From a bacterium (GTDB taxonomy: Bacteria; Patescibacteriota; Saccharimonadia; Saccharimonadales; Saccharimonadaceae): 61,023 nucleotides of DNA. The translations under genes were made by a program, and so were the position numbers. The stretch spans positions 1 to 61,023 of the forward strand of contig JAUIBD010000003.1 of NCBI GenBank assembly GCA_030427525.1, in the 5' to 3' direction. Under the pieces are notes generated by a model. It worked only from the letters and a program-made list of their open reading frames with translations, made no database searches and was not told where the DNA came from. Of the stretch, positions 1 to 61,023 are shown piece after piece; the stretch's first letter is position 1; every line of letters starts with the position of its first letter.

Positions 1-1
1 T

Positions 2-268
2 TTTGTTGAGCCGAGTGAACTGTATCGTCTGTTTGGTGGCAATTTGTTTGAAAAACAGTCGCTCCAGGCTGATTTCAAAGGCTTATTAGGAGTCGACGGC
101 GCCATGAAACCCTTTGAATGTGTGGGAGAAGTGGCAGAACTTCAAAAAGCGTATGAACTGGCGCTTGCTGGTGGCTATGCGCCATTGCCGTTTGCTGTAG
201 AAACAAGTGACTTCAACATAGACACCACGTACGATGCTCAGGACTGGGCAGTACAGATGATACAATAG
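2..268 (+). CDS. C-terminal fragment of an unidentified protein
   Basis: An open frame runs in from the left edge (frame beginning at base 2) to a TAG at 266-268, giving the last 88 residues of a protein whose start lies outside the window. The visible part is mixed hydrophilic, with a KPFECVGEV stretch about two-fifths of the way along, and has no membrane segment or Cys cluster. I do not recognise the family. A TTG at 44 could be read as a start, but the frame is open upstream of it, so a truncated longer gene is more likely. Its last codons overlap the -10 element of prfB. Confidence 0.6.
   Translation, partial: FVEPSELYRLFGGNLFEKQSLQADFKGLLGVDGAMKPFECVGEVAELQKAYELALAGGYAPLPFAVETSDFNIDTTYDAQDWAVQMIQ
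261..266 (+). promoter_or_regulatory. -10 element of prfB, leaderless type
   Basis: TACAAT lies 7 nt before the prfB ATG, inside the last codons of the upstream gene. A transcript would start at or next to the A of the ATG. No convincing -35 element was seen. Confidence 0.5.
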
Positions 269-273
269 TATCA

Positions 274-1347
274 ATGCAACCTCTGAAGAAAAAAGTCGAA
301 CAGCTGCTAGCTGACGTGCGTTCCGCAATGGAACGGCTCGATGTTGTGGGTAAAAAGCAACAGCTTGAATTGCTGGATAGTGAATTAGCCGTTCCGGAAA
401 TTTGGAATAATCCTAGCCATGCGCAGGACGTCAGCAAAAAGGCCGCGGCTGTACGTACGCAGGTGGAGCCATGGGAGACGCTGGCCGCGCAGGTCGGAGA
501 CATTGATGAACTGATGGAACTTGGTGACGATTCAATGTTGGGTGAGTTTGAGGCGCAAGTGGCGGCATTTGAAACGCAGTATACGGACCTAAAAAAAGAA
601 CTATTATTTAACGGTGAGTTTGACGACCATAATGCAATTGTGCGTATTACCTCAGGCGTAGGTGGTACCGACGCGCAAGATTGGGCAGAAATGCTGGAGC
701 GCATGTACCTACGTTGGGCAGAGAAAGCTGGCCTAGAAACCAAGCAGCTTGAACGCAGTGCAGGCGAAGAAGCAGGCATTAAAACCAGTGTGCTAGAAGT
801 GAATGGCGCCTATGCGTACGGCAAACTGCGCAGCGAACACGGCGTGCATCGCCTAGTGCGCCTGAGTCCGTTCAATAGCGACAACTTACGGCAAACTAGC
901 TTTGCGCTAGTGGAAGTGTTGCCACAAATTGATGCACCTGAAGAAGTTGAGATAGAAGAAAAAGACCTGAAAGTAGACGTGTATCGTGCGGGTGGTCATG
1001 GTGGTCAAAGTGTGAACACCACTGATAGTGCTGTGCGTGTCACTCATCTCCCCACCAATATTGTGGTAGCAATTCAGAACGAACGGAGCCAACTGCAAAA
1101 CAAAGAAACGGCCATGAAAATTCTTCGCTCGAAATTGGCGCAACTAAAGCTTGAGCAGCACGCTGAAAAGTTGAGTGATTTACAGGCGGGCGAGAGTGCC
1201 AACTGGGGCAGCCAAATCCGCAACTATGTATTGCACCCATACACACTGGTGAAAGACACACGTACGAAGCACGAAGACAAAGACGCAAAGAGCGTACTTG
1301 ATGGTAGGCTAGATGATTTTATGCTAGCATTTCTCGAGCAGTCCTAG
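274..1347 (+). CDS. prfB: Peptide chain release factor 2
   Basis: Class I release factor that recognises UAA and UGA and triggers peptidyl-tRNA hydrolysis on the ribosome. The 357-residue length is normal for RF2. The GGQ catalytic loop is present in AGGHGGQSVN, and the codon-recognition SPF tripeptide of RF2 is visible in RLSPFNSDN. The GTDAQDWAEMLERMYLRWAE region matches RF2 closely. The ATG at 274 gives a full-length protein. There is no in-frame stop or slippery CUUUGA site near the N-terminus, so the programmed +1 frameshift that autoregulates RF2 in many bacteria appears absent. An RF2 gene, plus genes ending in TGA, argues that UGA is a stop codon in this organism. Confidence 0.95.
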   Translation: MQPLKKKVEQLLADVRSAMERLDVVGKKQQLELLDSELAVPEIWNNPSHAQDVSKKAAAVRTQVEPWETLAAQVGDIDELMELGDDSMLGEFEAQVAAFETQYTDLKKELLFNGEFDDHNAIVRITSGVGGTDAQDWAEMLERMYLRWAEKAGLETKQLERSAGEEAGIKTSVLEVNGAYAYGKLRSEHGVHRLVRLSPFNSDNLRQTSFALVEVLPQIDAPEEVEIEEKDLKVDVYRAGGHGGQSVNTTDSAVRVTHLPTNIVVAIQNERSQLQNKETAMKILRSKLAQLKLEQHAEKLSDLQAGESANWGSQIRNYVLHPYTLVKDTRTKHEDKDAKSVLDGRLDDFMLAFLEQS

Positions 1348-1417
1348 TCGATACTACTCCTTGTGGGATTCGCTATTTTAGGCTATGCTTTGTGTATATT
1401 GAGCTAAAAATAAACAC

Positions 1418-3520
1418 ATGACCCATGATAGACGCAGTACTTGGACAAGGCGACCCTCCACAGAGGTAATTTGTGCTGAACGCAACGCGGAAAGCGATGA
1501 AGCACATTGCTATGTGGTGGGTGACATACACTTTTTGCGGCGTGCAATCGAAGAGGGTAATTTTGATCCTGAGTACGCGGCAGCGGTGCTCGGATGGAAT
1601 CTGCAGCTATATTCCGCACGCCTAAAACAGCAGTTTGAGCACGCATCGATGGAGGCATCGGTTGCGATTCGGGTGAACAATGACAGATCTAGCTATAAGA
1701 CAGCAGGTGCCAACACGCAGACAACAGCCGCAGTCAGCCTAGGACATGAAGTCGCCTCGGCGGAAATGATGATGGACCCACAAATGCGCCCCGTCATCGA
1801 TGCAGGGTTGTTGAATCAAATGCTTCTCGGCACACTCGATCAAAGGTATGCGGCAATACGAGGCGATCATACTGGCTTTGAATACGGAGCACGACTTCCT
1901 GGTTTTAGTAGTCAACAAGCAGCAAATTATGCATCAGATGCCGCAGCGTATGGGCTGTGGATGCGAATTCGTCGAGCAGCCCTACAAGGTGCAGACCAAT
2001 CAAATATTGATGCTCTCTTTGATCGTGTCACGGATCCCGCCTTGAAGCAGATTATGCAAGAAATCCTCGCCACTGCATCCCATAAAGACTTGGAGTACTC
2101 GCTCAGGCTGAATGAAGAAAATGATTGGAATGGTGATAGGCGCAGCAGACGAGAACGCAGGGTCGGAAGATTCAGGAAAGCAGTTGCCGGACTTGCAGCG
2201 GTCGCGGCTACGAGTGTTGTGTTGCCGCATGCGGTTGGTGCGCTGCGCGGTGAAGAATCAAATGAGGTTACATCGCAAGCTTCCGGCAGTAGCAATGAAT
2301 CAAACGAATCTGACCCACGTGAACAAGCTCGATCAGAAAAAGGTGTCTGTCTGACGCCTGAAGCATTAGAACTTTTGGAAACAGATTGCTACAAACTGCC
2401 ACGACTTCGCGATGTTGCAGAGTTTGAACTAACAGATAAGGCGGGCGACAAAATTTTGTACGATAAATCGACTGTAATTGGCTCTATTCGAAATGGCCGC
2501 ATGCACCTTGATAGATTGCCTGCAGAGTATGCCGCGGCGTTTGAGGCTGCACTGTCTGATCCATTTGTAAAAAAGATTGCAAAAACAACGCCTATCATTA
2601 TTCGCCAGTCGAACTCAATGTACGACGAGAACGGGTACTACAGCCCATATTATGACAGGATCACTATCGTCTTTTCGGTTGACGATGTATTCAAAGACCA
2701 GAAGGATCGGCTATATCCCACATGGGGGTCAATTCGTACGGTACTCGTTCACGAGGGCGCACATAAAATATATGGCAAGGCAGCAAGAGCAAGGGATCGT
2801 GGCAAATCTGACCCAGATATGAATCGACTCGATCGAGCATGTGTCGCTGATTTACGGGCATCTGCACGTGGTCTCTCTGGCAAACTCATGCCGAAGCTCG
2901 ATAAACTCGAAGACATTCTCGATAGCCTTGACATTAGTGAAGAGGTGAGGCTCAAAGTACGCAACAACATTAATACATTGCGTGCAGCGGAGGACTATCC
3001 ACGTATGATTCCAGACCTGACTGTATTTTACGAGAAAACACCACAATACTTGCAAAGTTGTGAATTAGTGCCGATTAGCTATTCGCTTTCCGAGGGGCTT
3101 AGTGAGACAGAGTACGAGGCACTATCGAACGCAGATAGAAAACTCGGCAAAAAAGACGATGATAACTATCAATTCATGTTCGCACAGTCGGAGCTTGACA
3201 GCGTGGTAAATAATGCCGCTAGGCGCGTGTTTGCATCGCGCCAGGATGGGGCGATTAGCAACGGTGTGAGTGCAAAGTATGCTGGTCACTCGTGGGAAAA
3301 TGTCAATGAGCGCTTTGCCTCAACCACTGCCAATATTCAGATTAACCCAGACGGATATATTCAGGCGGTTCTGGAATTACCGAGCGAAAGAGCTAGGCGC
3401 AGTGAGCTTACGTTTATCGAGTCAACTTACCGAATATTGGACCATCGTCAGCCAGGAGCAGTAGATGAAACGAATTTTGACTATGTCATCGATACTCTTC
3501 GCGCTCAGATAGCAGAGTAG
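1418..3520 (+). CDS. Membrane-anchored protein with HExxH motif, possible zinc metalloprotease
   Basis: A 700-residue protein of no family I recognise. Residues 1-250 are soluble and charged. An Arg-rich stretch (RRSRRERRVGRF) is followed by one hydrophobic segment near residues 255-275, then a low-complexity Ser/Asn/Glu linker and a large C-terminal domain. That domain contains HEGAH at residues 445-449, which fits the HExxH zinc-binding signature of metallopeptidases. The basic residues before the membrane segment suggest the N-terminus is cytoplasmic and the HEGAH domain extracellular. A third zinc ligand cannot be assigned by eye. No Shine-Dalgarno sequence precedes the ATG. Proteolytic activity is inference from one short motif only. 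Confidence 0.7.
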   Translation: MTHDRRSTWTRRPSTEVICAERNAESDEAHCYVVGDIHFLRRAIEEGNFDPEYAAAVLGWNLQLYSARLKQQFEHASMEASVAIRVNNDRSSYKTAGANTQTTAAVSLGHEVASAEMMMDPQMRPVIDAGLLNQMLLGTLDQRYAAIRGDHTGFEYGARLPGFSSQQAANYASDAAAYGLWMRIRRAALQGADQSNIDALFDRVTDPALKQIMQEILATASHKDLEYSLRLNEENDWNGDRRSRRERRVGRFRKAVAGLAAVAATSVVLPHAVGALRGEESNEVTSQASGSSNESNESDPREQARSEKGVCLTPEALELLETDCYKLPRLRDVAEFELTDKAGDKILYDKSTVIGSIRNGRMHLDRLPAEYAAAFEAALSDPFVKKIAKTTPIIIRQSNSMYDENGYYSPYYDRITIVFSVDDVFKDQKDRLYPTWGSIRTVLVHEGAHKIYGKAARARDRGKSDPDMNRLDRACVADLRASARGLSGKLMPKLDKLEDILDSLDISEEVRLKVRNNINTLRAAEDYPRMIPDLTVFYEKTPQYLQSCELVPISYSLSEGLSETEYEALSNADRKLGKKDDDNYQFMFAQSELDSVVNNAARRVFASRQDGAISNGVSAKYAGHSWENVNERFASTTANIQINPDGYIQAVLELPSERARRSELTFIESTYRILDHRQPGAVDETNFDYVIDTLRAQIAE

Positions 3521-3544
3521 GGCTTTTACATAACCATTTTATGC

Positions 3545-3550
3545 TATAAT
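3545..3550 (+). promoter_or_regulatory. Extended -10 element of the ftsEX operon
   Basis: TGCTATAAT carries a consensus TATAAT with an upstream TG. The hexamer ends 10 nt before the ftsE ATG, leaving a leader of only a few nucleotides. Confidence 0.6.
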
Positions 3551-3560
3551 AAGTCTAGTA

Positions 3561-4259
3561 ATGATACTACTAGATAGGGTTACAAAAACGTACGGAAAAA
3601 GTACTAAGCCGGCTTTGAGTCGGATTAGTTTGCATGTGAAACCTAAAGAGTTCGTAATACTAGTCGGTACCTCTGGTGCGGGCAAGTCGACACTGTTGAA
3701 ACTTTTGACACGTGAAGAAAAGCCGACCAGCGGCAAAATTGTGGTTGGTGGAATTGATTACGACAGTTTAAAAGACAAGCATATCCCGCTCTTACGACGT
3801 AAGATCGGTGTTGTCTTCCAAGATTTCAAGCTACTGCCACAACGTACGGTCTATGAAAACATCGCCTTTGCGCTAGAAATCGCTGGCATGACCAATCGTG
3901 AGATCAAGAACACCGTGCCAAAGGTGATTGAGCTTGTGGGGCTGGCGGGTAAAGAGAAAAGCTTTCCGCACCAATTGAGTGGTGGCGAGCGGCAGCGTGT
4001 AGCCATTGCCCGTGCCGTGGTGCGTCAGCCAAAGATTTTAATTGCCGATGAGCCAACTGGTAACCTTGACCCGAAACACAGCTGGGACATTGTGCGCCTA
4101 TTAGAAAAGATTAACCACTACGGTACAACAGTGCTGCTGACAACGCACAACGTTGAAATTGTAAACAAGCTACAACGACGCGTTGTCACGCTAGATCACG
4201 GTAAGATTACCAGCGACCAAGCGCAGGGAAGTTATCGCCAAGGGAAAGGGGCAGCGTAG
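3561..4259 (+). CDS. ftsE: Cell division ATP-binding protein FtsE
   Basis: ATPase subunit of the FtsEX complex, which couples cytoplasmic ATP hydrolysis to activation of peptidoglycan hydrolases at the septum. The ABC ATPase signatures are intact: Walker A GTSGAGKST, Q-loop in VVFQDFKLLP, signature LSGGERQRVAIARA, Walker B ILIADEP and the switch His in TTHNVEIV. The 232-residue length is typical, and the FKLLPQRTVYENIAFAL segment is FtsE-like. The gene overlaps ftsX by one base (TAGTG), indicating translational coupling. The start is the ATG 10 nt after the -10. Confidence 0.93.
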   Translation: MILLDRVTKTYGKSTKPALSRISLHVKPKEFVILVGTSGAGKSTLLKLLTREEKPTSGKIVVGGIDYDSLKDKHIPLLRRKIGVVFQDFKLLPQRTVYENIAFALEIAGMTNREIKNTVPKVIELVGLAGKEKSFPHQLSGGERQRVAIARAVVRQPKILIADEPTGNLDPKHSWDIVRLLEKINHYGTTVLLTTHNVEIVNKLQRRVVTLDHGKITSDQAQGSYRQGKGAA

Positions 4260-5236
4260 TGGCACGAAAACTCGACGCCAAATCATTCGCCCAGAAAAAA
4301 CGCGGTCGCCGACGGTGGCTTACCTTTATTCGTATGTGCCGATACGGTGTAAACAATTTTAGCCGTAACGCTTGGCTAACAATCGCCGCTACTGCCGTAA
4401 TGACCATCACGTTACTGATTGTGTTCATTACGCTTGCTTCACGTAGCACGCTGGTAAACTCTATCGATGAAATCCGCGATAAAGTTGACATGTCGGTATA
4501 TCTGATCACAGACGTTGAAGACAGTTCGGTGTATGTGATTGAAGATGGCCTACGCAACCTTGAGTCGGTAACAAAAGTCGATTATGTGAGCCCCGAGCAA
4601 GCACGTGAAAACTTTGCCAAAGAAAATAGCAGTGACCCAACTACACTGAACGCGCTGAATGAAGCAGTCAATAAGTTCCCGGGTACGTTGCGTATTAAAC
4701 TGGTTGATATTAATGACACGACCGAGCTAGAGGAATTCGTTAAGAATGACCCGACTGTGCAAGAAAACATCGACAAAAACAGAGAACCGTCATTCGCTGG
4801 TGAACGGCGTGCTGCGATTCAAAACATCGGTAAAACGGTTGATTTTGCCGACAAAGTGGGGCTAGGTGCGAGCGTCGTGTTTATTACTATCTCATCACTC
4901 ATCGTCTTCAATACCATTCGCATGGCTATCTTTAACCGCAAAGACGAAATCGAGATGATGAAGCTTATTGGTGCAGATAAAAGCTTCATTCGTGGTCCGT
5001 TTATCGTCGAAGCGGTAGTCTATGGCTTTATTGCAGCGCTTATTGCAACGGGGCTTGGCTTTGCCGCACTCTACTCTACAAAAGGTAAACTACTGGACTA
5101 CGGTATAGCGGTGAGCCCAACCATTGATTTCGTTATTACCTATATCGGTTTTGTGCTGCTTGGAATGATACTGCTTGGTGCTATAATAGGTGTCGTATCA
5201 TCACTATTAGCGACACGTCGCTATCTAAAGATATAA
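4259..5236 (+). CDS. ftsX: Cell division protein FtsX
   Basis: Membrane partner of FtsE that transmits the ATPase cycle to an extracellular hydrolase. The 325 residues show a basic N-terminus, a first membrane segment near 40-60, a large extracellular loop of about 140 residues, and three more membrane segments near 200-220, 247-270 and 290-317. This is the FtsX/MacB-fold topology. The short loop with FNRKDEIEMMKLIGADKSFI between membrane segments 2 and 3 is the conserved FtsX coupling region that contacts FtsE. The GTG start overlaps the ftsE stop by one base. The CHAP hydrolase immediately downstream is the likely effector. Confidence 0.92.
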   Translation: MARKLDAKSFAQKKRGRRRWLTFIRMCRYGVNNFSRNAWLTIAATAVMTITLLIVFITLASRSTLVNSIDEIRDKVDMSVYLITDVEDSSVYVIEDGLRNLESVTKVDYVSPEQARENFAKENSSDPTTLNALNEAVNKFPGTLRIKLVDINDTTELEEFVKNDPTVQENIDKNREPSFAGERRAAIQNIGKTVDFADKVGLGASVVFITISSLIVFNTIRMAIFNRKDEIEMMKLIGADKSFIRGPFIVEAVVYGFIAALIATGLGFAALYSTKGKLLDYGIAVSPTIDFVITYIGFVLLGMILLGAIIGVVSSLLATRRYLKI

Positions 5237-5250
5237 AACAAAAACGAGGA

Positions 5251-5280
5251 TTGACAAAACAGTTATGCTTATGCTAAAGT
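5251..5280 (+). promoter_or_regulatory. Promoter of the CHAP hydrolase gene
   Basis: TTGACA (5251-5256), an 18-nt spacer, then TAAAGT (5275-5280), ending 8 nt before the ATG at 5289. The spacer contains the motif TATGCTTATGCTAAA (5264-5278), which recurs at three other promoter regions. Confidence 0.5.
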
Positions 5281-5288
5281 CGAAACAA

Positions 5289-6461
5289 ATGAAACAGCGG
5301 TCCACCACACCAGTTTCAATCTCTAAGGCCAAAAGGGCATTCTTGCTAGTTGCATCAGCGCTAGTCGCTATTTCTAGTACTGCTGTGATTGCGCAAACCG
5401 CGAATGCTGATCAATTTGACGAGAAGATTGCTGCATTGCAAAAACAAATTGATGGCTATAACTCGCAAGCATCAGAGCTTGCAGGCAAGCGTCAGACACT
5501 AGAGAACGAACTAGCTAAGTTAAACAACCAAAAGGCACAGATTCAGGCCCAAATAGATCTTTACGCAGCCAAAGCCAAGAAACTGGCTAGCCAAATAAAG
5601 AAAAGCGAGCTTGAAATCTCGCAAAACAAAGATGCGCTTGGCTCGATCATGACTGACATTGCGCTTGATGAAGATATTTCAACCATCGAGATGCTCGCTA
5701 GCAGCAAAAATATTAGCGATTTTCTCGACAAACAAACCTACCAAGCAACTGTTCAACAAAACCTGACCGATACAATTACTCGTATCAATGACCTCAAGAA
5801 AAAGCTTGAAAAACAAAAGAAATCAGTAGACCGTATTTTGGCAGAGCAGAAACTGGCTCGAGATGCACTGGCTGAAAAAGAAGCAGCGAAAAATCAGCTG
5901 ATTGCCAAAACGCGAGGTGAAGAAAGCGCCTTCCAGAAACTATCGGCCAAGGCTGAAGCGCAGCAGCTCGAACTTCAGAAGCAGCAGCAGGCAGCAATTG
6001 AAGCAGCTATTCGCGCGGCTGGCGGCGGCGGTGCAAGTTTCCTAGCTGGTGACCCAAACCACGGTGGTTACCCATGGGAAAGCGGCTGTTACGTCGATGC
6101 GAACGCCTATTCAAATACTACCGACCCACTTGGCTATGGTTGCCGACAGTGTGTTAGCTACACGGCATGGAAGGTTGGCCAACGCACCGGTAACTTCCCA
6201 CGCTACTGGGGTAACGCAAACATGTGGCCTGGCAGCGCACGTGCATCTGGCTACTCTACGGGCAGCACACCACGCGCAAACTCAGTAGGTGTTATCTCTG
6301 CGGGGTATTACGGACACACGGTATGGGTTAACTCGGTCAACGGCGATGGCACCGTGAACATTAGCCAGTACAACTACTACAACGCTGGTGGTCCAGGCTG
6401 GGGTCACTACAGCGAAATGCGCGTTCCTGCGTGGACGTACGACACATACATTTACTTCTAG
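5289..6461 (+). CDS. Secreted coiled-coil CHAP-domain peptidoglycan hydrolase, PcsB/CwlO-like
   Basis: Probable FtsEX-activated amidase or endopeptidase that splits septal peptidoglycan. The protein has a signal peptide (basic start, hydrophobic core, AQTANA-type cleavage region), then about 190 residues of Gln/Lys/Glu-rich heptads forming a long coiled coil, an Ala/Gly linker, and a C-terminal CHAP domain. The CHAP Cys-His pair is visible: Cys288 in CRQCVSYTAWK and His343 in YYGHTVWV. The architecture and its position next to ftsEX match the PcsB and CwlO systems of Gram-positive bacteria. I chose the ATG at 5289 because a -35/-10 pair ends 8 nt before it; an upstream ATG at 5265 would add eight residues and lie inside that promoter. 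Confidence 0.9.
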   Translation: MKQRSTTPVSISKAKRAFLLVASALVAISSTAVIAQTANADQFDEKIAALQKQIDGYNSQASELAGKRQTLENELAKLNNQKAQIQAQIDLYAAKAKKLASQIKKSELEISQNKDALGSIMTDIALDEDISTIEMLASSKNISDFLDKQTYQATVQQNLTDTITRINDLKKKLEKQKKSVDRILAEQKLARDALAEKEAAKNQLIAKTRGEESAFQKLSAKAEAQQLELQKQQQAAIEAAIRAAGGGGASFLAGDPNHGGYPWESGCYVDANAYSNTTDPLGYGCRQCVSYTAWKVGQRTGNFPRYWGNANMWPGSARASGYSTGSTPRANSVGVISAGYYGHTVWVNSVNGDGTVNISQYNYYNAGGPGWGHYSEMRVPAWTYDTYIYF

Positions 6462-6508
6462 TGTTGTATAAACTGCTTATTCTATAGCGTACGACCTCGG
6501 TTGTGCGC

Positions 6509-6514
6509 TATACT
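6509..6514 (+). promoter_or_regulatory. -10 element of the S41 protease gene, leaderless type
   Basis: TATACT ends 7 nt before the GTG start at 6522. There is no clear -35. Confidence 0.5.
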
Positions 6515-6521
6515 TGTAGGA

Positions 6522-7703
6522 GTGAAAAATAGGGTAGAACTATCGAGGTGGATGCTAGCGGCCGTAATTGTGCTGGTGTTGCTACTTGGTTTTGTGGTGG
6601 GTACACGCAGCAAACAACTGTACGCCTTTGTTGGCCCCGTGTTCGGCGTAAAGGTCAGTGCTGACACGCTTGACCTTTCAAGCCTACAAGACACGTACCA
6701 AACACTGAAGGCAAACTACAACGGCAAGCTGAACGACAAAGATCTAATAGACGGCGCTAACCACGGCTTGGTAGATGCTGTGGGCGACCCATACACCGTG
6801 TATATGAATAAAAAGGAAGCCGAAGAGTTTAGTAAAGACCTGACAGGTAATATCGGCGGCGGTATAGGTGCCGAAATAGGGGTGCGCAGCGAACAGCCAA
6901 CCATTATTCGTACCTTGCCAGACAATCCGGCCGAGCGAGCCGGCGTGCACGCAGGAGACGTGATAGTAGCGGTAAACGACGAATCTGTTGTGGGCAAAGA
7001 CGCAGAAACAGCTGTACGGTTGATTCGTGGAGAAATTGGCACAACCGTAAAGCTCACCGTCCGACGGGATAATGCGACAAAAGAATTCTCGATTACGCGT
7101 GAAGAAATTACCAACCCGAGCGTTACTAGCAAGGTAGAAAATGGCATCGGCATACTCACGCTGAATCGTTTTGATGGTGAGACGGCCAACCTGACGCAAA
7201 AAGCAGCGCGTTCATTCCGTAATCAACAAGTAAAAGGCGTTGTACTTGATTTGCGTGGTAACGGAGGTGGTTACCTTGAAGCTGCGCAAGCTGTGGCCGG
7301 GTTGTGGCTAGAAGATAAAAAGGTGGTTAGCGTTAGGAGTCTGGGTTCATCACAAGACTTGTACTCGGAAGGCGAACCGTACCTTCGTGGTGTAAAAACT
7401 GTTGTACTAGTAAACGGCGGTAGTGCTAGTGCCAGCGAAATTGTAGCGGGTGCACTAAAAGATTATGGTGTGGCTACACTAGTAGGCGAAAAAACATTCG
7501 GTAAAGGTACAGTACAGGAACTATTGCCGCTGGTAAATAATGCACAACTGAAAGTGACGATAAAACGCTGGTACACGCCACATGGCAAGAATATTACCGA
7601 AGAAGGTATCGCACCAAATAAAAAAGTTGGTTTAACACAAAAAGATCTTGATGCTGGGCGTGACCCGCAACTTGAAGCAGCCAAAACGATAGTGAACCAA
7701 TAA
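6522..7703 (+). CDS. S41-family C-terminal processing peptidase with PDZ domain
   Basis: Extracytoplasmic serine protease of the CtpA/CtpB/Prc family, which trims or degrades exported proteins, in several bacteria including cell wall hydrolases and their regulators. Visible features are an N-terminal membrane anchor, a PDZ domain (IRTLPDNPAERAGVHAGDVIVAVN), the GGYLEAAQ substrate-binding region, the catalytic Ser in NGGSASASEIVAGAL and the catalytic Lys in GEKTFGKGTVQ. Both members of the Ser-Lys dyad are intact. The 393-residue length is usual. The GTG at 6522 is preferred over a TTG at 6501 because a TATACT hexamer lies between them. Proximity to ftsEX and the CHAP hydrolase suggests control of hydrolase turnover, which is inference. 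Confidence 0.9.
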   Translation: MKNRVELSRWMLAAVIVLVLLLGFVVGTRSKQLYAFVGPVFGVKVSADTLDLSSLQDTYQTLKANYNGKLNDKDLIDGANHGLVDAVGDPYTVYMNKKEAEEFSKDLTGNIGGGIGAEIGVRSEQPTIIRTLPDNPAERAGVHAGDVIVAVNDESVVGKDAETAVRLIRGEIGTTVKLTVRRDNATKEFSITREEITNPSVTSKVENGIGILTLNRFDGETANLTQKAARSFRNQQVKGVVLDLRGNGGGYLEAAQAVAGLWLEDKKVVSVRSLGSSQDLYSEGEPYLRGVKTVVLVNGGSASASEIVAGALKDYGVATLVGEKTFGKGTVQELLPLVNNAQLKVTIKRWYTPHGKNITEEGIAPNKKVGLTQKDLDAGRDPQLEAAKTIVNQ

Positions 7704-7709
7704 ACACGG

Positions 7710-7738
7710 TTGTGCTTTACGAGTATTCGGGGTAGTAT
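7710..7738 (+). promoter_or_regulatory. Promoter of the single-domain receiver gene
   Basis: TTGTGC (7710-7715), 17-nt spacer, TAGTAT (7733-7738), then 9 nt to the ATG. Confidence 0.45.
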
Positions 7739-7747
7739 ATAAACTAT

Positions 7748-8149
7748 ATGGACGACAAAAAACGTATTCTCTTGGTGGAAGACGACACCGCGCTTTCGGG
7801 CGTGTACCGCTCGCGACTAGAGCTTGAAGGCTTTGAGGTTAAAGAGGTAGTTAACGGGGAAGATGCGCTATCTATGGCGCTCGAATTCCGCCCAGACCTG
7901 GTACTGCTAGATGCCATGATGCCAAAAATCAGTGGCTTCGATGTATTAGACATTTTGCGAAACACCCCTGAAACAGGCGACATAAAAATTGTTATGCTGA
8001 CGGCACTCAGTCAACCGAAAGACAAAGAGCGCGCCGAAGACCTTGGTGTAGACGATTACTTAGTAAAATCACAGGTAGTTATAGGCGACGTCGTAGAGCG
8101 CGTCAAGCACCACTTAGGCATGAGCGAAGAACCCGCCAAAACAGAGTAG
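7748..8149 (+). CDS. Single-domain response regulator receiver
   Basis: A CheY-type receiver of 133 residues with no output domain. The acidic pocket (VEDD), phospho-acceptor Asp55 in LVLLDAMMP, Thr85 in MLTAL and Lys107 in DDYLVKS are all present, so it should be phosphorylatable. The short C-terminal tail is helical (VVERVKHHLGM) and carries no DNA-binding motif. No kinase gene is adjacent; the nearest is the soluble histidine kinase at 15856. It may act by protein-protein contact or as a phosphorelay intermediate. It has its own promoter 9 nt upstream. Confidence 0.9.
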   Translation: MDDKKRILLVEDDTALSGVYRSRLELEGFEVKEVVNGEDALSMALEFRPDLVLLDAMMPKISGFDVLDILRNTPETGDIKIVMLTALSQPKDKERAEDLGVDDYLVKSQVVIGDVVERVKHHLGMSEEPAKTE

Positions 8150-8161
8150 AATAGCCTTCAT

Positions 8162-8176
8162 TTTAGCATAAGCATA
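8162..8176 (+). repeat. TTTAGCATAAGCATA motif, upstream of a -35
   Basis: A 15-mer found in exact reverse complement at 5264-5278. Its core AGCATAAGCAT is also at 15779-15789, and a longer near-copy lies at 56068-56086. All copies are intergenic or overlap promoters or start codons, suggesting an operator. Confidence 0.4.
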
Positions 8177-8205
8177 TTGACAAAATAGCAATTTTTTGCT
8201 ATGAT
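8177..8205 (+). promoter_or_regulatory. Near-consensus promoter of the 8212 gene, leaderless type
   Basis: TTGACA (8177-8182), 17-nt spacer, TATGAT (8200-8205), then only 6 nt to the ATG at 8212. This is the clearest example in the window of a full promoter placed so that the mRNA begins at the start codon. Confidence 0.75.
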
Positions 8206-8211
8206 TAAAGT

Positions 8212-8865
8212 ATGGACCATGATCCAACACAAACACTGAAAAAACCAGAAACAACCGTCACAAGAGATGAACTCGATAGTATGTTCCCAGATTCTCGTTT
8301 TTGGGTAAAGTGCAATGCTAACCCAGACACGGGCGAGCCTGAAAGATTCGAAAGTGGTTGGTCAATCGCTGCTACCTTCTCAACACCTGACGGGGAAGTA
8401 AGTAGTGTAGAAATAGTAAAGGGCGATAGCAGAAAGACTGTAACCATTCCAGTACTTCTCGAGTGGCAGGATGACGGTTCTGATGTAAAGACAGCGCCAC
8501 GCTCGCAAGTGTTGCGTGAAATAGGCGGCGTTGTAATTAGTAACCCTGCAGAGCCTCTGGTTGCTACAGGCTTCGAACAAGACAGAAAAGTCGAAGTTCG
8601 AGAGCTGCTTGAGGATGTAAAACGGCTCTCTGCTGGTACATATGATCCTAGTGTGATGAGTGGTCATCTACTGCGTCAGCTTGATCTATTGCAGCAGGGC
8701 GAAGAAGACACTGAACGTCTAAAGACTATAGGTACTATACGTGCGATAGTAGATGAAATGAGTTATCGCGATTTGCCCACTGAAACTTCAAGTAAAGTAA
8801 AAAGAATCGCCGCGCAGGCACGTTACTTGGCATCACTATACCGTACTGATGGCCAGGTGCTGTAA
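8212..8865 (+). CDS. Hypothetical soluble protein, 217 aa
   Basis: I do not recognise this protein. It is acidic, with no signal peptide or membrane segment. The N-terminal half looks beta-rich (FESGWSIAATFSTPDGEVSSVEIVKGDSRKT region, alternating hydrophobic residues) and the C-terminal half is helical (LEDVKRLSAGTY onward). It has a strong leaderless promoter. Its TAA stop overlaps the ATG of the next gene by one base, so the two form an operon that ends at the terminator at 9112-9136. Confidence 0.75.
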   Translation: MDHDPTQTLKKPETTVTRDELDSMFPDSRFWVKCNANPDTGEPERFESGWSIAATFSTPDGEVSSVEIVKGDSRKTVTIPVLLEWQDDGSDVKTAPRSQVLREIGGVVISNPAEPLVATGFEQDRKVEVRELLEDVKRLSAGTYDPSVMSGHLLRQLDLLQQGEEDTERLKTIGTIRAIVDEMSYRDLPTETSSKVKRIAAQARYLASLYRTDGQVL

Positions 8866-9110
8866 TGAGTGGTGAATTTCCGAGCTCTCCAACACTCGAG
8901 CCGGAGCAATTTATTCCAGAAGGCGACTACGTGATGATAACTGTAGACGGGAAAAGTCTTGTGGGCTATATAACGCCGCATGGAACTGATTCAGAAGGTA
9001 ACATGCTTAGATATAAGTTTACTGTACCAGATTCAAGTGAACAGACGGTGATCCGAGCTGGGCTTATCACAGAAATCGTACACTTACCTGATTTGGACTT
9101 TCAGGAATAG
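8865..9110 (+). CDS. Small hypothetical protein, 81 aa
   Basis: Acidic small protein coupled to the preceding gene by a one-base TAATG overlap. The composition suggests a small beta-barrel-like domain (DYVMITVDGKSLVGYITP...LRYKFTVPD), but no family is recognised. A strong terminator follows its stop. Confidence 0.7.
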   Translation: MSGEFPSSPTLEPEQFIPEGDYVMITVDGKSLVGYITPHGTDSEGNMLRYKFTVPDSSEQTVIRAGLITEIVHLPDLDFQE

Positions 9111-9111
9111 A

Positions 9112-9136
9112 AAAAACGGCCTGAGGGGCCGTTTTT
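9112..9136. terminator. Bidirectional rho-independent terminator
   Basis: Perfect 10-bp stem AAAAACGGCC / GGCCGTTTTT with a 5-nt loop. It has A and T tracts on both sides and lies between two convergent transcription units (the 8865 gene and rpmA), so it can serve both strands. Confidence 0.9.
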
Positions 9137-9154
9137 GACTTGCAATAAGTCTTT

Positions 9155-9427
9155 TTATTCTACGACAACTTGTGTTCGTGGGGCGGTTTTGCCAGTAAAA
9201 CGGCCTTTCTTTACCTTTTTAAAGGCTACTACACCTGCTTTTGCAGCGTGGATAGTGAAGTTACGGCTCATGAACGTACCTGGGCCAGCAATCTTGGTGC
9301 TGCCAGTTTGACGAACCAATACTTCGCCTTCAGAGACTGTTTGACCACCAAAACGCTTCACACCGAGGCGTTGACCTGCGTTGTTATGGACGTTTTTTGA
9401 TGAACCGCCAGCTTTGACGTGTGACAT
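9155..9427 (-). CDS. rpmA: Large ribosomal subunit protein bL27
   Basis: 50S subunit protein near the peptidyl transferase centre. The 90 residues include the diagnostic AGGSSKN N-terminus and the GVKRFGGQTVSEGEVLVRQTG and GPGTFMSRNFTIHA-type body. The Met start directly precedes the functional N-terminus, so there is no cleavable extension of the Firmicutes kind. Unlike most genes here it has a clear Shine-Dalgarno AAGGAG 7 nt before the ATG and a real 5' leader. The usual partner rplU (bL21) is not adjacent; the neighbour upstream on the other strand is an unrelated membrane protein. Confidence 0.95.
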   Translation of the reverse strand: MSHVKAGGSSKNVHNNAGQRLGVKRFGGQTVSEGEVLVRQTGSTKIAGPGTFMSRNFTIHAAKAGVVAFKKVKKGRFTGKTAPRTQVVVE

Positions 9428-9501
9428 ACATTACTCCTTAAAGTTTATATAACAATCTAGTAAATTGTACTAAACTTTCTGACTTTTTGCAAGGGGTAGC
9501 G

Positions 9502-9507
9502 TATAAT
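9502..9507 (+). promoter_or_regulatory. -10 element of the 9519 gene
   Basis: TATAAT lies 11 nt before the ATG at 9519, in the divergent region shared with rpmA. Confidence 0.45.
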
Positions 9508-9518
9508 TGTATGCAGAA

Positions 9519-10418
9519 ATGCGAATGCAACAAAACAGTGGCAGAATGTGGTGGATTATCGGCAGTGTTGCCGGCGTTTTGCTATTGGCAGGGCTGGCGG
9601 TAGGGTACTTTTACTGGCAGTCGCAACAAGCCGAGACTGAGACGTCATCAAAATCATCGGGCGAACCATTGTCGCTTTCGGTGGTTGACCCACCGAGTAA
9701 ACAAGAAGAGTACGTATCGACACCCGCGAAAGAGCTGGCCGCTGAATTTAATAAACAGTTTGCGGGTAAAACGACCGAGCCAAGTATCAGCGGGCCGTTT
9801 GGGAAAGTTGGCGAATTCAAATTTTTTGTACGGAACGATAACTACTATGGGGTTGCGGCTGTTGGTACGAAGGTTCAAGCAGCCAGTAACTTGGCATTGG
9901 TTCGCAGCAGCTTAAAGCAGCAGGGCTACAAAGAGACCGTTCGTCAAAAAGGTAGCGAAACAGAGTCGTTTGACGCACTATATACAGGTAATAACGTTTT
10001 GTGTGAGGCATACGACAGAAAACCAGCTGCAAACGCAAAAAAGCCGCAGTACGAAACCGGAATTTTATGTAGCGATTTTCAGAAATTTAAAGAGACGTCG
10101 GAGCTAATTGAGCCATACGTGAAGGCATATCAGAACACTTCGAGTGCTGATGTATCGAACCTTGGCTTTTATGGGCTACGTGTAACGTCAAGTCCAGATA
10201 GTGGGTACCGCAGAGCAGCGGTGAATGTCACGGGCGAGAATCAAGATGTTGCTTCGGGCTACTTGTTGGTATTTTATCAGTTGCCAGAGGGTGTGTGGCG
10301 CTACTTTACAAGCACGCAGGGCTTGGTGGCGTGTAGCAAGTACAATACGCCTGAGCTTATAAGTGCGTTCAAGGGCGAGCCGTGCGAAAAAGGTGGGCAA
10401 GCTTCGAGGGTTGAATAG
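9519..10418 (+). CDS. Membrane-anchored hypothetical protein
   Basis: About 299 residues: a short cytoplasmic N-terminus, one membrane segment (MWWIIGSVAGVLLLAGLAVG), a Ser/Glu-rich linker and an extracellular domain with alternating strands and helices. The domain contains four Cys, which could form disulfides outside the cell. No family is recognised. The ATG at 9519 is chosen because the TTG at 9507 lies within the -10 hexamer. It converges on the methyltransferase gene downstream with only 10 nt between the stops. Confidence 0.7.
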   Translation: MRMQQNSGRMWWIIGSVAGVLLLAGLAVGYFYWQSQQAETETSSKSSGEPLSLSVVDPPSKQEEYVSTPAKELAAEFNKQFAGKTTEPSISGPFGKVGEFKFFVRNDNYYGVAAVGTKVQAASNLALVRSSLKQQGYKETVRQKGSETESFDALYTGNNVLCEAYDRKPAANAKKPQYETGILCSDFQKFKETSELIEPYVKAYQNTSSADVSNLGFYGLRVTSSPDSGYRRAAVNVTGENQDVASGYLLVFYQLPEGVWRYFTSTQGLVACSKYNTPELISAFKGEPCEKGGQASRVE

Positions 10419-10428
10419 CAATATTTGG

Positions 10429-11739
10429 CTAGTCTTTGCGTAGAATCAGTAACTGCCGAGCGACCACTTGGTCTTCGCGGTAGTACAGTAAGTCGTCTAT
10501 TTTAGCGTGACGAAGTTGAACCTGATGGTAGCCAAGTTTGCCAAGCGTTTCAACTAATGGCAGGTGAGTGAAGCGACCGCTTTTGTCTCGCCACGCTGGT
10601 ACGGCCAGGCAAAACGGCGTTCCTTTTTCTACTTGTGTACCAATGTTTTCAAGGAACTTAGAAATAATTTCGTTGCATATACGTTGCACCTGGGCGAGCT
10701 TGTCGGGCGCGGGCGGCGCAGAGAAGGGCTGGCCTAGGTAGGTTTCGGCGACAGCGGCATCGATAGGCAGTTGCCATTTGGTTTCGATGGCATCTCCATG
10801 GTGAATGTTCACATCCACATCTACACCGAATTTATCGGCCAGCCATTTCATATTCGCAGTGGAATAATCGACCATCTTTTCAGATAAGTCAGTGCCGTAG
10901 ACATCGAAGCCAATCAGAGCTGCTTCTTGCAACACTACGCCAGTTCCGCAGAATGGGTCGAGAATGCGCTTTCTTTCCCCGCCAGACGTCACCCGAGCTG
11001 GCGTAGTAGCGGTAGAGCCGCTCGCTAACGAATTTTCAGGAACATCTGCAGCCCTGTCGGATGCTGATGAGCGCTCAACAGACGTCAGGCGCGAAGCCGT
11101 TTCGGAAAATTCTGTTGGCGAAAAGGCGAACGTGATACCAGAAAGGTTGATCATCATGAGCGCGAGTTTAGGCGGCAACATACCAACAAATGCGTCGGTT
11201 TTTGGCCTAGCTTGGTCGCGCGCGGCGAATGCATCAATATTTTGTACACCAGAAACTTGTCCAAGCAATGTTTTGTTGCCTGCGTGCACAAAAACCAGCT
11301 CTATGCCCATGTCGCCAGTTAGGTTGTTGTGCAAAGTCTGTGCACTAGAAAGGGCTGCTGCCGTGTTTGGTACGGCACGAACCGATCGTCCAGTTTTTTT
11401 GATAGCTTTTTTTAAACTCAGCACGTTGGCGTTGATTTTTGCGACAGGCATATCGAAGCCATGCAGGCTAACGCCAAGTTTTATTTTGCCTTCAGGCCGT
11501 TTGGCTGCGTGATTCGGCAGTTCGCGCCGGCAGTAGTCGAACACTTTTTGGGGGTTCGTTGTATCGAGTTCAGTTAGTGGGCGAGCGACTTTTACCGTAC
11601 CGCCTAGCGTGTCTATGTCTACGTTTGCATCAACCAATGCGAAATCGTCACCAACATGGTGAATCGCATCGGCGCCGTAGCGCATTTCAAGCTCGGCTAC
11701 GCACAGTTTCGGCTGACGCCCTAATAGACATATATTCAT
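10429..11739 (-). CDS. THUMP/TRM11-type RNA methyltransferase-like protein
   Basis: A 436-residue protein with a C-terminal class I SAM-dependent methyltransferase domain. Motif I is RILDPFCGTGVVLQEA near residue 257, followed by an acidic loop (YGTDLSEKMVDYS), the layout of TRM11 and other UPF0020-family tRNA guanosine N2-methyltransferases. The N-terminal half fits a THUMP-like RNA-binding region only loosely. The catalytic D/N-P-P-Y motif is not seen where expected; the equivalent segment reads VAETYLGQPF near residue 330. The substrate is therefore uncertain. The ATG start lies 7 nt downstream of TATACT on the minus strand. Confidence 0.8.
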   Translation of the reverse strand: MNICLLGRQPKLCVAELEMRYGADAIHHVGDDFALVDANVDIDTLGGTVKVARPLTELDTTNPQKVFDYCRRELPNHAAKRPEGKIKLGVSLHGFDMPVAKINANVLSLKKAIKKTGRSVRAVPNTAAALSSAQTLHNNLTGDMGIELVFVHAGNKTLLGQVSGVQNIDAFAARDQARPKTDAFVGMLPPKLALMMINLSGITFAFSPTEFSETASRLTSVERSSASDRAADVPENSLASGSTATTPARVTSGGERKRILDPFCGTGVVLQEAALIGFDVYGTDLSEKMVDYSTANMKWLADKFGVDVDVNIHHGDAIETKWQLPIDAAVAETYLGQPFSAPPAPDKLAQVQRICNEIISKFLENIGTQVEKGTPFCLAVPAWRDKSGRFTHLPLVETLGKLGYHQVQLRHAKIDDLLYYREDQVVARQLLILRKD

Positions 11740-11746
11740 CTATAAC

Positions 11747-11752
11747 AGTATA
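11747..11752 (-). promoter_or_regulatory. -10 element of the THUMP methyltransferase gene, leaderless type
   Basis: TATACT on the minus strand ends 7 nt before the ATG at 11739. It lies about 20 bp from the divergent -10 of the next gene. Confidence 0.6.
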
Positions 11753-11771
11753 CCTGCTAGGGAGCACTATG

Positions 11772-11777
11772 TATAAT
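11772..11777 (+). promoter_or_regulatory. -10 element of the UPF0104 gene, leaderless type
   Basis: Consensus TATAAT ends 8 nt before the ATG at 11786. Confidence 0.6.
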
Positions 11778-11785
11778 AAGAGTAT

Positions 11786-12826
11786 ATGTCTTTTCGAAAA
11801 ATCTTGAGCTTGGTGACGGTAGTTCTACTCGTTCTCATAATTTACGCATCTCGACATGAAATAGTGGCGGCGTGGAAATTGTTGGAAAAAGTGAACCTCT
11901 GGACGCTGGCACTGTTAATCCCGATTCAGATATTTTCATACTACAGCGCGGCAGAAATCGGCTTTTCGTATTTACGAGAAAAGAAATCGATAAAAGATAT
12001 CGGCCGCCCAACATTAACTCGCCTCGCACTAGAAATGAATTTTGTGAACCATGTGTTACCGAGCGCTGGCGTGAGCGGCATTTCGTATATGTCATGGCGG
12101 CTGAGCGGCTATGGACTTAGTGCAGGCAAAGCAACCATGTCGCAAATTGTTCGGTTTGTTATGGGCTTCATTGCCTTTACGGTGCTACTCATTCCATCAG
12201 TCTTCATTATTACGCTCGATGGCTCGATTAATCGATGGATTATTCTAGGTAGCGGAGGGTTTGTATCGGTAATGATTGGCTTAACGGCGGGAAGCATTTT
12301 TGTTCTAAGCAGCCCGAAACGCATGCATAAACTGGCGAAATTTATAACTGACACGACTAATACATTTATGAAAAAAGTCTTTCCGCGTTCGAAAGCACGT
12401 TTGCAACTGAAGAAGATAAACGAATTTTTCGATGACATGCATGATGACTTTCTGGTACTAAAAGCCGATAGGCGCATTTTAACCAAGCCATTTTGGTGGG
12501 CGATTATCTTTACTATTAGCGACATGATGTTGTTTTGGGTGACCTTTTTAGCACTTGGCGAAGTGATTAACCCAGCAGCGATTTTGGTTGCGTATGGATT
12601 GGCCATTGTTTTGGCAGTTGTATCACTGACTCCGGGTGGTGCGGGTGTGCTAGAGACCGTGATGGTAACTGTGCTCGCCCTGGCAGGAATTGAGCCTAGC
12701 GTGGCAGTGGCGGGCGTGCTGCTGACACGAGTCATAACGCTACTTGGCACGGTCGCGTTTGGCTATTTGTTTTACCACGGTGCCTTGAAGAAGTATGGAA
12801 ACGGCAAATCTCCGATTACAGGTTAG
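11786..12826 (+). CDS. UPF0104 / lysylphosphatidylglycerol-synthase-like integral membrane protein
   Basis: About 346 residues with some eight hydrophobic segments. The conserved pattern NFVNHVLPSAGVSGISYMSWRL and a late AIVLAVVSLTPGGAGVLETVMV match the membrane domain shared by MprF, AglD and YbhN-type proteins. These act in lipid head-group modification or lipid-linked sugar transfer and flipping. The aminoacyl-transfer domain of full-length MprF is absent, so lysine transfer is not implied. The last 32 bases overlap xseA, so they are probably co-transcribed. Confidence 0.8.
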   Translation: MSFRKILSLVTVVLLVLIIYASRHEIVAAWKLLEKVNLWTLALLIPIQIFSYYSAAEIGFSYLREKKSIKDIGRPTLTRLALEMNFVNHVLPSAGVSGISYMSWRLSGYGLSAGKATMSQIVRFVMGFIAFTVLLIPSVFIITLDGSINRWIILGSGGFVSVMIGLTAGSIFVLSSPKRMHKLAKFITDTTNTFMKKVFPRSKARLQLKKINEFFDDMHDDFLVLKADRRILTKPFWWAIIFTISDMMLFWVTFLALGEVINPAAILVAYGLAIVLAVVSLTPGGAGVLETVMVTVLALAGIEPSVAVAGVLLTRVITLLGTVAFGYLFYHGALKKYGNGKSPITG

Positions 12827-13892
12827 TGAATTTATTGCGCTGACGAACCAGACGCTTGAGTATGCGTACCCAAGCATCGAGATTGAAGGTGAAGTAAGTA
12901 GCTTTAAGGTAAACCAAAATAAATATGTATTTTTTGACCTTAAAGATGACAACGCGAGTGTGGGTTGTTTCATGACGGTGTGGCAGCTGCGTACACCGAT
13001 TGAAGATGGCATGAAAATTATTGTGACAGCTACACCGAAGCTAACCAACTGGGGCAAGTTTAGCCTGACTGTTCGTGCCTTGCGGCCAAGCGGCGAGGGG
13101 AATATAAAAAAGAGCTTCGAGCTACTAAAGGCAAAGCTAGAAAAAGAGGGGCTGTTTAGTATTGAGCGAAAACGACCGCTACCGAGCCTACCAACGCATG
13201 TCGGTGTGATTAGCAGCACGCAAGCAGCGGGCTATGCAGATTTTATCAAGATCGTGAACGACCGTTTTGGCGGGATTGATATTGATGTTGCGCATGTACA
13301 GGTGCAAGGTGAAGGGGCGGCAGATCAAATAATTAAGGCCATTCGTTACTTTAATATGACCGAAAAAATGCCTGAAGTGCTGGTGCTGGTGCGAGGCGGC
13401 GGTAGTGCTGAAGACTTGGCAACATTCAACGACGAACAGCTGGTTCGTGAAATAGCCGCTAGCCGTATACCAGTGCTGACTGGAATTGGGCACGAGGTGG
13501 ACGAAAGCCTGAGTGACCTAGCGGCCGATGTGCGCGCTGCAACCCCGAGCAACGCTGCGCAGGTGTTAGTGCCCGATAGACGAGAGCTGATTGCCCAAGT
13601 GCGTGGAACGATGAGTCTACTGGTGCCTCGCATGCTGCAGCATATTGCTGATACTCGTAGCGAGATTGTTTCATTGGGCGATAAAATGGAAGACCGTATT
13701 GCTAAACGATTCGACGCTCATGACAGCGAGCTCGCAACGCTACAGCGTGTGCTGGTTGAACTAGATCCGAATAAAGTGTTGGCACGCGGCTATGCGATTG
13801 TGCGCGGCGAAGCGGTAGTTGGCAGTGAGATAGAAGTAGAAAAGCTAAATGCACTGATACGTGCGGAGGTAAAACATGTCAGCAAAAAGTGA
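12795..13892 (+). CDS. xseA: Exodeoxyribonuclease VII large subunit
   Basis: Catalytic subunit of the single-strand-specific ExoVII nuclease used in repair and recombination. The N-terminal OB-fold (EIEGEVSSFKVNQNKYVFFDLKD) and the catalytic domain (RGGGSAEDLATFNDEQLVREIA, then TGIGHEVDESLSDLAADVRAATPSNAA) are characteristic. At 365 residues it is shorter than the usual 400-450, mostly through a reduced helical region near the C-terminus. The terminal VLARGYAIV motif is retained. It overlaps the preceding membrane protein gene and, by 17 bases, xseB. Confidence 0.93.
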   Translation: METANLRLQVSEFIALTNQTLEYAYPSIEIEGEVSSFKVNQNKYVFFDLKDDNASVGCFMTVWQLRTPIEDGMKIIVTATPKLTNWGKFSLTVRALRPSGEGNIKKSFELLKAKLEKEGLFSIERKRPLPSLPTHVGVISSTQAAGYADFIKIVNDRFGGIDIDVAHVQVQGEGAADQIIKAIRYFNMTEKMPEVLVLVRGGGSAEDLATFNDEQLVREIAASRIPVLTGIGHEVDESLSDLAADVRAATPSNAAQVLVPDRRELIAQVRGTMSLLVPRMLQHIADTRSEIVSLGDKMEDRIAKRFDAHDSELATLQRVLVELDPNKVLARGYAIVRGEAVVGSEIEVEKLNALIRAEVKHVSKK

Positions 13893-14076
13893 AACGATTG
13901 AACAAAAAATGGCGCGCCTGCGCGAGCTGGTGGCGTGGTTTGAAAGTGATGATTTTGCACTGGAAGACGCCAGCAAAAAGTTCAATGATGCTGCTGCGCT
14001 TGCCAAAGAAATTGAACATGATTTGGATGAGCTAAAAAATAACGTGAACGTACTAAAGCAATCGTTTGATTCATGA
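13876..14076 (+). CDS. xseB: Exodeoxyribonuclease VII small subunit
   Basis: Small helical-hairpin subunit that packs on XseA. The 66 residues contain the typical pattern of a first helix (KMARLRELVAWFESDDFALEDA) and a second (KKFNDAAALAKEIEHDLDEL). It overlaps xseA upstream by 17 bases and the following methyltransferase by ATGA, so all three should be translated from one mRNA. Confidence 0.92.
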   Translation: MSAKSETIEQKMARLRELVAWFESDDFALEDASKKFNDAAALAKEIEHDLDELKNNVNVLKQSFDS

Positions 14077-14570
14077 TTTTTCTTTGGGTAGTTTTGGCGA
14101 TCTTTTTAGTGTTTGGTCTGACGGTGATATTTGGCGCGCCGTATGTACCCACTAGAAAGCCAGATGTTGTCGATGCCTTTGAGAATCTGTACCCACTGAA
14201 AGAATCGGATGTAGTAGTAGATATTGGCTCGGGTGATGGCATAGTGCTGCGTACAGCTGCTCGCTACGGCGCGAAGGCAATCGGCTACGAGATAAACCCC
14301 ATCCTGGTAGCTATCAGCTGGCTGCTAGCTCGCGGGAATCCTCGGGTTACAACTCGACTTGCAAATTTCTGGCTCACCAAGCTGCCGCATGACACCACAG
14401 TGGTATATGCGTTTGGCGTATCACGTGATATTGGACGTATATCAGCAAAACTACAAAAAGAAGCATTGCGCTTAGGGCACCCGATATATTTACTGAGCTA
14501 TGGTTTTGAACTTCCTGGCAAAAAAGCTATAAGGCGTTCGAAATCGCATCACCTCTATGAATTTCGCTAA
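14073..14570 (+). CDS. Membrane-tethered class I SAM-dependent methyltransferase
   Basis: A 165-residue protein with one N-terminal membrane segment (FLWVVLAIFLVFGLTVIFGA) and a minimal Rossmann methyltransferase domain. Motif I is VVVDIGSGDGIVLRTAA, and the following strand ends in GYEINPILV, where the Glu should bind the SAM ribose. The later part (VVYAFGVSRDI, SYGFELPGKKA) is short, and I see no substrate-binding insertion. The target is unknown; membrane tethering suggests a membrane protein or lipid substrate, as inference. It starts within the xseB stop (ATGA). Confidence 0.8.
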   Translation: MIFLWVVLAIFLVFGLTVIFGAPYVPTRKPDVVDAFENLYPLKESDVVVDIGSGDGIVLRTAARYGAKAIGYEINPILVAISWLLARGNPRVTTRLANFWLTKLPHDTTVVYAFGVSRDIGRISAKLQKEALRLGHPIYLLSYGFELPGKKAIRRSKSHHLYEFR

Positions 14571-14578
14571 TGCTTTCG

Positions 14579-14584
14579 TATAAT
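14579..14584 (+). promoter_or_regulatory. -10 element of the 14592 gene, leaderless type
   Basis: TATAAT ends 7 nt before the ATG at 14592. In-frame ATGs at 14583 and 14586 overlap or abut the hexamer and are unlikely starts. Confidence 0.6.
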
Positions 14585-14591
14585 GATGAAC

Positions 14592-15251
14592 ATGATGAAA
14601 AATACTCGAAAATTTGAACAAGGTATAACTACTGGTACAGTTGTTGCGTTTGTTTTGATGGGCTTAGCTGTAGTGATATTTGCTGGCCTGGCGGTGTGGT
14701 CGTTTATGCAGTACAACGAACAGAAAACAAATGTTGATGGCAAGATAGCGCAGGCGGTTGCCACAGCAGAGCGTGACCAAGCCGCAAAAGACGAAGCGAA
14801 ATTTATCGAACGTGAAAAAGAGCCAAACTTAGAGTTTGTTGGCCCGAGTGACTACGGTAGCTTGAGCTTTATGTACCCAAAGACGTGGAGCGTATATGTT
14901 GCCAGTAGCGCTGTAGATGGTGGCGACTACGAAGCATACCTGAATCCACGTGGGGTGCCACCAGTCGATGACCAAACGCGCTTTGCGCTGCGGGTAAATA
15001 TTCTGGAACAAAGCTATTCAGACAGCCTGGGTGACTACGAGGAAGCAGTGAGTAGCGGTGATTTAAAGAGTAGCGTAGTGAAGTTTGGCGATGAAACGGG
15101 TACTCGTCTCGATGGCAAAATTAGTGATGATATTCGTGGAGCACTAGTGCTGTTCAAGATTCGCGACAAAACGGCAGTACTGCAAACAGATGCCGACACC
15201 TTTAAAGAAGACTTCAACAAGATTGTAAAAACGGTTAAGTTCAACCAATAA
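14592..15251 (+). CDS. Membrane-anchored hypothetical protein, 219 aa
   Basis: One N-terminal membrane segment (TGTVVAFVLMGLAVVIFAGL) is followed by a coiled-coil-prone Lys/Gln/Glu stretch and an extracellular domain (SLSFMYPKTWSVYVASSA, RFALRVNILEQSY). The domain recalls the PsbP-like or lipoprotein-type folds common on Saccharibacteria surfaces, but I cannot name the family. Four ATGs cluster at 14583-14597; 14592 is chosen from the -10 spacing. The GC-rich cassette follows its stop. Confidence 0.7.
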   Translation: MMKNTRKFEQGITTGTVVAFVLMGLAVVIFAGLAVWSFMQYNEQKTNVDGKIAQAVATAERDQAAKDEAKFIEREKEPNLEFVGPSDYGSLSFMYPKTWSVYVASSAVDGGDYEAYLNPRGVPPVDDQTRFALRVNILEQSYSDSLGDYEEAVSSGDLKSSVVKFGDETGTRLDGKISDDIRGALVLFKIRDKTAVLQTDADTFKEDFNKIVKTVKFNQ

Positions 15252-15267
15252 ATTACTCCAAAAATGA

Positions 15268-15304
15268 GTCGAGCCCCACTCCCACGACGGGAGCGGGGCT
15301 CGAC
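15268..15304 (-). terminator. GC-rich hairpin terminator of cassette 1
   Basis: A roughly 16-bp stem, GTCGAGCCCC then CTCCC, pairs with GGGAG then GGGGCTCGAC with one A/C mismatch and an ACGAC loop. Reading the minus strand it is followed by a T-rich run (CATTTTTGG), as expected of a terminator for the minus-strand gene ending at 15323. Confidence 0.75.
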
Positions 15305-15322
15305 CGTCGTGGGGGCGGGGCG

Positions 15323-15682
15323 TCAGGGGAGCGAGCGAAGCACGATGCTCTGCGTCTTCGGGTCGAACTCCATCGTCAAGCCCCGCAAGTCGGTCAGCTC
15401 CTTCTTGACAGCCTTGACAACTGGGAGTTGCAAGATGCATGCGGCGATCGCCTCGTTGGTGATGAAGCCGTCCTTGTTCGGCTTCGCTTTGTCGTGGAGC
15501 TGGTAGTCGCGAGACACGAACTCCATGCTCCAGGTCGACATGATGACCGCGCCATCGAGCTGGCTCGGCTTTCCGCGAAGGGTTGGCGTCGCATCCAGGC
15601 ACTGGAAGGCGAAGGCGAGATTGAGCTGCAGCTCTCTGTCGTGCCTACGACGTGTGAGCCACGGGATCCGAAATCTCTTCAT
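15323..15682 (-). CDS. GC-rich orphan gene (cassette 1), hypothetical protein 119 aa
   Basis: Soluble basic protein with an Arg-rich N-terminus (RRRHDRE) and no recognised domain. Its composition is unlike the surroundings: two 60-base lines counted inside it are 35/60 and 40/60 GC, while neighbouring genes are well below that. It has a Shine-Dalgarno GAGGAG just before the ATG and its own GC-rich terminator, and it opposes the neighbouring genes. This suggests recent acquisition as a self-contained expression cassette, with a counterpart at 56199-56507. Other frames are also open because of the GC content; this one is preferred for its ribosome binding site and terminator placement. Confidence 0.65.
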   Translation of the reverse strand: MKRFRIPWLTRRRHDRELQLNLAFAFQCLDATPTLRGKPSQLDGAVIMSTWSMEFVSRDYQLHDKAKPNKDGFITNEAIAACILQLPVVKAVKKELTDLRGLTMEFDPKTQSIVLRSLP

Positions 15683-15778
15683 GTGGTGCTCCTCTAGGTT
15701 CTCGTCGGCAGCGCGCCGGCTGGGTCGGGTGTGCTACGTTCGATGTAGGTATTAAACCAGAAAAACAGACTAATAAAA

Positions 15779-15789
15779 AGCATAAGCAT
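15779..15789 (+). repeat. AGCATAAGCAT motif
   Basis: Exact 11-base core of the motif at 8165-8175, and in reverse complement at 5266-5276. It lies between cassette 1 and the histidine kinase gene, about 65 bp upstream of the latter. Confidence 0.35.
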
Positions 15790-15855
15790 CACTACTGTTT
15801 TGTATGGTGCTGGTGCTTTTTAGCAGCGCCTCGCAGTGCTAAACTAGAAGTACTG

Positions 15856-16581
15856 ATGCAAGCGAGGGAGAACGAGTCAGCTGGGGCCACGAGTGCCGAT
15901 ATATCATCGGTTGGGTTAGCTGCTCACGAGTTAAAATCGCCACTGGTACTGCTACGGCAGCTATCACTTGAACTTTCCTCGGGCGACCTGAGCGCGACTG
16001 AACGTCAGCGCGTACTTGACCAATTGATTCAAACCAGTGAAAAAGCGCTACGACTCACCAGCGACCTGACAAAAGCAGAGCATCTGCAACCCGCGCTTTT
16101 TGAACTACAACCAATTAATCCGATTAGCATATGCGATGACATTACCTATGAGCTGCAGCGTCTGTACAGTGCGCATGGTCGCCAACTAAAACGTTCACGT
16201 ATTCGCCACTTGCCGCCGGTTATTGCCAATCGCGACCTGCTGCGCCGTATTTTGCTGAACTTTGCCGACAACGCACTGCACTATAGCGATGAAAGTGGGG
16301 CAGTAGAGCTGCATGCCCAGTTGCTACGAGAAAAAGGCTTGGTGCGCGTGGGCGTGCGAGACTATGGCCCGGCGGTTTCTATGAAAAATTGGCGCGAACT
16401 TACCAAAGCAATGGCAACCACCAAACCTATGCGAGCTAGGCCGCAAAGTAGCGGACTAGGCATATACATAGCGCATCAATTTGCAACGGCAATGAATGGG
16501 CGAATTGGCGCTATTCGGCACCGCGACGGCGCGTCGTTCTACGTTGAATTACCAATATCTAAACAGTTATCGCTACTATGA
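15856..16581 (+). CDS. Soluble sensor-less histidine kinase
   Basis: A 241-residue kinase composed of only the dimerisation/phospho-acceptor and ATPase domains. His24 lies in the H-box LAAHELKSPLV. The N-box is RRILLNFADNALHYSDE, a reduced D-box is seen in VRDYGPAVS, and the G-box is SSGLGIYIAHQF. There is no membrane segment, PAS or GAF domain, so any signal must be cytoplasmic or come from a partner. The stop overlaps the receiver gene by ATGA. A TAAACT hexamer lies 10 nt before the ATG. Confidence 0.88.
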   Translation: MQARENESAGATSADISSVGLAAHELKSPLVLLRQLSLELSSGDLSATERQRVLDQLIQTSEKALRLTSDLTKAEHLQPALFELQPINPISICDDITYELQRLYSAHGRQLKRSRIRHLPPVIANRDLLRRILLNFADNALHYSDESGAVELHAQLLREKGLVRVGVRDYGPAVSMKNWRELTKAMATTKPMRARPQSSGLGIYIAHQFATAMNGRIGAIRHRDGASFYVELPISKQLSLL

Positions 16582-16955
16582 CATCGCGTGGCAGCGTGGT
16601 GGTGGTAGAAGACGACCAATGGTTGGCTGAACAATATGTGCGTACACTAAAAAAAGCTGGCTACCAGGTGCGGCATGTGCCGCATGCGCTGGCGGCTATC
16701 GATACTATCGATGAAGCTGTACCAGATGTAATTGTACTTGATATGTTGCTAGCTGGCACAACGGCCATGGCATTGCTGCACGAGCTGAAATCGCACAAAG
16801 ATCTGGCTGCTATTCCTGTAGTATTAGCTACGAATTTGGCAGACCAAATAGCATTCGATGATGTGTCGAGCTACGGTGTGAAACGAATGCTAGATAAAAG
16901 CACGATGCATCCCGAAGACATTGTGGCTGCGGTGCGTAGCGTGGCAACTGTATGA
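16578..16955 (+). CDS. Single-domain response regulator paired with the kinase
   Basis: A CheY-like receiver of 125 residues without an output domain. Acidic pocket VEDD, phospho-acceptor Asp55 in VIVLDMLL, Thr in VLATNLAD and a Lys in MLDKST are visible. It overlaps the kinase gene and recO by ATGA at each end, so kinase, receiver and recO form one tightly coupled operon. With no DNA-binding domain it probably acts by contacting another protein. Confidence 0.88.
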   Translation: MTSRGSVVVVEDDQWLAEQYVRTLKKAGYQVRHVPHALAAIDTIDEAVPDVIVLDMLLAGTTAMALLHELKSHKDLAAIPVVLATNLADQIAFDDVSSYGVKRMLDKSTMHPEDIVAAVRSVATV

Positions 16956-17629
16956 AAGTAATTCGCACCAAGGCGATAGTATTGCGGCGCACAAATTACG
17001 GCGAGGCTGATAGAATTGTGAATTTCCTTACGCCAGAGCACGGCAAGCTCAGTGTGATGGCAAAAAGTGTGCGGCGAGAAAAAAGTAAGCTAGCTGGTGG
17101 TATAGAACTATTCGCGCGCTGTGATGTAACGGTCAGCACCGGCAAAGGTGAGCTTGGCATTCTAACCGGAGCTCGGCTAGAGAAATTTTACAGCGAAATT
17201 TTGAGTGATTATGACCGATTGCAGTTTGGCTACGATGTGATAAAACAAGTTTCAAAAGCAGCCGACCAGCTAGACGAACCAGCATTTTTTGACTTGCTAG
17301 ACCAAGCGCTGGAGTCGCTGAACGACCACAGTATTGAGCTGAAGGTGGTGAAGACGTGGTTTTGGCTACAGCTGGCCATTCTACTAGGTGTGGGGCTGAA
17401 TTTGGCAACAGACAACAACGGCATGAAGCTGGTTGAGGACGCCAGCTACAATTTTGATAGTAGCGACAGCGTTTTAGTGTTTCACGAAAAGGGAAGTATT
17501 CGCAGTGAGCATATAAAATTGCTGCGTCTACTCAGTGCACAGCCGCCAAAGGTTGCCATGCAAGTGCAAGGTATAACGAAATTGATAGATGATGCACTAT
17601 GGCTCGCTGAGCAAGCTGTTGCCCACTAG
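16952..17629 (+). CDS. recO: DNA repair protein RecO
   Basis: Recombination mediator that helps load RecA on SSB-coated DNA. The N-terminal OB-fold is recognisable (RTKAIVLRRTNYGEADRIVNFLTPEHGKLSVMAKSVRR, then FARCDVTVSTGKGELGILTGARL), followed by a helical domain. The 225 residues are near the usual length. The Cys cluster of some RecO zinc fingers is absent. The start is the ATG overlapping the receiver stop. Confidence 0.92.
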   Translation: MKVIRTKAIVLRRTNYGEADRIVNFLTPEHGKLSVMAKSVRREKSKLAGGIELFARCDVTVSTGKGELGILTGARLEKFYSEILSDYDRLQFGYDVIKQVSKAADQLDEPAFFDLLDQALESLNDHSIELKVVKTWFWLQLAILLGVGLNLATDNNGMKLVEDASYNFDSSDSVLVFHEKGSIRSEHIKLLRLLSAQPPKVAMQVQGITKLIDDALWLAEQAVAH

Positions 17630-17660
17630 CCGATGTCATGAAATTTGTTTTGGTAAGAGG

Positions 17661-17666
17661 TATAAT
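17661..17666 (+). promoter_or_regulatory. -10 element of the 17674 gene, leaderless type
   Basis: Consensus TATAAT ends 7 nt before the ATG at 17674. It lies inside the longer frame that could start at 17638, which argues against that upstream start. Confidence 0.6.
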
Positions 17667-17673
17667 TGGTCGT

Positions 17674-18603
17674 ATGAGGACTTACCTAGGAATTCTGTTG
17701 CTGGCTCTTGCTTTCTTTTATGGGCTAGGGCTTATTTACACGTTCGAATACAATGCTGGAATGAAATCGTACGTACCGAAAGTGAAAAAGGCATATGCTA
17801 CAGCTACCGATTCTTACAAGTCAGAGAGTAATCGCATAGCAACTGCCATCAGCCAGGTTAATGACACAGAGAAATACCCCTCACTTGAAGACAGAATGAA
17901 CGCGCTTACAGTCATTTTTCGGAATAACAAGCCAGATATGAAAAAGATTGCAGAGACTGATAAAGAACTCGTTGATCAGCTTTGGCATGATTTCCCGTAT
18001 CACAAGCGTGTGCCTATCGTTGGCTTTCTTTATCCACCATACAAAAAATCGGTTGAAGACTACGAAAAAATGCGTGATCTTTTACATACAGCTGACCGGC
18101 ATGTAGCGGCTGAACAATTCATTGCCGATGAATCACAGAATTATTTCCCAAAAATAGCAAAGTTTCAGGCATATTTACAAGCACGTGCAGTTTTTGAACT
18201 GTCTGAGGTGTTTACGTCAGCCTTACCTGCGGATGAAGGAAGGGAAAAGCGGCTGAAAGATATTGCTATAAAAAAATATTCTCGCTCTGTAGAACGGCAC
18301 ATACCGGGCACTATCAAAATCGTACATTCTATACCCATGCCAGATCACCCATATTACAAGCAAAAACGGCAAGAAGCATTAGATATGTTAAAACAAAGCC
18401 AAACCATGTACGAACTATACCTGAAAGCCGAAACCGAGGGTGATAAAATTGCACTGCAGAAAGCCGATGCTATGGCGAAAAATAATCCAGAGCTAAAAGA
18501 CTATGTGAATCGTGCAGCAGGCATCATGTTGTCTGCATTTGTCGACATCGGCGCGCTTGATACTGACGTGAAGCAACTAATAGCAATTGCCGAAAAATCC
18601 TAG
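17674..18603 (+). CDS. Membrane-anchored helical hypothetical protein
   Basis: About 309 residues. The protein opens with one hydrophobic segment (YLGILLLALAFFYGLGLIYTF), with the rest predicted mostly helical and rich in Lys, Glu and Tyr. No family is recognised. The ATG at 17674 places the membrane segment at the very N-terminus. It is co-directional with recO but has its own promoter. Confidence 0.7.
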   Translation: MRTYLGILLLALAFFYGLGLIYTFEYNAGMKSYVPKVKKAYATATDSYKSESNRIATAISQVNDTEKYPSLEDRMNALTVIFRNNKPDMKKIAETDKELVDQLWHDFPYHKRVPIVGFLYPPYKKSVEDYEKMRDLLHTADRHVAAEQFIADESQNYFPKIAKFQAYLQARAVFELSEVFTSALPADEGREKRLKDIAIKKYSRSVERHIPGTIKIVHSIPMPDHPYYKQKRQEALDMLKQSQTMYELYLKAETEGDKIALQKADAMAKNNPELKDYVNRAAGIMLSAFVDIGALDTDVKQLIAIAEKS

Positions 18604-18665
18604 TTAGAAAGATTATCTGATTTTATTCTTTGTTTTGTGGTGGGTAAAGAGCTAAAAACTGCTAG

Positions 18666-19400
18666 CTATACTAGTTTAGCGCCTACAGTTCGCACGATGC
18701 GACTTTCTCGAAGTTCTTTTGGCGCAACGGCGGCAAACGCTGCGAAACCGCTGCGAGCAAGTGATAGCGCGCGATGCTTTAGTTTGTAGGTACCTGAAAC
18801 TTCGAGCCGCGAGTGTGCTACCCGAGTGGGTGATTCGCTAATGCACGCTAGTAGCGCGCTACGGCCAGCTGCGCGTAGGGCAGACATAGGGTCCGTGCCT
18901 GTATAGGCTTCAGCAATCGCCAACATGGCGGCAAAGTTAATCTTGTATTGGTCGGGCAGATCGCCCTCCGTGGCCTTTTCTATATCTGCCATACCAACAG
19001 CTAGTTGACCAAAGGCGGGGGCTGCGTCTACAGAGCCAGCGCTTTGTAGCTGTTCTTTTAGTAGCAGGCGGCCGTACATGCAAGCGCTGGCGCCGAGCTC
19101 GCGCTGTACAAGCTGGCGTGCCGGGGTAGTGTCTTTATCAGGCCATGTCGCTTCAATTTCTTTTGCTACACTAACCTCAGATTCAAGACGATCAACCGAA
19201 CACCCGAGGTCATTGATCCAGTTACCGTCACCGGTTTGAAACAACATCAAGCCTCTATCGCGCAGGGCACGAGCTTTGTCGAAGTTGGTTTTATAGCCAT
19301 CTATTGCTTCAGTAGCCAGCTTTATGCGCTCTTCAGTCGGTAGTTTTCTATTTAGTACTGCTTCGTCATGAGCCTGCTGTGGTGTGCGTGGCGTTTCCAT
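18666..19400 (-). CDS. Hypothetical helical protein, second gene of a pair
   Basis: A 244-residue soluble protein rich in Ala, Leu and Glu with a helical-repeat look (TPR-like spacing is possible but not provable by eye). Its ATG abuts the stop of the upstream minus-strand gene with no gap, so it should be translated from the same mRNA. No function can be assigned. Confidence 0.7.
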   Translation of the reverse strand: METPRTPQQAHDEAVLNRKLPTEERIKLATEAIDGYKTNFDKARALRDRGLMLFQTGDGNWINDLGCSVDRLESEVSVAKEIEATWPDKDTTPARQLVQRELGASACMYGRLLLKEQLQSAGSVDAAPAFGQLAVGMADIEKATEGDLPDQYKINFAAMLAIAEAYTGTDPMSALRAAGRSALLACISESPTRVAHSRLEVSGTYKLKHRALSLARSGFAAFAAVAPKELRESRIVRTVGAKLV

Positions 19401-20174
19401 TTAGCGATTCTCCGGTGCATCAAACAGGCTTCTGGCAAATTGTTTCATGCCAGGACGCACGGTTCTGTAATAGGTATCACGCATAGATTCCGTACGGCTT
19501 GGCTGGGTAGCAAGTTCAAAACCTGGCAGGGGCAATTGGCTGTTACTAGCTGATCGCATGCCGTTTGGCCCGTACGCACGGAGCCAGTCGTTCATTTTGC
19601 CCATGCGTTGGTCGAATACGGCCGCGGTTTGTGGCAGTGCAATGCCTAGGCTTTCCGTTGCGTCTGCATATGTCCAGGCAGAACCTGCTTTTACCTCGCG
19701 AGTACGCATCCATAGGTAGTCTAGCCCACGCTGTACTTGCGCAAGGCGATTCCTGAATGGTAGCTGCAGGTATGTACATTGTTGGCGGGCAGCAATGGCC
19801 ACGGTTGCACGCGCCATGGTATGTGCAAGCTGTAGGTGACGTTCTGCTAAATCAGGGTTGTGGTCGGTATCGGTTTTTTGTAGAAAATCGTTTTCTGGTT
19901 CGTTGTTGTGTAATGCATCTAGGGCTCTTTCGGCGTCACGTGCGCCATTTTCGTCGCCCAGCAGTGTACTAGCGGTAACGCGCATATTCCAAAAATCAAC
20001 GCGCTCTTCAACGGTATTGAACTTGCCAGCATTTTCTAAATCTTCCTGAACGTCTGTCAGAATGCCCATGCCTAGCCTTGTATCAACACGATCAAGCCGT
20101 TTCGCGGCATCACGCGCTAGCAGGGGAAAGTGGTGTGATTCGCGATATGATGGTATTTCGATACCTCTTGCCAT
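19401..20174 (-). CDS. Hypothetical helical protein, first gene of a pair
   Basis: A 257-residue soluble protein, mostly helical, without membrane segments or recognised motifs. It resembles its downstream partner in composition (Ala/Leu/Arg rich, with the short phrase LARSGF/LARDAAKR), so the pair may be paralogous or form a complex; this is weak inference. The promoter is a minus-strand TATAAT 9 nt upstream. Confidence 0.7.
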   Translation of the reverse strand: MARGIEIPSYRESHHFPLLARDAAKRLDRVDTRLGMGILTDVQEDLENAGKFNTVEERVDFWNMRVTASTLLGDENGARDAERALDALHNNEPENDFLQKTDTDHNPDLAERHLQLAHTMARATVAIAARQQCTYLQLPFRNRLAQVQRGLDYLWMRTREVKAGSAWTYADATESLGIALPQTAAVFDQRMGKMNDWLRAYGPNGMRSASNSQLPLPGFELATQPSRTESMRDTYYRTVRPGMKQFARSLFDAPENR

Positions 20175-20183
20175 AATCTATTC

Positions 20184-20189
20184 ATTATA
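20184..20189 (-). promoter_or_regulatory. -10 element of the 19401-20174 gene
   Basis: Minus-strand TATAAT ends 9 nt before the ATG at 20174. It is divergent from the glyQS promoter. Confidence 0.55.
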
Positions 20190-20219
20190 CCACAAAATAT
20201 GTAAAAACACAAGTTCTGC

Positions 20220-20225
20220 TATACT
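20220..20225 (+). promoter_or_regulatory. -10 element of glyQS
   Basis: TATACT ends 11 nt before the ATG at 20237, leaving only about five nucleotides of leader. Confidence 0.5.
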
Positions 20226-20236
20226 ATTTTACAGAT

Positions 20237-21526
20237 ATGAGCACAGAGGTAAAACTAGAAGACATTGTGAGCTTGGCGAAACGCCGAGGGTTTATTTATC
20301 AGGGTAGTGATGTATATGGTGGTTTAAGCGGTACGTGGGATTACGGCCCGCTGGGTGTCGCGCTGAAACGCAACATCATGAACCTATGGTGGCAGACGTT
20401 TGTTGAAAACCGTGACGATATGTATGGTGTAGACGCGGCGATATTGATGAATCAAAAAGTGTGGCAGGCGAGTGGCCACGTAGATACATTTGCTGACCCG
20501 ATGGTTGAATGCCACAAGTGTAACGCTAGGTTCCGAGAAGACCACCTAGACTACAGTAAGCCTTGTGCAAACTGTGGCGAGAGAGACAGTTTCGGTAGTC
20601 CGAAAATGTTCAACATGATGTTCAAGACCAATGTCGGCCCGGTAGACGATGAAGCCAGCATTTCCTACCTTCGCCCAGAAACCGCCCAAGGTATCTTTAC
20701 CAACTACAAAAACGTGGTGGATAGTTTTTATCCAGACCTGCCGTTTGGTATTGCCCAAGCTGGCAAGGCGTTTCGCAATGAAATCAGCCCGCGCGATTTC
20801 GTATTTCGTAGCCGCGAGTTCGAGCAAATGGAGGTGGAATATTTCGTGCACCCAGACAAGTGGGAAGAGGCATTCGAGCAGTGGCGCACAGACATTGCAG
20901 CGTTCCTCGACCAACTGGGCCTACCAGCAGAGATGGTAGAAGAAGTAGAAGTACCAGAAAACGACCGCGCACACTATAGCAAGCGCACGATCGACTATGA
21001 ATTCGCCTTTCCGCATGGAAAGGACGAGCTGCTTGGACTTGCTTATCGAGGAAGCTTCGACTTAGATAATATTCAACGCGTGAGTGGCCGCAATATGGAA
21101 TATGCAGTGAAGGGCAGCAACGAAAAGTTTGTACCACACGTGATAGAACCAAGCTTTGGTGTAGAGCGCGCCCTGATGGCCGTGCTGACTAGCGCGTACC
21201 GTACCGACGAGCAAAATGGCGAGCAGCGTATATACTTGGCATTGCCAGAGCACCTGGCCCCTGTAAAATACGCCGTGTCTCCGCTGCTGAAAAACAAGCC
21301 AGAGCTAGTAGAAAAAGCCCGCGAAGTGTACAGAGAGCTAAAGAAAAAATACGGCGCTGTGATGTGGGATGACAACGGCAACATAGGTAAACGCTACCGC
21401 CGCCAAGATGAAATCGGCACACCGCACTGTGTGGTGATAGATTTCAATACCTTGGAAGATGGTACTGTAACTATGCGCGAGAGAGATACGACCGAACAAA
21501 AACGAACCACACCGGAAGAAATATAA
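20237..21526 (+). CDS. glyQS: Glycine--tRNA ligase, homodimeric type
   Basis: Charges tRNA-Gly. This is the single-chain alpha2 class II enzyme found in Gram-positive bacteria, mycoplasmas, archaea and eukaryotes, not the alpha2-beta2 enzyme of Proteobacteria. Recognisable segments are KRRGFIYQGSDVYGG at the N-terminus, GTWDYGPLGVALKRN, motif 2 GIAQAGKAFRNEISPRDF, REFEQMEVEYF, and the C-terminal anticodon-binding region. CHKCNARF and CANCGERDSF make a possible zinc-binding four-Cys insertion. The 429-residue length is at the short end of the family. The R-M gene starts 13 nt after its stop. Confidence 0.95.
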   Translation: MSTEVKLEDIVSLAKRRGFIYQGSDVYGGLSGTWDYGPLGVALKRNIMNLWWQTFVENRDDMYGVDAAILMNQKVWQASGHVDTFADPMVECHKCNARFREDHLDYSKPCANCGERDSFGSPKMFNMMFKTNVGPVDDEASISYLRPETAQGIFTNYKNVVDSFYPDLPFGIAQAGKAFRNEISPRDFVFRSREFEQMEVEYFVHPDKWEEAFEQWRTDIAAFLDQLGLPAEMVEEVEVPENDRAHYSKRTIDYEFAFPHGKDELLGLAYRGSFDLDNIQRVSGRNMEYAVKGSNEKFVPHVIEPSFGVERALMAVLTSAYRTDEQNGEQRIYLALPEHLAPVKYAVSPLLKNKPELVEKAREVYRELKKKYGAVMWDDNGNIGKRYRRQDEIGTPHCVVIDFNTLEDGTVTMRERDTTEQKRTTPEEI

Positions 21527-21539
21527 GCAACGTAGAAAT

Positions 21540-24500
21540 ATGAACGAGACCGACCGACTAGCAGCTGTTCAGCACTACATAGAAGAGGTTGCGCGTCAGC
21601 TTGCAACTGGTCAGGCCACCGAGCATTCATATCGTCCAGCTCTAAAGGATCTACTGGGTGCACTTGATGATTCTATAGAAGCTATCAACGAACCAAAGCA
21701 GTCGGAGCATGGTGCGCCAGACTTTGTGATAATTGGCAAACAGAATAAAGATATAAAGCTAGGCTATGGCGAAGCCAAAATACCAGGCGAAGACTTAGAA
21801 AAGATTGAAAAGTCTGATCAAATGAATCGTTACCGTGGCTACGCAAACTTGTTTTTAACTGATTGCCTTGACTGGCGTTTTTATAGGAACGGTGAAAAGA
21901 TTTTTGAGATCAAAATAGGTGAAATGAAACGTGGCGAAACACAATTCAGCGCGCTATATACTTCCAGGTACACGCAGTTGGCAGATGAAATAGCAAACTT
22001 TATCTCGCAAACACCTGAAAAGATTAAAAGCGGTCGTCGTTTGGCGGAAATCATGGGTGGAAAAGCGCGGCGTATTCGCGATAATGTAGTGCAATACCTA
22101 TCTGATGCTAGCGATACATCTGCCGAGTTGCTGAGGATTTACGACATGATGAAAGAACTGCTTGTTCACGACCTGAGCGAAGAAAAGTTCGCCGACATGT
22201 ACGCGCAAACACTCGTGTACGGACTATTTGTTGCTCGCTATGGCGACAACACGCCCGACAGCTTTACACGTAGTGAAGCCCGCGATCTGGTGCCAAAGAG
22301 CAATCCGTTCTTGCGACATTTCTTCGACCATATCGTCGGGCCGAACTTTGATGTGCGGCTGGGATATATTGTTGACGAGCTCTGCGAAGTATTTAGCGTC
22401 AGCGACGTGCAAGAGATTGTGCATAAACACCTGCGTATTCAGGACGAGACGAACGACGTCAAAGACCCGATCATCCACTTTTACGAAGATTTTTTGCAGG
22501 AATACGACCCAGCCGAGCGCAAAAAAATGGGCGCTTACTACACGCCTATACCTGTCGTGAAATACATCGTGCGTCAGGTAGATAGGATACTGAAGGAAGA
22601 TTTTGGTATAGCAAAGGGCCTCGCTAGCGAAGAAACAATAGACCATTGGGTTGAAACCGGTCAAGAACACCGAGCAAGCCGCCGTCACAAAGCCCAGACC
22701 GGTTACAATGTGAAGCTGCCGCGCGTGCAGGTGCTCGACCCGGCTGTCGGCACTGCGACGTTCCTGAACGAAACGATAAAGTTCATCTACGAAGGCTTCA
22801 AAGGCCAAGAAGGCAGATGGCCCGACTACGTAAACAAAAACCTCGTGCAGCGCCTACATGGTTTCGAGCTGATGATGGCGCCGTACACCATTGCTCACTT
22901 AAAGCTCGGTATGACCCTGAAAGAAACCGGCGTCGCGAACCTACAAGACCGCCTAGGTGTGTACCTGACGAACACGCTTGAAGAAGGCATTCCGATGCAG
23001 CAGGATTTGTTTAGTTTTGGCCTAGCCGAAGCGGTTAGCGAAGAAAGCCGCCACGCTGCTGAAATCAAGAGCGAGCAGCCCGTGATGGTGGTGATGGGAA
23101 ATCCGCCGTATAGCGTGAGCTCTAACAACAAGAGCAAATGGATTCAGAAGTTAATTGCTGATTACAAAAAAGATTTGAACGAGCGCAAAATTAATCTTGA
23201 TGATGATTACATCAAGTTCATTCGCTTTGCCGAAGATATGATTGCCAAAAATGGCAGCGGTATTGTAGCGATGATCACCAACAACAGCTACATTGACGGT
23301 ATTACGCACCGCCAAATGCGCAAACATCTGCTGCAAACGTTCGATAAGATTTATGTCCTGGATTTGCACGGAAACGCCAAGAAAAAAGAAGTAGCGCCAG
23401 ATGGTGGTAAAGACGAGAATGTGTTTGATATTATGCAGGGCGTTTCGATTGTGCTAATGGTGAAAACCGAAGAAGAAAGGAAGAAGCTTGGTGAGGTTTA
23501 TCATGCGGAGCTCTGGGGGAAACGGCAACTAAAGTTTAATGCGCTGAATTCCACAGAAGTCGCTTTTGTTAGGCAAGAAGCACCTGCGCCGCAATACTTT
23601 TTCACACAGAAAGATTACCGGGCAAAAGGTGACTATGAGCTAGGTGTTGCCCTGGGTGAATTATTCATGTCTAGTAGCTCGGGTGTAAAGACTGAGCGCG
23701 ACAAGGTTACCATAAGTGAAGATGTTAACAAATTGAGTAAGGTAGTAGAAGATTTCCTGAGACTGCCAGTTGAAGACATACGCCATAAGTATGATTTATA
23801 TAAAGAAAGTCGTGACTGGGGTGTAGAGAGGGCAAAGGTAGACATAGTATCTCATGGGCATTCGAAGGATTACATCAAGCAAATAGCTTATCGTCCGTTT
23901 GACTCTCGATATATTTACTATACCGGTAAGTCAAAAGGCTTCATTGGTACGCCTGGATATAAAACGAATAAACACATGTTAGAGAAAAACCTAGGCATAA
24001 TGGTTAGCCGGCAGCAGAAGGGGACTGGATTTCAGCACGTACTGGCACTGGATTCTCTTGTTGAATCAAGTTATGTATCAAATAAAACATCTGAATTCGG
24101 TTATCTTTTTCCACTCTATCTCTACCACGATGACAGCACTCGCACGCCAAACTTAGCCCCGACTGAACTTTCCGCACTCACGCGGCAACTCACAAGTGAC
24201 TACGAACCCGAAGACATCTTGGATTATATCTACGCCGTGCTGCATAGCCCAAGCTACCGCGAAAAGTACAAAGAGTTTCTAAAAACAGATTTCCCGCGCG
24301 TGCCAGCGCCGTCGCAGGTAGAGTTCGACCGTCTGGTGCCACTCGGCCGCAAACTGCGCGAACTTCACCTGATGAAATCACCGAGTCTGCATGATTACGA
24401 TACGACATTTCCCGAAGCGGGCGATAACGTGGTGGAAAAGCTGAAATATGAGGACAAAAAAGTATACATCAATGACACACAGTACTTTGGTAATGTGCCA

Positions 24501-24659
24501 GAACTCGCTTGGAACTTTTACATTGGCGGCTATCAACCAGCGCAAAAATGGCTCAAAGACCGCAAAGGCCGCGAGCTTAGCTATGAAGACATCGATCATT
24601 ACCAGAAAATCACAAAGATTCTTGTCGAGACGGATAGGATAATGCAAGAAATAGGATAA
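21540..24659 (+). CDS. Single-polypeptide type IIG restriction-modification enzyme
   Basis: A 1039-residue enzyme that should both methylate adenine N6 and cleave DNA. An N-terminal PD-(D/E)xK nuclease is suggested by Asp61 in GAPDFVI and Glu78-x-Lys80 in GYGEAK. The methyltransferase domain starts at KKMGAYYTPIPVVKYIV, with SAM motif I in VLDPAVGTATF near residue 400 and catalytic motif IV NPPY at about 521. The C-terminal part (YRPFDSRYIYYTGKSKGF) resembles the Type_ISP specificity region, but there is no helicase domain. It probably shares a transcript with glyQS, an unusual neighbour for a defence gene. Cleavage activity and target site are not predictable from sequence. Confidence 0.85.
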   Translation: MNETDRLAAVQHYIEEVARQLATGQATEHSYRPALKDLLGALDDSIEAINEPKQSEHGAPDFVIIGKQNKDIKLGYGEAKIPGEDLEKIEKSDQMNRYRGYANLFLTDCLDWRFYRNGEKIFEIKIGEMKRGETQFSALYTSRYTQLADEIANFISQTPEKIKSGRRLAEIMGGKARRIRDNVVQYLSDASDTSAELLRIYDMMKELLVHDLSEEKFADMYAQTLVYGLFVARYGDNTPDSFTRSEARDLVPKSNPFLRHFFDHIVGPNFDVRLGYIVDELCEVFSVSDVQEIVHKHLRIQDETNDVKDPIIHFYEDFLQEYDPAERKKMGAYYTPIPVVKYIVRQVDRILKEDFGIAKGLASEETIDHWVETGQEHRASRRHKAQTGYNVKLPRVQVLDPAVGTATFLNETIKFIYEGFKGQEGRWPDYVNKNLVQRLHGFELMMAPYTIAHLKLGMTLKETGVANLQDRLGVYLTNTLEEGIPMQQDLFSFGLAEAVSEESRHAAEIKSEQPVMVVMGNPPYSVSSNNKSKWIQKLIADYKKDLNERKINLDDDYIKFIRFAEDMIAKNGSGIVAMITNNSYIDGITHRQMRKHLLQTFDKIYVLDLHGNAKKKEVAPDGGKDENVFDIMQGVSIVLMVKTEEERKKLGEVYHAELWGKRQLKFNALNSTEVAFVRQEAPAPQYFFTQKDYRAKGDYELGVALGELFMSSSSGVKTERDKVTISEDVNKLSKVVEDFLRLPVEDIRHKYDLYKESRDWGVERAKVDIVSHGHSKDYIKQIAYRPFDSRYIYYTGKSKGFIGTPGYKTNKHMLEKNLGIMVSRQQKGTGFQHVLALDSLVESSYVSNKTSEFGYLFPLYLYHDDSTRTPNLAPTELSALTRQLTSDYEPEDILDYIYAVLHSPSYREKYKEFLKTDFPRVPAPSQVEFDRLVPLGRKLRELHLMKSPSLHDYDTTFPEAGDNVVEKLKYEDKKVYINDTQYFGNVPELAWNFYIGGYQPAQKWLKDRKGRELSYEDIDHYQKITKILVETDRIMQEIG

Positions 24660-24671
24660 AAGGGGAATAGT

Positions 24672-25052
24672 ATGGCATACGAAGGTACGAAACTAGCAGA
24701 TTTTGAACCGCGAGACGAAGTAAAAGAGCTTGAGATTATAGATATAGAAGTAGGCACAGGCGAGGAAGTGCAGCCCGGCGCGACAATTACTGCGCATTAC
24801 ACTGGCGCGTTGTGTAAAAACGGGATAATATTTCAAAGCAGCCATGACATGGGCAGGGCGATCACATTCCCGCTAAACGGCGTGATAGCAGGCTGGACAC
24901 ATGGTGTGCCTGGCATGAAAGTAGGCGGCACCCGCCGGCTGATCATCCCAGCAGCAATGGCTTACGGCGCCAGCAGCCCAGCCAAAAACATCCCGGCGAA
25001 TAGTGACTTGGTATTTGATATTGATTTGATGGAAATAAAACAAAATGGCTAA
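24672..25052 (+). CDS. FKBP-type peptidyl-prolyl cis-trans isomerase
   Basis: Folding catalyst of 126 residues with one FKBP domain. Conserved parts are GEEVQPGATITAHYTGAL, FQSSHDMGRAITFPLNGVIAGWTHGVPGMKVGGTRRLIIP and AYGASSP...IPANSDLVFDIDLMEI. There is no signal peptide, so it is cytoplasmic. A Shine-Dalgarno-like AAAGGGG precedes the ATG, consistent with an internal operon position after the R-M gene. It overlaps the next gene by 8 bases. Confidence 0.9.
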   Translation: MAYEGTKLADFEPRDEVKELEIIDIEVGTGEEVQPGATITAHYTGALCKNGIIFQSSHDMGRAITFPLNGVIAGWTHGVPGMKVGGTRRLIIPAAMAYGASSPAKNIPANSDLVFDIDLMEIKQNG

Positions 25053-25404
25053 TGCTAGTGCTATCGATGATTGGCTAGCTAAGTTCAAACAGAACTGGAA
25101 AGCACAAGACATAGATGGCGTGATGGATTTATTTGCCGACAATGTAGAATATTGGGAAACACCACACCTGAAACTACGTGACAAGAATCATATTCGGCAA
25201 GAATGGCAAGGTGTTTTGGAACAAGAAAATATTGAACTTGAAACTCAGGTCTATAGCTCGACGCCCGAAGGTAAGAATACCGTCCTTTGGCAACTGTCAT
25301 ACGAAAAAGGTGGGGAAATATATGATTCAGCGGGGACGTATCTAATAACTTTGAATAGTGAAAACTTGTGTACTTATTTCCACTATTCTCACGTGGATAA
25401 ATAG
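25045..25404 (+). CDS. SnoaL/NTF2-like domain protein
   Basis: A 119-residue protein with the outline of the SnoaL/NTF2-like cone fold: an N-terminal helix (IDDWLAKFKQNWKAQDIDGVMDLFADNVEYWETP) followed by beta strands (VLWQLSYEKGGEIYDSAGTYLITLN). The fold is used by small isomerases, hydrolases and non-catalytic binding proteins, so no specific activity is implied. It starts 8 bases before the FKBP stop and is co-translated with it. Confidence 0.7.
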   Translation: MANASAIDDWLAKFKQNWKAQDIDGVMDLFADNVEYWETPHLKLRDKNHIRQEWQGVLEQENIELETQVYSSTPEGKNTVLWQLSYEKGGEIYDSAGTYLITLNSENLCTYFHYSHVDK

Positions 25405-25409
25405 CTCTT

Positions 25410-25841
25410 TTAGAAACTGATTCTGACCATCTTTTTAATGAGAACTCGTTCTGCAGGACCAGGGCCATTTGACTTTATATATAGCAATGATTGGGCTTGG
25501 AAGTAGTGGTCTTTGCCACTGCGCCACTTTGAAGGGTTTAGTGAGGTAAATGAGGCGGGGCCGTTTTCTTTATGGTGCCATGTATTGACGGGCCTTTGTA
25601 CCAATTCGTAGCCAGGATGAATGACTGTTGCTACCGAACACACCTTATTTGTACCAGGTACTTGGAACACGCGTAGTTTGACTACACTATTTTTTACTTT
25701 TACAGCTACACGTTTGGTATACGCGCTTCCGCAGCCTGCCTTTGCCTCTGCGGGCAACGACGAGGTGACTGCAAAACTAGCCGCAAGGAGCGGAACTATC
25801 ATAAGCGATGCCACCATACGACGAAATTTGGTACTTTTCAT
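25410..25841 (-). CDS. Secreted hypothetical protein
   Basis: About 143 residues with a clear signal peptide (basic start, MVASLMIVPLLAASFAVTSS core, PAEAKA cleavage region). The exported domain is basic, with two Cys and many Val/Lys strands. The ATG at 25841 has a Shine-Dalgarno AGGAG 8-12 nt upstream, better placed than for the ATG at 25868. No family is recognised. Confidence 0.75.
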   Translation of the reverse strand: MKSTKFRRMVASLMIVPLLAASFAVTSSLPAEAKAGCGSAYTKRVAVKVKNSVVKLRVFQVPGTNKVCSVATVIHPGYELVQRPVNTWHHKENGPASFTSLNPSKWRSGKDHYFQAQSLLYIKSNGPGPAERVLIKKMVRISF

Positions 25842-25929
25842 TGAAATTTCTCCTGGTTTGATTAACACCTTGTATTACTAATATTTAAACATATAAGGTG
25901 CTGGTTGTATAGAAGACTAATAATCTCGG

Positions 25930-26280
25930 CTAACTGTGCAGAATCTTTTCCATTGCTTTGCCTTTGGCGAGCTCGTCGATGAGTTTGTCGAGGTAGCGGA
26001 TTTCCTGCATGGTTTTGTCTTCGATTTCCTCTACACGAACACCGCACACTACGCCGGTAATGAGTTTGCGATTGGGGTTTAGGGCAGGGGCGGTAGCGAA
26101 AAACGTTTCAAAATCTGTTTCATTGGCTAGCTCTTTTTGCAAACTAGCTTCAGTATGCCCAGTCAGCCAGTAGAAGATTTCATCTACCTCTGCCTGCGTA
26201 CGGCCCTTGCGTTCAGCCTTTGCAACGTATAGCGGGTACACACTAGCGACGGTCATGGTATAGATGCGTGGTTTTGTCAT
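25930..26280 (-). CDS. DUF2200 family protein
   Basis: A 116-residue soluble protein whose pattern [20 protein letters not shown], then [19 protein letters not shown] and [21 protein letters not shown], matches the DUF2200 family of unknown function. The frame is open further upstream, but the ATG at 26280 is chosen because it matches the family N-terminus and follows a minus-strand TACAAT by 6 nt. The [15 protein letters not shown] segment, carrying a single Cys, is the likely conserved core. Confidence 0.8.
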
Positions 26281-26286
26281 AAGACT

Positions 26287-26292
26287 ATTGTA
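26287..26292 (-). promoter_or_regulatory. -10 element of the DUF2200 gene, leaderless type
   Basis: Minus-strand TACAAT ends 6 nt before the ATG at 26280. Confidence 0.55.
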
Positions 26293-26308
26293 GTACATTT
26301 CTGAGTGA

Positions 26309-26314
26309 TACAAT
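26309..26314 (+). promoter_or_regulatory. -10 element of the 26321 gene, leaderless type
   Basis: TACAAT ends 6 nt before the ATG at 26321. It forms a compact divergent pair with the DUF2200 promoter. Confidence 0.55.
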
Positions 26315-26320
26315 GAAGCA

Positions 26321-26941
26321 ATGATAGACCAAAACTGGGTGTTTCTAGCGGCAATAATAAACCTAATAGGTGCATTGCTGTACGCGTATTCTGTAGTGAA
26401 GGGCAATACGCGGCCAAACCGGGTAACATGGTTCATACTTTCATTCGCACCAATGCTAGCATTTGCTGCCATGATGTTTCAGGGTGTGACATTTCGCGAA
26501 AGTCTGTTTACGCTGATGACAGGTATAAGCCCGCTGATTATATTTATCAGTACATTCTTTGCAAAACAACCAAAGTGGAAGATTACGAAATTTGACCTGA
26601 CATGCGGAGCACTGTCTGTATTGGGGCTAATACTTTGGCTGATACTTCAGGAAGGTAACGTGGCGATAGTGTTTGCCATACTGGCCGATGGTTTGGCATT
26701 TCTACCTACGCTTATAAAGGCATTCCGCTACCCTGAATCTGAAAGCCCTTGGGCGTTTATGATGGGCATTGTAGCTACTACGATAGCACTAGCGGTAGTG
26801 ACTACATATGACTTCAAGCACCTGGCATTCCCGCTGTACATACTAACGGCGGATGTACTGGCGACGTTGTTTATTTACTTTAAACTGGGAAAGCGCATTA
26901 TGAAAGATGTAGGGCTACCCGAAAGCGAAGTGATACGATAG
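26321..26941 (+). CDS. Polytopic membrane protein, possibly PQ-loop-like
   Basis: A 206-residue protein with about seven hydrophobic segments and short loops. Two similar stretches ([20 protein letters not shown] and [20 protein letters not shown]) are spaced like the repeats of PQ-loop/SWEET transporters, but the defining Pro-Gln is not evident, so the family is uncertain. The threonine synthase start lies 4 nt after its stop. Confidence 0.7.
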
Positions 26942-26945
26942 CTAT

Positions 26946-28370
26946 ATGAAGTACGTAAGCACAAGAGGTGGCGGGGAACCGATTGGATATAAAGACGTAA
27001 TATTGCAGGGGCTGGCGCCAGATGGCGGGCTGTATGTGCCTGAAAACTACCCGAAGATTGACCTAGAATTTTTAAAGAACCTAAAAGATAAAACCTATGC
27101 CGAAATATTCGTGGCGGTGAATAGTTTGTTTGTAGATGAGGAAATAGAGCTGGAAACCCAGAAGCAGCTAGCTGAAGCTGCGTACATGCCAGAAAAATTC
27201 ATGGATGCAAAAAATGGAAACATAACGCCCGTTTCGGAAGTGAACGGGCGTATTTATTTGCAGCAACTATCGCTCGGCCCGACGGCTGCATTCAAGGACA
27301 TGGCCATGCAGCCTCTAGGACAGCACTTGAACTACGTGCTGGAAGAACGAGACGAGACGCTGCGTATTTTAGGTGCGACATCTGGCGACACCGGATCTTC
27401 TGCCGAAGCGGCTATGAAAGGTTTGCCACGGGTGAGTCTGACAATGCTGAGCCCTGCAGAAGGTATGAGCGCATTTCAGAAAGCGCAAATGAGTATGCTG
27501 AGCGGTGGCAACATACAGAACCTAAGTGTAACTGGGCATTTCGACGACTGCCAAGATATGGTAAAAGCATTAAAGCGCACGCCTGAATTTGCCGACCTAG
27601 GAGCGGTGAATTCTATTAATTGGGGCAGGGTAGCCGCACAGTTAGCGTACTATTTCAGCGGCTATGTGCAAGCCTGCGGCGAGATTGGCAAAGAAATAGA
27701 TTTCGTAGTGCCAAGCGGCAACTTTGGCAATGTGCTGGCGGGATATATTGCAAAGAAAATGGGCGTGCCAATACGACGGCTGATAGTGGCGAGTAACGAG
27801 AATGATGTAATGCACCGGCTGATACAGACGGGCGTGTATGAGCAGCAAGGTGGCGCGCACGTGACGACTAGCCCGTCGATGGATATTACCAAAGCATCGA
27901 ACTACGAGCGGGTACTGCCAGATATTTTCGGAAATAAAGAAACCGCGAAAAAGTACATGGAGCAATTTGATAGTACAGGACGAGTGAGTTTTGAAGATTT
28001 TGGCGCAGGTATCGATAGTATGAAGAGACTAGGGTTTGATAGCGGTGCTTCGACACATGCAGACAGATTAGAGTCAATTCGCTGGGCAAACGAATATGGT
28101 GTAGTAATCGACCCGCACACGGCAGATGCGGTAACAGTGGCTAGACAGTTTGCAGAGCATGAAGCGGACGATACGCCTCTAGTGTGTATGGCGACGGCGT
28201 TGCCCGTGAAGTTTGAAGACACAATAGCGGAAGCGTTGGGAAGTATACCAGCTCGCCCGAAGCGTTATGAGAATCTGGAAGTCGAAGCATCTGAAATCGT
28301 AGGGTTCGCTGCTACGTTAAAAGCAGATGACCTAGAAACATTGGCAGAATGGGTGAGAAAGTTGAATTAG
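26946..28370 (+). CDS. thrC: Threonine synthase
   Basis: PLP enzyme that converts O-phosphohomoserine to threonine and phosphate. The 474-residue length and the N-terminus (YVSTRGGGEPIGYKDVILQGLAPDGGLYVPE) are those of the ThrC1 class. The PLP lysine is Lys117 in GPTAAFKDMAMQ, and the phosphate-binding loop GATSGDTGSSAEAA and SGNFGNVLAGYIAKKMG are intact. No other threonine pathway gene (asd, hom, thrB) is nearby. A TACGAT hexamer ends about 5 nt before the ATG, but co-transcription with the membrane protein is equally possible. Confidence 0.93.
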   Translation: MKYVSTRGGGEPIGYKDVILQGLAPDGGLYVPENYPKIDLEFLKNLKDKTYAEIFVAVNSLFVDEEIELETQKQLAEAAYMPEKFMDAKNGNITPVSEVNGRIYLQQLSLGPTAAFKDMAMQPLGQHLNYVLEERDETLRILGATSGDTGSSAEAAMKGLPRVSLTMLSPAEGMSAFQKAQMSMLSGGNIQNLSVTGHFDDCQDMVKALKRTPEFADLGAVNSINWGRVAAQLAYYFSGYVQACGEIGKEIDFVVPSGNFGNVLAGYIAKKMGVPIRRLIVASNENDVMHRLIQTGVYEQQGGAHVTTSPSMDITKASNYERVLPDIFGNKETAKKYMEQFDSTGRVSFEDFGAGIDSMKRLGFDSGASTHADRLESIRWANEYGVVIDPHTADAVTVARQFAEHEADDTPLVCMATALPVKFEDTIAEALGSIPARPKRYENLEVEASEIVGFAATLKADDLETLAEWVRKLN

Positions 28371-28391
28371 TGTAATTTTGTATATTTATGG

Positions 28392-28397
28392 TATAAT
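28392..28397 (+). promoter_or_regulatory. -10 element of the 28432-30245 operon
   Basis: Consensus TATAAT with about 34 nt to the ATG at 28432. This unit therefore has a true leader, with a weak purine-rich GAAAGG before the start. Confidence 0.5.
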
Positions 28398-28431
28398 ACA
28401 GAAAATTTGTTAAGGGTGGCGAAAGGCAGAC

Positions 28432-29163
28432 ATGGCAGAACCAACTGAGAGCGGAGCGCCTGATGGATTTGACGATATGGCAAGTGGCGAGCTGAAAGGT
28501 TTGTTTCAGCAGTTACCAAGCGAGGTCGATGTAAAGCTAGGATATTTTGAGGACGAGCGGTCGGTGCTGTACGATGAACTTTCTGAACTAGCTGCACGTG
28601 CAAGTGAGACACGTGAAGCTGGTAAAAAAGTAGAGATACCAGACCATGAAAGAATGTCTGAAGCATATGCTGAACTAGTGTGTGGAATCTTGGCGAGTGG
28701 AGCTGACATAGACACTAAGATAGATCAGATTGTGGACATTACCAAGCGAGACACTGACGAGCGCGTGAATTTGATGAATGCACTGACAGGGTGCAAAGAT
28801 ACATGCTTGCCGCATTGGAGCCAAGAAAAACTGCGTACGGGAATAATGGATGCAATAGTCTCAGACGTCGACCCTGCTAATACGATATCAGGAGAGTACG
28901 CAGAAGATTTGGAACAAACAACAAGCGTGTATGTGGCACATCTGAATGGTGAGGCCGAGTGTGGTGAGTACAAGGTTGAGCCTGGCATTTACGATGAGGC
29001 GGGCGAACGCGAACATATGCATGATGATGCGGCACAAGGCGTTGCGGTGATAGATATACGTAAAGACTGGAAAGACCATGCCGCAGACGTGGCAAAAATA
29101 GCTGCTGGGGTGTTTATTGCGCTAGCGGCAGATAAATTGATACATCGCGAAAAAGGACAGTAG
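28432..29163 (+). CDS. Hypothetical acidic protein with C-terminal hydrophobic segment
   Basis: A 243-residue, strongly acidic, mostly helical protein. Near the C-terminus is a hydrophobic stretch (VAKIAAGVFIALAADKLI) that may tether it to the membrane, with a basic tail of RHEKGQ-type composition. No family is recognised. It opens a three-gene unit with a 153-aa acidic protein and a histidine phosphatase. Confidence 0.7.
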   Translation: MAEPTESGAPDGFDDMASGELKGLFQQLPSEVDVKLGYFEDERSVLYDELSELAARASETREAGKKVEIPDHERMSEAYAELVCGILASGADIDTKIDQIVDITKRDTDERVNLMNALTGCKDTCLPHWSQEKLRTGIMDAIVSDVDPANTISGEYAEDLEQTTSVYVAHLNGEAECGEYKVEPGIYDEAGEREHMHDDAAQGVAVIDIRKDWKDHAADVAKIAAGVFIALAADKLIHREKGQ

Positions 29164-29164
29164 C

Positions 29165-29626
29165 ATGACAGGGCCTGAGCATAGCGATGGTGATCTACCA
29201 GACTTTGACAGTTCGCTGTTTACAGAACTTGAGACACATAAAAAGCGCTTGATTGCGCTTGGCTTTTTACTGCACGACATAGTAAAGACCTACCAGGCAG
29301 ACCCTTCTGAGGATGCACGGATTGAAGAAGCGGTAGATGACCTAGCGACACAATTTGGATTGTTGGCAGAGTTGCTGGACAGCGACGGCGCTGCTGCAAC
29401 GTTATGGGTTGAAGATGCTAATAAACTGCGCAGTGTAATGTATACGTTGATGGGCGATAGGGATGCTTCAGGTTGGGCTAGTCTGAATGCAACGCAGATC
29501 GTAGCTGATTTAGAAAAAATACGTACAGAATGTGATGACGATTTCCTTTTGGAGATAATTAAAGAGGCGTATAAAAAACAGATTCAAGATGACATAGACA
29601 CATTCGCAGAAGAGGTATATGTCTGA
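29165..29626 (+). CDS. Hypothetical acidic protein, 153 aa
   Basis: Soluble, acidic and helical; no domain is recognised. The ATG is one base after the upstream stop, and its end overlaps the phosphatase gene by 8 bases, so it is translated within the operon. Confidence 0.7.
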   Translation: MTGPEHSDGDLPDFDSSLFTELETHKKRLIALGFLLHDIVKTYQADPSEDARIEEAVDDLATQFGLLAELLDSDGAAATLWVEDANKLRSVMYTLMGDRDASGWASLNATQIVADLEKIRTECDDDFLLEIIKEAYKKQIQDDIDTFAEEVYV

Positions 29627-30245
29627 GACGATTTTGATGCGGCACGGCGAATGTGTGGGAAATAGGAGTGGGGTATTCAACCAATCGTTCGGTAATCAAT
29701 TAACTCGAGTAGGCGCGGCTCAAGTACTACTAAGTGCAGAAACTATAGGCCCAGTAGACCGTATTTACACTGGCCCATCGCTGCGCACTAGGCAATCTGG
29801 CGAATATGCGGCGCTGGTTTCAGAGGGGGTAGTACCAAGAGTGCTGCCGGGAATAGACGAGCGCCACCTAGGAATATTTGAGAATCGCTCGTTGCATGAA
29901 ATTAGAGCACGAGGCATTGTAAACCCAAAGCATGCGATAGTAGGCGCTGGCGGCGTAAAATATGTCGAAGGCAGATATGGCGCGGAATCGTTCGCACAAG
30001 TTGAAGGCAGGGCACGAAAAGCGTGGGCGCGTTTAAAGGAAATGCGGAAGCACCGTGAAGACCAAAGAGTATTGGTAATATTGTCTGGCGATATAGGTAC
30101 AGCTATGTGCGCGGTGGCGAACGGGAGGCGAATGGCAGATATGATACATAAAATGCATTTTGGTAATGGAGATTTTGCTACGATTGATGATGAAGGCAAT
30201 GTACATAAGGGCGATGCAAAGATAGAAAGTGCACGTGCAGTCTAG
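29619..30245 (+). CDS. Histidine phosphatase family protein
   Basis: A 208-residue member of the phosphoglycerate-mutase-like branch. The RHG signature is at the N-terminus (ILMRHGECVGN), the second catalytic region is in IYTGPSLRTRQSGEYAAL, the acid in DERHLGIFENRS, and the late His motif may be degenerate (VILSGDIGTAMCAVANG, where a GH is expected). Loss of that second His would affect activity, so it is a point to check. The substrate cannot be named. Confidence 0.8.
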   Translation: MSETILMRHGECVGNRSGVFNQSFGNQLTRVGAAQVLLSAETIGPVDRIYTGPSLRTRQSGEYAALVSEGVVPRVLPGIDERHLGIFENRSLHEIRARGIVNPKHAIVGAGGVKYVEGRYGAESFAQVEGRARKAWARLKEMRKHREDQRVLVILSGDIGTAMCAVANGRRMADMIHKMHFGNGDFATIDDEGNVHKGDAKIESARAV

Positions 30246-30254
30246 TAGCTGTGA

Positions 30255-30260
30255 TAAAAT
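30255..30260 (+). promoter_or_regulatory. -10 element of the 30267 gene, leaderless type
   Basis: TAAAAT ends 6 nt before the ATG at 30267. Confidence 0.45.
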
Positions 30261-30266
30261 AATTGC

Positions 30267-30521
30267 ATGATACTTATGCTTCACATAGTATTTGGGGTAG
30301 CGACATTGCTAGCAGGGCTAGCTGCACTTGCTATGCGCAAAAAAGAATTTATTAAATATCAGGTTACTGGGTTTGCGGGGACGATACTTAGCGGCGTTTT
30401 GTTGCTAGTAGTTGAACCAAACGTACTGACGCATTTGTGCGTGAGCGGTGCGGCATTTACCATTCTGGCGTTGGCGCTGTATTTCCGTGCACAAGAAGCC
30501 ATCGCAGAAGCCTCACTGTAG
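30267..30521 (+). CDS. Small integral membrane protein, 84 aa
   Basis: Three hydrophobic segments (HIVFGVATLLAGLAAL, VTGFAGTILSGVLLLVV, LCVSGAAFTILALALYF) with short basic loops. No family is recognised. It has its own leaderless-type promoter. Confidence 0.65.
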   Translation: MILMLHIVFGVATLLAGLAALAMRKKEFIKYQVTGFAGTILSGVLLLVVEPNVLTHLCVSGAAFTILALALYFRAQEAIAEASL

Positions 30522-30538
30522 TACACTAGTAAATAGAT

Positions 30539-31021
30539 ATGATAACACAGCAAGATTGTTTGGATTTTTTAGAGCGGTTGGAAATAGTGTATGAACTAGC
30601 TGAGCACAAAGCAGTGTACACAGTAGAAGAGGCAATGGCCGAGCTACCCGGGCGCACCGAGATAAAGAACTTATTCATTCAAGATGACAAAGGCAAACGG
30701 CAATATTTAGTGATAATGCCAGGCATGAAGCGGCTTGACCTGAAACAGCTTGCGGCTGATTTAGGTGAAAAAAAGGTGCGATTTTGCAGCGAAGAAAAAG
30801 TGGTAAATATGCTGGGCGTAAAGCCTGGCTCGGTGAGTGTATTTTGCTGCTTGAATGAAACATCGCGCCATGTAAAGGTTATTTTTGACGAAGCATTGCT
30901 GACAGAACCTGACCTTGGATTCCACCCAATAGTGAACACAGCTACAGTATTTGTACCAACTAATTCGATACACACGATACTGCAAAATCTACCACAAGAA
31001 TCGACCATTCAAAGTCTGTAA
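30539..31021 (+). CDS. ProX/YbaK-type prolyl-tRNA editing domain protein
   Basis: A 160-residue free-standing trans-editing protein of the YbaK/ProX/PrdX family, which deacylates mischarged tRNA (typically Ala-tRNA-Pro). Recognisable parts are the helix-hairpin N-terminus (YELAEHKAVYTVEEAMAELPG), the active-site lysine region EIKNLFIQDDKGKRQYLVIMPG, VRFCSEEKVVNMLGVKPGSVSVF and the C-terminal GFHPIVNTATVFVPT. It would guard proline codon translation in the cytoplasm. A TACACT hexamer lies 11 nt before the ATG. Confidence 0.88.
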   Translation: MITQQDCLDFLERLEIVYELAEHKAVYTVEEAMAELPGRTEIKNLFIQDDKGKRQYLVIMPGMKRLDLKQLAADLGEKKVRFCSEEKVVNMLGVKPGSVSVFCCLNETSRHVKVIFDEALLTEPDLGFHPIVNTATVFVPTNSIHTILQNLPQESTIQSL

Positions 31022-31025
31022 GTGC

Positions 31026-31031
31026 TATACT
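31026..31031 (+). promoter_or_regulatory. -10 element of the membrane/cupredoxin pair
   Basis: TATACT with 27 nt to the ATG at 31059. A purine-rich GCGAGG in the leader may act as a ribosome binding site. Confidence 0.45.
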
Positions 31032-31058
31032 AGTTCCATAACGAAACTGCGAGGTAGT

Positions 31059-31691
31059 ATGGACGTAAAGAGGTTTCAGCTAATAGAGTGGGCACGAGGT
31101 TTATTCGTTGTGGCAACCGCGGTAATTGTGTGGTTGCAAGTTCGCGGATTTGAATCTCTGAGTATCTATGATGTATTCCCGCTGTTTGGACTTCTAGCAT
31201 TTGGATTGATGTGGACACACTATGTGAATGGTGCGTTTCGTCGAATGTGGAAGGTGAAGAAACCAGAAAAAGATGCATATTGGGCAGTTTCGACAGGGAT
31301 GGTGCTGGCACTAATAATTTTGCACCCATTACTGTTGAACTATGGGCTAGTGCGTGATGGACTGGGGCTACCACCTGCCAGTTACACGGCAGCGTACCCA
31401 GGCAAAGAAGTGTTTTTGCTACTTGGCACGGTGTCGCTGTTAGTTTTCTTGGCGTTTGAACTGCGTAGGTGGTACAAGAATGCAAGCTGGTGGAAATATG
31501 TTGACTACGCACAGCTAGCAGCTATGGTGGCGATATTTTTCCATGCATTGACCCTAGGCAGGGAGCTGTCGGAAACATGGTATTTGGTGCTATGGTGGCT
31601 GTACGGCGTGAGTTTTGTAGCAGCCGTGGCGTATAGTCGATGGCATGATAAAAAGAGTAGAGGAGTAGAACATGGAAGAACAGAGAAATAA
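31059..31691 (+). CDS. Polytopic membrane protein, ferric-reductase-like
   Basis: About 210 residues with six hydrophobic segments. Single histidines fall within or beside several of them (MWTHYVNG, ILHPLLLN, FFHALTLGREL), the arrangement of b-type haem proteins of the ferric reductase/MsrQ group. Haem binding is inferred from position only. I chose the ATG at 31059 rather than the frame's first ATG at 30951, which lies inside the previous gene. It overlaps the cupredoxin-like gene by 20 bases, suggesting a functional pair. Confidence 0.75.
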   Translation: MDVKRFQLIEWARGLFVVATAVIVWLQVRGFESLSIYDVFPLFGLLAFGLMWTHYVNGAFRRMWKVKKPEKDAYWAVSTGMVLALIILHPLLLNYGLVRDGLGLPPASYTAAYPGKEVFLLLGTVSLLVFLAFELRRWYKNASWWKYVDYAQLAAMVAIFFHALTLGRELSETWYLVLWWLYGVSFVAAVAYSRWHDKKSRGVEHGRTEK

Positions 31692-32172
31692 CCCGCAAAC
31701 ATCAGAAAAATCAAACAAAACTTGGCTATATGTCGTCGGAGCAATAGTAGTGCTTGCTCTGCTAGGCGTGGGCCTGTGGGCCATGATGCAGGGCGACGAC
31801 GCAGATGATGCGACCGTAGAATCTTCGCAAGGTAGCACATCTCAAGCAGAAGCGAGCGGAAACACAGACGCAACAACAGATACGGATGATGCGACTGCTG
31901 CAGACTCAATAGAGATTGTGTACACAGATAGTGGATTCGAGAAGTCTTCATACACGGTGGGCGCTGGTGGTACTGTGATTGTAAAGAATGACTCGTCGTC
32001 TGATTTGCAATTTTCGTCTGATGATCATCCAGCTCATCTAGACAACAGTGAATTAAATCAATCTGTATTGGCGAGCGGAGACAGCCAAGAGTTTGTCGTG
32101 ACAGAGACCGGTACATGGGGTATTCATGACCATCTGAATGATGCAAACACGACTGAGTTGATTGTAGAATAA
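31672..32172 (+). CDS. Membrane-anchored cupredoxin-like protein lacking the Cys ligand
   Basis: A 166-residue protein with a cytoplasmic tail, one membrane segment (residues 19-38), an acidic Thr/Ser linker (40-78) and a plastocyanin-like beta domain (80-166). The C-terminal ligand loop reads GTWGIHDHLNDANTTELIV where type 1 copper proteins have a Cys-x(n)-His-x(n)-Met pattern. The whole protein contains no cysteine, but has His119, His122, His152 and His154. A normal blue-copper site is thus impossible; an all-His metal site or a purely structural role is more likely. It is co-translated with the putative haem membrane protein. Confidence 0.75.
   Translation: MEEQRNNPQTSEKSNKTWLYVVGAIVVLALLGVGLWAMMQGDDADDATVESSQGSTSQAEASGNTDATTDTDDATAADSIEIVYTDSGFEKSSYTVGAGGTVIVKNDSSSDLQFSSDDHPAHLDNSELNQSVLASGDSQEFVVTETGTWGIHDHLNDANTTELIVE
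32165..32170 (+). promoter_or_regulatory. Possible -10 element of the Nudix gene
   Basis: TAGAAT, within the end of the upstream gene, ends 8 nt before the ATG at 32179. Confidence 0.4.
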
Positions 32173-32178
32173 AACTAC

Positions 32179-32631
32179 ATGACAAGACATCAACGTAATA
32201 TTGCTATATTTGTATTGTTGCGCAACAAAGAGGGTGAATATTTGTTGCAAAGGCGAAAGAACACCGGGTATATGGACGGGCACTATGACTTTGCAGCGTC
32301 GGGGCATGTAGAATCTGATGAAAGCGTTCTAGAAACGGCTGTTCGTGAGGCCAAGGAAGAGGTAGGAGTAACGGTGCGGGCTGAAGATTTGAAGCTGGTA
32401 CGGGTCAGCCAGACGCAGACGTTTGGAAATGCCTATATAAGTTTCATATTTTTATGTGAAAGCTGGCAGGGTATACCGACTATTTGTGAGCCTGAAAAGT
32501 GCGACAAACTGGAGTGGTTTTTACCAAAAGATTTCCCTGAATTAGTAACGGTGAACGTGCGTGTTATGCAAGAAACTAACTTTCGCGAAGACTTTGAGTT
32601 TTTCTACTCAAACTCTGAACAACCGCTTTAG
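32179..32631 (+). CDS. Nudix hydrolase
   Basis: Hydrolyses a nucleoside diphosphate linked to another moiety; the substrate is unknown. The Nudix box is complete in GHVESDESVLETAVREAKEE followed by VGV, with the REAKEE metal-binding core intact. The 150-residue single-domain form is typical of housecleaning enzymes. Its start follows the cupredoxin-like stop by 6 nt. Confidence 0.9.
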   Translation: MTRHQRNIAIFVLLRNKEGEYLLQRRKNTGYMDGHYDFAASGHVESDESVLETAVREAKEEVGVTVRAEDLKLVRVSQTQTFGNAYISFIFLCESWQGIPTICEPEKCDKLEWFLPKDFPELVTVNVRVMQETNFREDFEFFYSNSEQPL

Positions 32632-32638
32632 TTCTTGG

Positions 32639-32644
32639 TACAAT
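32639..32644 (+). promoter_or_regulatory. -10 element of the MMPL exporter gene
   Basis: TACAAT with 23 nt to the ATG at 32668. The short leader carries a strong AGGAGGGG ribosome binding site (32659-32666) placed unusually close to the ATG. Confidence 0.5.
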
Positions 32645-32667
32645 AGATAGTAAATGTTAGGAGGGGT

Positions 32668-34914
32668 ATGAGGGAAGCGATAGAAGGTGCACCAAAATGG
32701 CTGCGATTAGTACTACCGGTAGTACTAATATTTGTTTGGTTCGGTGCTGGAGCTATCGGTGGCCCGTACTTTGGAAAAATTGAAGAAGTAGCCGACAATG
32801 GTTTTGTTGGATTTTTGCCCGAAAGTGCTGAATCTACTAAGGTAAACGAACAACTAGAAAAGTTTCGGGACGATACAACGCTACCGGGAATAGTCGTATT
32901 TTATGGCGACAAGAATATCTCTGAAAAGACATTGAAAGAAATAGACGCGGTAGCAGAAGTGGTAGCAGAAATTGATGGTGTAGGTGGTGATGTAAGCCCT
33001 GCGCAACTATCTGACGATAAAATGGCGGCACTTGTGGTGGTGCCATTAGTGTCGGATTCTGCACTTGATGAAGTCGTTCCTGAGGTAATAAAAAGCTACG
33101 AAGATGCAGGAATTGATGATGTTGAGTTTAAGCTAACTGGACCAGCAGGCTTTGCGGCAGATCTAAACAAAGCCTTCTCTGGTATTGATGGCATACTATT
33201 GTTGACGGCACTGGCTGTGGTGTTTGTGATTTTGATAGTTGTGTATAGATCTATTTTCCTGCCGATTATAGTACTGTTAACAAGCATATTTGCGCTGAGT
33301 GCCAGTATTTTGGTGATATGGTATTTGGCCAAGAGTGACATAGTTGCGTTAAACGGACAAGTACAAGGAATCCTATTTATTCTGGTGATCGGCGCGGCAA
33401 CCGACTATTCGTTGTTGTTTGTAGCTCGCTATCGTGAGGCGCTGTACGAAAATACCTCAAAACTAAAAGCAATTGCAGAATCGTACAAAGGCGCCTTCGA
33501 GCCGATACTAGCAAGCGGTGGCACAGTGATAGTTGGACTCATGTGTTTGCTATTGAGTGATCTGGGCTCGAATAAAGCACTGGCACCGGTAGGTTCAATA
33601 GGTGTTGCGTTCGCTATGTTGTCCGCACTTACATTCTTGCCATCGATGCTATATGCGCTAGGCAAGTGGAGCTTTTGGCCATTTGTACCAAGTGCTAAGC
33701 CCGAAGCTGCGAAGAAGCATAAGGCTCGACTAGAGCGTGGTTTTTGGCATAAGGTCGGAACGTTTGTAGAGAAGTATTATCGACCGACGTGGATTGCAAC
33801 GACACTGGTGCTGGCTGTTTTTGCCGTGTTCTCATTCCAGCTGAAGGCAGACGGCGTTGAACAGAGCGAGTTTATACTGGGTGAGTCGACTGCGCGCGAA
33901 GGGCAGACTCAATTAAACGAGCACTTCCCGGGTGGTTCAGGTAGCCCAGCGGATGTGATTGTTCCTGAAGGCGAAGTGGCAGCAGCACTGAAGGTGATAG
34001 AAGCAACTGAGGGCACCGACAGTGTAGTAGCTCTGGCAACTGGCGTAGACGCTGGTATCAAGCCGCTGGGTGGTTATGAAGAAGACATAAAAGCTGAGAT
34101 TCGCAATGAAGTCGAAAAAGAATATAGCAACCTAAGCAGCTTTGAACGCCAATTTGCACCATCGGTTGACAGCGTGGTGAGTAATGCCTACCCATTTAAG
34201 GACGCTGAAATAAAAGTTGTCGATGGATTGGCTGTGCTGCAGGTGACACTAGCAAATGAGCCCGATAGTCAGGCGGCGAAAGATACGATAGTTGCGCTTC
34301 GCGAGAATCTAGACGGTGTCGATACATCAATTACAGTAGGTGGCCCAACTGCTATACAGTACGATACCATTGTAGCTTCACAGCGTGACCGTGCAGTGAT
34401 TATTCCAACTGTCTTGGTAGCGATCACCATCATCTTGATGCTTCTACTACGATCGATCGTTGCACCTATTCTACTGCTTGCTAGCACGGTGCTATCGTTT
34501 GCGACAACATTGGGTATAGCAGCAATTCTTTTCAACAACGTCTTTGACTTTCCTGGTGCTGACCCAACAGTGATCTTGTTCGGCTTTGTATTCTTGGTGG
34601 CGCTTGGTATTGATTACAATATATTCCTGATGACACGTGTGCGTGAAGAGTCGATTAAGTCTGGTACTCAGAGGGGCGTGATAAAGGGATTGGTTGTAAC
34701 TGGCGGCGTGATAACCAGCGCAGGTATTGTACTTGCGGCAACGTTTGCTGCTCTGGGTGTGATCCCAATATTATTCCTGTTCCAGATAGCCTTTATAGTT
34801 GCTTTTGGCGTCCTACTGGATACATTCGTTGTTCGCTCGCTGCTTGTTCCCGCGCTGATTCGCGACATAGGGTCATTTGTATGGTGGCCGTCAAAGCTGA
34901 AAGATAAGAAATAG
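32668..34914 (+). CDS. MMPL/RND-family exporter
   Basis: A 748-residue transporter with the RND duplicated layout: an N-terminal membrane segment, an extracellular domain of about 130 residues, five membrane segments, then the same again. The conserved proton-relay region is visible twice as GAATDYSLLFVARYREAL and ALGIDYNIFLMTRVREES. MMPL proteins export lipids, siderophores or drugs in Actinobacteria and relatives; the substrate here is unknown. It has its own promoter and an atypically strong Shine-Dalgarno. Confidence 0.9.
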   Translation: MREAIEGAPKWLRLVLPVVLIFVWFGAGAIGGPYFGKIEEVADNGFVGFLPESAESTKVNEQLEKFRDDTTLPGIVVFYGDKNISEKTLKEIDAVAEVVAEIDGVGGDVSPAQLSDDKMAALVVVPLVSDSALDEVVPEVIKSYEDAGIDDVEFKLTGPAGFAADLNKAFSGIDGILLLTALAVVFVILIVVYRSIFLPIIVLLTSIFALSASILVIWYLAKSDIVALNGQVQGILFILVIGAATDYSLLFVARYREALYENTSKLKAIAESYKGAFEPILASGGTVIVGLMCLLLSDLGSNKALAPVGSIGVAFAMLSALTFLPSMLYALGKWSFWPFVPSAKPEAAKKHKARLERGFWHKVGTFVEKYYRPTWIATTLVLAVFAVFSFQLKADGVEQSEFILGESTAREGQTQLNEHFPGGSGSPADVIVPEGEVAAALKVIEATEGTDSVVALATGVDAGIKPLGGYEEDIKAEIRNEVEKEYSNLSSFERQFAPSVDSVVSNAYPFKDAEIKVVDGLAVLQVTLANEPDSQAAKDTIVALRENLDGVDTSITVGGPTAIQYDTIVASQRDRAVIIPTVLVAITIILMLLLRSIVAPILLLASTVLSFATTLGIAAILFNNVFDFPGADPTVILFGFVFLVALGIDYNIFLMTRVREESIKSGTQRGVIKGLVVTGGVITSAGIVLAATFAALGVIPILFLFQIAFIVAFGVLLDTFVVRSLLVPALIRDIGSFVWWPSKLKDKK

Positions 34915-34950
34915 TACAACAACTTAAGGTAATGTAAGGAAAATAACAAC

Positions 34951-35922
34951 ATGGCAGACACGGCCGAACCGACTGATGTATTTTTGTGGGCGAACCAAAC
35001 CGACCGAATAAAAAATGAGATCACACTTGAACTATTTGTTTTTAACAAAAACTACACACCATATAGCATCAATTTCTCGAAAGAGCTTGAGAGCCAGCTA
35101 CGGGCAATGTTTTTGTACGATGCAATCAACACGGTGAACTTTGGCGCGGGCACTGGCATGAGCGTGCGCGACTACGAAATGAGTGAAGCAGAGGAAAATG
35201 TACTACTGCGCACAGAGCTTGCGAAAGTTGGGCGTGCAGAAACGTTGATAAATTTGATTGAAAAAGAACGTGGCACAATAGAGCCATTTTCCGAGACTGA
35301 TCATGAATTTAAGCGAGTAAAGGGAATTGCGCTACGCTGTAAAGAAGCCGATAAGCCAGCATTTTATATTGTGAAGGCCGTGCAGCAAAGTAATGTGCTG
35401 CCAGGCGCAGTGAGCTGGGAGCTAAACGGTGGCACGTTGGCACCGTTTAAGGCGGACATTGGCGTGAAAATGCCTGCTGACAATCAGGTGTTAATTGTTG
35501 ATAAAGATATCTTCATATTTAATCAAGCTAAGTTCGAAAAGCTGTTCCAGTACGAATATAAAAAACAGTTGCTAGCAGATGCAAAGGTAGCCGAAATAGA
35601 GAAAGCATACAAGCTGAGTTTTGCTGACGGACTAGACTTGCAGAGCCTGGTTCGGGAACGCAAAAAGATTGTAAATAAGCTACAAAAGATGGAAATTGGT
35701 GCCGTGACGCAAGAACAAGCGATAGAGTATGCAGATACTATGGAACTGGAACTAATGAGTGACGAGAAAGACCAGATAATCATAATGGACGGGAACGACC
35801 TGGATATGTTCGTAAATCTGATAAATGAAGACTATATTACTAGCGAACTGACCGGCAAGCGCTATGAGATAAAGAGCAAAAAACTGCTGGGCGAACCGGA
35901 AGGTGAAGCGCCGAGAGGCTAG
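34951..35922 (+). CDS. KwaB-like (DUF4868) protein
   Basis: A 323-residue soluble protein. The middle segment, a DKDIFIFNQAKFEKLFQYEY stretch near residue 190, and the C-terminal NEDYITSELTGKRYEIKSKK match what I know of DUF4868. That is the family of KwaB, the effector of the Kiwa anti-phage system. The membrane partner KwaA (a small four-segment protein) is not adjacent; the flanking genes are an MMPL exporter and an unknown. A purine-rich AAGGAAA precedes the ATG. The family call is by pattern only and needs a profile search. Confidence 0.55.
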   Translation: MADTAEPTDVFLWANQTDRIKNEITLELFVFNKNYTPYSINFSKELESQLRAMFLYDAINTVNFGAGTGMSVRDYEMSEAEENVLLRTELAKVGRAETLINLIEKERGTIEPFSETDHEFKRVKGIALRCKEADKPAFYIVKAVQQSNVLPGAVSWELNGGTLAPFKADIGVKMPADNQVLIVDKDIFIFNQAKFEKLFQYEYKKQLLADAKVAEIEKAYKLSFADGLDLQSLVRERKKIVNKLQKMEIGAVTQEQAIEYADTMELELMSDEKDQIIIMDGNDLDMFVNLINEDYITSELTGKRYEIKSKKLLGEPEGEAPRG

Positions 35923-35942
35923 TATTTGTAACAGATATATGT

Positions 35943-35948
35943 TATAGT
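35943..35948 (+). promoter_or_regulatory. -10 element of the 35955 gene, leaderless type
   Basis: TATAGT ends 6 nt before the ATG at 35955. Confidence 0.5.
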
Positions 35949-35954
35949 TATATT

Positions 35955-36638
35955 ATGAGAAGAGGTTGTAGCGGGGAACGCGATAGCTTTAAAGGTACAT
36001 TGCGCGAATTTCTAGATCAGGCTTCACCGGATGTTTTCGCCCTATTGGATAGGATCCACGGTCCTTTTATAGAGGATCCCGAAGTGACCCTGGCTATGTC
36101 TCATAGAGTCATTGCGATGATGGCTGAGCGCTATGGTGTAGAGTCAGCAGATTTTCGTGCTGTTGTTACGCAATCAGACTATGGCTGGGACTTGACGGTT
36201 ATCTATGCGGCAGAAGCCGGGATTGATCTGGGTGATGTGACATGTGATAGGGACGCAGCACGCAGCTATAACGGTATAGAATCACAGTATGGTGTGCACA
36301 ACTTTGAGATTGGTAACCGAGTGCTTGATGCGCGAAAAGGTAGCACATATGATGTATATAAGGCGCTTGTTGAACGGATGCTTGACGAAGGTGTGCAAAT
36401 TGACCAACGTCACGTGCGTCTTGGGAAGAATGTCGTAGTAAAAACTGTACTAACAGGCGTGGGTATATCAACCGGTCAGGCAGTGGTTGCTCGAACTGAA
36501 AAGTCCTCAGGAGATCCCTATACGACTGCTTGCTTACCATCGAGAGATGGAATTGGGAATTATTTTAGGCCAGCCATTCGAATTGCAACATCTCTTGCCG
36601 ATGGATGTCCATGGGATCAGCAAGAGTTAAACAAATAG
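35955..36638 (+). CDS. Hypothetical protein, 227 aa
   Basis: Soluble protein of no recognised family. It begins with a helical region (FLDQASPDVFALLDRI) and continues with mixed strands and helices; a few Cys are scattered. It has its own leaderless-type promoter and precedes the PIF1 helicase gene by 16 nt, which also has its own promoter. Confidence 0.65.
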   Translation: MRRGCSGERDSFKGTLREFLDQASPDVFALLDRIHGPFIEDPEVTLAMSHRVIAMMAERYGVESADFRAVVTQSDYGWDLTVIYAAEAGIDLGDVTCDRDAARSYNGIESQYGVHNFEIGNRVLDARKGSTYDVYKALVERMLDEGVQIDQRHVRLGKNVVVKTVLTGVGISTGQAVVARTEKSSGDPYTTACLPSRDGIGNYFRPAIRIATSLADGCPWDQQELNK

Positions 36639-36640
36639 TC

Positions 36641-36646
36641 TATACT
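36641..36646 (+). promoter_or_regulatory. -10 element of the PIF1 helicase gene, leaderless type
   Basis: TATACT ends 8 nt before the GTG at 36655. Confidence 0.55.
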
Positions 36647-36654
36647 ACTATATA

Positions 36655-38178
36655 GTGAAACAAGCATTAGCCCTAGAGATAATGCTTTCGGGGGAAAGCG
36701 TATTTTTGACCGGCCCAGCAGGGTCGGGTAAGACGTATGCATTGAACCAGTTTATAAAGCTGGCGAAGCATGATGGTAAGCACGTGAGTGTGACAGCTAC
36801 GACTGGTTTGGCTGCCTCTCACTTGGGTGGCACGACTATTCATAGTTGGAGCGGAATAGGGGTTCATGATGAGCTACCAGCATATTTCGTTGACAATCTG
36901 CCAAAGGGCAGGCGAGAGATTATCGAGAAAACAGATGTGCTGATAATTGATGAGATATCGATGATGCATGACTTTCGGCTAGATATGGTGGATGAGGTAT
37001 GCAGGCTGGTGCGAAGAGAGCCCGATGAGCCATTTGGCGGTATACAGGTGATACTGAGCGGGGATTTCTTTCAGCTGCCGCCGGTGAATCGCAATGGCTC
37101 GAGGCAGGGAAGCTTTATCGTAAACTCCGTGGCGTGGCAAGAGCTCGACCCAGTGATTTGCTACCTGGAAAGCCAGTATCGTCATGAAGACGATGTACTA
37201 AATGAAATATTGAACGCCATGCGATCGCAAGACCTTCGCAGGTCGCATGCAGAAGCGCTGCTAGCACGAGCAGACGAGACGCCACCAGAGACTGTAATGA
37301 TGACAGAACTTCACACGGTTAACATAGATGTCGACAAGCAAAACGAAGCCAGACTAGATGAACTGGAAGGCGACGAGGTTTCATTCGAACAGACAACGAC
37401 TGGTAGTGCGAACTATGTTGAAAATCTACAGCGCTCTGTGCTGGCGCCTGCAATATTGCGGCTAAAGCTAGGTGCGCTAGTAATGGCGGTAAAGAATAGC
37501 CCTGACAAGAAATACTACAATGGCAGCATTGGCACAGTGGTGGCATTTGACCCAGTGGTTGATTACCCCATAGTGCAATTTACGAATGGTAAGGAGGTGA
37601 CGGTAGCACCTGATACGTGGGAGTTGCGTGACGGCGATAAAAAGCGAGCTAGTATAACGCAGATTCCACTACGACTAGCGTGGGCAATAACCGTGCATAA
37701 AAGCCAGGGAATGACTCTGGACGCTGCGCTAATCGACCTTCGCAAAGCCTTTGTTGAGGGTATGGGCTATGTGGCGCTGAGCCGCGTACGAAGCCTCGAC
37801 ACGCTATATTTGAAGGGTATTAACCGAATGGCGCTACAAATATCTGAAGGCGCACATGCGATTGATGATGTGCTAAGAACAAAGTCGAGCGCAGATAAAA
37901 CAAGGTTCAAACATCTTGAGGTTCAAGCAGAAGAACGAAAGAAGAGTCCGCCAAAGGAAAAAAAGAAGTCTGGCGGTGACTGGCAGGAGAAATTAGCTAA
38001 AATGCGCGAAAAACACCCGAATGCCTACACTCCGTGGACGGCCCAGCAAGATGCGCAGCTGAAAGAAGATTTTCAGAATGGCATTGACGTGAAAACACTT
38101 TCTAAAACACACGGTCGCCACGAGCGGTCAATCGTAATGCGGCTGCAAAAACATTTTGGGGAAGACATTGTCGTATAA
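36655..38178 (+). CDS. PIF1-family DNA helicase with C-terminal Myb/HTH-like extension
   Basis: Superfamily 1B 5'-3' helicase of 507 residues. Visible motifs are I (FLTGPAGSGKTYALN), Ia (VTATTGLAASHLGGTTIHSW), II (VLIIDEISMM), III (VILSGDFFQLPPV) and VI (ITVHKSQGMTLDAA). After residue 420 a Lys/Pro-rich linker leads to a terminal helical unit starting TPWTAQQDAQLKEDFQNG, which resembles a Myb/SANT-type or homeodomain-like DNA-binding domain. That would add sequence or structure targeting to the helicase. The start is GTG, supported by the -10 spacing. Confidence 0.9.
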   Translation: MKQALALEIMLSGESVFLTGPAGSGKTYALNQFIKLAKHDGKHVSVTATTGLAASHLGGTTIHSWSGIGVHDELPAYFVDNLPKGRREIIEKTDVLIIDEISMMHDFRLDMVDEVCRLVRREPDEPFGGIQVILSGDFFQLPPVNRNGSRQGSFIVNSVAWQELDPVICYLESQYRHEDDVLNEILNAMRSQDLRRSHAEALLARADETPPETVMMTELHTVNIDVDKQNEARLDELEGDEVSFEQTTTGSANYVENLQRSVLAPAILRLKLGALVMAVKNSPDKKYYNGSIGTVVAFDPVVDYPIVQFTNGKEVTVAPDTWELRDGDKKRASITQIPLRLAWAITVHKSQGMTLDAALIDLRKAFVEGMGYVALSRVRSLDTLYLKGINRMALQISEGAHAIDDVLRTKSSADKTRFKHLEVQAEERKKSPPKEKKKSGGDWQEKLAKMREKHPNAYTPWTAQQDAQLKEDFQNGIDVKTLSKTHGRHERSIVMRLQKHFGEDIVV

Positions 38179-38179
38179 T
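38174..38179 (+). promoter_or_regulatory. -10 element of the GH1 gene, leaderless type
   Basis: Consensus TATAAT, overlapping the helicase stop, ends 8 nt before the ATG at 38188. Confidence 0.6.
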
Positions 38180-38187
38180 TGGTAAAG

Positions 38188-39441
38188 ATGATTCGAACAA
38201 ACGCAAAATTTCCGAAAAAATTTTTATGGGGCGCAGCCACTTCAGCTCACCAGGTGGAAGGCGGGACGCATAACCAGTGGACGGTGTGGGAGCTCGAAAA
38301 TGCGCGAGCGATGGCTATGAAAGCTGAATATCATATATCTGACATGCCAAAATGGGACGACATAAAAGATTATGCACGTCAGCCAGCTAACTATGTTTCT
38401 GCCCATGCTTCAGACCACTACCGCAGATATAAAGAAGACTTCGATATTGCCAAGAAGTTACACATGAACGCGTTTCGTTTTAGTGTTGAATGGTCTCGTA
38501 TTGAACCTGAAGAAGGCGTGTGGGATATAGAGGCGATTGAGCATTACCGAACGTATATTTCCGAATTGAAAAAGCGCGAATTAGAGCCCGTAATGACACT
38601 GTTTCACTTTACGCTGCCGGTATGGTTCAGTGAAAAGGGTGGCTTTGAAAAGCGCTCGAATGTAAAGTACTTCGAACGATTTGCTGAAAAAGTAGTACAG
38701 GAACTCGGCCACGGCGTTCGCTACATTGTTACGATTAATGAACCAACTATCTACGTATATCAGAGCTATATGCAAGGTGCTTGGCCACCGGCAAAGCAGA
38801 ATAAATTGCAGGGTGTACATGTACTGAACAACCTTATCTATGCCCATAAGTTGGCAGCGGCGGCTATTCGCGACCTAAGTTCAGATTACCTAGTATCGAT
38901 TGCTCAGTCTTCGGTGTATATCTATGCAGGAGACGACTCTGTGCTTAGCAGTATCAGTGCATCTGTTTTGCAGTACATTACGGATGACTATGTACTGAAA
39001 CGGGTCGTAAAGCATTGTGACTATTTGGGTGTGAATTATTATTACAGCGCACGTGTTTTCGGCTATCGCATACATAACCCTGAGGAGCATTTAAGTGATT
39101 TGGGTTGGGAAGTGAGCCCTGCTAACTTACAGTTCGCGTTAGAAAGGCTGTACGATAAGTATAATAAGCCGATTCTGATTACCGAGAATGGTATTGCTGA
39201 TGCTGATGACGACTTACGAAAATGGTGGCTACAGCAGAGTGTTGTAGCAATGAAATTAGCGATGCAGCGCGGCGTAGATTTGATCGGCTATTTGCACTGG
39301 AGCTTACTGGACAATTTTGAGTGGGCATATGGCAAGTGGCCGCGTTTTGGGCTTGTTGAAGTAAATTATCGAACAATGGAGCGCAAAGTCCGACCAAGCG
39401 CCAAGTGGTTTGGTACGGTGATAGCGAAACTACGGCAATAG
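38188..39441 (+). CDS. Glycoside hydrolase family 1 beta-glycosidase
   Basis: A cytoplasmic retaining beta-glucosidase or beta-galactosidase of 417 residues. The N-terminal signature FLWGAATSAHQVEGG is present, the acid/base is Glu185 in TINEPT and the nucleophile is Glu333 in LITENGIAD. The substrate-binding WSLLDNFEWAYG near the C-terminus is also intact. There is no signal peptide. It is one of the few carbon-metabolism enzymes in the window and points to use of imported oligosaccharides or host-derived glycosides. The ATG at 38188 is preferred to a TTG at 38179 that lies on the -10. Confidence 0.92.
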   Translation: MIRTNAKFPKKFLWGAATSAHQVEGGTHNQWTVWELENARAMAMKAEYHISDMPKWDDIKDYARQPANYVSAHASDHYRRYKEDFDIAKKLHMNAFRFSVEWSRIEPEEGVWDIEAIEHYRTYISELKKRELEPVMTLFHFTLPVWFSEKGGFEKRSNVKYFERFAEKVVQELGHGVRYIVTINEPTIYVYQSYMQGAWPPAKQNKLQGVHVLNNLIYAHKLAAAAIRDLSSDYLVSIAQSSVYIYAGDDSVLSSISASVLQYITDDYVLKRVVKHCDYLGVNYYYSARVFGYRIHNPEEHLSDLGWEVSPANLQFALERLYDKYNKPILITENGIADADDDLRKWWLQQSVVAMKLAMQRGVDLIGYLHWSLLDNFEWAYGKWPRFGLVEVNYRTMERKVRPSAKWFGTVIAKLRQ

Positions 39442-39461
39442 AAAATAGCCCCATCAGATGA

Positions 39462-39467
39462 TATAGT
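39462..39467 (+). promoter_or_regulatory. -10 element of the glmR operon, leaderless type
   Basis: TATAGT ends 7 nt before the ATG at 39475. Confidence 0.55.
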
Positions 39468-39474
39468 AGCCAAT

Positions 39475-40458
39475 ATGAAACGAGAAAAAAATATTGTGGT
39501 TATAGGCGGTGGAACAGGGAGTTTTATGCTTTTAAGCGCTCTGAAGCAGTATTCACATAGCCTCACTGCAATAGTTAGTATGGCGGATGACGGTGGCAGT
39601 GCGGGGGTATTGCGTGACGAACTGGGTGTTTTACCTCCGGGTGATGTTCGTCAATGTCTTGTTGCACTGAGTGAATCACCAAAAACGAGAGATTTATTTA
39701 ATTATCGTTTCGAAGAGGGAACGTTTGCAGGTCATTCGTTTGGCAATATTCTCTTGTCTACGCTAGAAAAAGTTTCGGGTAGTTTTGTAGAAGCTGTCGA
39801 GACTGCATCAGAAATACTGCGAGTAGACGGGAGGGTCGTACCTGCGACGCTAGACGATGTTCGTTTGAAGATGACATGGGACAAAGAAGCGGTAACAATT
39901 TTTGGTGAACATGCTATAGACGAAGGTGGTTTTCCGCATGACCCACGAACAGCGACAATGCATTTGGAGCCCAAAGCAAATGCCAATCCTGCGGCGATTT
40001 CGGCAATTGCGGAGGCAGATTTGGTATTAATAGCACCGGGTAGTCTATATACTTCGTTGGCGCCATCTTTAGTAACCGAAGGGGTCAGCGGTGCGCTGAA
40101 AGTGACAGAAGCAACGGTTGTGTATGTATGTAATTTGATAACAAAAGACAGTGAGACGGACGGCTTTACTGTAGTCGACCACGCATCTGAAATTGAGCGA
40201 TTTGCAGGTGGCGAGATTTTAGACTATGTTTTATATAATACCGAGCAACCGGTGCCTGAGTTACTTGATCGATACAAGGAAGAAGGAGCTGCGATTGTAC
40301 AACCAGGTGAAAGCTTATCGCAGCAGCATTACACGGCAATACCTGGTGAATTCCTGGGAGAAACACGCACGGAAGTCGAGGGTGATAAGCTTGCTAAGTC
40401 GAGAACTTTTATACGACACGATGGCGCACGGCTCGCGGCAAAGATCGTCGAACTGTAA
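39475..40458 (+). CDS. glmR: GlmR/YvcK-type gluconeogenesis factor
   Basis: A CofD-like (UPF0052) protein of 327 residues. GlmR/YvcK binds UDP-sugars and stimulates amino-sugar synthesis for cell wall precursors in Bacillus and relatives. Conserved segments are VVIGGGTGSFMLLSAL, IVSMADDGGSAGVLRDELG, LPPGDVRQCLVALSE and NILLSTLEKVSGSFVEAVE, with LIAPGSLYTSLAPSL later. In this window it lies shortly before the dcw cluster, in keeping with a wall-precursor role. The HAD gene follows after 21 nt. Confidence 0.88.
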   Translation: MKREKNIVVIGGGTGSFMLLSALKQYSHSLTAIVSMADDGGSAGVLRDELGVLPPGDVRQCLVALSESPKTRDLFNYRFEEGTFAGHSFGNILLSTLEKVSGSFVEAVETASEILRVDGRVVPATLDDVRLKMTWDKEAVTIFGEHAIDEGGFPHDPRTATMHLEPKANANPAAISAIAEADLVLIAPGSLYTSLAPSLVTEGVSGALKVTEATVVYVCNLITKDSETDGFTVVDHASEIERFAGGEILDYVLYNTEQPVPELLDRYKEEGAAIVQPGESLSQQHYTAIPGEFLGETRTEVEGDKLAKSRTFIRHDGARLAAKIVEL

Positions 40459-40479
40459 GTAACCTAGAGGAGGCATAAT

Positions 40480-41172
40480 ATGGACCCACAAGTGCACAAA
40501 ACAGATGTATATGTTGTGCTTGATCTTGATCGTACGCTACTTGATACCACAAAACTCGTGTTGTTGGTGGCGCAAATATTGAATGCGTTGGGTGTAAGTA
40601 AGGTAGAATTGGCAAAAATATATGCACACATACGTCAACAAGATGGCAATCAGTTTGATTATAATGTGTATTTGCGTGAAGTGTTGGGTGATGAAACGGT
40701 GAATGCAATGATAGACCAGCTGACCAAGCAGCTTGAAGGTGGTGATATTGATGCAAGCGAACTGTTTTACGATGGTGTTGAGGAGACGTTCGATGCACTC
40801 GATACGGCAGGGATACCGTATGGAATTGTTACTGCTGGTGGCGAAGAAACACAGACATTAAAGCTGACCTTGCTGCGCGCGGTATTTAAACGCAACATAC
40901 CAGCACGCATCGTCGCCTCAACCGGTAAAGCAATGCTGGCTCACGAAGGTTGGTATGTGCCAAATCAGTCTGAATTTATTGTGCCAAAAGACTTGTCGGC
41001 TGGCGACTCGGTGGTAGCGCAGCGTATTGCGGTCGTTGATGATAAGCCAGAAAACCTTGTGACAGATAACAAGCACATCGCAACATATTTGATAGACAAC
41101 ACGAGGCAGGTAGGCAAAGACACGTTAACCATGGTTGAGTTTGCCAAGATGGTGAGTGAAGGCAAGCTGTAG
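40480..41172 (+). CDS. HAD-superfamily hydrolase
   Basis: A 230-residue phosphatase-type protein. The nucleophile motif is YVVLDLDRTLLDT, motif II lies near GIVTAGGEE, and the acidic motif IV is VVDDKPENL. A helical cap sits between motifs I and II, as in the C1 subclass. The substrate is unknown. It has a strong Shine-Dalgarno (GAGGAGG, 8 nt before the ATG), typical here of a second gene in an operon. Confidence 0.85.
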   Translation: MDPQVHKTDVYVVLDLDRTLLDTTKLVLLVAQILNALGVSKVELAKIYAHIRQQDGNQFDYNVYLREVLGDETVNAMIDQLTKQLEGGDIDASELFYDGVEETFDALDTAGIPYGIVTAGGEETQTLKLTLLRAVFKRNIPARIVASTGKAMLAHEGWYVPNQSEFIVPKDLSAGDSVVAQRIAVVDDKPENLVTDNKHIATYLIDNTRQVGKDTLTMVEFAKMVSEGKL

Positions 41173-41222
41173 CATTGCAAAACATAGCAAGGTGCTTATG
41201 TATGTGCTACTATGAATGTGTT

Positions 41223-41423
41223 ATGGCAACAAAGAAAACAACAAAACGCACCACTACGCCTAAGCTATTAAAAGCGATTACTACTCAAACCAGCCGCGAT
41301 CTCAGGGACGCGCTGCTTATTGTGTCGCTAACAGCTAACTTATTCATGGTCTCATTATGGGTAGCCTTGCAGGTAACGGCACGCTACGACGATGCGCTAA
41401 TAGCGTTTTTTATACATCGCTAG
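41223..41423 (+). CDS. Small single-pass membrane protein, 66 aa
   Basis: A Lys/Thr-rich basic N-terminus (ATKKTTKRTTTPK) is followed by one hydrophobic segment (LLIVSLTANLFMVSLWVAL) and a short tail. It is too short to classify. TACTAT ends 9 nt before the ATG at 41223, and a strong terminator follows the stop. In-frame start codons further upstream are less likely because they precede the -10. Confidence 0.6.
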   Translation: MATKKTTKRTTTPKLLKAITTQTSRDLRDALLIVSLTANLFMVSLWVALQVTARYDDALIAFFIHR

Positions 41424-41440
41424 CTCTAGCGTAGGCAATA

Positions 41441-41472
41441 GTAAAACACCCCTAGATGTAGGGGTGTTTTAC
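41441..41472. terminator. Strong rho-independent terminator before the dcw cluster
   Basis: Perfect 14-bp stem GTAAAACACCCCTA / TAGGGGTGTTTTAC with a GATG loop; the stem provides the T-rich end on either strand. Confidence 0.9.
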
Positions 41473-41487
41473 TTGTAATGTAGCTTT

Positions 41488-41512
41488 TTATCCACAAATC
41501 TGTGGAAAACTA
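41488..41512. promoter_or_regulatory. Inverted pair of DnaA-box-like sites
   Basis: TTATCCACA (41488-41496) is a perfect consensus DnaA box. Four bases later TGTGGAAAA (41501-41509) is an inverted box with one mismatch. They stand about 35 bp upstream of the mraZ -35. The 12-mer TGTGGAAAACTA (41501-41512) recurs at 50189-50200. Confidence 0.5.
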
Positions 41513-41543
41513 AAAAAGAATATCAGAACATAGCAAAATAGTC

Positions 41544-41596
41544 TTGTCAGTGGGTAGTTGTGGGTAGTATAGTAGGGTCAGTGGAAAAAAGTGGGT
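41544..41596 (+). promoter_or_regulatory. dcw promoter with embedded MraZ-binding repeats
   Basis: TTGTCA (41544-41549), 18-nt spacer, TATAGT (41568-41573). In the spacer TGGGT occurs at 41551 and 41561, separated by exactly 5 nt, the spacing of known MraZ boxes. GGGT and GTGGGT copies follow at about 41575 and 41591. MraZ binding should block the promoter, giving autorepression. Transcription would start near 41580, leaving a leader of about 118 nt. Confidence 0.75.
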
Positions 41597-41648
41597 AACT
41601 CCCACCAAAAACAAAAACCACTGCACACTAAAAAACTATTAACCTAAT

Positions 41649-41670
41649 CGCCACGTAAAGAACAGTGGCG
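41649..41670 (+). promoter_or_regulatory. Hairpin in the mraZ leader
   Basis: CGCCAC (41649-41654) pairs perfectly with GTGGCG (41665-41670) around a 10-nt loop, about 28 nt before the mraZ start. Confidence 0.4.
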
Positions 41671-41697
41671 GGAAAGCCCAGACGCTGAGAGAGAGCA

Positions 41698-42060
41698 ATG
41701 GACTATTTCGAACGAAAGCTTGACGATAAGCGCCGGTTGACTATACCGACCGAGCTTCGAAATGAATTTGCCAGCGGCGTCGTGCTGACCCGAGGGTTCG
41801 GAAACTACCTACACCTTTACCCACAACAGGTATGGGACAGGGAAGTTGAACCAGCACTGACCGGCAGTATCTTAGACGAAAAGACTGCAGACCTTAACGT
41901 ACGATTTAGGCGCGGTAAAACATCAGCCGGGCTCGACCAAAAACAAGGCCGAGTAACGATTGAACAGCATTTACTCGACTACGCGGGCTTGACCCGTGAT
42001 GTTGTGGCTGTACGGGCAGGTGCATATTGGCGCATTATGGCCCCCGAAGAAGTTAATTAA
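41698..42060 (+). CDS. mraZ: Transcriptional regulator MraZ
   Basis: First gene of the division and wall cluster. MraZ forms a ring of AbrB-like domains that binds TGGG-type repeats in its own promoter. The first swapped-hairpin domain is visible in FERKLDDKRRLTIPTELRNEF and the second in LDQKQGRVTIEQHLLDYAGL. At 120 residues it is shorter than the usual 140-150. Matching repeats lie in the promoter spacer. Only a weak purine stretch (GAGAGAGAGC) precedes the ATG. Confidence 0.92.
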   Translation: MDYFERKLDDKRRLTIPTELRNEFASGVVLTRGFGNYLHLYPQQVWDREVEPALTGSILDEKTADLNVRFRRGKTSAGLDQKQGRVTIEQHLLDYAGLTRDVVAVRAGAYWRIMAPEEVN

Positions 42061-42379
42061 CGTGTTGCATGCCGGTTACATCCAGGCACATTAAAAATCA
42101 ACAGAAACAGATACCTCGAGAACACCTATCCAGGCAGTATGTGCAGTGGAAAGGGCAACACACGAAACAAGCCTTGTACCTTCCTCTACAAACAACACCT
42201 CCCAAAAAACTCCACCTCACACATAAGTCTCTCAAGCCTTCTGTATGGGTCCGGCGCGTGTTTGCAACTTGCAAGCTTGCCAGATACTACAACCATACAT
42301 AAGGCCGCTTATAAACAAAAACAAACACATACTACAAACACAAAAATAGGCACTATACCGCCTGGTTAGGTGATCTCGA

Positions 42380-42405
42380 GTTCCACACGGTTCGCCGTGT
42401 GGAAC
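42380..42405. promoter_or_regulatory. Perfect 11-bp hairpin with TTCG tetraloop
   Basis: GTTCCACACGG and CCGTGTGGAAC pair without mismatch around a TTCG loop, 19 bp before the rsmH -10. No T-run follows on either strand, so it is not a standard terminator. It could be an RNA processing or stability element at the end of the mraZ transcript. Confidence 0.6.
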
Positions 42406-42424
42406 CATCTCGGCTTTAGCATGC

Positions 42425-42430
42425 TATAGT
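42425..42430 (+). promoter_or_regulatory. -10 element of rsmH, leaderless type
   Basis: TATAGT ends 7 nt before the ATG at 42438; a second in-frame ATG at 42435 would be only 4 nt away. Confidence 0.55.
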
Positions 42431-42437
42431 TGAGATG

Positions 42438-43331
42438 ATGAGTGTTAAAGAACATCCACCACATTTACATGTTCCTGTTTTATTAGGTGCAAGCGTTGAT
42501 GCAATGCAGCCCAAGAAGGGAGAGAACTATCTTGACCTGACGGCGGGCTACGGAGGTCATGCGCAAGCATTTCTAGATAAAACTGAAAACTTTTCTGATT
42601 CCATCTTGGTCGATCGCGATGTAAATGCGATAACTGAACTAGATGAATTCAAGCGTAAAGGATCGAGGGTGCTTCATACAGATTTTGTTACTGCTGCAAA
42701 GCAGTTAACGGAGGGAAATGAGCACTTTGATCTTGTACTTGTGGATTTAGGGGTGTCGTCGCCACAGCTCGATAGAGCAGAGCGAGGGTTCTCGTTTCAA
42801 AACGATGGTCCGCTAGATATGCGCATGGACACTTCGCAAGATGTGACTGCTGCGATGATAGTGAACCGAGCCTCAGAAGCCGAATTAGTGAGAATGTTCA
42901 CAGAATACGGTGAAGAGAAGCTAGGGTTCGCCAGGAGAATCGCCAAGGCGATTGTTCGAGGCCGACCATTCGAAACAACAAAACAACTCGCAGATGTAAT
43001 ACTGAGCGAACACCGTGGAAAATGGAGTCGAATCCATCCAGCCACGCGTGCATTTCAGGCCCTGAGGATTGTCGTAAATGACGAACTTGGCCAGATCAAG
43101 GAACTTCTACCGTACTTGCCAGAGTTATTGAATAAGGGTGGCAGGGTAGGCGTTATCAGTTTTCACAGCTTGGAGGATCGTTTAGTCAAACGATTTCTTA
43201 AAGAACACGCAGAAGCTGGTTACGAAGCAGACCTTGAACTTGTGACCAAAAAGGCAATCGATGGAGCTACTTATGATGTTCACAATCCGCGAAGTCGTAG
43301 CGCTAAGTTACGCGTCGCAGTGAAAAAATAA
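42438..43331 (+). CDS. rsmH: 16S rRNA m4C1402 methyltransferase
   Basis: Also called MraW; methylates N4 of C1402 in the ribosomal P site. The 297 residues show the N-terminal HVPVLLGASVDAM, SAM motif I in YLDLTAGYGGHAQAFL, the DLGVSSPQLDRAERGFSF signature and the late GVISFHSLEDRLVKRF. All are characteristic. It sits in its usual place after mraZ, but with its own leaderless-type promoter and separated by a long spacer. Confidence 0.95.
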   Translation: MSVKEHPPHLHVPVLLGASVDAMQPKKGENYLDLTAGYGGHAQAFLDKTENFSDSILVDRDVNAITELDEFKRKGSRVLHTDFVTAAKQLTEGNEHFDLVLVDLGVSSPQLDRAERGFSFQNDGPLDMRMDTSQDVTAAMIVNRASEAELVRMFTEYGEEKLGFARRIAKAIVRGRPFETTKQLADVILSEHRGKWSRIHPATRAFQALRIVVNDELGQIKELLPYLPELLNKGGRVGVISFHSLEDRLVKRFLKEHAEAGYEADLELVTKKAIDGATYDVHNPRSRSAKLRVAVKK

Positions 43332-43366
43332 AACAAAAACATACAGGAAGGGGGCATACAAACACT

Positions 43367-43432
43367 ATGCCAATCCACATTCCAGTGCAGGACCGCTCCG
43401 AGGACGTAAAAGTCGTCGTACGGTTCAAATAA
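43367..43432 (+). CDS. Candidate 21-codon leader peptide before ftsL
   Basis: An ATG-to-TAA frame of 21 codons beginning MPIHIPVQDR and ending VVVRFK. A purine-rich AGGAAGGGGG lies about 11-14 nt before the ATG, farther than usual. The stop codon abuts a region with two competing RNA helices (43433-43486), the layout of a translation-sensing attenuator. It may instead be chance. Confidence 0.3.
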   Translation: MPIHIPVQDRSEDVKVVVRFK

Positions 43433-43486
43433 CCTGATCCGCGGTTCAGGGCGCTTAATGTAACAGTTAAGCGCCTGCCAGGATCA
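43433..43486 (+). promoter_or_regulatory. Structured leader with competing helices before ftsL
   Basis: An outer helix TGATCC (43435-43440) with GGATCA (43481-43486) encloses a perfect 9-bp hairpin GGCGCTTAA (43450-43458) with TTAAGCGCC (43467-43475). The segment CCTGA (43433-43437) can instead pair with TCAGG (43446-43450), which would break the outer helix. No T-run follows, so control would be of translation or processing. Confidence 0.5.
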
Positions 43487-43513
43487 CCTAAAAATAAATA
43501 CAAACACCACCAC

Positions 43514-43864
43514 ATGTCCCAATATTATTCCACCACCACCTACAATCGGCGCAGGCAAAATTGGAATCGCAACCAAAACACCGTTGCGTACGTGTCGAAT
43601 ATCAAACTTGGCCCTGTTACACATACAGTGCTAGTTGCACTGATGATAACCGTGCTTGGTTTGATTTACTTGACACAAGCCACTAAAGCCACGGCATACG
43701 ACTATCAAGCCCAAAAGGTAGATACACAGATTGCCGAGCTAACCAGCGAAAAAACTGACCTCGAGGTCGAAAACGCTCGCTTGACTGCGCTCAACACAGT
43801 ACAAAACAGTAGTGTAGCGCGTGCAATGACGAACCCGAAAGAGTCGAGTTTCGTTAACAACTAA
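43514..43864 (+). CDS. ftsL: FtsL-like septum protein
   Basis: A 116-residue bitopic protein with a basic cytoplasmic tail, one membrane segment (HTVLVALMITVLGLIYL) and an extracellular coiled coil (QKVDTQIAELTSEKTDLEVENARLTALN, read as heptads). Size, topology and position between rsmH and ftsI identify it as FtsL, although the sequence itself is poorly conserved. The leader is A/C-rich with no Shine-Dalgarno. It probably forms the FtsQLW-I division complex with the downstream products; no separate ftsB was seen. Confidence 0.85.
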   Translation: MSQYYSTTTYNRRRQNWNRNQNTVAYVSNIKLGPVTHTVLVALMITVLGLIYLTQATKATAYDYQAQKVDTQIAELTSEKTDLEVENARLTALNTVQNSSVARAMTNPKESSFVNN

Positions 43865-43878
43865 CCATCACAACCATC

Positions 43879-45612
43879 ATGCTGCCACAGTTTCGTTCAA
43901 ATAGTCGAATTCGTTTGCTTGCCATTTTATGCCTGGCTATTATGGCTGTTTTTGTGATGCGGCTGTTTTATTTGCAAGTTATTGAACATGGTAGATATAG
44001 CACATTGGCTGATAATGAACAGATAAAACGTCTTACTATTCCAGCACAAAGAGGCGAAATATATATGATGGATAACGGCAATCCAGTGAAAGTGGTACTG
44101 AATAACACGGTATATACTGTGTTTGTTGACCCGCAATTTATTGACGACAAGCAGGCGGTAGTCAAAGCAATTCGCGAAATCGCAGGGGGTAATACGGTTG
44201 AAAATTTTGCAAAGTTGGTAGACCGAACAGATACCCGTTACCAGATAGTTGCACGCAATGTTTCGCGCAAGCAGGCCGAATTAATGAAAGAACGTAACTT
44301 GAAGGGAATAGGGTTTCAGGCGGTATCTGAGCGAGTGTATCCAGAAGCGAAGCTGGGTGGACAGGTGCTTGGTTTTGTTAATTACGAAGGTAAAGGTCAG
44401 TATGGTATAGAAGAAGAGTTCAATGTAGCGCTTCAGGGTACCGATGGTATGTTGCAATCCGTGACAGATGTCGGAAATGTACCACTAACCATTGGCGACC
44501 ATAATGTCGATGTTCCAGCAAAGAATGGTAAAGATATTGTGTTGACGATAGATCGCAATGTACAAGCGTTTACCGAAAGAGCATTGCGGAACGGTTTACG
44601 AAAGCTTGGCGCACCCTACGGTAGTGTACTAGTGATGGATCCACAAAATGGGAAGGTACTGGCAATGGCAAATTTGCCAGATTACAACCCGGGCAAATAC
44701 TATACTGTGCAGGATGCGCGTGCATTTAATAACGATATTATTTCTGACCCATATGAACCAGGTTCGGTCATAAAAACCTTTACCGTGGCAACGGGTATTA
44801 ACACTGGTACGATTACGCCGCAATCTACCTACACGAATACTGACTACATTGACGTGGAAGACCGGACGATTACAAACGCAACCAAAGGACAAACGGGCAC
44901 GATTACCTTTGACCATGCCTATACGTGGTCACTAAACACAGGAATGGTGACGATTGCACAGCGCCTCGGCGGCGGTTCCATAAATAGCAAGGCACGTACA
45001 GTGATGTATGACTATTTTCACGATCGATTCCGCCTGGGTGAGATGACGGGCATACAGCTAGCTGGAGAAGTGCAAGGTATCATTGATCAGCCAAATACAG
45101 GGAACGGTGACGCGGTGCGGTACTCAAATATGTCATTCGGACAAGGCATGGACCCAACTATGTTGCAGGTGGGTGCAGCGTTCTCATCGGTTGTAAACGG
45201 CGGTACCTACTACCACCCAACCATCATAGAGGGTACTGTAGATGCCGATGGCAAGCTGGTGCCTGCAAAGCAAAAAACACCCGATACAAACGTGGTTAGT
45301 GAGTCGACTTCTGAGCAGGTTCGAAATATGGCAGTACGAGCTCGTAAAGCCTTCTATGCAGGAAGTGATAAACCCGGCTTTACGGTCGGTGGCAAAACCG
45401 GAACTTCGCAAGCTATTGTTAATGGAGAGTATACGTTTGATGAAACAACCGGTACCTACATAGGCTTCGGTGGCGATAGCAAGCCTCGATATGTCATAAT
45501 GGTACGTGTGTCGGGCCCAGGATTAGCAATAGGCGGCCAAGATGTGATCCCCATTTTTACCGACATCTCTAACTGGATGATTGATTACCAAAAACTTGAA
45601 CCGAAAGGCTAG
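43879..45612 (+). CDS. ftsI: Septal transpeptidase FtsI (class B penicillin-binding protein)
   Basis: Cross-links septal peptidoglycan with FtsW. The 577 residues show a short N-terminal membrane anchor, a pedestal domain, and the transpeptidase domain with SxxK in EPGSVIKTFTVATG, SxN in YTWSLNTGMV and KTG in VGGKTGTSQAI. All three catalytic motifs are intact. No PASTA repeats are seen. The start (ATG at 43879) lies 14 nt after the ftsL stop in an A/C-rich spacer without Shine-Dalgarno. Confidence 0.95.
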   Translation: MLPQFRSNSRIRLLAILCLAIMAVFVMRLFYLQVIEHGRYSTLADNEQIKRLTIPAQRGEIYMMDNGNPVKVVLNNTVYTVFVDPQFIDDKQAVVKAIREIAGGNTVENFAKLVDRTDTRYQIVARNVSRKQAELMKERNLKGIGFQAVSERVYPEAKLGGQVLGFVNYEGKGQYGIEEEFNVALQGTDGMLQSVTDVGNVPLTIGDHNVDVPAKNGKDIVLTIDRNVQAFTERALRNGLRKLGAPYGSVLVMDPQNGKVLAMANLPDYNPGKYYTVQDARAFNNDIISDPYEPGSVIKTFTVATGINTGTITPQSTYTNTDYIDVEDRTITNATKGQTGTITFDHAYTWSLNTGMVTIAQRLGGGSINSKARTVMYDYFHDRFRLGEMTGIQLAGEVQGIIDQPNTGNGDAVRYSNMSFGQGMDPTMLQVGAAFSSVVNGGTYYHPTIIEGTVDADGKLVPAKQKTPDTNVVSESTSEQVRNMAVRARKAFYAGSDKPGFTVGGKTGTSQAIVNGEYTFDETTGTYIGFGGDSKPRYVIMVRVSGPGLAIGGQDVIPIFTDISNWMIDYQKLEPKG

Positions 45613-45613
45613 T

Positions 45614-46657
45614 ATGAGTACTACACCAATTGATATAACAGAGCTTGCTAGCGGACTAACTCAACTGACAATTATGGGTGTTGGTGCCTTTGTGCTTGGT
45701 ATGATGCTGACACCACTGTACACGTACATGGCATATCGTTATCGTTTCTGGAAGAAGCAACGAACATCTAGCACAACGGGAGAAAAACTGGAAGTATTTA
45801 CCAAGCTACATGCTAATAAATTCAGACGAAATATCCCTACAATGGCTGGTATTATTGGCGTGCTTGTCATTAGTTTTATTACGATATTCTTTAACCTCGA
45901 TAGGGGGCAAACATGGCTGTCGTTTGCTGCACTAATTGGCGGGGCGGTAGTGGGACTACTTGATGACATCATTAACCTGCGCAGCAACGGTCAAGGTACC
46001 GCCGGCATGCGCAGTAGTATCAAATTTTCAATGATTGTGTCCCTTGGGCTAGTGCTAGGCTGGTTCTTCTTTGCGAAACTAGGCTTTAGCGCTGTTCATG
46101 TGCCGTTCTGGGGGCCGCTAGAGTTGGGTTGGCTAATTATTCCGATATTCGCATTTGTTGTGACAGCAACGGCCAATGCGGTGAATATCAGCGATGGTTT
46201 AGATGGGCTAGCAGGTGGGTTGTTGACGATGAGCTATGGCGCATTCGGCGTGATTGCCCTGATGCAAGGGCAGTTTATACTGGCAGCGTTCTGCTTTACG
46301 GTTATTGGCGCTCTGCTAAGCTATCTATGGTTTAATATCTACCCAGCACGCTTTTTTATGGGGGATGTGGGTAGCTTTGCCTATGGGGTTAGCCTAGGGG
46401 TGATTGCAATGCTGACTAACTCGCTATTCCTTCTGCCAATCATCGGTGTACTATTCGTCGTTGAGGCAGGTTCAAGTTTGATACAGATTGTCGCCAAGCG
46501 AGTGTTTAAGCGGCGCGTATTTATATCTGCACCAATACATCATCATCTGGAGGCAATTGGCTGGCCGGAAGTAAAGGTGACCATGAGATTTTGGGTGATT
46601 GCTTCAGTCGCTGCCACGTTTGGTGTCATGCTAGCACTTGTCGGAGGTCACGTATAG
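45614..46657 (+). CDS. mraY: Phospho-N-acetylmuramoyl-pentapeptide transferase
   Basis: Makes lipid I by transferring phospho-MurNAc-pentapeptide to undecaprenyl phosphate. About 347 residues with some ten membrane segments. The catalytic acidic residues are in GLLDDIINLR, the Mg-binding NAVNISDGLDGLAGG is complete, and the HHHLEAIGWPE loop is present. It begins one base after the ftsI stop (TAGTATG); a longer frame from 45581 would overlap ftsI needlessly. Confidence 0.95.
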   Translation: MSTTPIDITELASGLTQLTIMGVGAFVLGMMLTPLYTYMAYRYRFWKKQRTSSTTGEKLEVFTKLHANKFRRNIPTMAGIIGVLVISFITIFFNLDRGQTWLSFAALIGGAVVGLLDDIINLRSNGQGTAGMRSSIKFSMIVSLGLVLGWFFFAKLGFSAVHVPFWGPLELGWLIIPIFAFVVTATANAVNISDGLDGLAGGLLTMSYGAFGVIALMQGQFILAAFCFTVIGALLSYLWFNIYPARFFMGDVGSFAYGVSLGVIAMLTNSLFLLPIIGVLFVVEAGSSLIQIVAKRVFKRRVFISAPIHHHLEAIGWPEVKVTMRFWVIASVAATFGVMLALVGGHV

Positions 46658-47934
46658 TGGAACGCTTGCGTAACGTTGGTACAAATGCGGTCAATACAGT
46701 TCGCAAACATCGCCCAGATTATCAGATAGTGCTGTATATGGGGCTCTTGATGTTGCTTGGGCTGATTGTAATGTATGCGATTGGTCCGCAGCGTGCGCAT
46801 GTATTAAATACGGCCTATGGAACAGATTTTTATAGTGCCACGTATTTCTTTACGAAACAGGCAATTAGCCTAGCCCTGGCAGTCGCAGTGTTTATTGCAG
46901 TGTCAAAGATTCCGTACACATGGCTACAAAAGCACGCCAAACATCTATTTATCATCGGTATCGTTGCTTGTGTAATACTGGCGATTGCTGGTTGGGCAGA
47001 TATGGCAATAGCCTACTGTAGTTTGGGTGCCTGTCGCTGGTTCGATCTAGGGCCACTTGGCAGTATTCAGCCTGCTGAATTCTTGAAGTTCGGATTGCTG
47101 ATGTTTGTAGCTGGGTTTTTGGCAGTACGCGCCAAGATGGGTCTGATTAATGACTGGTATAAAACACTCATTCCACTTGGTGTCATTATGAGCGTGGTTG
47201 CGCTCTTTGTCGTAGGTATTCAGAAAGATATGGGAACAGGTATTGCAATGGTATCGATTGTCGCGAGCATGCTGGTAGTTGCTGGTCTGAAGCTGCGGAT
47301 TGGCATACTGCTGTTGGGGTTGGGCGTATTAGCCGGAATTATGCTTATCTTGATAGCGCCACACCGACTGGATCGTGTGACTACTTTCTTAGAAGGTGAT
47401 AATGCGTCCGATACAGCTGCTTCGTACCACATCACGCATGCTAAAATCGCAATTGGTAGCGGTGGCTTCCTTGGTGTTGGCATAGGCAATAGTGTCCAGG
47501 CGACAGGCTATTTGCCAGAGGCAATTAATGACTCGGTATTTGCGATTATGGGGGAAACATTTGGGTTTGTTGGACTTGTTATCGTGCTGATACTATTTAC
47601 TGCGCTGCTAATGCGCTTACTGATAGTATCCGATAGGCTGAATGGAATGACAGAGCGTCTCATTGTTGCAGGTATCTTTGGTTGGCTCGCAGCGCATGTT
47701 ATTTTGAATATCGCTGCTATGACAGGAGTATTTCCATTAACAGGAATTACGTTGCCGCTACTTAGTTTTGGCGGTACTAGCATGATATTTATTGCAAGTG
47801 CGCTAGGGTTAGCATTTCAGCTATCTGCATACACAGTTCACACTAATTTAGGAGAAAGGAGTACGGATGAGGATTCTAACGGTCGGCGGCGGCTCGGGCG
47901 GTCACGTTACACCAGTCGCAGCAGTTATCGCTGA
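46657..47934 (+). CDS. ftsW: Septal SEDS glycosyltransferase FtsW
   Basis: Lipid II polymerase that works with FtsI. About 425 residues with ten membrane segments. SEDS signatures include PAEFLKFGLLMFVAGFLAV, QKDMGTGIAMV, the AIMGETFGFVGL segment and LPLLSFGGTSM near the C-terminus. I chose GTG at 46657, which overlaps the mraY stop by one base and has GGAGG 6-7 nt upstream, instead of an ATG at 46591 inside mraY. MurD, normally between mraY and ftsW, is absent. Confidence 0.93.
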   Translation: MERLRNVGTNAVNTVRKHRPDYQIVLYMGLLMLLGLIVMYAIGPQRAHVLNTAYGTDFYSATYFFTKQAISLALAVAVFIAVSKIPYTWLQKHAKHLFIIGIVACVILAIAGWADMAIAYCSLGACRWFDLGPLGSIQPAEFLKFGLLMFVAGFLAVRAKMGLINDWYKTLIPLGVIMSVVALFVVGIQKDMGTGIAMVSIVASMLVVAGLKLRIGILLLGLGVLAGIMLILIAPHRLDRVTTFLEGDNASDTAASYHITHAKIAIGSGGFLGVGIGNSVQATGYLPEAINDSVFAIMGETFGFVGLVIVLILFTALLMRLLIVSDRLNGMTERLIVAGIFGWLAAHVILNIAAMTGVFPLTGITLPLLSFGGTSMIFIASALGLAFQLSAYTVHTNLGERSTDEDSNGRRRLGRSRYTSRSSYR

Positions 47935-49030
47935 GTTAAAAAGGCAGTCTCCGGCCAGCGAGATTCGTTTTTGGTGTGATCGCAAGTTTGCTAGTGAAGC
48001 AACAGCAACGATGAATCAACAGCACCCGGACGTGCTGGTACATACTGTCGTTTCGGGTAAGTTTCGTCGCTACCATACGCTGTCGTTTTGGCGTCAGCTG
48101 ATTAATGTGCGCACGATTGTAATACCGAATATTATTGACGCATTTAAGATTAGCTTCGGTACAGCACAAAGTGTCTACAAGCTGCTTCGTTGGAAACCTG
48201 ACGTTATCTTCGCAAAAGGTGGTTTCGTGTGTTTGCCTGTGGGTATAGCAGCGAGGTTGCTGCGTATTCCTTTGGTGATTCACGACTCCGACACCCACCC
48301 AGGGCTTACGAGTCGTATTTTATCTCGTTGGGCTGTTTCGATTGGAACTGGCGCCCCATTAGAGAATTATAATTATCCAAAATCAAAAAGTTACTTTGTG
48401 GGTATTCCAGTCGCAACTAATTTAAGGCCGGTCACTACGAGCAAACAGCGTGAGTTGAAGCAAGAGTTGGGCTTTTCTGCGGAGGAGCCACTCGTAGTTG
48501 TAACTGGAGGTGGACTGGGTGCAAAACGTATAAATGACGCGACTGTGGCAGTGCTTGATGATCTATTGAACATATGTGCAGTGTTTTTAGTGACAGGTGC
48601 GCATCAGTATGATGAGCTAAAAGAGGTCGCAAAGCACTATACGAAAGAAGAGTTGCGCTTGCAGCCGCATGTGCCGAGTAATCAGTTTGTGAAGATTTTG
48701 GCTGCTGCAGACGTAGTAGTGAGTAGGGCAGGGGCAACGACTATGCTTGAGCTAGCTGCCCTCGCCAAGCCAACAATTTTGATTCCGAATGCTCGGCTGA
48801 CCGGTGGACACCAGACAAAAAACGCTGCTATGTATGAGCAGGGTAGGGCTGCAGTGGTGTTATCGGAAGAAGAGTTAATTGCCTCACCTCGCCTGCTAGT
48901 GGATGTGCTCGGCTCACTGCTTAACAACGGCAAAGAGCGACAGCGACTAACGAAAGCCATTCACGAATTTGCCACGCCACATGCCGCCAGAGACATGGCT
49001 GCACTTGTGGTTGCCGCCAGAAAACGCTAG
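47867..49030 (+). CDS. murG: Lipid II synthase MurG
   Basis: Adds GlcNAc to lipid I at the inner membrane face. The 387 residues include the N-terminal glycine loop (ILTVGGGSGGHVTPVAAVI), KPDVIFAKGGFVCLPVGIAA, the middle VVTGGGLGAKRINDA and the UDP-binding RAGATTMLELAALAKPTILIP. The gene starts 68 bases inside ftsW; the overlap is credible because AAGGAG lies about 7 nt before the ATG and the residues from the first Met match MurG. MurC, its usual follower, is missing here. Confidence 0.95.
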   Translation: MRILTVGGGSGGHVTPVAAVIAELKRQSPASEIRFWCDRKFASEATATMNQQHPDVLVHTVVSGKFRRYHTLSFWRQLINVRTIVIPNIIDAFKISFGTAQSVYKLLRWKPDVIFAKGGFVCLPVGIAARLLRIPLVIHDSDTHPGLTSRILSRWAVSIGTGAPLENYNYPKSKSYFVGIPVATNLRPVTTSKQRELKQELGFSAEEPLVVVTGGGLGAKRINDATVAVLDDLLNICAVFLVTGAHQYDELKEVAKHYTKEELRLQPHVPSNQFVKILAAADVVVSRAGATTMLELAALAKPTILIPNARLTGGHQTKNAAMYEQGRAAVVLSEEELIASPRLLVDVLGSLLNNGKERQRLTKAIHEFATPHAARDMAALVVAARKR

Positions 49031-49041
49031 TGCCTATCTGA

Positions 49042-49047
49042 TACAAT
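49042..49047 (+). promoter_or_regulatory. -10 element of ftsQ, leaderless type
   Basis: TACAAT ends 8 nt before the ATG at 49056, so ftsQ may be transcribed separately from the rest of the cluster. Confidence 0.5.
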
Positions 49048-49055
49048 AAACATAT

Positions 49056-50015
49056 ATGTCTAAACTGTTTAAACAGAAAACACACCCTGAAGATGCTCCA
49101 CGCCGCCGCCAGCGGCTTAATGTTGATGATGCGGGTACTACTGCTAGCTACAATGGCAATTATCGCTCTACTTTCCATAGAAATCGGACTATTACGGGCA
49201 GCTCTTCTGGAAAGGTGGCAAGTACAAATGAACTGAACGCTCAGATGCAATCGCCGCGCGCAAGTGCGCATCACCTCGCAAGAGCTCGCCGACGCCTACT
49301 GCTGTATTTTGGGGGTGTTTTAGTAGTGGCGGGTACATTATATCTGCTAGTTAATCAGCTTGTAGCAACAGAAACAGTTCAGCTTAGCGGAGGATCTGCA
49401 TTAACGGCGACGCAAGCAGAATCGTATACGCAGGCAGCAGAAGATTATTTCGCCGCACGTCCGATAGAAAGGTTTCGTTTTATGATAAATAACGACGATT
49501 TTCTACGTAATATGCAAGCAACAAACCCAGAGGTAAAAGCTGTACATATAGATGGTGGTAGTAGCTTTGGTGAAGCAGTGCTGACGATAACACCGAGAGA
49601 GCCGATAGCACGGTGGAATACAGGCAACCAGCACCAATTTGTTGACGGTAACGGTATTGTCTTCACGCGGAATTATTTTGCAGAGCCAAAGGTAGAGATT
49701 CGGGACAACAGTGGTATACAGAGCACTGGTAGCCAGGTGGTCACGAGTCGCCGATTCCTTGGCTTTGTTGGTAGGGTCATTGGCGAAACCAACGACAGGG
49801 GTTACACAGTGAAAACCGCTACCATACCAGCGCTAACTACCCGGCAGGTAAGGATTACCCTAGTAGGGCAGCAGCCATACTTTACCTTTTCAGTAGACAG
49901 GCCTCCGGCAGAGCAGGTAGAGGATATGTCACGAATACTACGTTATTTACGCACACGTGGTATTAGTGCTCGTTATGTCGATGTACGAGTAGAAGGTAAA
50001 GCATTTTATAGGTAA
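49056..50015 (+). CDS. ftsQ: FtsQ/DivIB-like division protein
   Basis: Bitopic protein of 319 residues: a long Arg/Lys-rich cytoplasmic tail of about 75 residues, one membrane segment (LLLYFGGVLVVAGTLYLLV), then POTRA-like and beta domains (VQLSGGSALTATQ, VKAVHIDGGSSFGEAVLTITPREPIARW, FVDGNGIVF). The PREPIARW and DGNG phrases are characteristic of FtsQ. It is the last recognisable gene of the cluster; ftsA and ftsZ do not follow, and a long non-coding block begins at its stop. Confidence 0.9.
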   Translation: MSKLFKQKTHPEDAPRRRQRLNVDDAGTTASYNGNYRSTFHRNRTITGSSSGKVASTNELNAQMQSPRASAHHLARARRRLLLYFGGVLVVAGTLYLLVNQLVATETVQLSGGSALTATQAESYTQAAEDYFAARPIERFRFMINNDDFLRNMQATNPEVKAVHIDGGSSFGEAVLTITPREPIARWNTGNQHQFVDGNGIVFTRNYFAEPKVEIRDNSGIQSTGSQVVTSRRFLGFVGRVIGETNDRGYTVKTATIPALTTRQVRITLVGQQPYFTFSVDRPPAEQVEDMSRILRYLRTRGISARYVDVRVEGKAFYR

Positions 50016-50019
50016 GCAC

Positions 50020-50092
50020 CCCTGCTTTATCGAGCACTAGTTCTAAATTTGTTCTAACTTATGAAGTGCTAAAAAACTATACGAAAGCAGGG
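50020..50092. repeat. Nested inverted repeat after ftsQ
   Basis: Outer arms CCCTGCTTT (50020-50028) and AAAGCAGGG (50084-50092), middle arms AGCACT (50033-50038) and AGTGCT (50065-50070), inner arms AGTT (50039-50042) and AACT (50056-50059). The apical loop carries the first copy of the CTANATTTGTTCTA repeat. No T-run follows. Confidence 0.6.
50043..50056 (+). repeat. CTANATTTGTTCTA repeat, copy 1
   Basis: CTAAATTTGTTCTA, in the loop of the nested inverted repeat after ftsQ. Confidence 0.6.
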
Positions 50093-50298
50093 AACTAATA
50101 AAAAGTCAAATAGTAGGAAAGGCGGGGAAAAAGAGTAGGGGGAAACAATTTTTCAAAAAAAGCAAATTGTCGTGAAAACTTTATGATGTGTGGAAAACTA
50201 GCTAGGTTGTTGTAAAATCTCACAACACCCACAACCATGGCATAGTCGACTTAACATGACACACCGCAGTTAATGTGGCAGCAACAAGTGTAAAGCAG

Positions 50299-50312
50299 TA
50301 GAACAAATGTAG
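50299..50312 (-). repeat. CTANATTTGTTCTA repeat, copy 2
   Basis: Minus-strand CTACATTTGTTCTA; it differs from the other copies only at the fourth base. Confidence 0.6.
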
Positions 50313-50636
50313 ATACACGGCGATTCAGTAATAAAGTCCCCTGTTAGGGGGTGACAATAAGGTATAGTGAATCAACTTATCTAACTAATACCTATGTCGT
50401 AAAAGATATATTGTGCGACGTTAAATCAATATTTACTTTTTGTGTAAACATACGTCCCTGCCATGCACCAAACTCTGATAATTTTCCTAGATTTTTGTAG
50501 CACTTCCCGTCTTCATGCTGTCACTTCCTTTTTTTGCTTGCTTTGCCTATTTCTACATATTTCTATGAATTTGCCGAATTCGTGTATGCAATTCATAGCG
50601 CAAGCTTCCATAACTGGATGACTATATACATAAGTT

Positions 50637-50650
50637 CTATATTTGTTCTA
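50637..50650 (+). repeat. CTANATTTGTTCTA repeat, copy 3
   Basis: CTATATTTGTTCTA. Similarity to copy 1 extends outward by four bases on the left (AGTT in both), with partial matches to the right. Confidence 0.6.
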
Positions 50651-50670
50651 TATTCTATTCATTAAACTAA

Positions 50671-50702
50671 AACACCCCCTACATGGGTAGAAGGGCGCTT
50701 TA
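50671..50702 (-). terminator. Probable terminator of the 50729-50977 gene
   Basis: Reading the minus strand, CCCTTCTAC pairs with GTAGGGGG around a CCAT loop (the two Ts bulged) and is followed by TGTTTTAGTTT. An additional small hairpin (AGGGCC / GGACCCT) lies just after the stop codon. Confidence 0.5.
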
Positions 50703-50728
50703 GCTTCCTAGCAGGGTCCTTGTGGCCC

Positions 50729-50977
50729 TTAGACGCTCATAGAGAGTAGTGTCCAAGAACCTCCCCTGTTGTCACTGCGTAGTTTGAACTCGCGTGTGCC
50801 GTCTGTCATGGTAAGAAGCTGAACCAGCCTCTCACCCTTTGAAACTACACAGCTGAGTCCTGCGTCGATGAAGTCGTAGCTTTTGCCGTCGAACTCCATT
50901 CGCTTAGGGTAGGCCATTAAGCCCTTTCGAAACCCTAGTGCAGTGATAATAACTGGTTTGTTTATAGATTGTGTCAT
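50729..50977 (-). CDS. Small hypothetical protein, 82 aa
   Basis: Soluble, beta-rich protein (PVIITALGFRKGLMAYPKRM, then KLRSDNRGGSWTLLSM) of no family I can name. A Shine-Dalgarno CAGGAG lies about 8 nt before the ATG. It is flanked by long non-coding regions with hairpins on both sides, suggesting it is separately regulated. Confidence 0.7.
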   Translation of the reverse strand: MTQSINKPVIITALGFRKGLMAYPKRMEFDGKSYDFIDAGLSCVVSKGERLVQLLTMTDGTREFKLRSDNRGGSWTLLSMSV

Positions 50978-51070
50978 GTTTTCACTCCTGACTCGTGGTG
51001 GATGCCTACGAGGCTAATGCTTGATATATGATTAGCGAACGGATTTTGGAGTGAACTACTCTACTGATAG

Positions 51071-51102
51071 GGCGTGTTGACCGCTCGAAACGACGCCTTT
51101 TT
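51071..51102 (+). terminator. Plus-strand terminator-like hairpin
   Basis: GGCGT (51071-51075) pairs with ACGCC (51093-51097), with GTT/AAAC extending the stem past a bulge, and TTTTT follows at 51098-51102. No plus-strand gene precedes it, so it may end a small RNA. Confidence 0.45.
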
Positions 51103-51156
51103 ACAGAGGTAGCTAGTGTAAATGTACATCCCTTTTTAGCTCGGGATATAATGCTT

Positions 51157-51198
51157 CTAACCTGTTAGTGGAAAGGCCTTCGGGGCCAGTACCAACAT
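51157..51198 (-). CDS. Candidate 13-codon leader peptide
   Basis: Minus-strand frame MLVLAPKAFPLTG then TAG, starting 10 nt after a TATACT hexamer. Its codons form a hairpin (GTTGGT/ACTAAC enclosing GGCC/GGCC). It could be a regulatory peptide upstream of the 82-aa gene or a by-product of RNA structure. Confidence 0.25.
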   Translation of the reverse strand: MLVLAPKAFPLTG

Positions 51199-51208
51199 GG
51201 CTACACCT

Positions 51209-51239
51209 AGTATAGCGCGCTGATTTGGTCCGGTGTCAA
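51209..51239 (-). promoter_or_regulatory. Minus-strand promoter upstream of the 82-aa gene
   Basis: Minus-strand TTGACA (51239-51234) and TATACT (51214-51209), separated by a slightly long 19-nt spacer. Confidence 0.5.
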
Positions 51240-51288
51240 TGCATGTGTTCAGACTTTTTGCGTGTAGTAAATGCAACAGTCATGGTAG

Positions 51289-54009
51289 TTACCTCAGAGA
51301 GATGTCGGCGCTGCCCTTTTCGGGTAATGTGCCCTCGGTAGCTTGCTTTACTATAGGTTCACTAGATTCTGACGCAGATTCGCTTGAAGTAACTGAAGCT
51401 ACATCACCTCCTTCAGCGTCAGTTTTCTTTTTGCGCTTTCGTTTACGCTTTTTCTTGGCAGGTGCGTCACCTTCCCCGCTACCAACAACTGACGATGGCG
51501 TGCCATCGGCCAGGCCTACCTGGGGGCTCATGTCTGCAGCAGGCTGTTGCTGAGGAAGAGCGCGACCGTCTTTATTGCTACCTGACATCATTAGCCTTGC
51601 TATCTCGGTTTCTACTTCTGCCCTGTCACGGCTATAGCCAAGGCGGGTATGCTCGATAATACGACCGGTATTATCGTCTTGTGGCAAGGGTAAATTCAAC
51701 GTTTTGGCACTAAAGGCGGGTGTCTTCTCTCCGTTGATTACCATATTTATGACAAAATTACGGTTGTGCATCTGCAAGAGGTCGAGAGCTTCGAAATTCG
51801 GCTCGAACTGCTTAGATAGTATCGGTGCGTCATCGGCCGACACGCGGAACGTAATCATGGTGCCAACGTTGCCAAAGACAGCATCACGGACGGTTTCTGA
51901 CATCTGTGAAATATACTGGTTGGCTACAGTCAGGTTCAGGCCATATTTACGTGCTTCAGATAGAATGGTCGCGAATGAATCGGTGGCAAAGTTCTGAAAT
52001 TCGTCCACATACAGATAAAATGGTCGGCGATCTTCTATATTGGCAATATCTGAGCGGCTCATGGCTGCCAGCTGAATTTTAGTTACCATGAATGAGCCTA
52101 AGATTGCGGCATTGTCTTCACCTATCAAGCCCTTTGAAAGATTCACAATTAAAATCTTGCCTTCGTCCATAATTTGACGGATGTTGAAAGTACTCTTTGG
52201 CTGGCCAATAATGTTACGAATAATCGGGTTAGCGGTAAACGCGCCCACCTTGTTCAGCACAGGGGCGATGGCTTCAGCTTGGAATTTCTCGTTCCAGCTA
52301 TTGAATTCGATATTCCAGAACTGTAGCACTACTGTGTCGGTACAGGTGGCCAGTACCTCTTTGCGGAACTTTTTATCTGTCAGCATGCGGGTAATATCAA
52401 GCATGGTGGTGTTCGGGTGGTCAAGCAGCGCTAGAATGGTGTAGCGCAAAATGTATTCGAGCCTGGGACCCCAGCTCTCGCCGAACATACGCTTTAGTAC
52501 CCCGATTACCTCTGATGAAATGTTGGTTTTCATGTTCGGATCGGTTACTTCTAGGGGGTTGAACCCAAGTGGATAGGCCGTGTCTGCGGGGTTGAAATAC
52601 ACCACGTCCTTTAGTCGAGAGCCTGGGATGAAGCGCATGTTGTCGACCGCAAAATCTCCGTGCGGGTCGATAATTGCGTAGCCGTGGCCATGAAAAACAT
52701 CCGAAAGCGCGAATAGTTCAAGAAGTCCAGACTTACCTGCACCGGTTTGTCCGATGATGTAGACATGGCGTGAGCGGTCGTAGCGCAACATACCAAACTG
52801 ATGGTTGATACCACGGAAGTTTGTTACGCCGAAGGCCGAAATGTTTTCGTCGATTGCGTCGTTCCCTGTTATGACGGGTAATTTTGCCGGTGGTTCGGCG
52901 GTTTTATTACTGGCCCATACGATGTTCGGGGTTTCTACATTGGTGTGTGGGAGGTGGAAGACAGACGCGAGCTCTTCAATATTCAGTACGAAGCCTCTGC
53001 CGTTAAAGGTACGGGTTTTATATGAGGTGAGGTCTTCTTTTTTGAAACTGGTGTTGACCATGCGAAAACCATTTAGGTTGGTGCTGTTGAACTGTTTAAA
53101 TGTACCAACAATCGCTTGCATACGTAGTTTAGCGTTGGTTTGGCTATCGCCAAGATATGCCAGGCGGATTTTTACCTGGTACCCTAGTTTCGTTGCTTTC
53201 TTCTCTACCTCACTGATACGAGTTTTATCGCGTTCGGTGAGCTCCTTTGGTGCTGGACCAGTTGCTCCGGCGCCTTGCTCTGGTGGTTTCCAGAGTGCCT
53301 CAAAAAAGCCGCCAAACCAGCGAAAATCAACGGTGCCACCGCTAAAGAATGCAAATGGGTTGCCACCGCGCAGGCCGCTCACCCACCGTTCGCTCACCTT
53401 GTGCCAGTCGTCAGCGATAGGCCGGGTTAATACTTGTACCCATAACTCCTCGCCAGTCGATTCGAGCTTGGCCAACGTTCCGGTGATACCGGCCAATGGG
53501 TCAACCTCGAAGTTTTGGAAGGTCTTTATCGGCAGCACCTCGTTGTCAGCGACAGTAATTTCAGAAGTATACACCACATTGTGGCGCCGTTCATGGCTGA
53601 CGTAATCTTCATCGGCGGTGTGTATCTGTACAGTTGGGTACTGCGCATAGATCTGCCCTTCCACGAAGCTTTGCAGGCTACGAGGCACCCATACATAAAA
53701 ACGGATCTGGCCATTCACTGAAGCGATTTCGAAGCTCAAGTGCTCTTGCATACCCCCATTCAGACGTAGCTCTGCTTTATCACGCAAAATACCATGCAAG
53801 CTTGCAAACAACTGCTCGGCGGCCAGCTCAGATTTATCATTGGCCTTTGGAATCTCCAGAATTAGCAGAACACTATCAAGGGGTTTCGCAGGGGTTATCT
53901 GGCGATAATTACGCCAAGTACCGTACAAAAGCAGCAGAACCAGGGGTATCCATACATACCACTGTAGAAGCGTTTCCAGTACCCACTGCAAAATAGACAT
54001 AAGGTTCAT
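51289..54009 (-). CDS. TraG/VirB4-like membrane-anchored ATPase
   Basis: About 906 residues. An N-terminal membrane segment (WVLETLLQWYVWIPLVLLLLYG) is followed by a large domain and a HerA/TraG-type motor: Walker A VYIIGQTGAGKSGLLELF, the ensuing YAIIDPHGDFAVDN, Walker B FYLYVDEFQNF and a sensor region ANQYISQMSE. Such ATPases drive DNA or protein transfer in type IV secretion and are common in Saccharibacteria without the full mating apparatus. The tail is Lys/Glu-rich and disordered. No relaxase, VirB6 or VirB8 is nearby. The start is the ATG at 54009, 5 nt after a GACAAT hexamer. Confidence 0.85.
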   Translation of the reverse strand: MNLMSILQWVLETLLQWYVWIPLVLLLLYGTWRNYRQITPAKPLDSVLLILEIPKANDKSELAAEQLFASLHGILRDKAELRLNGGMQEHLSFEIASVNGQIRFYVWVPRSLQSFVEGQIYAQYPTVQIHTADEDYVSHERRHNVVYTSEITVADNEVLPIKTFQNFEVDPLAGITGTLAKLESTGEELWVQVLTRPIADDWHKVSERWVSGLRGGNPFAFFSGGTVDFRWFGGFFEALWKPPEQGAGATGPAPKELTERDKTRISEVEKKATKLGYQVKIRLAYLGDSQTNAKLRMQAIVGTFKQFNSTNLNGFRMVNTSFKKEDLTSYKTRTFNGRGFVLNIEELASVFHLPHTNVETPNIVWASNKTAEPPAKLPVITGNDAIDENISAFGVTNFRGINHQFGMLRYDRSRHVYIIGQTGAGKSGLLELFALSDVFHGHGYAIIDPHGDFAVDNMRFIPGSRLKDVVYFNPADTAYPLGFNPLEVTDPNMKTNISSEVIGVLKRMFGESWGPRLEYILRYTILALLDHPNTTMLDITRMLTDKKFRKEVLATCTDTVVLQFWNIEFNSWNEKFQAEAIAPVLNKVGAFTANPIIRNIIGQPKSTFNIRQIMDEGKILIVNLSKGLIGEDNAAILGSFMVTKIQLAAMSRSDIANIEDRRPFYLYVDEFQNFATDSFATILSEARKYGLNLTVANQYISQMSETVRDAVFGNVGTMITFRVSADDAPILSKQFEPNFEALDLLQMHNRNFVINMVINGEKTPAFSAKTLNLPLPQDDNTGRIIEHTRLGYSRDRAEVETEIARLMMSGSNKDGRALPQQQPAADMSPQVGLADGTPSSVVGSGEGDAPAKKKRKRKRKKKTDAEGGDVASVTSSESASESSEPIVKQATEGTLPEKGSADISLR

Positions 54010-54049
54010 CACTTATTGTCCCACCTGTGGCCTCTGTTTGCAAGGGTAG

Positions 54050-55105
54050 CTATTTGCTTGGTTCAGCAAGTGTGTACGTTGCTTTAGAAACACGCTTGAA
54101 CTGTGGCTTGCTTTGGAGGTTTAGTAGGATAGTTGTTTCCTTCACCTGGCGGCTTTTTAGCACACGTTTTACGATCTCGTCGCGGTGCAACGGTTCGCCA
54201 GCTTTTTTCAACACATCAGAGATAATGTCAGCGACAGTGCCCTTTGAATAGCCCCATTGGTCGAGGGCGTAAATGCCACGGCCAATCAGTACGAAGCGCT
54301 TGTCTTTAATAAGTTCGTTGTGAATTGCTTGGGTCGTGACGTCTTTACGCTTGAATTCACTTTTCTTGATGCTTTTAGCAATTTCTGAAAAGTGCATTGG
54401 TTTGCCGTTGTCAGCTAGAATTACATAGATTTTGTCACGGATATTCTTTGGATTAACGGTTGGCCAGCGTACCAGACCCCAGTTGTCTTTCAGGTGGGCT
54501 AGCTTTTTCGAAACACTCGCTAGTGCGCTAACGTGGCTTGGGTGTTCGTGGTCAAGCTTGGCATGTAAATCTTCAGAGGTGATTGGCTCGCCATGCGCTT
54601 TAACGGTTTTAACGATTTCCTCAGCGTATGCCTTGATTTTCTTTTCGTCGGCATGTTCTTTAATGCCGATAGAGTGGTAGTAGTCATCGTTCTCGTTCAC
54701 GACAGCAAGGTTGGGTGACAGTTCAGCAATAAAGGCAATGTGTGCCTTGCTAAGCGCAGAAGCACCTTTTTCGATCATACCTTCAGCAACGTCTTGTACA
54801 CGAGCTACCCTACCCTGTTCAGACAGGTAGCGGACAATTGCGCGCTCTGCGTCTTTTAGGCTGGGCACTTTACCTTCTTCGCTAGCGAGCTTTAGGCGAA
54901 TAAGAATAGCTTTTTCGAGCTGGCGAACACGTTCACGGGTAATTCCCAGTAGCTCACCGATTTGTTCTAGCGTTTCCTTGCGGTCAAATAGTCCAAAACG
55001 ACGCGAAATAATTTCACGCTCACGGTCTTGTTCGATAACCCCCAAAATATCGTTTACAGCCTGTTCGAGGCTGCTTGCAGTACTTGTTTGGTTGGTTTCG
55101 TCCAT
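54050..55105 (-). CDS. Sigma-70 region 4 fused to HARE-HTH-type winged helices
   Basis: A DNA-binding regulator of about 351 residues. Residues 47-68 (EQIGELLGITRERVRQLEKA) are a classic sigma-70 region 4 helix-turn-helix, the part that reads the -35 element. No region 2 is present, so it cannot be a complete sigma factor. Residues about 222-284 look like a HARE-HTH/RpoE-delta domain (DKIYVILADNGKPMHFSEIAKSI), and a further winged-helix-like unit follows (DVLKKAGEPLHRDEIVKRV). It may modulate RNA polymerase at promoters. The ATG at 55105 is preferred to an upstream GTG at 55129 because AAAGGA precedes it. Confidence 0.8.
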   Translation of the reverse strand: MDETNQTSTASSLEQAVNDILGVIEQDREREIISRRFGLFDRKETLEQIGELLGITRERVRQLEKAILIRLKLASEEGKVPSLKDAERAIVRYLSEQGRVARVQDVAEGMIEKGASALSKAHIAFIAELSPNLAVVNENDDYYHSIGIKEHADEKKIKAYAEEIVKTVKAHGEPITSEDLHAKLDHEHPSHVSALASVSKKLAHLKDNWGLVRWPTVNPKNIRDKIYVILADNGKPMHFSEIAKSIKKSEFKRKDVTTQAIHNELIKDKRFVLIGRGIYALDQWGYSKGTVADIISDVLKKAGEPLHRDEIVKRVLKSRQVKETTILLNLQSKPQFKRVSKATYTLAEPSK

Positions 55106-55166
55106 GCTGGTAAATATCCTTTCGGCCACACCGCTGTTGTTATGCTATGTTGTTGTATATGCTCAC

Positions 55167-55195
55167 ATTATATAACAATGTATATTCAATGTCAA
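55167..55195 (-). promoter_or_regulatory. Full consensus promoter of the sigma-4/HARE gene
   Basis: Minus-strand TTGACA (55195-55190), exactly 17 nt, TATAAT (55172-55167). The only perfect -35/-10 pair I found in the window. It leaves a leader of about 55 nt, unlike the leaderless genes. Confidence 0.8.
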
Positions 55196-55261
55196 ACACA
55201 TTTTCCCATATGTTTTATTATAGCACATACTAGACGCTTATGGTAAATAGTATTTTTAGAC

Positions 55262-55297
55262 TTTTTATACGCTAGAAATGTGTTTAGCGTAAAAACT
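55262..55297. other. Inverted repeat in the 55106-55323 spacer
   Basis: TACGCTA and TAGCGTA pair perfectly around a 10-nt loop, flanked by T5 and A5 tracts. The tracts lie on the wrong side for a standard terminator on either strand. Nothing else is seen in this 218-nt spacer apart from the promoter. Confidence 0.4.
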
Positions 55298-55323
55298 AAA
55301 TCTGTATTGTGTCAAAGTAACCC

Positions 55324-56076
55324 CTATGGATAGTAGGTCAAACCAGTGGTGTCACATGGTCCACTGACGGGAATCGTTTGTGTTGGAGTTGTGTGAAACA
55401 CGATAGATGGGTTGTCAGCAACACGATTTTCTAGGCAAAAGTTAGTAGCATCATTGCTAGGAGTCACGCTTGGATCTGGTAGCGGTACAGTGTTGCCGTT
55501 GATAACTACAGGAAAGTAGCCACCCTGGTCTATGAAGTCTTGCATCATAGATGCTACCCCCGTTGTGCACGCAGTGCCACAGCTTAATGATGGTACACTT
55601 TCGCAGCTTGGGTCTTGTCCCATGCTCTGACATATAGCACTGTCCCATATTGTGTTTGAGCCAGACGTACCCTTTACGTGCATTTTCGCACCATTTTTGT
55701 TACCCGCAAATGCGCATGAGGTCACTGTTGGCAAAGAAGTTAGATTGGCGTTACATGCGTTTAAAAATAGCTGAGCATTCTGGTCGTTATCTAGGCCAGT
55801 ATACTGCCACGAGCCAGTTGCATTGGTATATAGGACCATGGCAGAGCGCACAGACGGTGCGAAATCAGTTCCAGCCAAGTTCGGGGGGTAATAATCTTTG
55901 AAGTTGAGATTTGACTTGAGTGCTGTCGTGGCTAGCTGTAGGTCGCTTTTTACTGCTTGCGTAGAGGTGCGAGTTTGCCATGCGCCGTAGCTTACGATGA
56001 CGATAGTGGCGAGAATTGCCAAGGTGGCAATGATAACGACAATTTCTACAATGGTGAAGCCGCGGGCTTTTAACAT
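55324..56076 (-). CDS. Type IV prepilin-like protein
   Basis: About 250 residues with a class III signal: a short leader MLKARG cleaved before FTIVEI, then the hydrophobic pilin helix (VVIIATLAILATIVIVSYGAW). The Glu at mature position 5 is present. The globular part has many Cys that may form disulfides. Such pilins build pili used for adhesion, twitching or DNA uptake. No pilus assembly gene is adjacent. The ATG at 56076 lies 6 nt after a minus-strand TACAAT; the longer frame upstream runs into the terminator of cassette 2. Confidence 0.88.
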   Translation of the reverse strand: MLKARGFTIVEIVVIIATLAILATIVIVSYGAWQTRTSTQAVKSDLQLATTALKSNLNFKDYYPPNLAGTDFAPSVRSAMVLYTNATGSWQYTGLDNDQNAQLFLNACNANLTSLPTVTSCAFAGNKNGAKMHVKGTSGSNTIWDSAICQSMGQDPSCESVPSLSCGTACTTGVASMMQDFIDQGGYFPVVINGNTVPLPDPSVTPSNDATNFCLENRVADNPSIVFHTTPTQTIPVSGPCDTTGLTYYP

Positions 56077-56086
56077 AAGCATATTG
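56068..56086. repeat. TTTTAACATAAGCATATTG, near-copy of the 8161 motif
   Basis: Matches 8161-8179 at 18 of 19 positions. Here it overlaps the start codon and -10 of the prepilin gene on the minus strand. Confidence 0.4.
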
Positions 56087-56088
56087 TA
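56083..56088 (-). promoter_or_regulatory. -10 element of the prepilin gene, leaderless type
   Basis: Minus-strand TACAAT; 6 nt to the ATG at 56076, and directly abutting another in-frame ATG at 56082. Confidence 0.5.
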
Positions 56089-56110
56089 GCAAATTAAAGT
56101 ATGAAACGAA

Positions 56111-56171
56111 AAGAGCCCGCCCCCGAAGAGCGACCTGGCGAACGAAGATATCTCTTCGGACGCGGGCTCTT
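56111..56171 (-). terminator. GC-rich hairpin terminator of cassette 2
   Basis: Arms 56111-56130 and 56152-56171 pair over 10 outer bp (AAGAGCCCGC) and 8 inner bp (CCGAAGAG), with a 2-nt internal loop and a 21-nt apical loop. On the minus strand TTTTCGTTT follows. The form is similar in spirit to the cassette 1 terminator. Confidence 0.75.
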
Positions 56172-56198
56172 GACGGGTGCGGACTTGGGTCACGCGGA

Positions 56199-56507
56199 CT
56201 ACGCCTGGTTCGGCTCATGGCGGAACACCCGTGGGGTGGTGATCGCCATCGCCAGCGCGACGACTGCCATGATGGACACGAACAACGTGTACGTGTAGGC
56301 ATAGGACAAGTCGCTCAAGATGTAGTAGCTGTTGCAGGCACTGGTCACGGTGCATTCGGCGAGTTTGGCCTTGTTGTACAGGATCTCGCTCCAACCGAGC
56401 CATGCCTCGTAGGTGAACAACACCGCAGCGCTTGCCGCGATGAGGGACAGGATCGTCACCAAGACGACCTCTCCCCTGCTCAGCTTCTTGCGTGTGTACG
56501 AACGCAT
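56199..56507 (-). CDS. GC-rich orphan gene (cassette 2), small membrane protein 102 aa
   Basis: Two or three hydrophobic segments (VVLVTILSLIAASAAVLF near the N-terminus and TLFVSIMAVVALAMAI near the C-terminus) with two Cys between them. GC content is far above its neighbours: two counted 60-base lines are 40/60 and 36/60. Shine-Dalgarno GGAAGGAG lies 5-6 nt before the ATG; its own promoter and GC-rich terminator flank it. Like cassette 1 it is a monocistronic unit on the minus strand. No family is recognised. Confidence 0.7.
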   Translation of the reverse strand: MRSYTRKKLSRGEVVLVTILSLIAASAAVLFTYEAWLGWSEILYNKAKLAECTVTSACNSYYILSDLSYAYTYTLFVSIMAVVALAMAITTPRVFRHEPNQA

Positions 56508-56546
56508 GGCGCTCCTTCCGATAGGTATGGGCCTTACGTTGCTAGT

Positions 56547-56575
56547 ATTATATCACAAAAATTATAATAAGTAAA
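56547..56575 (-). promoter_or_regulatory. Promoter of cassette 2
   Basis: Minus-strand TTTACT (56575-56570), 17-nt spacer, TATAAT (56552-56547), with about 40 nt to the ATG. Confidence 0.5.
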
Positions 56576-56609
56576 GTACTTGTGTTTTTAACAGCAATTG
56601 TTTCCTCTG

Positions 56610-58934
56610 TTAACTAGCTTTTTTACGTGCTCGTGGGCGGCGGGCACCTTTGGCTGGAGCGTCGGCCAGAAGCTTCTTGGCTTCGTCGTGCGTGATGCTT
56701 TTCGGGTCGGTGTCTTTCGGTATCTTGGCGTTCTTTTTACCATCAGTGATGTATGGGCCGAAGCGACCGTTCAGAACTTTGACTCCATCGCCAAAATCGG
56801 CAATGTTCTTCTCTGCCTCGGCCTTTAGTTTTTCAGCATAAAGTTCAAGGGCACGTTCTAGAGTGATATCGTGCGGGTCGTCTTCTTTTAGGCTGACGTA
56901 CAGTGGTTTCGTAGTTTTCGTCTTGGTTCCAACTTGCAGGAATGGTCCGAAGCGGCCGACATTTGCACGAATTGGCAGGCCGTCTTCGGTTTCGCCGAGT
57001 AAACGTGGTAATTTAAAGGCTTCCAATGCTTCCTCGAGCGTGATAGTTTCTAGTTTTGCGCCTTTCGGCAAGGGTGCAAACTCTGGTTTTTCGTCGTCGT
57101 CTTGGCTGCCTAGCTGTAGCATTGGGCCGAAACGGCCGAAACGAGCCAAAATAGGTTTGCCGCTCTTCGGGTCGATACCAACTTCCCTATTCGTGCCTAC
57201 TTTACTACGGTCAATGTCGCTAGATTTGGCAATCAGTTCATGGAATGGATCGTAGAATTCTTGCAACATTTTATTCCGCGACAGGCTGTTTTCGGCGATA
57301 TCGTCGAAATGTTCCTCTACACTCGCGGTGAAGCCATAGTTAACGATAGGTTCAAAATGATTGGTCAAGAAATCAGCGATAAGTTCGCCTGAGGGGGTCG
57401 GGATCAGCTTTCCTTTGGTAGAGCCAGTCTTTTCCTGTACAACTTCACGGTCCACTTCGCCTTCCAGCAGTTTCAGTACCACTACGTCACGCGGTTCGCC
57501 CTCGCCGTCACCCTTTTCTACGTAGCCACGGGTTTGCACCGTATCGATAATGGTCGCGTAGGTGCTAGGCCGTCCAATACCCAGCTCTTCGAGTTTCTTT
57601 ACCAGGCTACCCTCGGTGTAGCGTGCTGGTGGGCGGGCAAACACTTCCCTGGCCTCTACTTCAGACGCGCCGAGTGTGTCTTTGGCCTTCAGTGGAGGTA
57701 GAATCTCTTCTTTGCCACCACCGTAGACACGTAGGAAGCCATCGAATACAATCACTTCACCCTTGGCGACGAATGTTCGCTTGTCGCTGGAGATCGTCAC
57801 TGTTACGGTCGTTTTTTCGAGCTTGGCGGGTGCCATTTGGCTGGCTAGTGTGCGGCGGCGGATCAAATCATATAGTTTCTGGTCGTACTCATTATTGCTC
57901 GCGGTTTCACGAGTCACATCAGTCGGACGGATAGCTTCATGCGCTTCTTGGGCAGATGCATTTTTGGCTTTGAATTTGCGTACAGTTGAATATTCCGGGC
58001 CGTAAAGTGACTTTATGTAGTCGGTGGCAGCAGCGATAGCCTGCCCCGATAGTACGGGGTTGTCGGTACGCATATAGGTGATCTTTCCGTCTTGGTACAG
58101 CTTTTGTGCGCTAGACATCGTGGCTTTAGAGCCATAGCCAAGCTTGCTATTGGCTTCTTGCTGTAATGTGCTGGTCGTAAATGGCGCGGCTGGGTTGCGC
58201 GTGCCAGGAGTTTTCGATACGTCACTCACTGAGTAGGTCGCGTCTTTCAGGCTCGCTAGAAACTTTGCCGCATCGGCTTCGCTGTCGAATCGTTCGCTGA
58301 GCTCGGCCTTGAATTCTTGGCCATCGTGAAATAACAGCGCTGTTACTTTAAACTGGCTGCTGCCTTCAAAGGCGGTGATTTCGCGCTCTCGCTCTACGAG
58401 CAAACGTACGGCTGGGCTTTGTACGCGTCCGGCGCTCTTGCCCCCCGGTACTTTTTGCCATACGACTGGGCTGAGTTCAAAGCCGACGATACGGTCTAAG
58501 ATCTGGCGTGCTTGCTGCGCCTCTACTAAATGCATATCTACCGTGCGCGGGTTCTTCACCGCCTCTTCTATGGCAGATTTTGTGATTTCGTGGAACACGA
58601 TACGCTTGGTGGTTTTCGTATCCAGGCCCAAGACTTCACACAAATGCCAGGCAATGGCCTCGCCTTCGCGGTCTTCATCGGTTGCTAGCCATACGGTGTC
58701 GGCAGCTTTCGTAGCTTTTTTTAGCTCGCTAATTACTTTTCGTTTCTCAGGGTCGATTTCATATATAGTTTCAAATCCATTCGCTACATCGACACCTGGG
58801 CGGCCGTCTTTGGTCTTTTTAGCAATGCTGCGAATGTGGCCAATACTCGAGAGTACAGTAAAATCCTTACCAAGGTATTTCTCGATGGTTTTGGCTTTGG
58901 CTGGTGACTCTACTATTACTAAGTTTTTGCTCAT
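56610..58934 (-). CDS. topA: DNA topoisomerase I
   Basis: Relaxes negative supercoils by a type IA strand-passage mechanism. About 774 residues. The TOPRIM domain is MSKNLVIVESPAKAKTIEKY with the acidic DEDREGEAIAWH, and the catalytic Tyr287 lies in ITYMRTDNPVLSG. The C-terminal half carries three repeats each containing a GRFGP core (LARFGRFGPMLQLG, VGRFGPFLQVG, NGRFGPYITDG) instead of the four-Cys zinc fingers of E. coli TopA, and ends in an Arg/Lys-rich tail. The ATG at 58934 matches the family start; the upstream ATG at 58976 does not. Confidence 0.96.
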   Translation of the reverse strand: MSKNLVIVESPAKAKTIEKYLGKDFTVLSSIGHIRSIAKKTKDGRPGVDVANGFETIYEIDPEKRKVISELKKATKAADTVWLATDEDREGEAIAWHLCEVLGLDTKTTKRIVFHEITKSAIEEAVKNPRTVDMHLVEAQQARQILDRIVGFELSPVVWQKVPGGKSAGRVQSPAVRLLVEREREITAFEGSSQFKVTALLFHDGQEFKAELSERFDSEADAAKFLASLKDATYSVSDVSKTPGTRNPAAPFTTSTLQQEANSKLGYGSKATMSSAQKLYQDGKITYMRTDNPVLSGQAIAAATDYIKSLYGPEYSTVRKFKAKNASAQEAHEAIRPTDVTRETASNNEYDQKLYDLIRRRTLASQMAPAKLEKTTVTVTISSDKRTFVAKGEVIVFDGFLRVYGGGKEEILPPLKAKDTLGASEVEAREVFARPPARYTEGSLVKKLEELGIGRPSTYATIIDTVQTRGYVEKGDGEGEPRDVVVLKLLEGEVDREVVQEKTGSTKGKLIPTPSGELIADFLTNHFEPIVNYGFTASVEEHFDDIAENSLSRNKMLQEFYDPFHELIAKSSDIDRSKVGTNREVGIDPKSGKPILARFGRFGPMLQLGSQDDDEKPEFAPLPKGAKLETITLEEALEAFKLPRLLGETEDGLPIRANVGRFGPFLQVGTKTKTTKPLYVSLKEDDPHDITLERALELYAEKLKAEAEKNIADFGDGVKVLNGRFGPYITDGKKNAKIPKDTDPKSITHDEAKKLLADAPAKGARRPRARKKAS

Positions 58935-59002
58935 AGGCTCTTTCTGTACTGAAGCACAAGGCTCCATAATACGCAACTTTTTTAAAAATGCAAATAAAAC
59001 TG

Positions 59003-59030
59003 TTGACAGCTGTGCTCACAGGAGTAGAAT
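59003..59030 (+). promoter_or_regulatory. Upstream promoter of the 59203 gene
   Basis: TTGACA (59003-59008), 16-nt spacer, TAGAAT (59025-59030). It is first of two tandem promoters in the 268-nt topA-59203 spacer. Confidence 0.5.
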
Positions 59031-59080
59031 AAAAGTATCGCATAAGCGAAATAAACATGTACCGTAACAAAGAATGAATA

Positions 59081-59109
59081 TTGACAAAAATAAACATTTG
59101 TTGTAGCAT
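59081..59109 (+). promoter_or_regulatory. Downstream promoter of the 59203 gene
   Basis: TTGACA (59081-59086), 17-nt spacer, TAGCAT (59104-59109). The resulting leader of roughly 85 nt is GC-rich between 59120 and 59165 and ends in AAAGGAG, a strong ribosome binding site. Confidence 0.6.
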
Positions 59110-59202
59110 GCATGTTATCGACGTGAACGCCACGAGCCGCCACTGACGACCCGCGACCAAGCGCCAATATTATCAAATCCTACCTCGCAAAGGAGAAGAA
59201 AT

Positions 59203-59715
59203 ATGGCAATAGCAACCCTAGAAGCACCACATCTAGAGGATGATGAGCTAGAAGCAACACCGCTAGGTTCGGAGGCTCAGTCTGAAATTACGAGACGTAC
59301 ACGCGCTGCTATGAAATTCGATGGTATTGTAGATGAGCTCCCTATTGGGGAGTTTTATTATGACAGCGAAGCTGGCTGGCAAGACCCGGCGATTGTAGTG
59401 ACACCAGAAGAAGTGTCGATGCTGGTAGCTGAAGGTGTGAAGCGTGATATCTCACGTGACGATATTGAGTACCCGCCACAGGCAGAGCAAATCCTCATGC
59501 TGGCAAACGATTTCTATATGACGTATCTAGCCGACACAAACGTGGATCGAGTTGAAATTATTGATAGATACATGACCGGGCTGATAGACGCGCTAGAAGC
59601 ACAGCACGGTGAAGGTTTCCATTTCGATGAATCAGGCATTGCGTTGATGGTTGATACAGTTCACGAATTATACGATGCACAACCAGCACAGAGGGATTAC
59701 GCATTTGCAGCATAA
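59203..59715 (+). CDS. Small acidic hypothetical protein, 170 aa
   Basis: Soluble, very acidic protein rich in Asp/Glu (HLEDDELEATPLG at the start) with a helical C-terminal half (AEQILMLANDFYMTYLAD, IIDRYMTGLIDALEAQ). No family is recognised. Two tandem promoters, a long leader and a strong Shine-Dalgarno suggest high or regulated expression. Confidence 0.75.
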   Translation: MAIATLEAPHLEDDELEATPLGSEAQSEITRRTRAAMKFDGIVDELPIGEFYYDSEAGWQDPAIVVTPEEVSMLVAEGVKRDISRDDIEYPPQAEQILMLANDFYMTYLADTNVDRVEIIDRYMTGLIDALEAQHGEGFHFDESGIALMVDTVHELYDAQPAQRDYAFAA

Positions 59716-59737
59716 ATATAAAATAAAGGATATCAAC

Positions 59738-59812
59738 ATGAAACAACCAAAAACATCACCCAAACAAAAACTAGGCGTTGCAGCACTGGAAGCTAGTTCA
59801 AAGTTAGCGTAG
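59738..59812 (+). CDS. Candidate 24-codon microprotein
   Basis: ATG-to-TAG frame of 24 codons, basic at first (KQPKTSPKQK), then a short Ala/Leu helix (LGVAALEASSKLA). AAAGGA lies 7 nt before the ATG, 22 nt after the preceding stop, so it could be the second gene of that transcript. Its end overlaps the dprA stop tail to tail by 9 bases. It may be real or the remnant of a longer gene. Confidence 0.45.
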   Translation: MKQPKTSPKQKLGVAALEASSKLA

Positions 59813-60661
59813 CGTCCACTGGTTTGCGCCAAGGGAACGAATGCTGCCAGCAAGTTCCATCATCGTCAACGTGGTAGCAAATTCGCTGGAGTCTGCCGTG
59901 GTCTTTTGTAATAGCTCGTCCCCGTCACGTATGCCCTCTTTCAGTAGTGCTAGTATTTCTGTCTCGAGCGGTGTGTTACCTAGTGCGAGGCTAGCTTGTG
60001 GCTGCAGGGTTTCGGGTGAAATTCGTTCCAGTACATCTTCAAAACTAGTAATTGGAGTGGCGCCTTGTTTTAGTAACTGGTTGCAGCCAGCACTCAATGG
60101 ACTGGTGATATTGCCCGGCACTACGAAAATCTCTTTTCCCTGCCCTAGCGCATGCGCAGCGGTGTTTAATGTGCCACTTTTGGCCGCTGCTTCAGTAATG
60201 ATAATGGCATCCGCCAGGCCGCTGACAATACGGTTTCGTTCGAGGAAATAGTGCGGTCTGGCCTCTTCGTCCCGTTTGTATTCACTCAGGATTGTTCCGC
60301 CCTTTTTGACGATTTCTTCAGCCAAACCTTTATGTGCAGAGGGGTAAATACGCGGCAAACCACAGCCAAGCACGGCAATTGTAGTTCCGCCAGCCTCTAA
60401 GGCTCCACGATGCGCAATGCCATCAACACCAAGCGCGAGACCCGATACCACCACTACGCCACGCAGTGCCAGCTCATATGCAAGCTGATGAGTAGTCTCC
60501 CTGCCGTATGCAGTTGGCTTGCGCGTGCCAATAATGGCGACCGATGGCGTGCGCGTAGCAGGCAGCGTACCGTAGCAATCTAACGTTTTTGGAGCATTAG
60601 CAATATGCGTTAATATCTGTAAGTATTTTTGTTCATCTGGCGAGTATGTATTGATTTTCAT
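59804..60661 (-). CDS. dprA: DNA-processing protein DprA
   Basis: Protects incoming single-stranded DNA and loads RecA during natural transformation. The 285 residues contain the Rossmann-like core: VVSGLALGVDGIAHRGALEAG, TIAVLGCGLPRIYPSAHKGL, the ERNRIVSGLADAIIITEAAAKSG signature and the later GNITSPLSAGCNQLL. A winged-helix-like C-terminal domain follows (TEILALLKEGIRDGDELLQ). The N-terminal SAM-like domain is short. Together with the prepilin it argues for DNA uptake ability. The start lies 7 nt after a minus-strand TATCAC. Confidence 0.93.
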   Translation of the reverse strand: MKINTYSPDEQKYLQILTHIANAPKTLDCYGTLPATRTPSVAIIGTRKPTAYGRETTHQLAYELALRGVVVVSGLALGVDGIAHRGALEAGGTTIAVLGCGLPRIYPSAHKGLAEEIVKKGGTILSEYKRDEEARPHYFLERNRIVSGLADAIIITEAAAKSGTLNTAAHALGQGKEIFVVPGNITSPLSAGCNQLLKQGATPITSFEDVLERISPETLQPQASLALGNTPLETEILALLKEGIRDGDELLQKTTADSSEFATTLTMMELAGSIRSLGANQWTLR

Positions 60662-61023
60662 AAAAAAAGTGATAAAAAGTATTGACTTTATGTCAAATAA
60701 GTGCTAATATGGTGCATGATTGGTTCCTCGTGGGAGGTACCAAACGCACCTTATACCCCCTATTCTAACTTATGTTAGATTGTGAGCAATGGCTCTTGGC
60801 AGTAATCTACCCTCCACTTCCATGAGTAAAGGTTTCGACCGCAAACATTGCTTGCATACTAACCCCTTTAACCCTTTTTCATTGGTTTTGTCGTACAAAC
60901 GACTATCCAGTAGCACATCTGATGTGGGCGCCCACTTTCCGTGGAGTTATGTGCGAGCGCTTCGTTTGATGAAACCAGGGTGGTTGAAGGGTCAAATGGC
61001 CTCAGGTGATGCCCACCCTTACC
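60662..61023 (+). ncRNA. Candidate structured RNA or long leader, truncated by window end
   Basis: No credible long frame runs through this stretch. A promoter (TTGACT, 17 nt, TAATAT) ends at 60710. It is followed by a hairpin TTGGT-CCTC/GGAG-ACCAA (60719-60743), a long-range pair AGCAATG (60785-60791) with CATTGCT (60846-60852) enclosing GGT-TTCG-ACC (60831-60840), then CACAT/ATGTG (60914-60926), which overlaps the palindrome GTGGGCGCCCAC (60924-60935), and finally GGGTGG/CCACCC near the end. It does not match RNase P, tmRNA or SRP consensus sequences I know. A 20-codon frame starting 5 nt after the -10 (60716) is an alternative reading. Confidence 0.4.
60669..60710. promoter_or_regulatory. 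Divergent promoters sharing an inverted TTGAC/GTCAA
   Basis: The palindrome TTGACTTTATGTCAA (60682-60696) supplies both -35 elements. Minus strand: TTGACA, 16 nt, TATCAC, then 7 nt to the dprA ATG. Plus strand: TTGACT, 17 nt, TAATAT (60705-60710). The two promoters overlap and should exclude each other or be co-regulated. Confidence 0.65.

Follow-up and report, generated by a model that had tools for sequence, protein, structure and literature searches.

We found that the spacer between rsmH and ftsL, in the division cluster of the Saccharibacteria, carries a small open reading frame that, judged by its conservation, is best explained as an unannotated microprotein gene of the rsmH-ftsL operon, present Saccharibacteria-wide among the genomes examined. 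A stable RNA hairpin follows the frame, and our preferred reading, to which we give a probability of about 0.52, is that a microprotein gene is combined here with an intercistronic hairpin, which determines how strongly the operon's two halves are expressed relative to each other. The stretch of DNA analysed (the window) is a 61-kb contig belonging to a 0.996-Mb genome, in which mraZ, rsmH, the small frame, the hairpin, ftsL and ftsI follow one another, with more division and peptidoglycan genes downstream. The features of the locus, in window coordinates, are as follows:

42435..43331, + strand: rsmH (mraW), 16S rRNA methyltransferase, the upstream gene (Pfam PF01795, E 8e-92)
43345..43354, + strand: Shine-Dalgarno-like AGGAAGGGGG of the small frame, read from the sequence
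43367..43432, + strand: predicted microprotein gene MPIHIPVQDRSEDVKVVVRFK, 21 codons and TAA (224/224 class loci; dN/dS about 0.19)
43435..43486, + strand: putative intercistronic hairpin (fold z -5.4; 97% of 178 spacers at z < -2; compensatory changes)
43433..43450, + strand: short alternative helix CCTGA/TCAGG, as proposed earlier (not conserved in the alignment)
43487..43513, + strand: ftsL leader, A-rich, unstructured and without Shine-Dalgarno motif (composition across loci, pairing of the ftsL start)
43514..43864, + strand: ftsL-like gene (PF19579 FtsL_2 matched weakly at E 0.0023, short of the cut-off for this family; precedes the PBP/ftsI gene)
43879..45612, + strand: ftsI-like penicillin-binding protein (PF00905, E 2e-53)

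The frame of the window thus runs from an ATG at 43367 to a TAA at 43430-43432, with AGGAAGGGGG 12 nt ahead of the ATG and 81 nt between the stop and the ATG of ftsL. A search of viral contigs with FtsL found no relative.

To determine how widespread the frame is, we took rsmH-downstream spacers from the window's family, from about 35 other families in its order and from two more elsewhere in the class. The position behind rsmH served as a guide, since a profile of only 20 residues has little power. The frame was recognisable downstream of rsmH in all 224 loci examined in the class Saccharimonadia (186 of them with distinct sequences, from about 40 families), 221 of them recognised by the profile and three added by eye. 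The statistics below took in 183 of the 186 distinct loci; these loci are related, and the counts are thus not independent. The lowest real locus scored 10.7 bits, compared with 6.9 bits for the best of 888 decoys, which were shuffled or reverse-strand regions; of the 183 scored peptides, 150 had been absent from profile building, and all of these scored higher than the decoys. Through the window's family, the profile located the frame between rsmH and ftsL; a DNA search detected it in 8 of 14 genomes of the same genus, with similarity ending close to its stop codon. Frame-bearing genomes of the GTDB-derived collection are titled mostly Candidatus Saccharibacteria or Saccharimonadia, and a few 'bacterium', 'Patescibacteria group bacterium' or 'Chloroflexi bacterium'. 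Neither the frame nor a profile match was found at 15 rsmH loci from other Patescibacteria classes, and a whole-genome profile scan of 287 genomes of the phylum returned just weak partial matches outside the class (E above 0.005). Nor was a report of a small frame at this position found in the open-access literature.

Every copy of the frame found lies beside rsmH and ftsL, which leaves no natural experiment that would separate its cis from its trans roles. Its overlap with rsmH in 14 loci ties it to that gene. At one locus (L181, genome G056), rsmH lacks its usual stop and extends through the entire small frame in another frame, a complete overlap.

The encoded peptides are 19-28 residues long, most commonly 21 or 19, and start with ATG (180/183) or GTG (3/183). 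A Shine-Dalgarno-like motif precedes the frame at all 183 distinct loci, compared with 31% of the genes of the window. As to stop codons, TAA ends the frame at 124 and TAG at 59 of the 183 loci, and TGA, which ends about 9% of window genes, at none. The frame is under purifying selection, with a dN/dS of about 0.19 and a pN/pS of 0.24 (bootstrap 95% 0.19-0.29; 38 independent pairs), while the same test on two wrong frames gave 1.3 and 2.5, both > 1. Conserved residues alternate (I5 and V7; V16 and V18) on the two sides of a variable polar turn, i.e. two alternating-hydrophobic stretches, x-I-x-V and then K-V-x-V-R-x, flank the turn, a pattern that suggests a beta-hairpin fold. At the conserved Val/Ile sites nearly all synonymous codons are in use, which places the constraint on the residues rather than on the choice of codon. 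The last residue varies; together with the free use of codons, this leaves no sign of a codon sensor or of a C-terminal arrest motif, and likewise neither a run of regulatory codons nor fixed C-terminal residues appeared in residue composition and codon tables. Collectively, selection on the frame as protein makes a tiny working protein more likely than only a regulatory leader.

Searches for related proteins gave no match in Pfam or NCBIfam, and only E about 1 against PDB sequences. In other families the peptide takes the form MPIQVKNLSRAYKVKVRVV, and its mean net charge is +4.7 there vs +1.8 in the window's family. The basic character in most families and the link to rsmH point weakly to RNA or the ribosome as the partner of the peptide. 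The likeness of SRAxKVxVR in the peptide to SRSAKLRVA at the RsmH C-terminus is faint (2-4 bits, the range of decoys) and is not claimed as a relationship. A bolder proposal, which we regard as rather unlikely, is that all Saccharibacteria make from their division operon a lineage-defining, trans-acting beta-hairpin microprotein of ~20 residues, basic in most families. Together with RsmH or FtsL, this protein would work on the ribosome or the divisome, and its own translation would feed back on ftsL via the hairpin at the stop codon.

The preliminary description of this DNA had noted a 21-codon frame between rsmH and ftsL that ends directly at a structured RNA, and both frame and hairpin proved to recur class-wide. 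Folding of 43333-43513 gives -58.3 kcal/mol (z = -5.4), a stability that none of 200 shuffles equalled. Its minimum-energy structure contains the long helix that had been described, TGATCC (43435-43440)/GGATCA (43481-43486) around a perfect GGCGCTTAA/TTAAGCGCC hairpin, with the inner stem 43449-43459/43466-43476 inside this outer helix. Among the 29 window spacers of at least 30 nt, only rsmH-ftsL (z -6.0) and mraZ-rsmH (z -6.6) were strongly structured. Across the class, 97% of 178 rsmH-ftsL spacers lie at z < -2 (median z -5.1). In a clade with alignable stems, 7 of 12 pairs have changed on both sides, a score reached by 0 of 500 shuffles; the window's close relatives keep the inner stem with four such pairs, and the outer helix less well. 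Spacer conservation and compensatory changes, whose lack had been named beforehand as speaking against the device, were therefore both found, the first in the class-wide frame and the second in the covarying hairpin. Covariance models of Rfam gave no match at the gathering threshold in the window and none up to E 1 around the spacer.

Is the hairpin connected with the frame at all? Its sequence turns over freely while the stability of the stem is kept, as might be expected of a binding or processing site (for an RNase III-type nuclease, an RNA-binding protein or an sRNA) that merely shares the spacer. We consider this improbable: the first pair of the hairpin lies a median of 6 nt past the stop of the frame and never far from it (5th-95th percentile 0-17 nt), as if the hairpin were linked to translation or to the 3′ end of the frame.

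A leader frame and then a stable hairpin, both ahead of an essential gene, could also be taken as a ribosome-mediated transcription attenuator, in which the hairpin would terminate the rsmH mRNA under control of frame translation. A T-run follows the hairpin in only 1.7% of the 178 spacers, the tail being A-rich instead, and the hairpin of the window is not among the terminator-like sites of the + strand, so that this mechanism is very improbable. For the same reasons the hairpin was rejected as an intrinsic terminator. By these sequence features (stable, covarying, without U-tract and between co-directional genes) it would qualify as an intercistronic protective hairpin, and its most likely effect would be on mRNA stability or on the initiation of ftsL.

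The main rival to our reading, which we hold to be possible with a minority chance, is a leader peptide acting in cis, the idea of the preliminary description and similar to mgtQ ahead of mgtB in Salmonella. The hairpin would be opened or closed as the frame is translated, or by ribosomes that terminate at its stop codon, and ftsL translation or decay would be governed in this way. With its base a median of 6 nt past the stop, the hairpin is within reach of a terminating ribosome, frame and hairpin are conserved jointly through the class, and an intergenic small frame with alternative stems provides a precedent (PMC8092293). However, the start of ftsL (called by rule across the family) is about 80% unpaired, i.e. 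not sequestered by the hairpin. The last pair of the hairpin is a median of 32 nt from ftsL, this tail is 63% A, and 13% of loci have a Shine-Dalgarno-like motif ahead of ftsL. Pairing of the hairpin region directed to the frame or its Shine-Dalgarno motif has a median of about 13%, and compared with synonymous recodings the frame showed no excess of RNA structure (mean z -0.09). The frame of the window itself folds somewhat better than its own synonymous recodings (z -2.2), so that it may have a local RNA role in this one genome. Also against a cis-acting leader, the peptide is conserved at the protein level along its length while synonymous codons are free, and the alternative helix is not conserved. 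This short helix, CCTGA (43433-43437)/TCAGG (43446-43450), had been proposed as the alternative to the long one; it can form in the window, but among the aligned relatives only the close relative G012 retains part of it, and the others lack it. Of the peptide-sensing attenuator proposed on this basis, the frame and the hairpin have thus stood as conserved elements, whereas the missing U-tract, the unconserved alternative helix, the open ftsL start and the varying codons speak against the sensing device. In character the frame is closer to a protein-coding gene than to a peptide sensor, and its translation may still regulate ftsL.

Finally, programmed readthrough or frameshifting at the hairpin could create a peptide-FtsL fusion, since in the window the 27 codons from the frame stop to ftsL are open and in frame. 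Over all loci, spacer lengths are spread over the three values modulo 3 (71/56/52 loci) and 138 of 179 spacers contain in-frame stops, which refutes this as a general mechanism and leaves it next to no chance as an explanation.

We therefore return to the preferred reading, in which a microprotein gene and an intercistronic hairpin go together. The alignments and predicted folds show protein-level selection, a class-wide position, a Shine-Dalgarno site, a covarying hairpin, no U-tract and an open ftsL start; it was the protein-level selection, the frame's own Shine-Dalgarno motif everywhere, the overlaps with rsmH and the precedent of E. coli hairpins that led us to commit to this reading. Translation of the microprotein would probably start from the frame's own Shine-Dalgarno motif within the rsmH-ftsL mRNA. 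The peptide would probably act in trans, with RNA, the ribosome or the product of a neighbouring gene as possible targets. The hairpin would separate the rsmH-microprotein segment from the A-rich ftsL start, which lacks a Shine-Dalgarno motif, and would most likely protect or process the mRNA or insulate ftsL initiation, with the consequence that the two segments may be expressed at different levels. The constant closeness of the hairpin to the stop codon is also expected of a translation-coupled regulator, and counts against our proposal.

The mraZ-rsmH spacer (window about 42115-42380) harbours a second conserved structured RNA, a candidate non-coding RNA or long leader. Its long closing helix is kept with compensatory changes across Saccharibacteria, and its nearly invariant single-stranded core, CACCUCCC(A)nCUCCACCUCACACAUAAGUCUCUCAA, resembles a repeated anti-Shine-Dalgarno sequence. 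The exact core pattern occurs in 8 of 13 genomes of the order and in 0 of the 179 other phylum genomes searched. The RNA matched no Rfam family; RNase P is encoded elsewhere in the genome, and a search for 6S RNA did not find it. Many relatives have a TATAAT-like box no more than about 10 nt from the ATG of rsmH (window about 42421-42434), and similar boxes stand ahead of several other window genes, which suggests leaderless mRNAs; Shine-Dalgarno sites are commoner at operon-internal genes. Two long spacers, 15252-15855 (z -3.8) and 8866-9506 (z -2.6), also fold better than shuffles.

Saccharibacteria live as ultrasmall episymbionts, and their genomes are reduced. A gene fixed in position within the division cluster of every genome examined, and matched by none of the protein-family models searched, is a strong candidate for a role specific to this lineage and important to it, in division or in ribosome maturation. 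The locus is likewise a strong candidate for a fixed point of control between rsmH and ftsL. Some species of the group are in culture and can be transformed (PMC10633639), so that the microprotein is directly testable.

Several known systems resemble parts of this arrangement. Bacterial microproteins in conserved operons, which are under about 30 residues, have their own Shine-Dalgarno site, evolve under purifying selection and are missed by annotation models, share all these properties with the small frame; in contrast to them, it has no Pfam, NCBIfam or PDB match and is limited to Saccharimonadia in our searches. Leader peptides with attenuators that respond to amino acids or antibiotics (trpL, ermBL etc.) likewise consist of a short frame and then a hairpin, but the locus here has neither a terminator nor a sequestering stem, and its peptide shows neither a run of regulatory codons nor a conserved C-terminal arrest motif. 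In Salmonella, mgtQ is an intergenic small frame of mgtC-mgtB that works through aborted translation, with stems that overlap the frame and occlude the mgtB ribosome-binding site (PMC8092293). Like the frame described here, mgtQ, which is translated, is short and lies in an intergenic spacer beside RNA stems ahead of an operon gene; unlike in mgtQ, the stems here lie behind the frame, ftsL has no Shine-Dalgarno motif and an open start, and the peptide is conserved as protein. In E. coli, stable hairpins that sit between cistrons and lack a U-tract shield the portion of an operon mRNA upstream of them (Dar and Sorek, 2018; PMC5927463). Hairpins of the malE-malF type share with ours stability, a place between genes of the same operon just past the stop of the upstream gene, and the lack of a U-tract; the Saccharibacteria hairpin differs in that its position is conserved through a whole class, always with the putative microprotein gene ahead of it.
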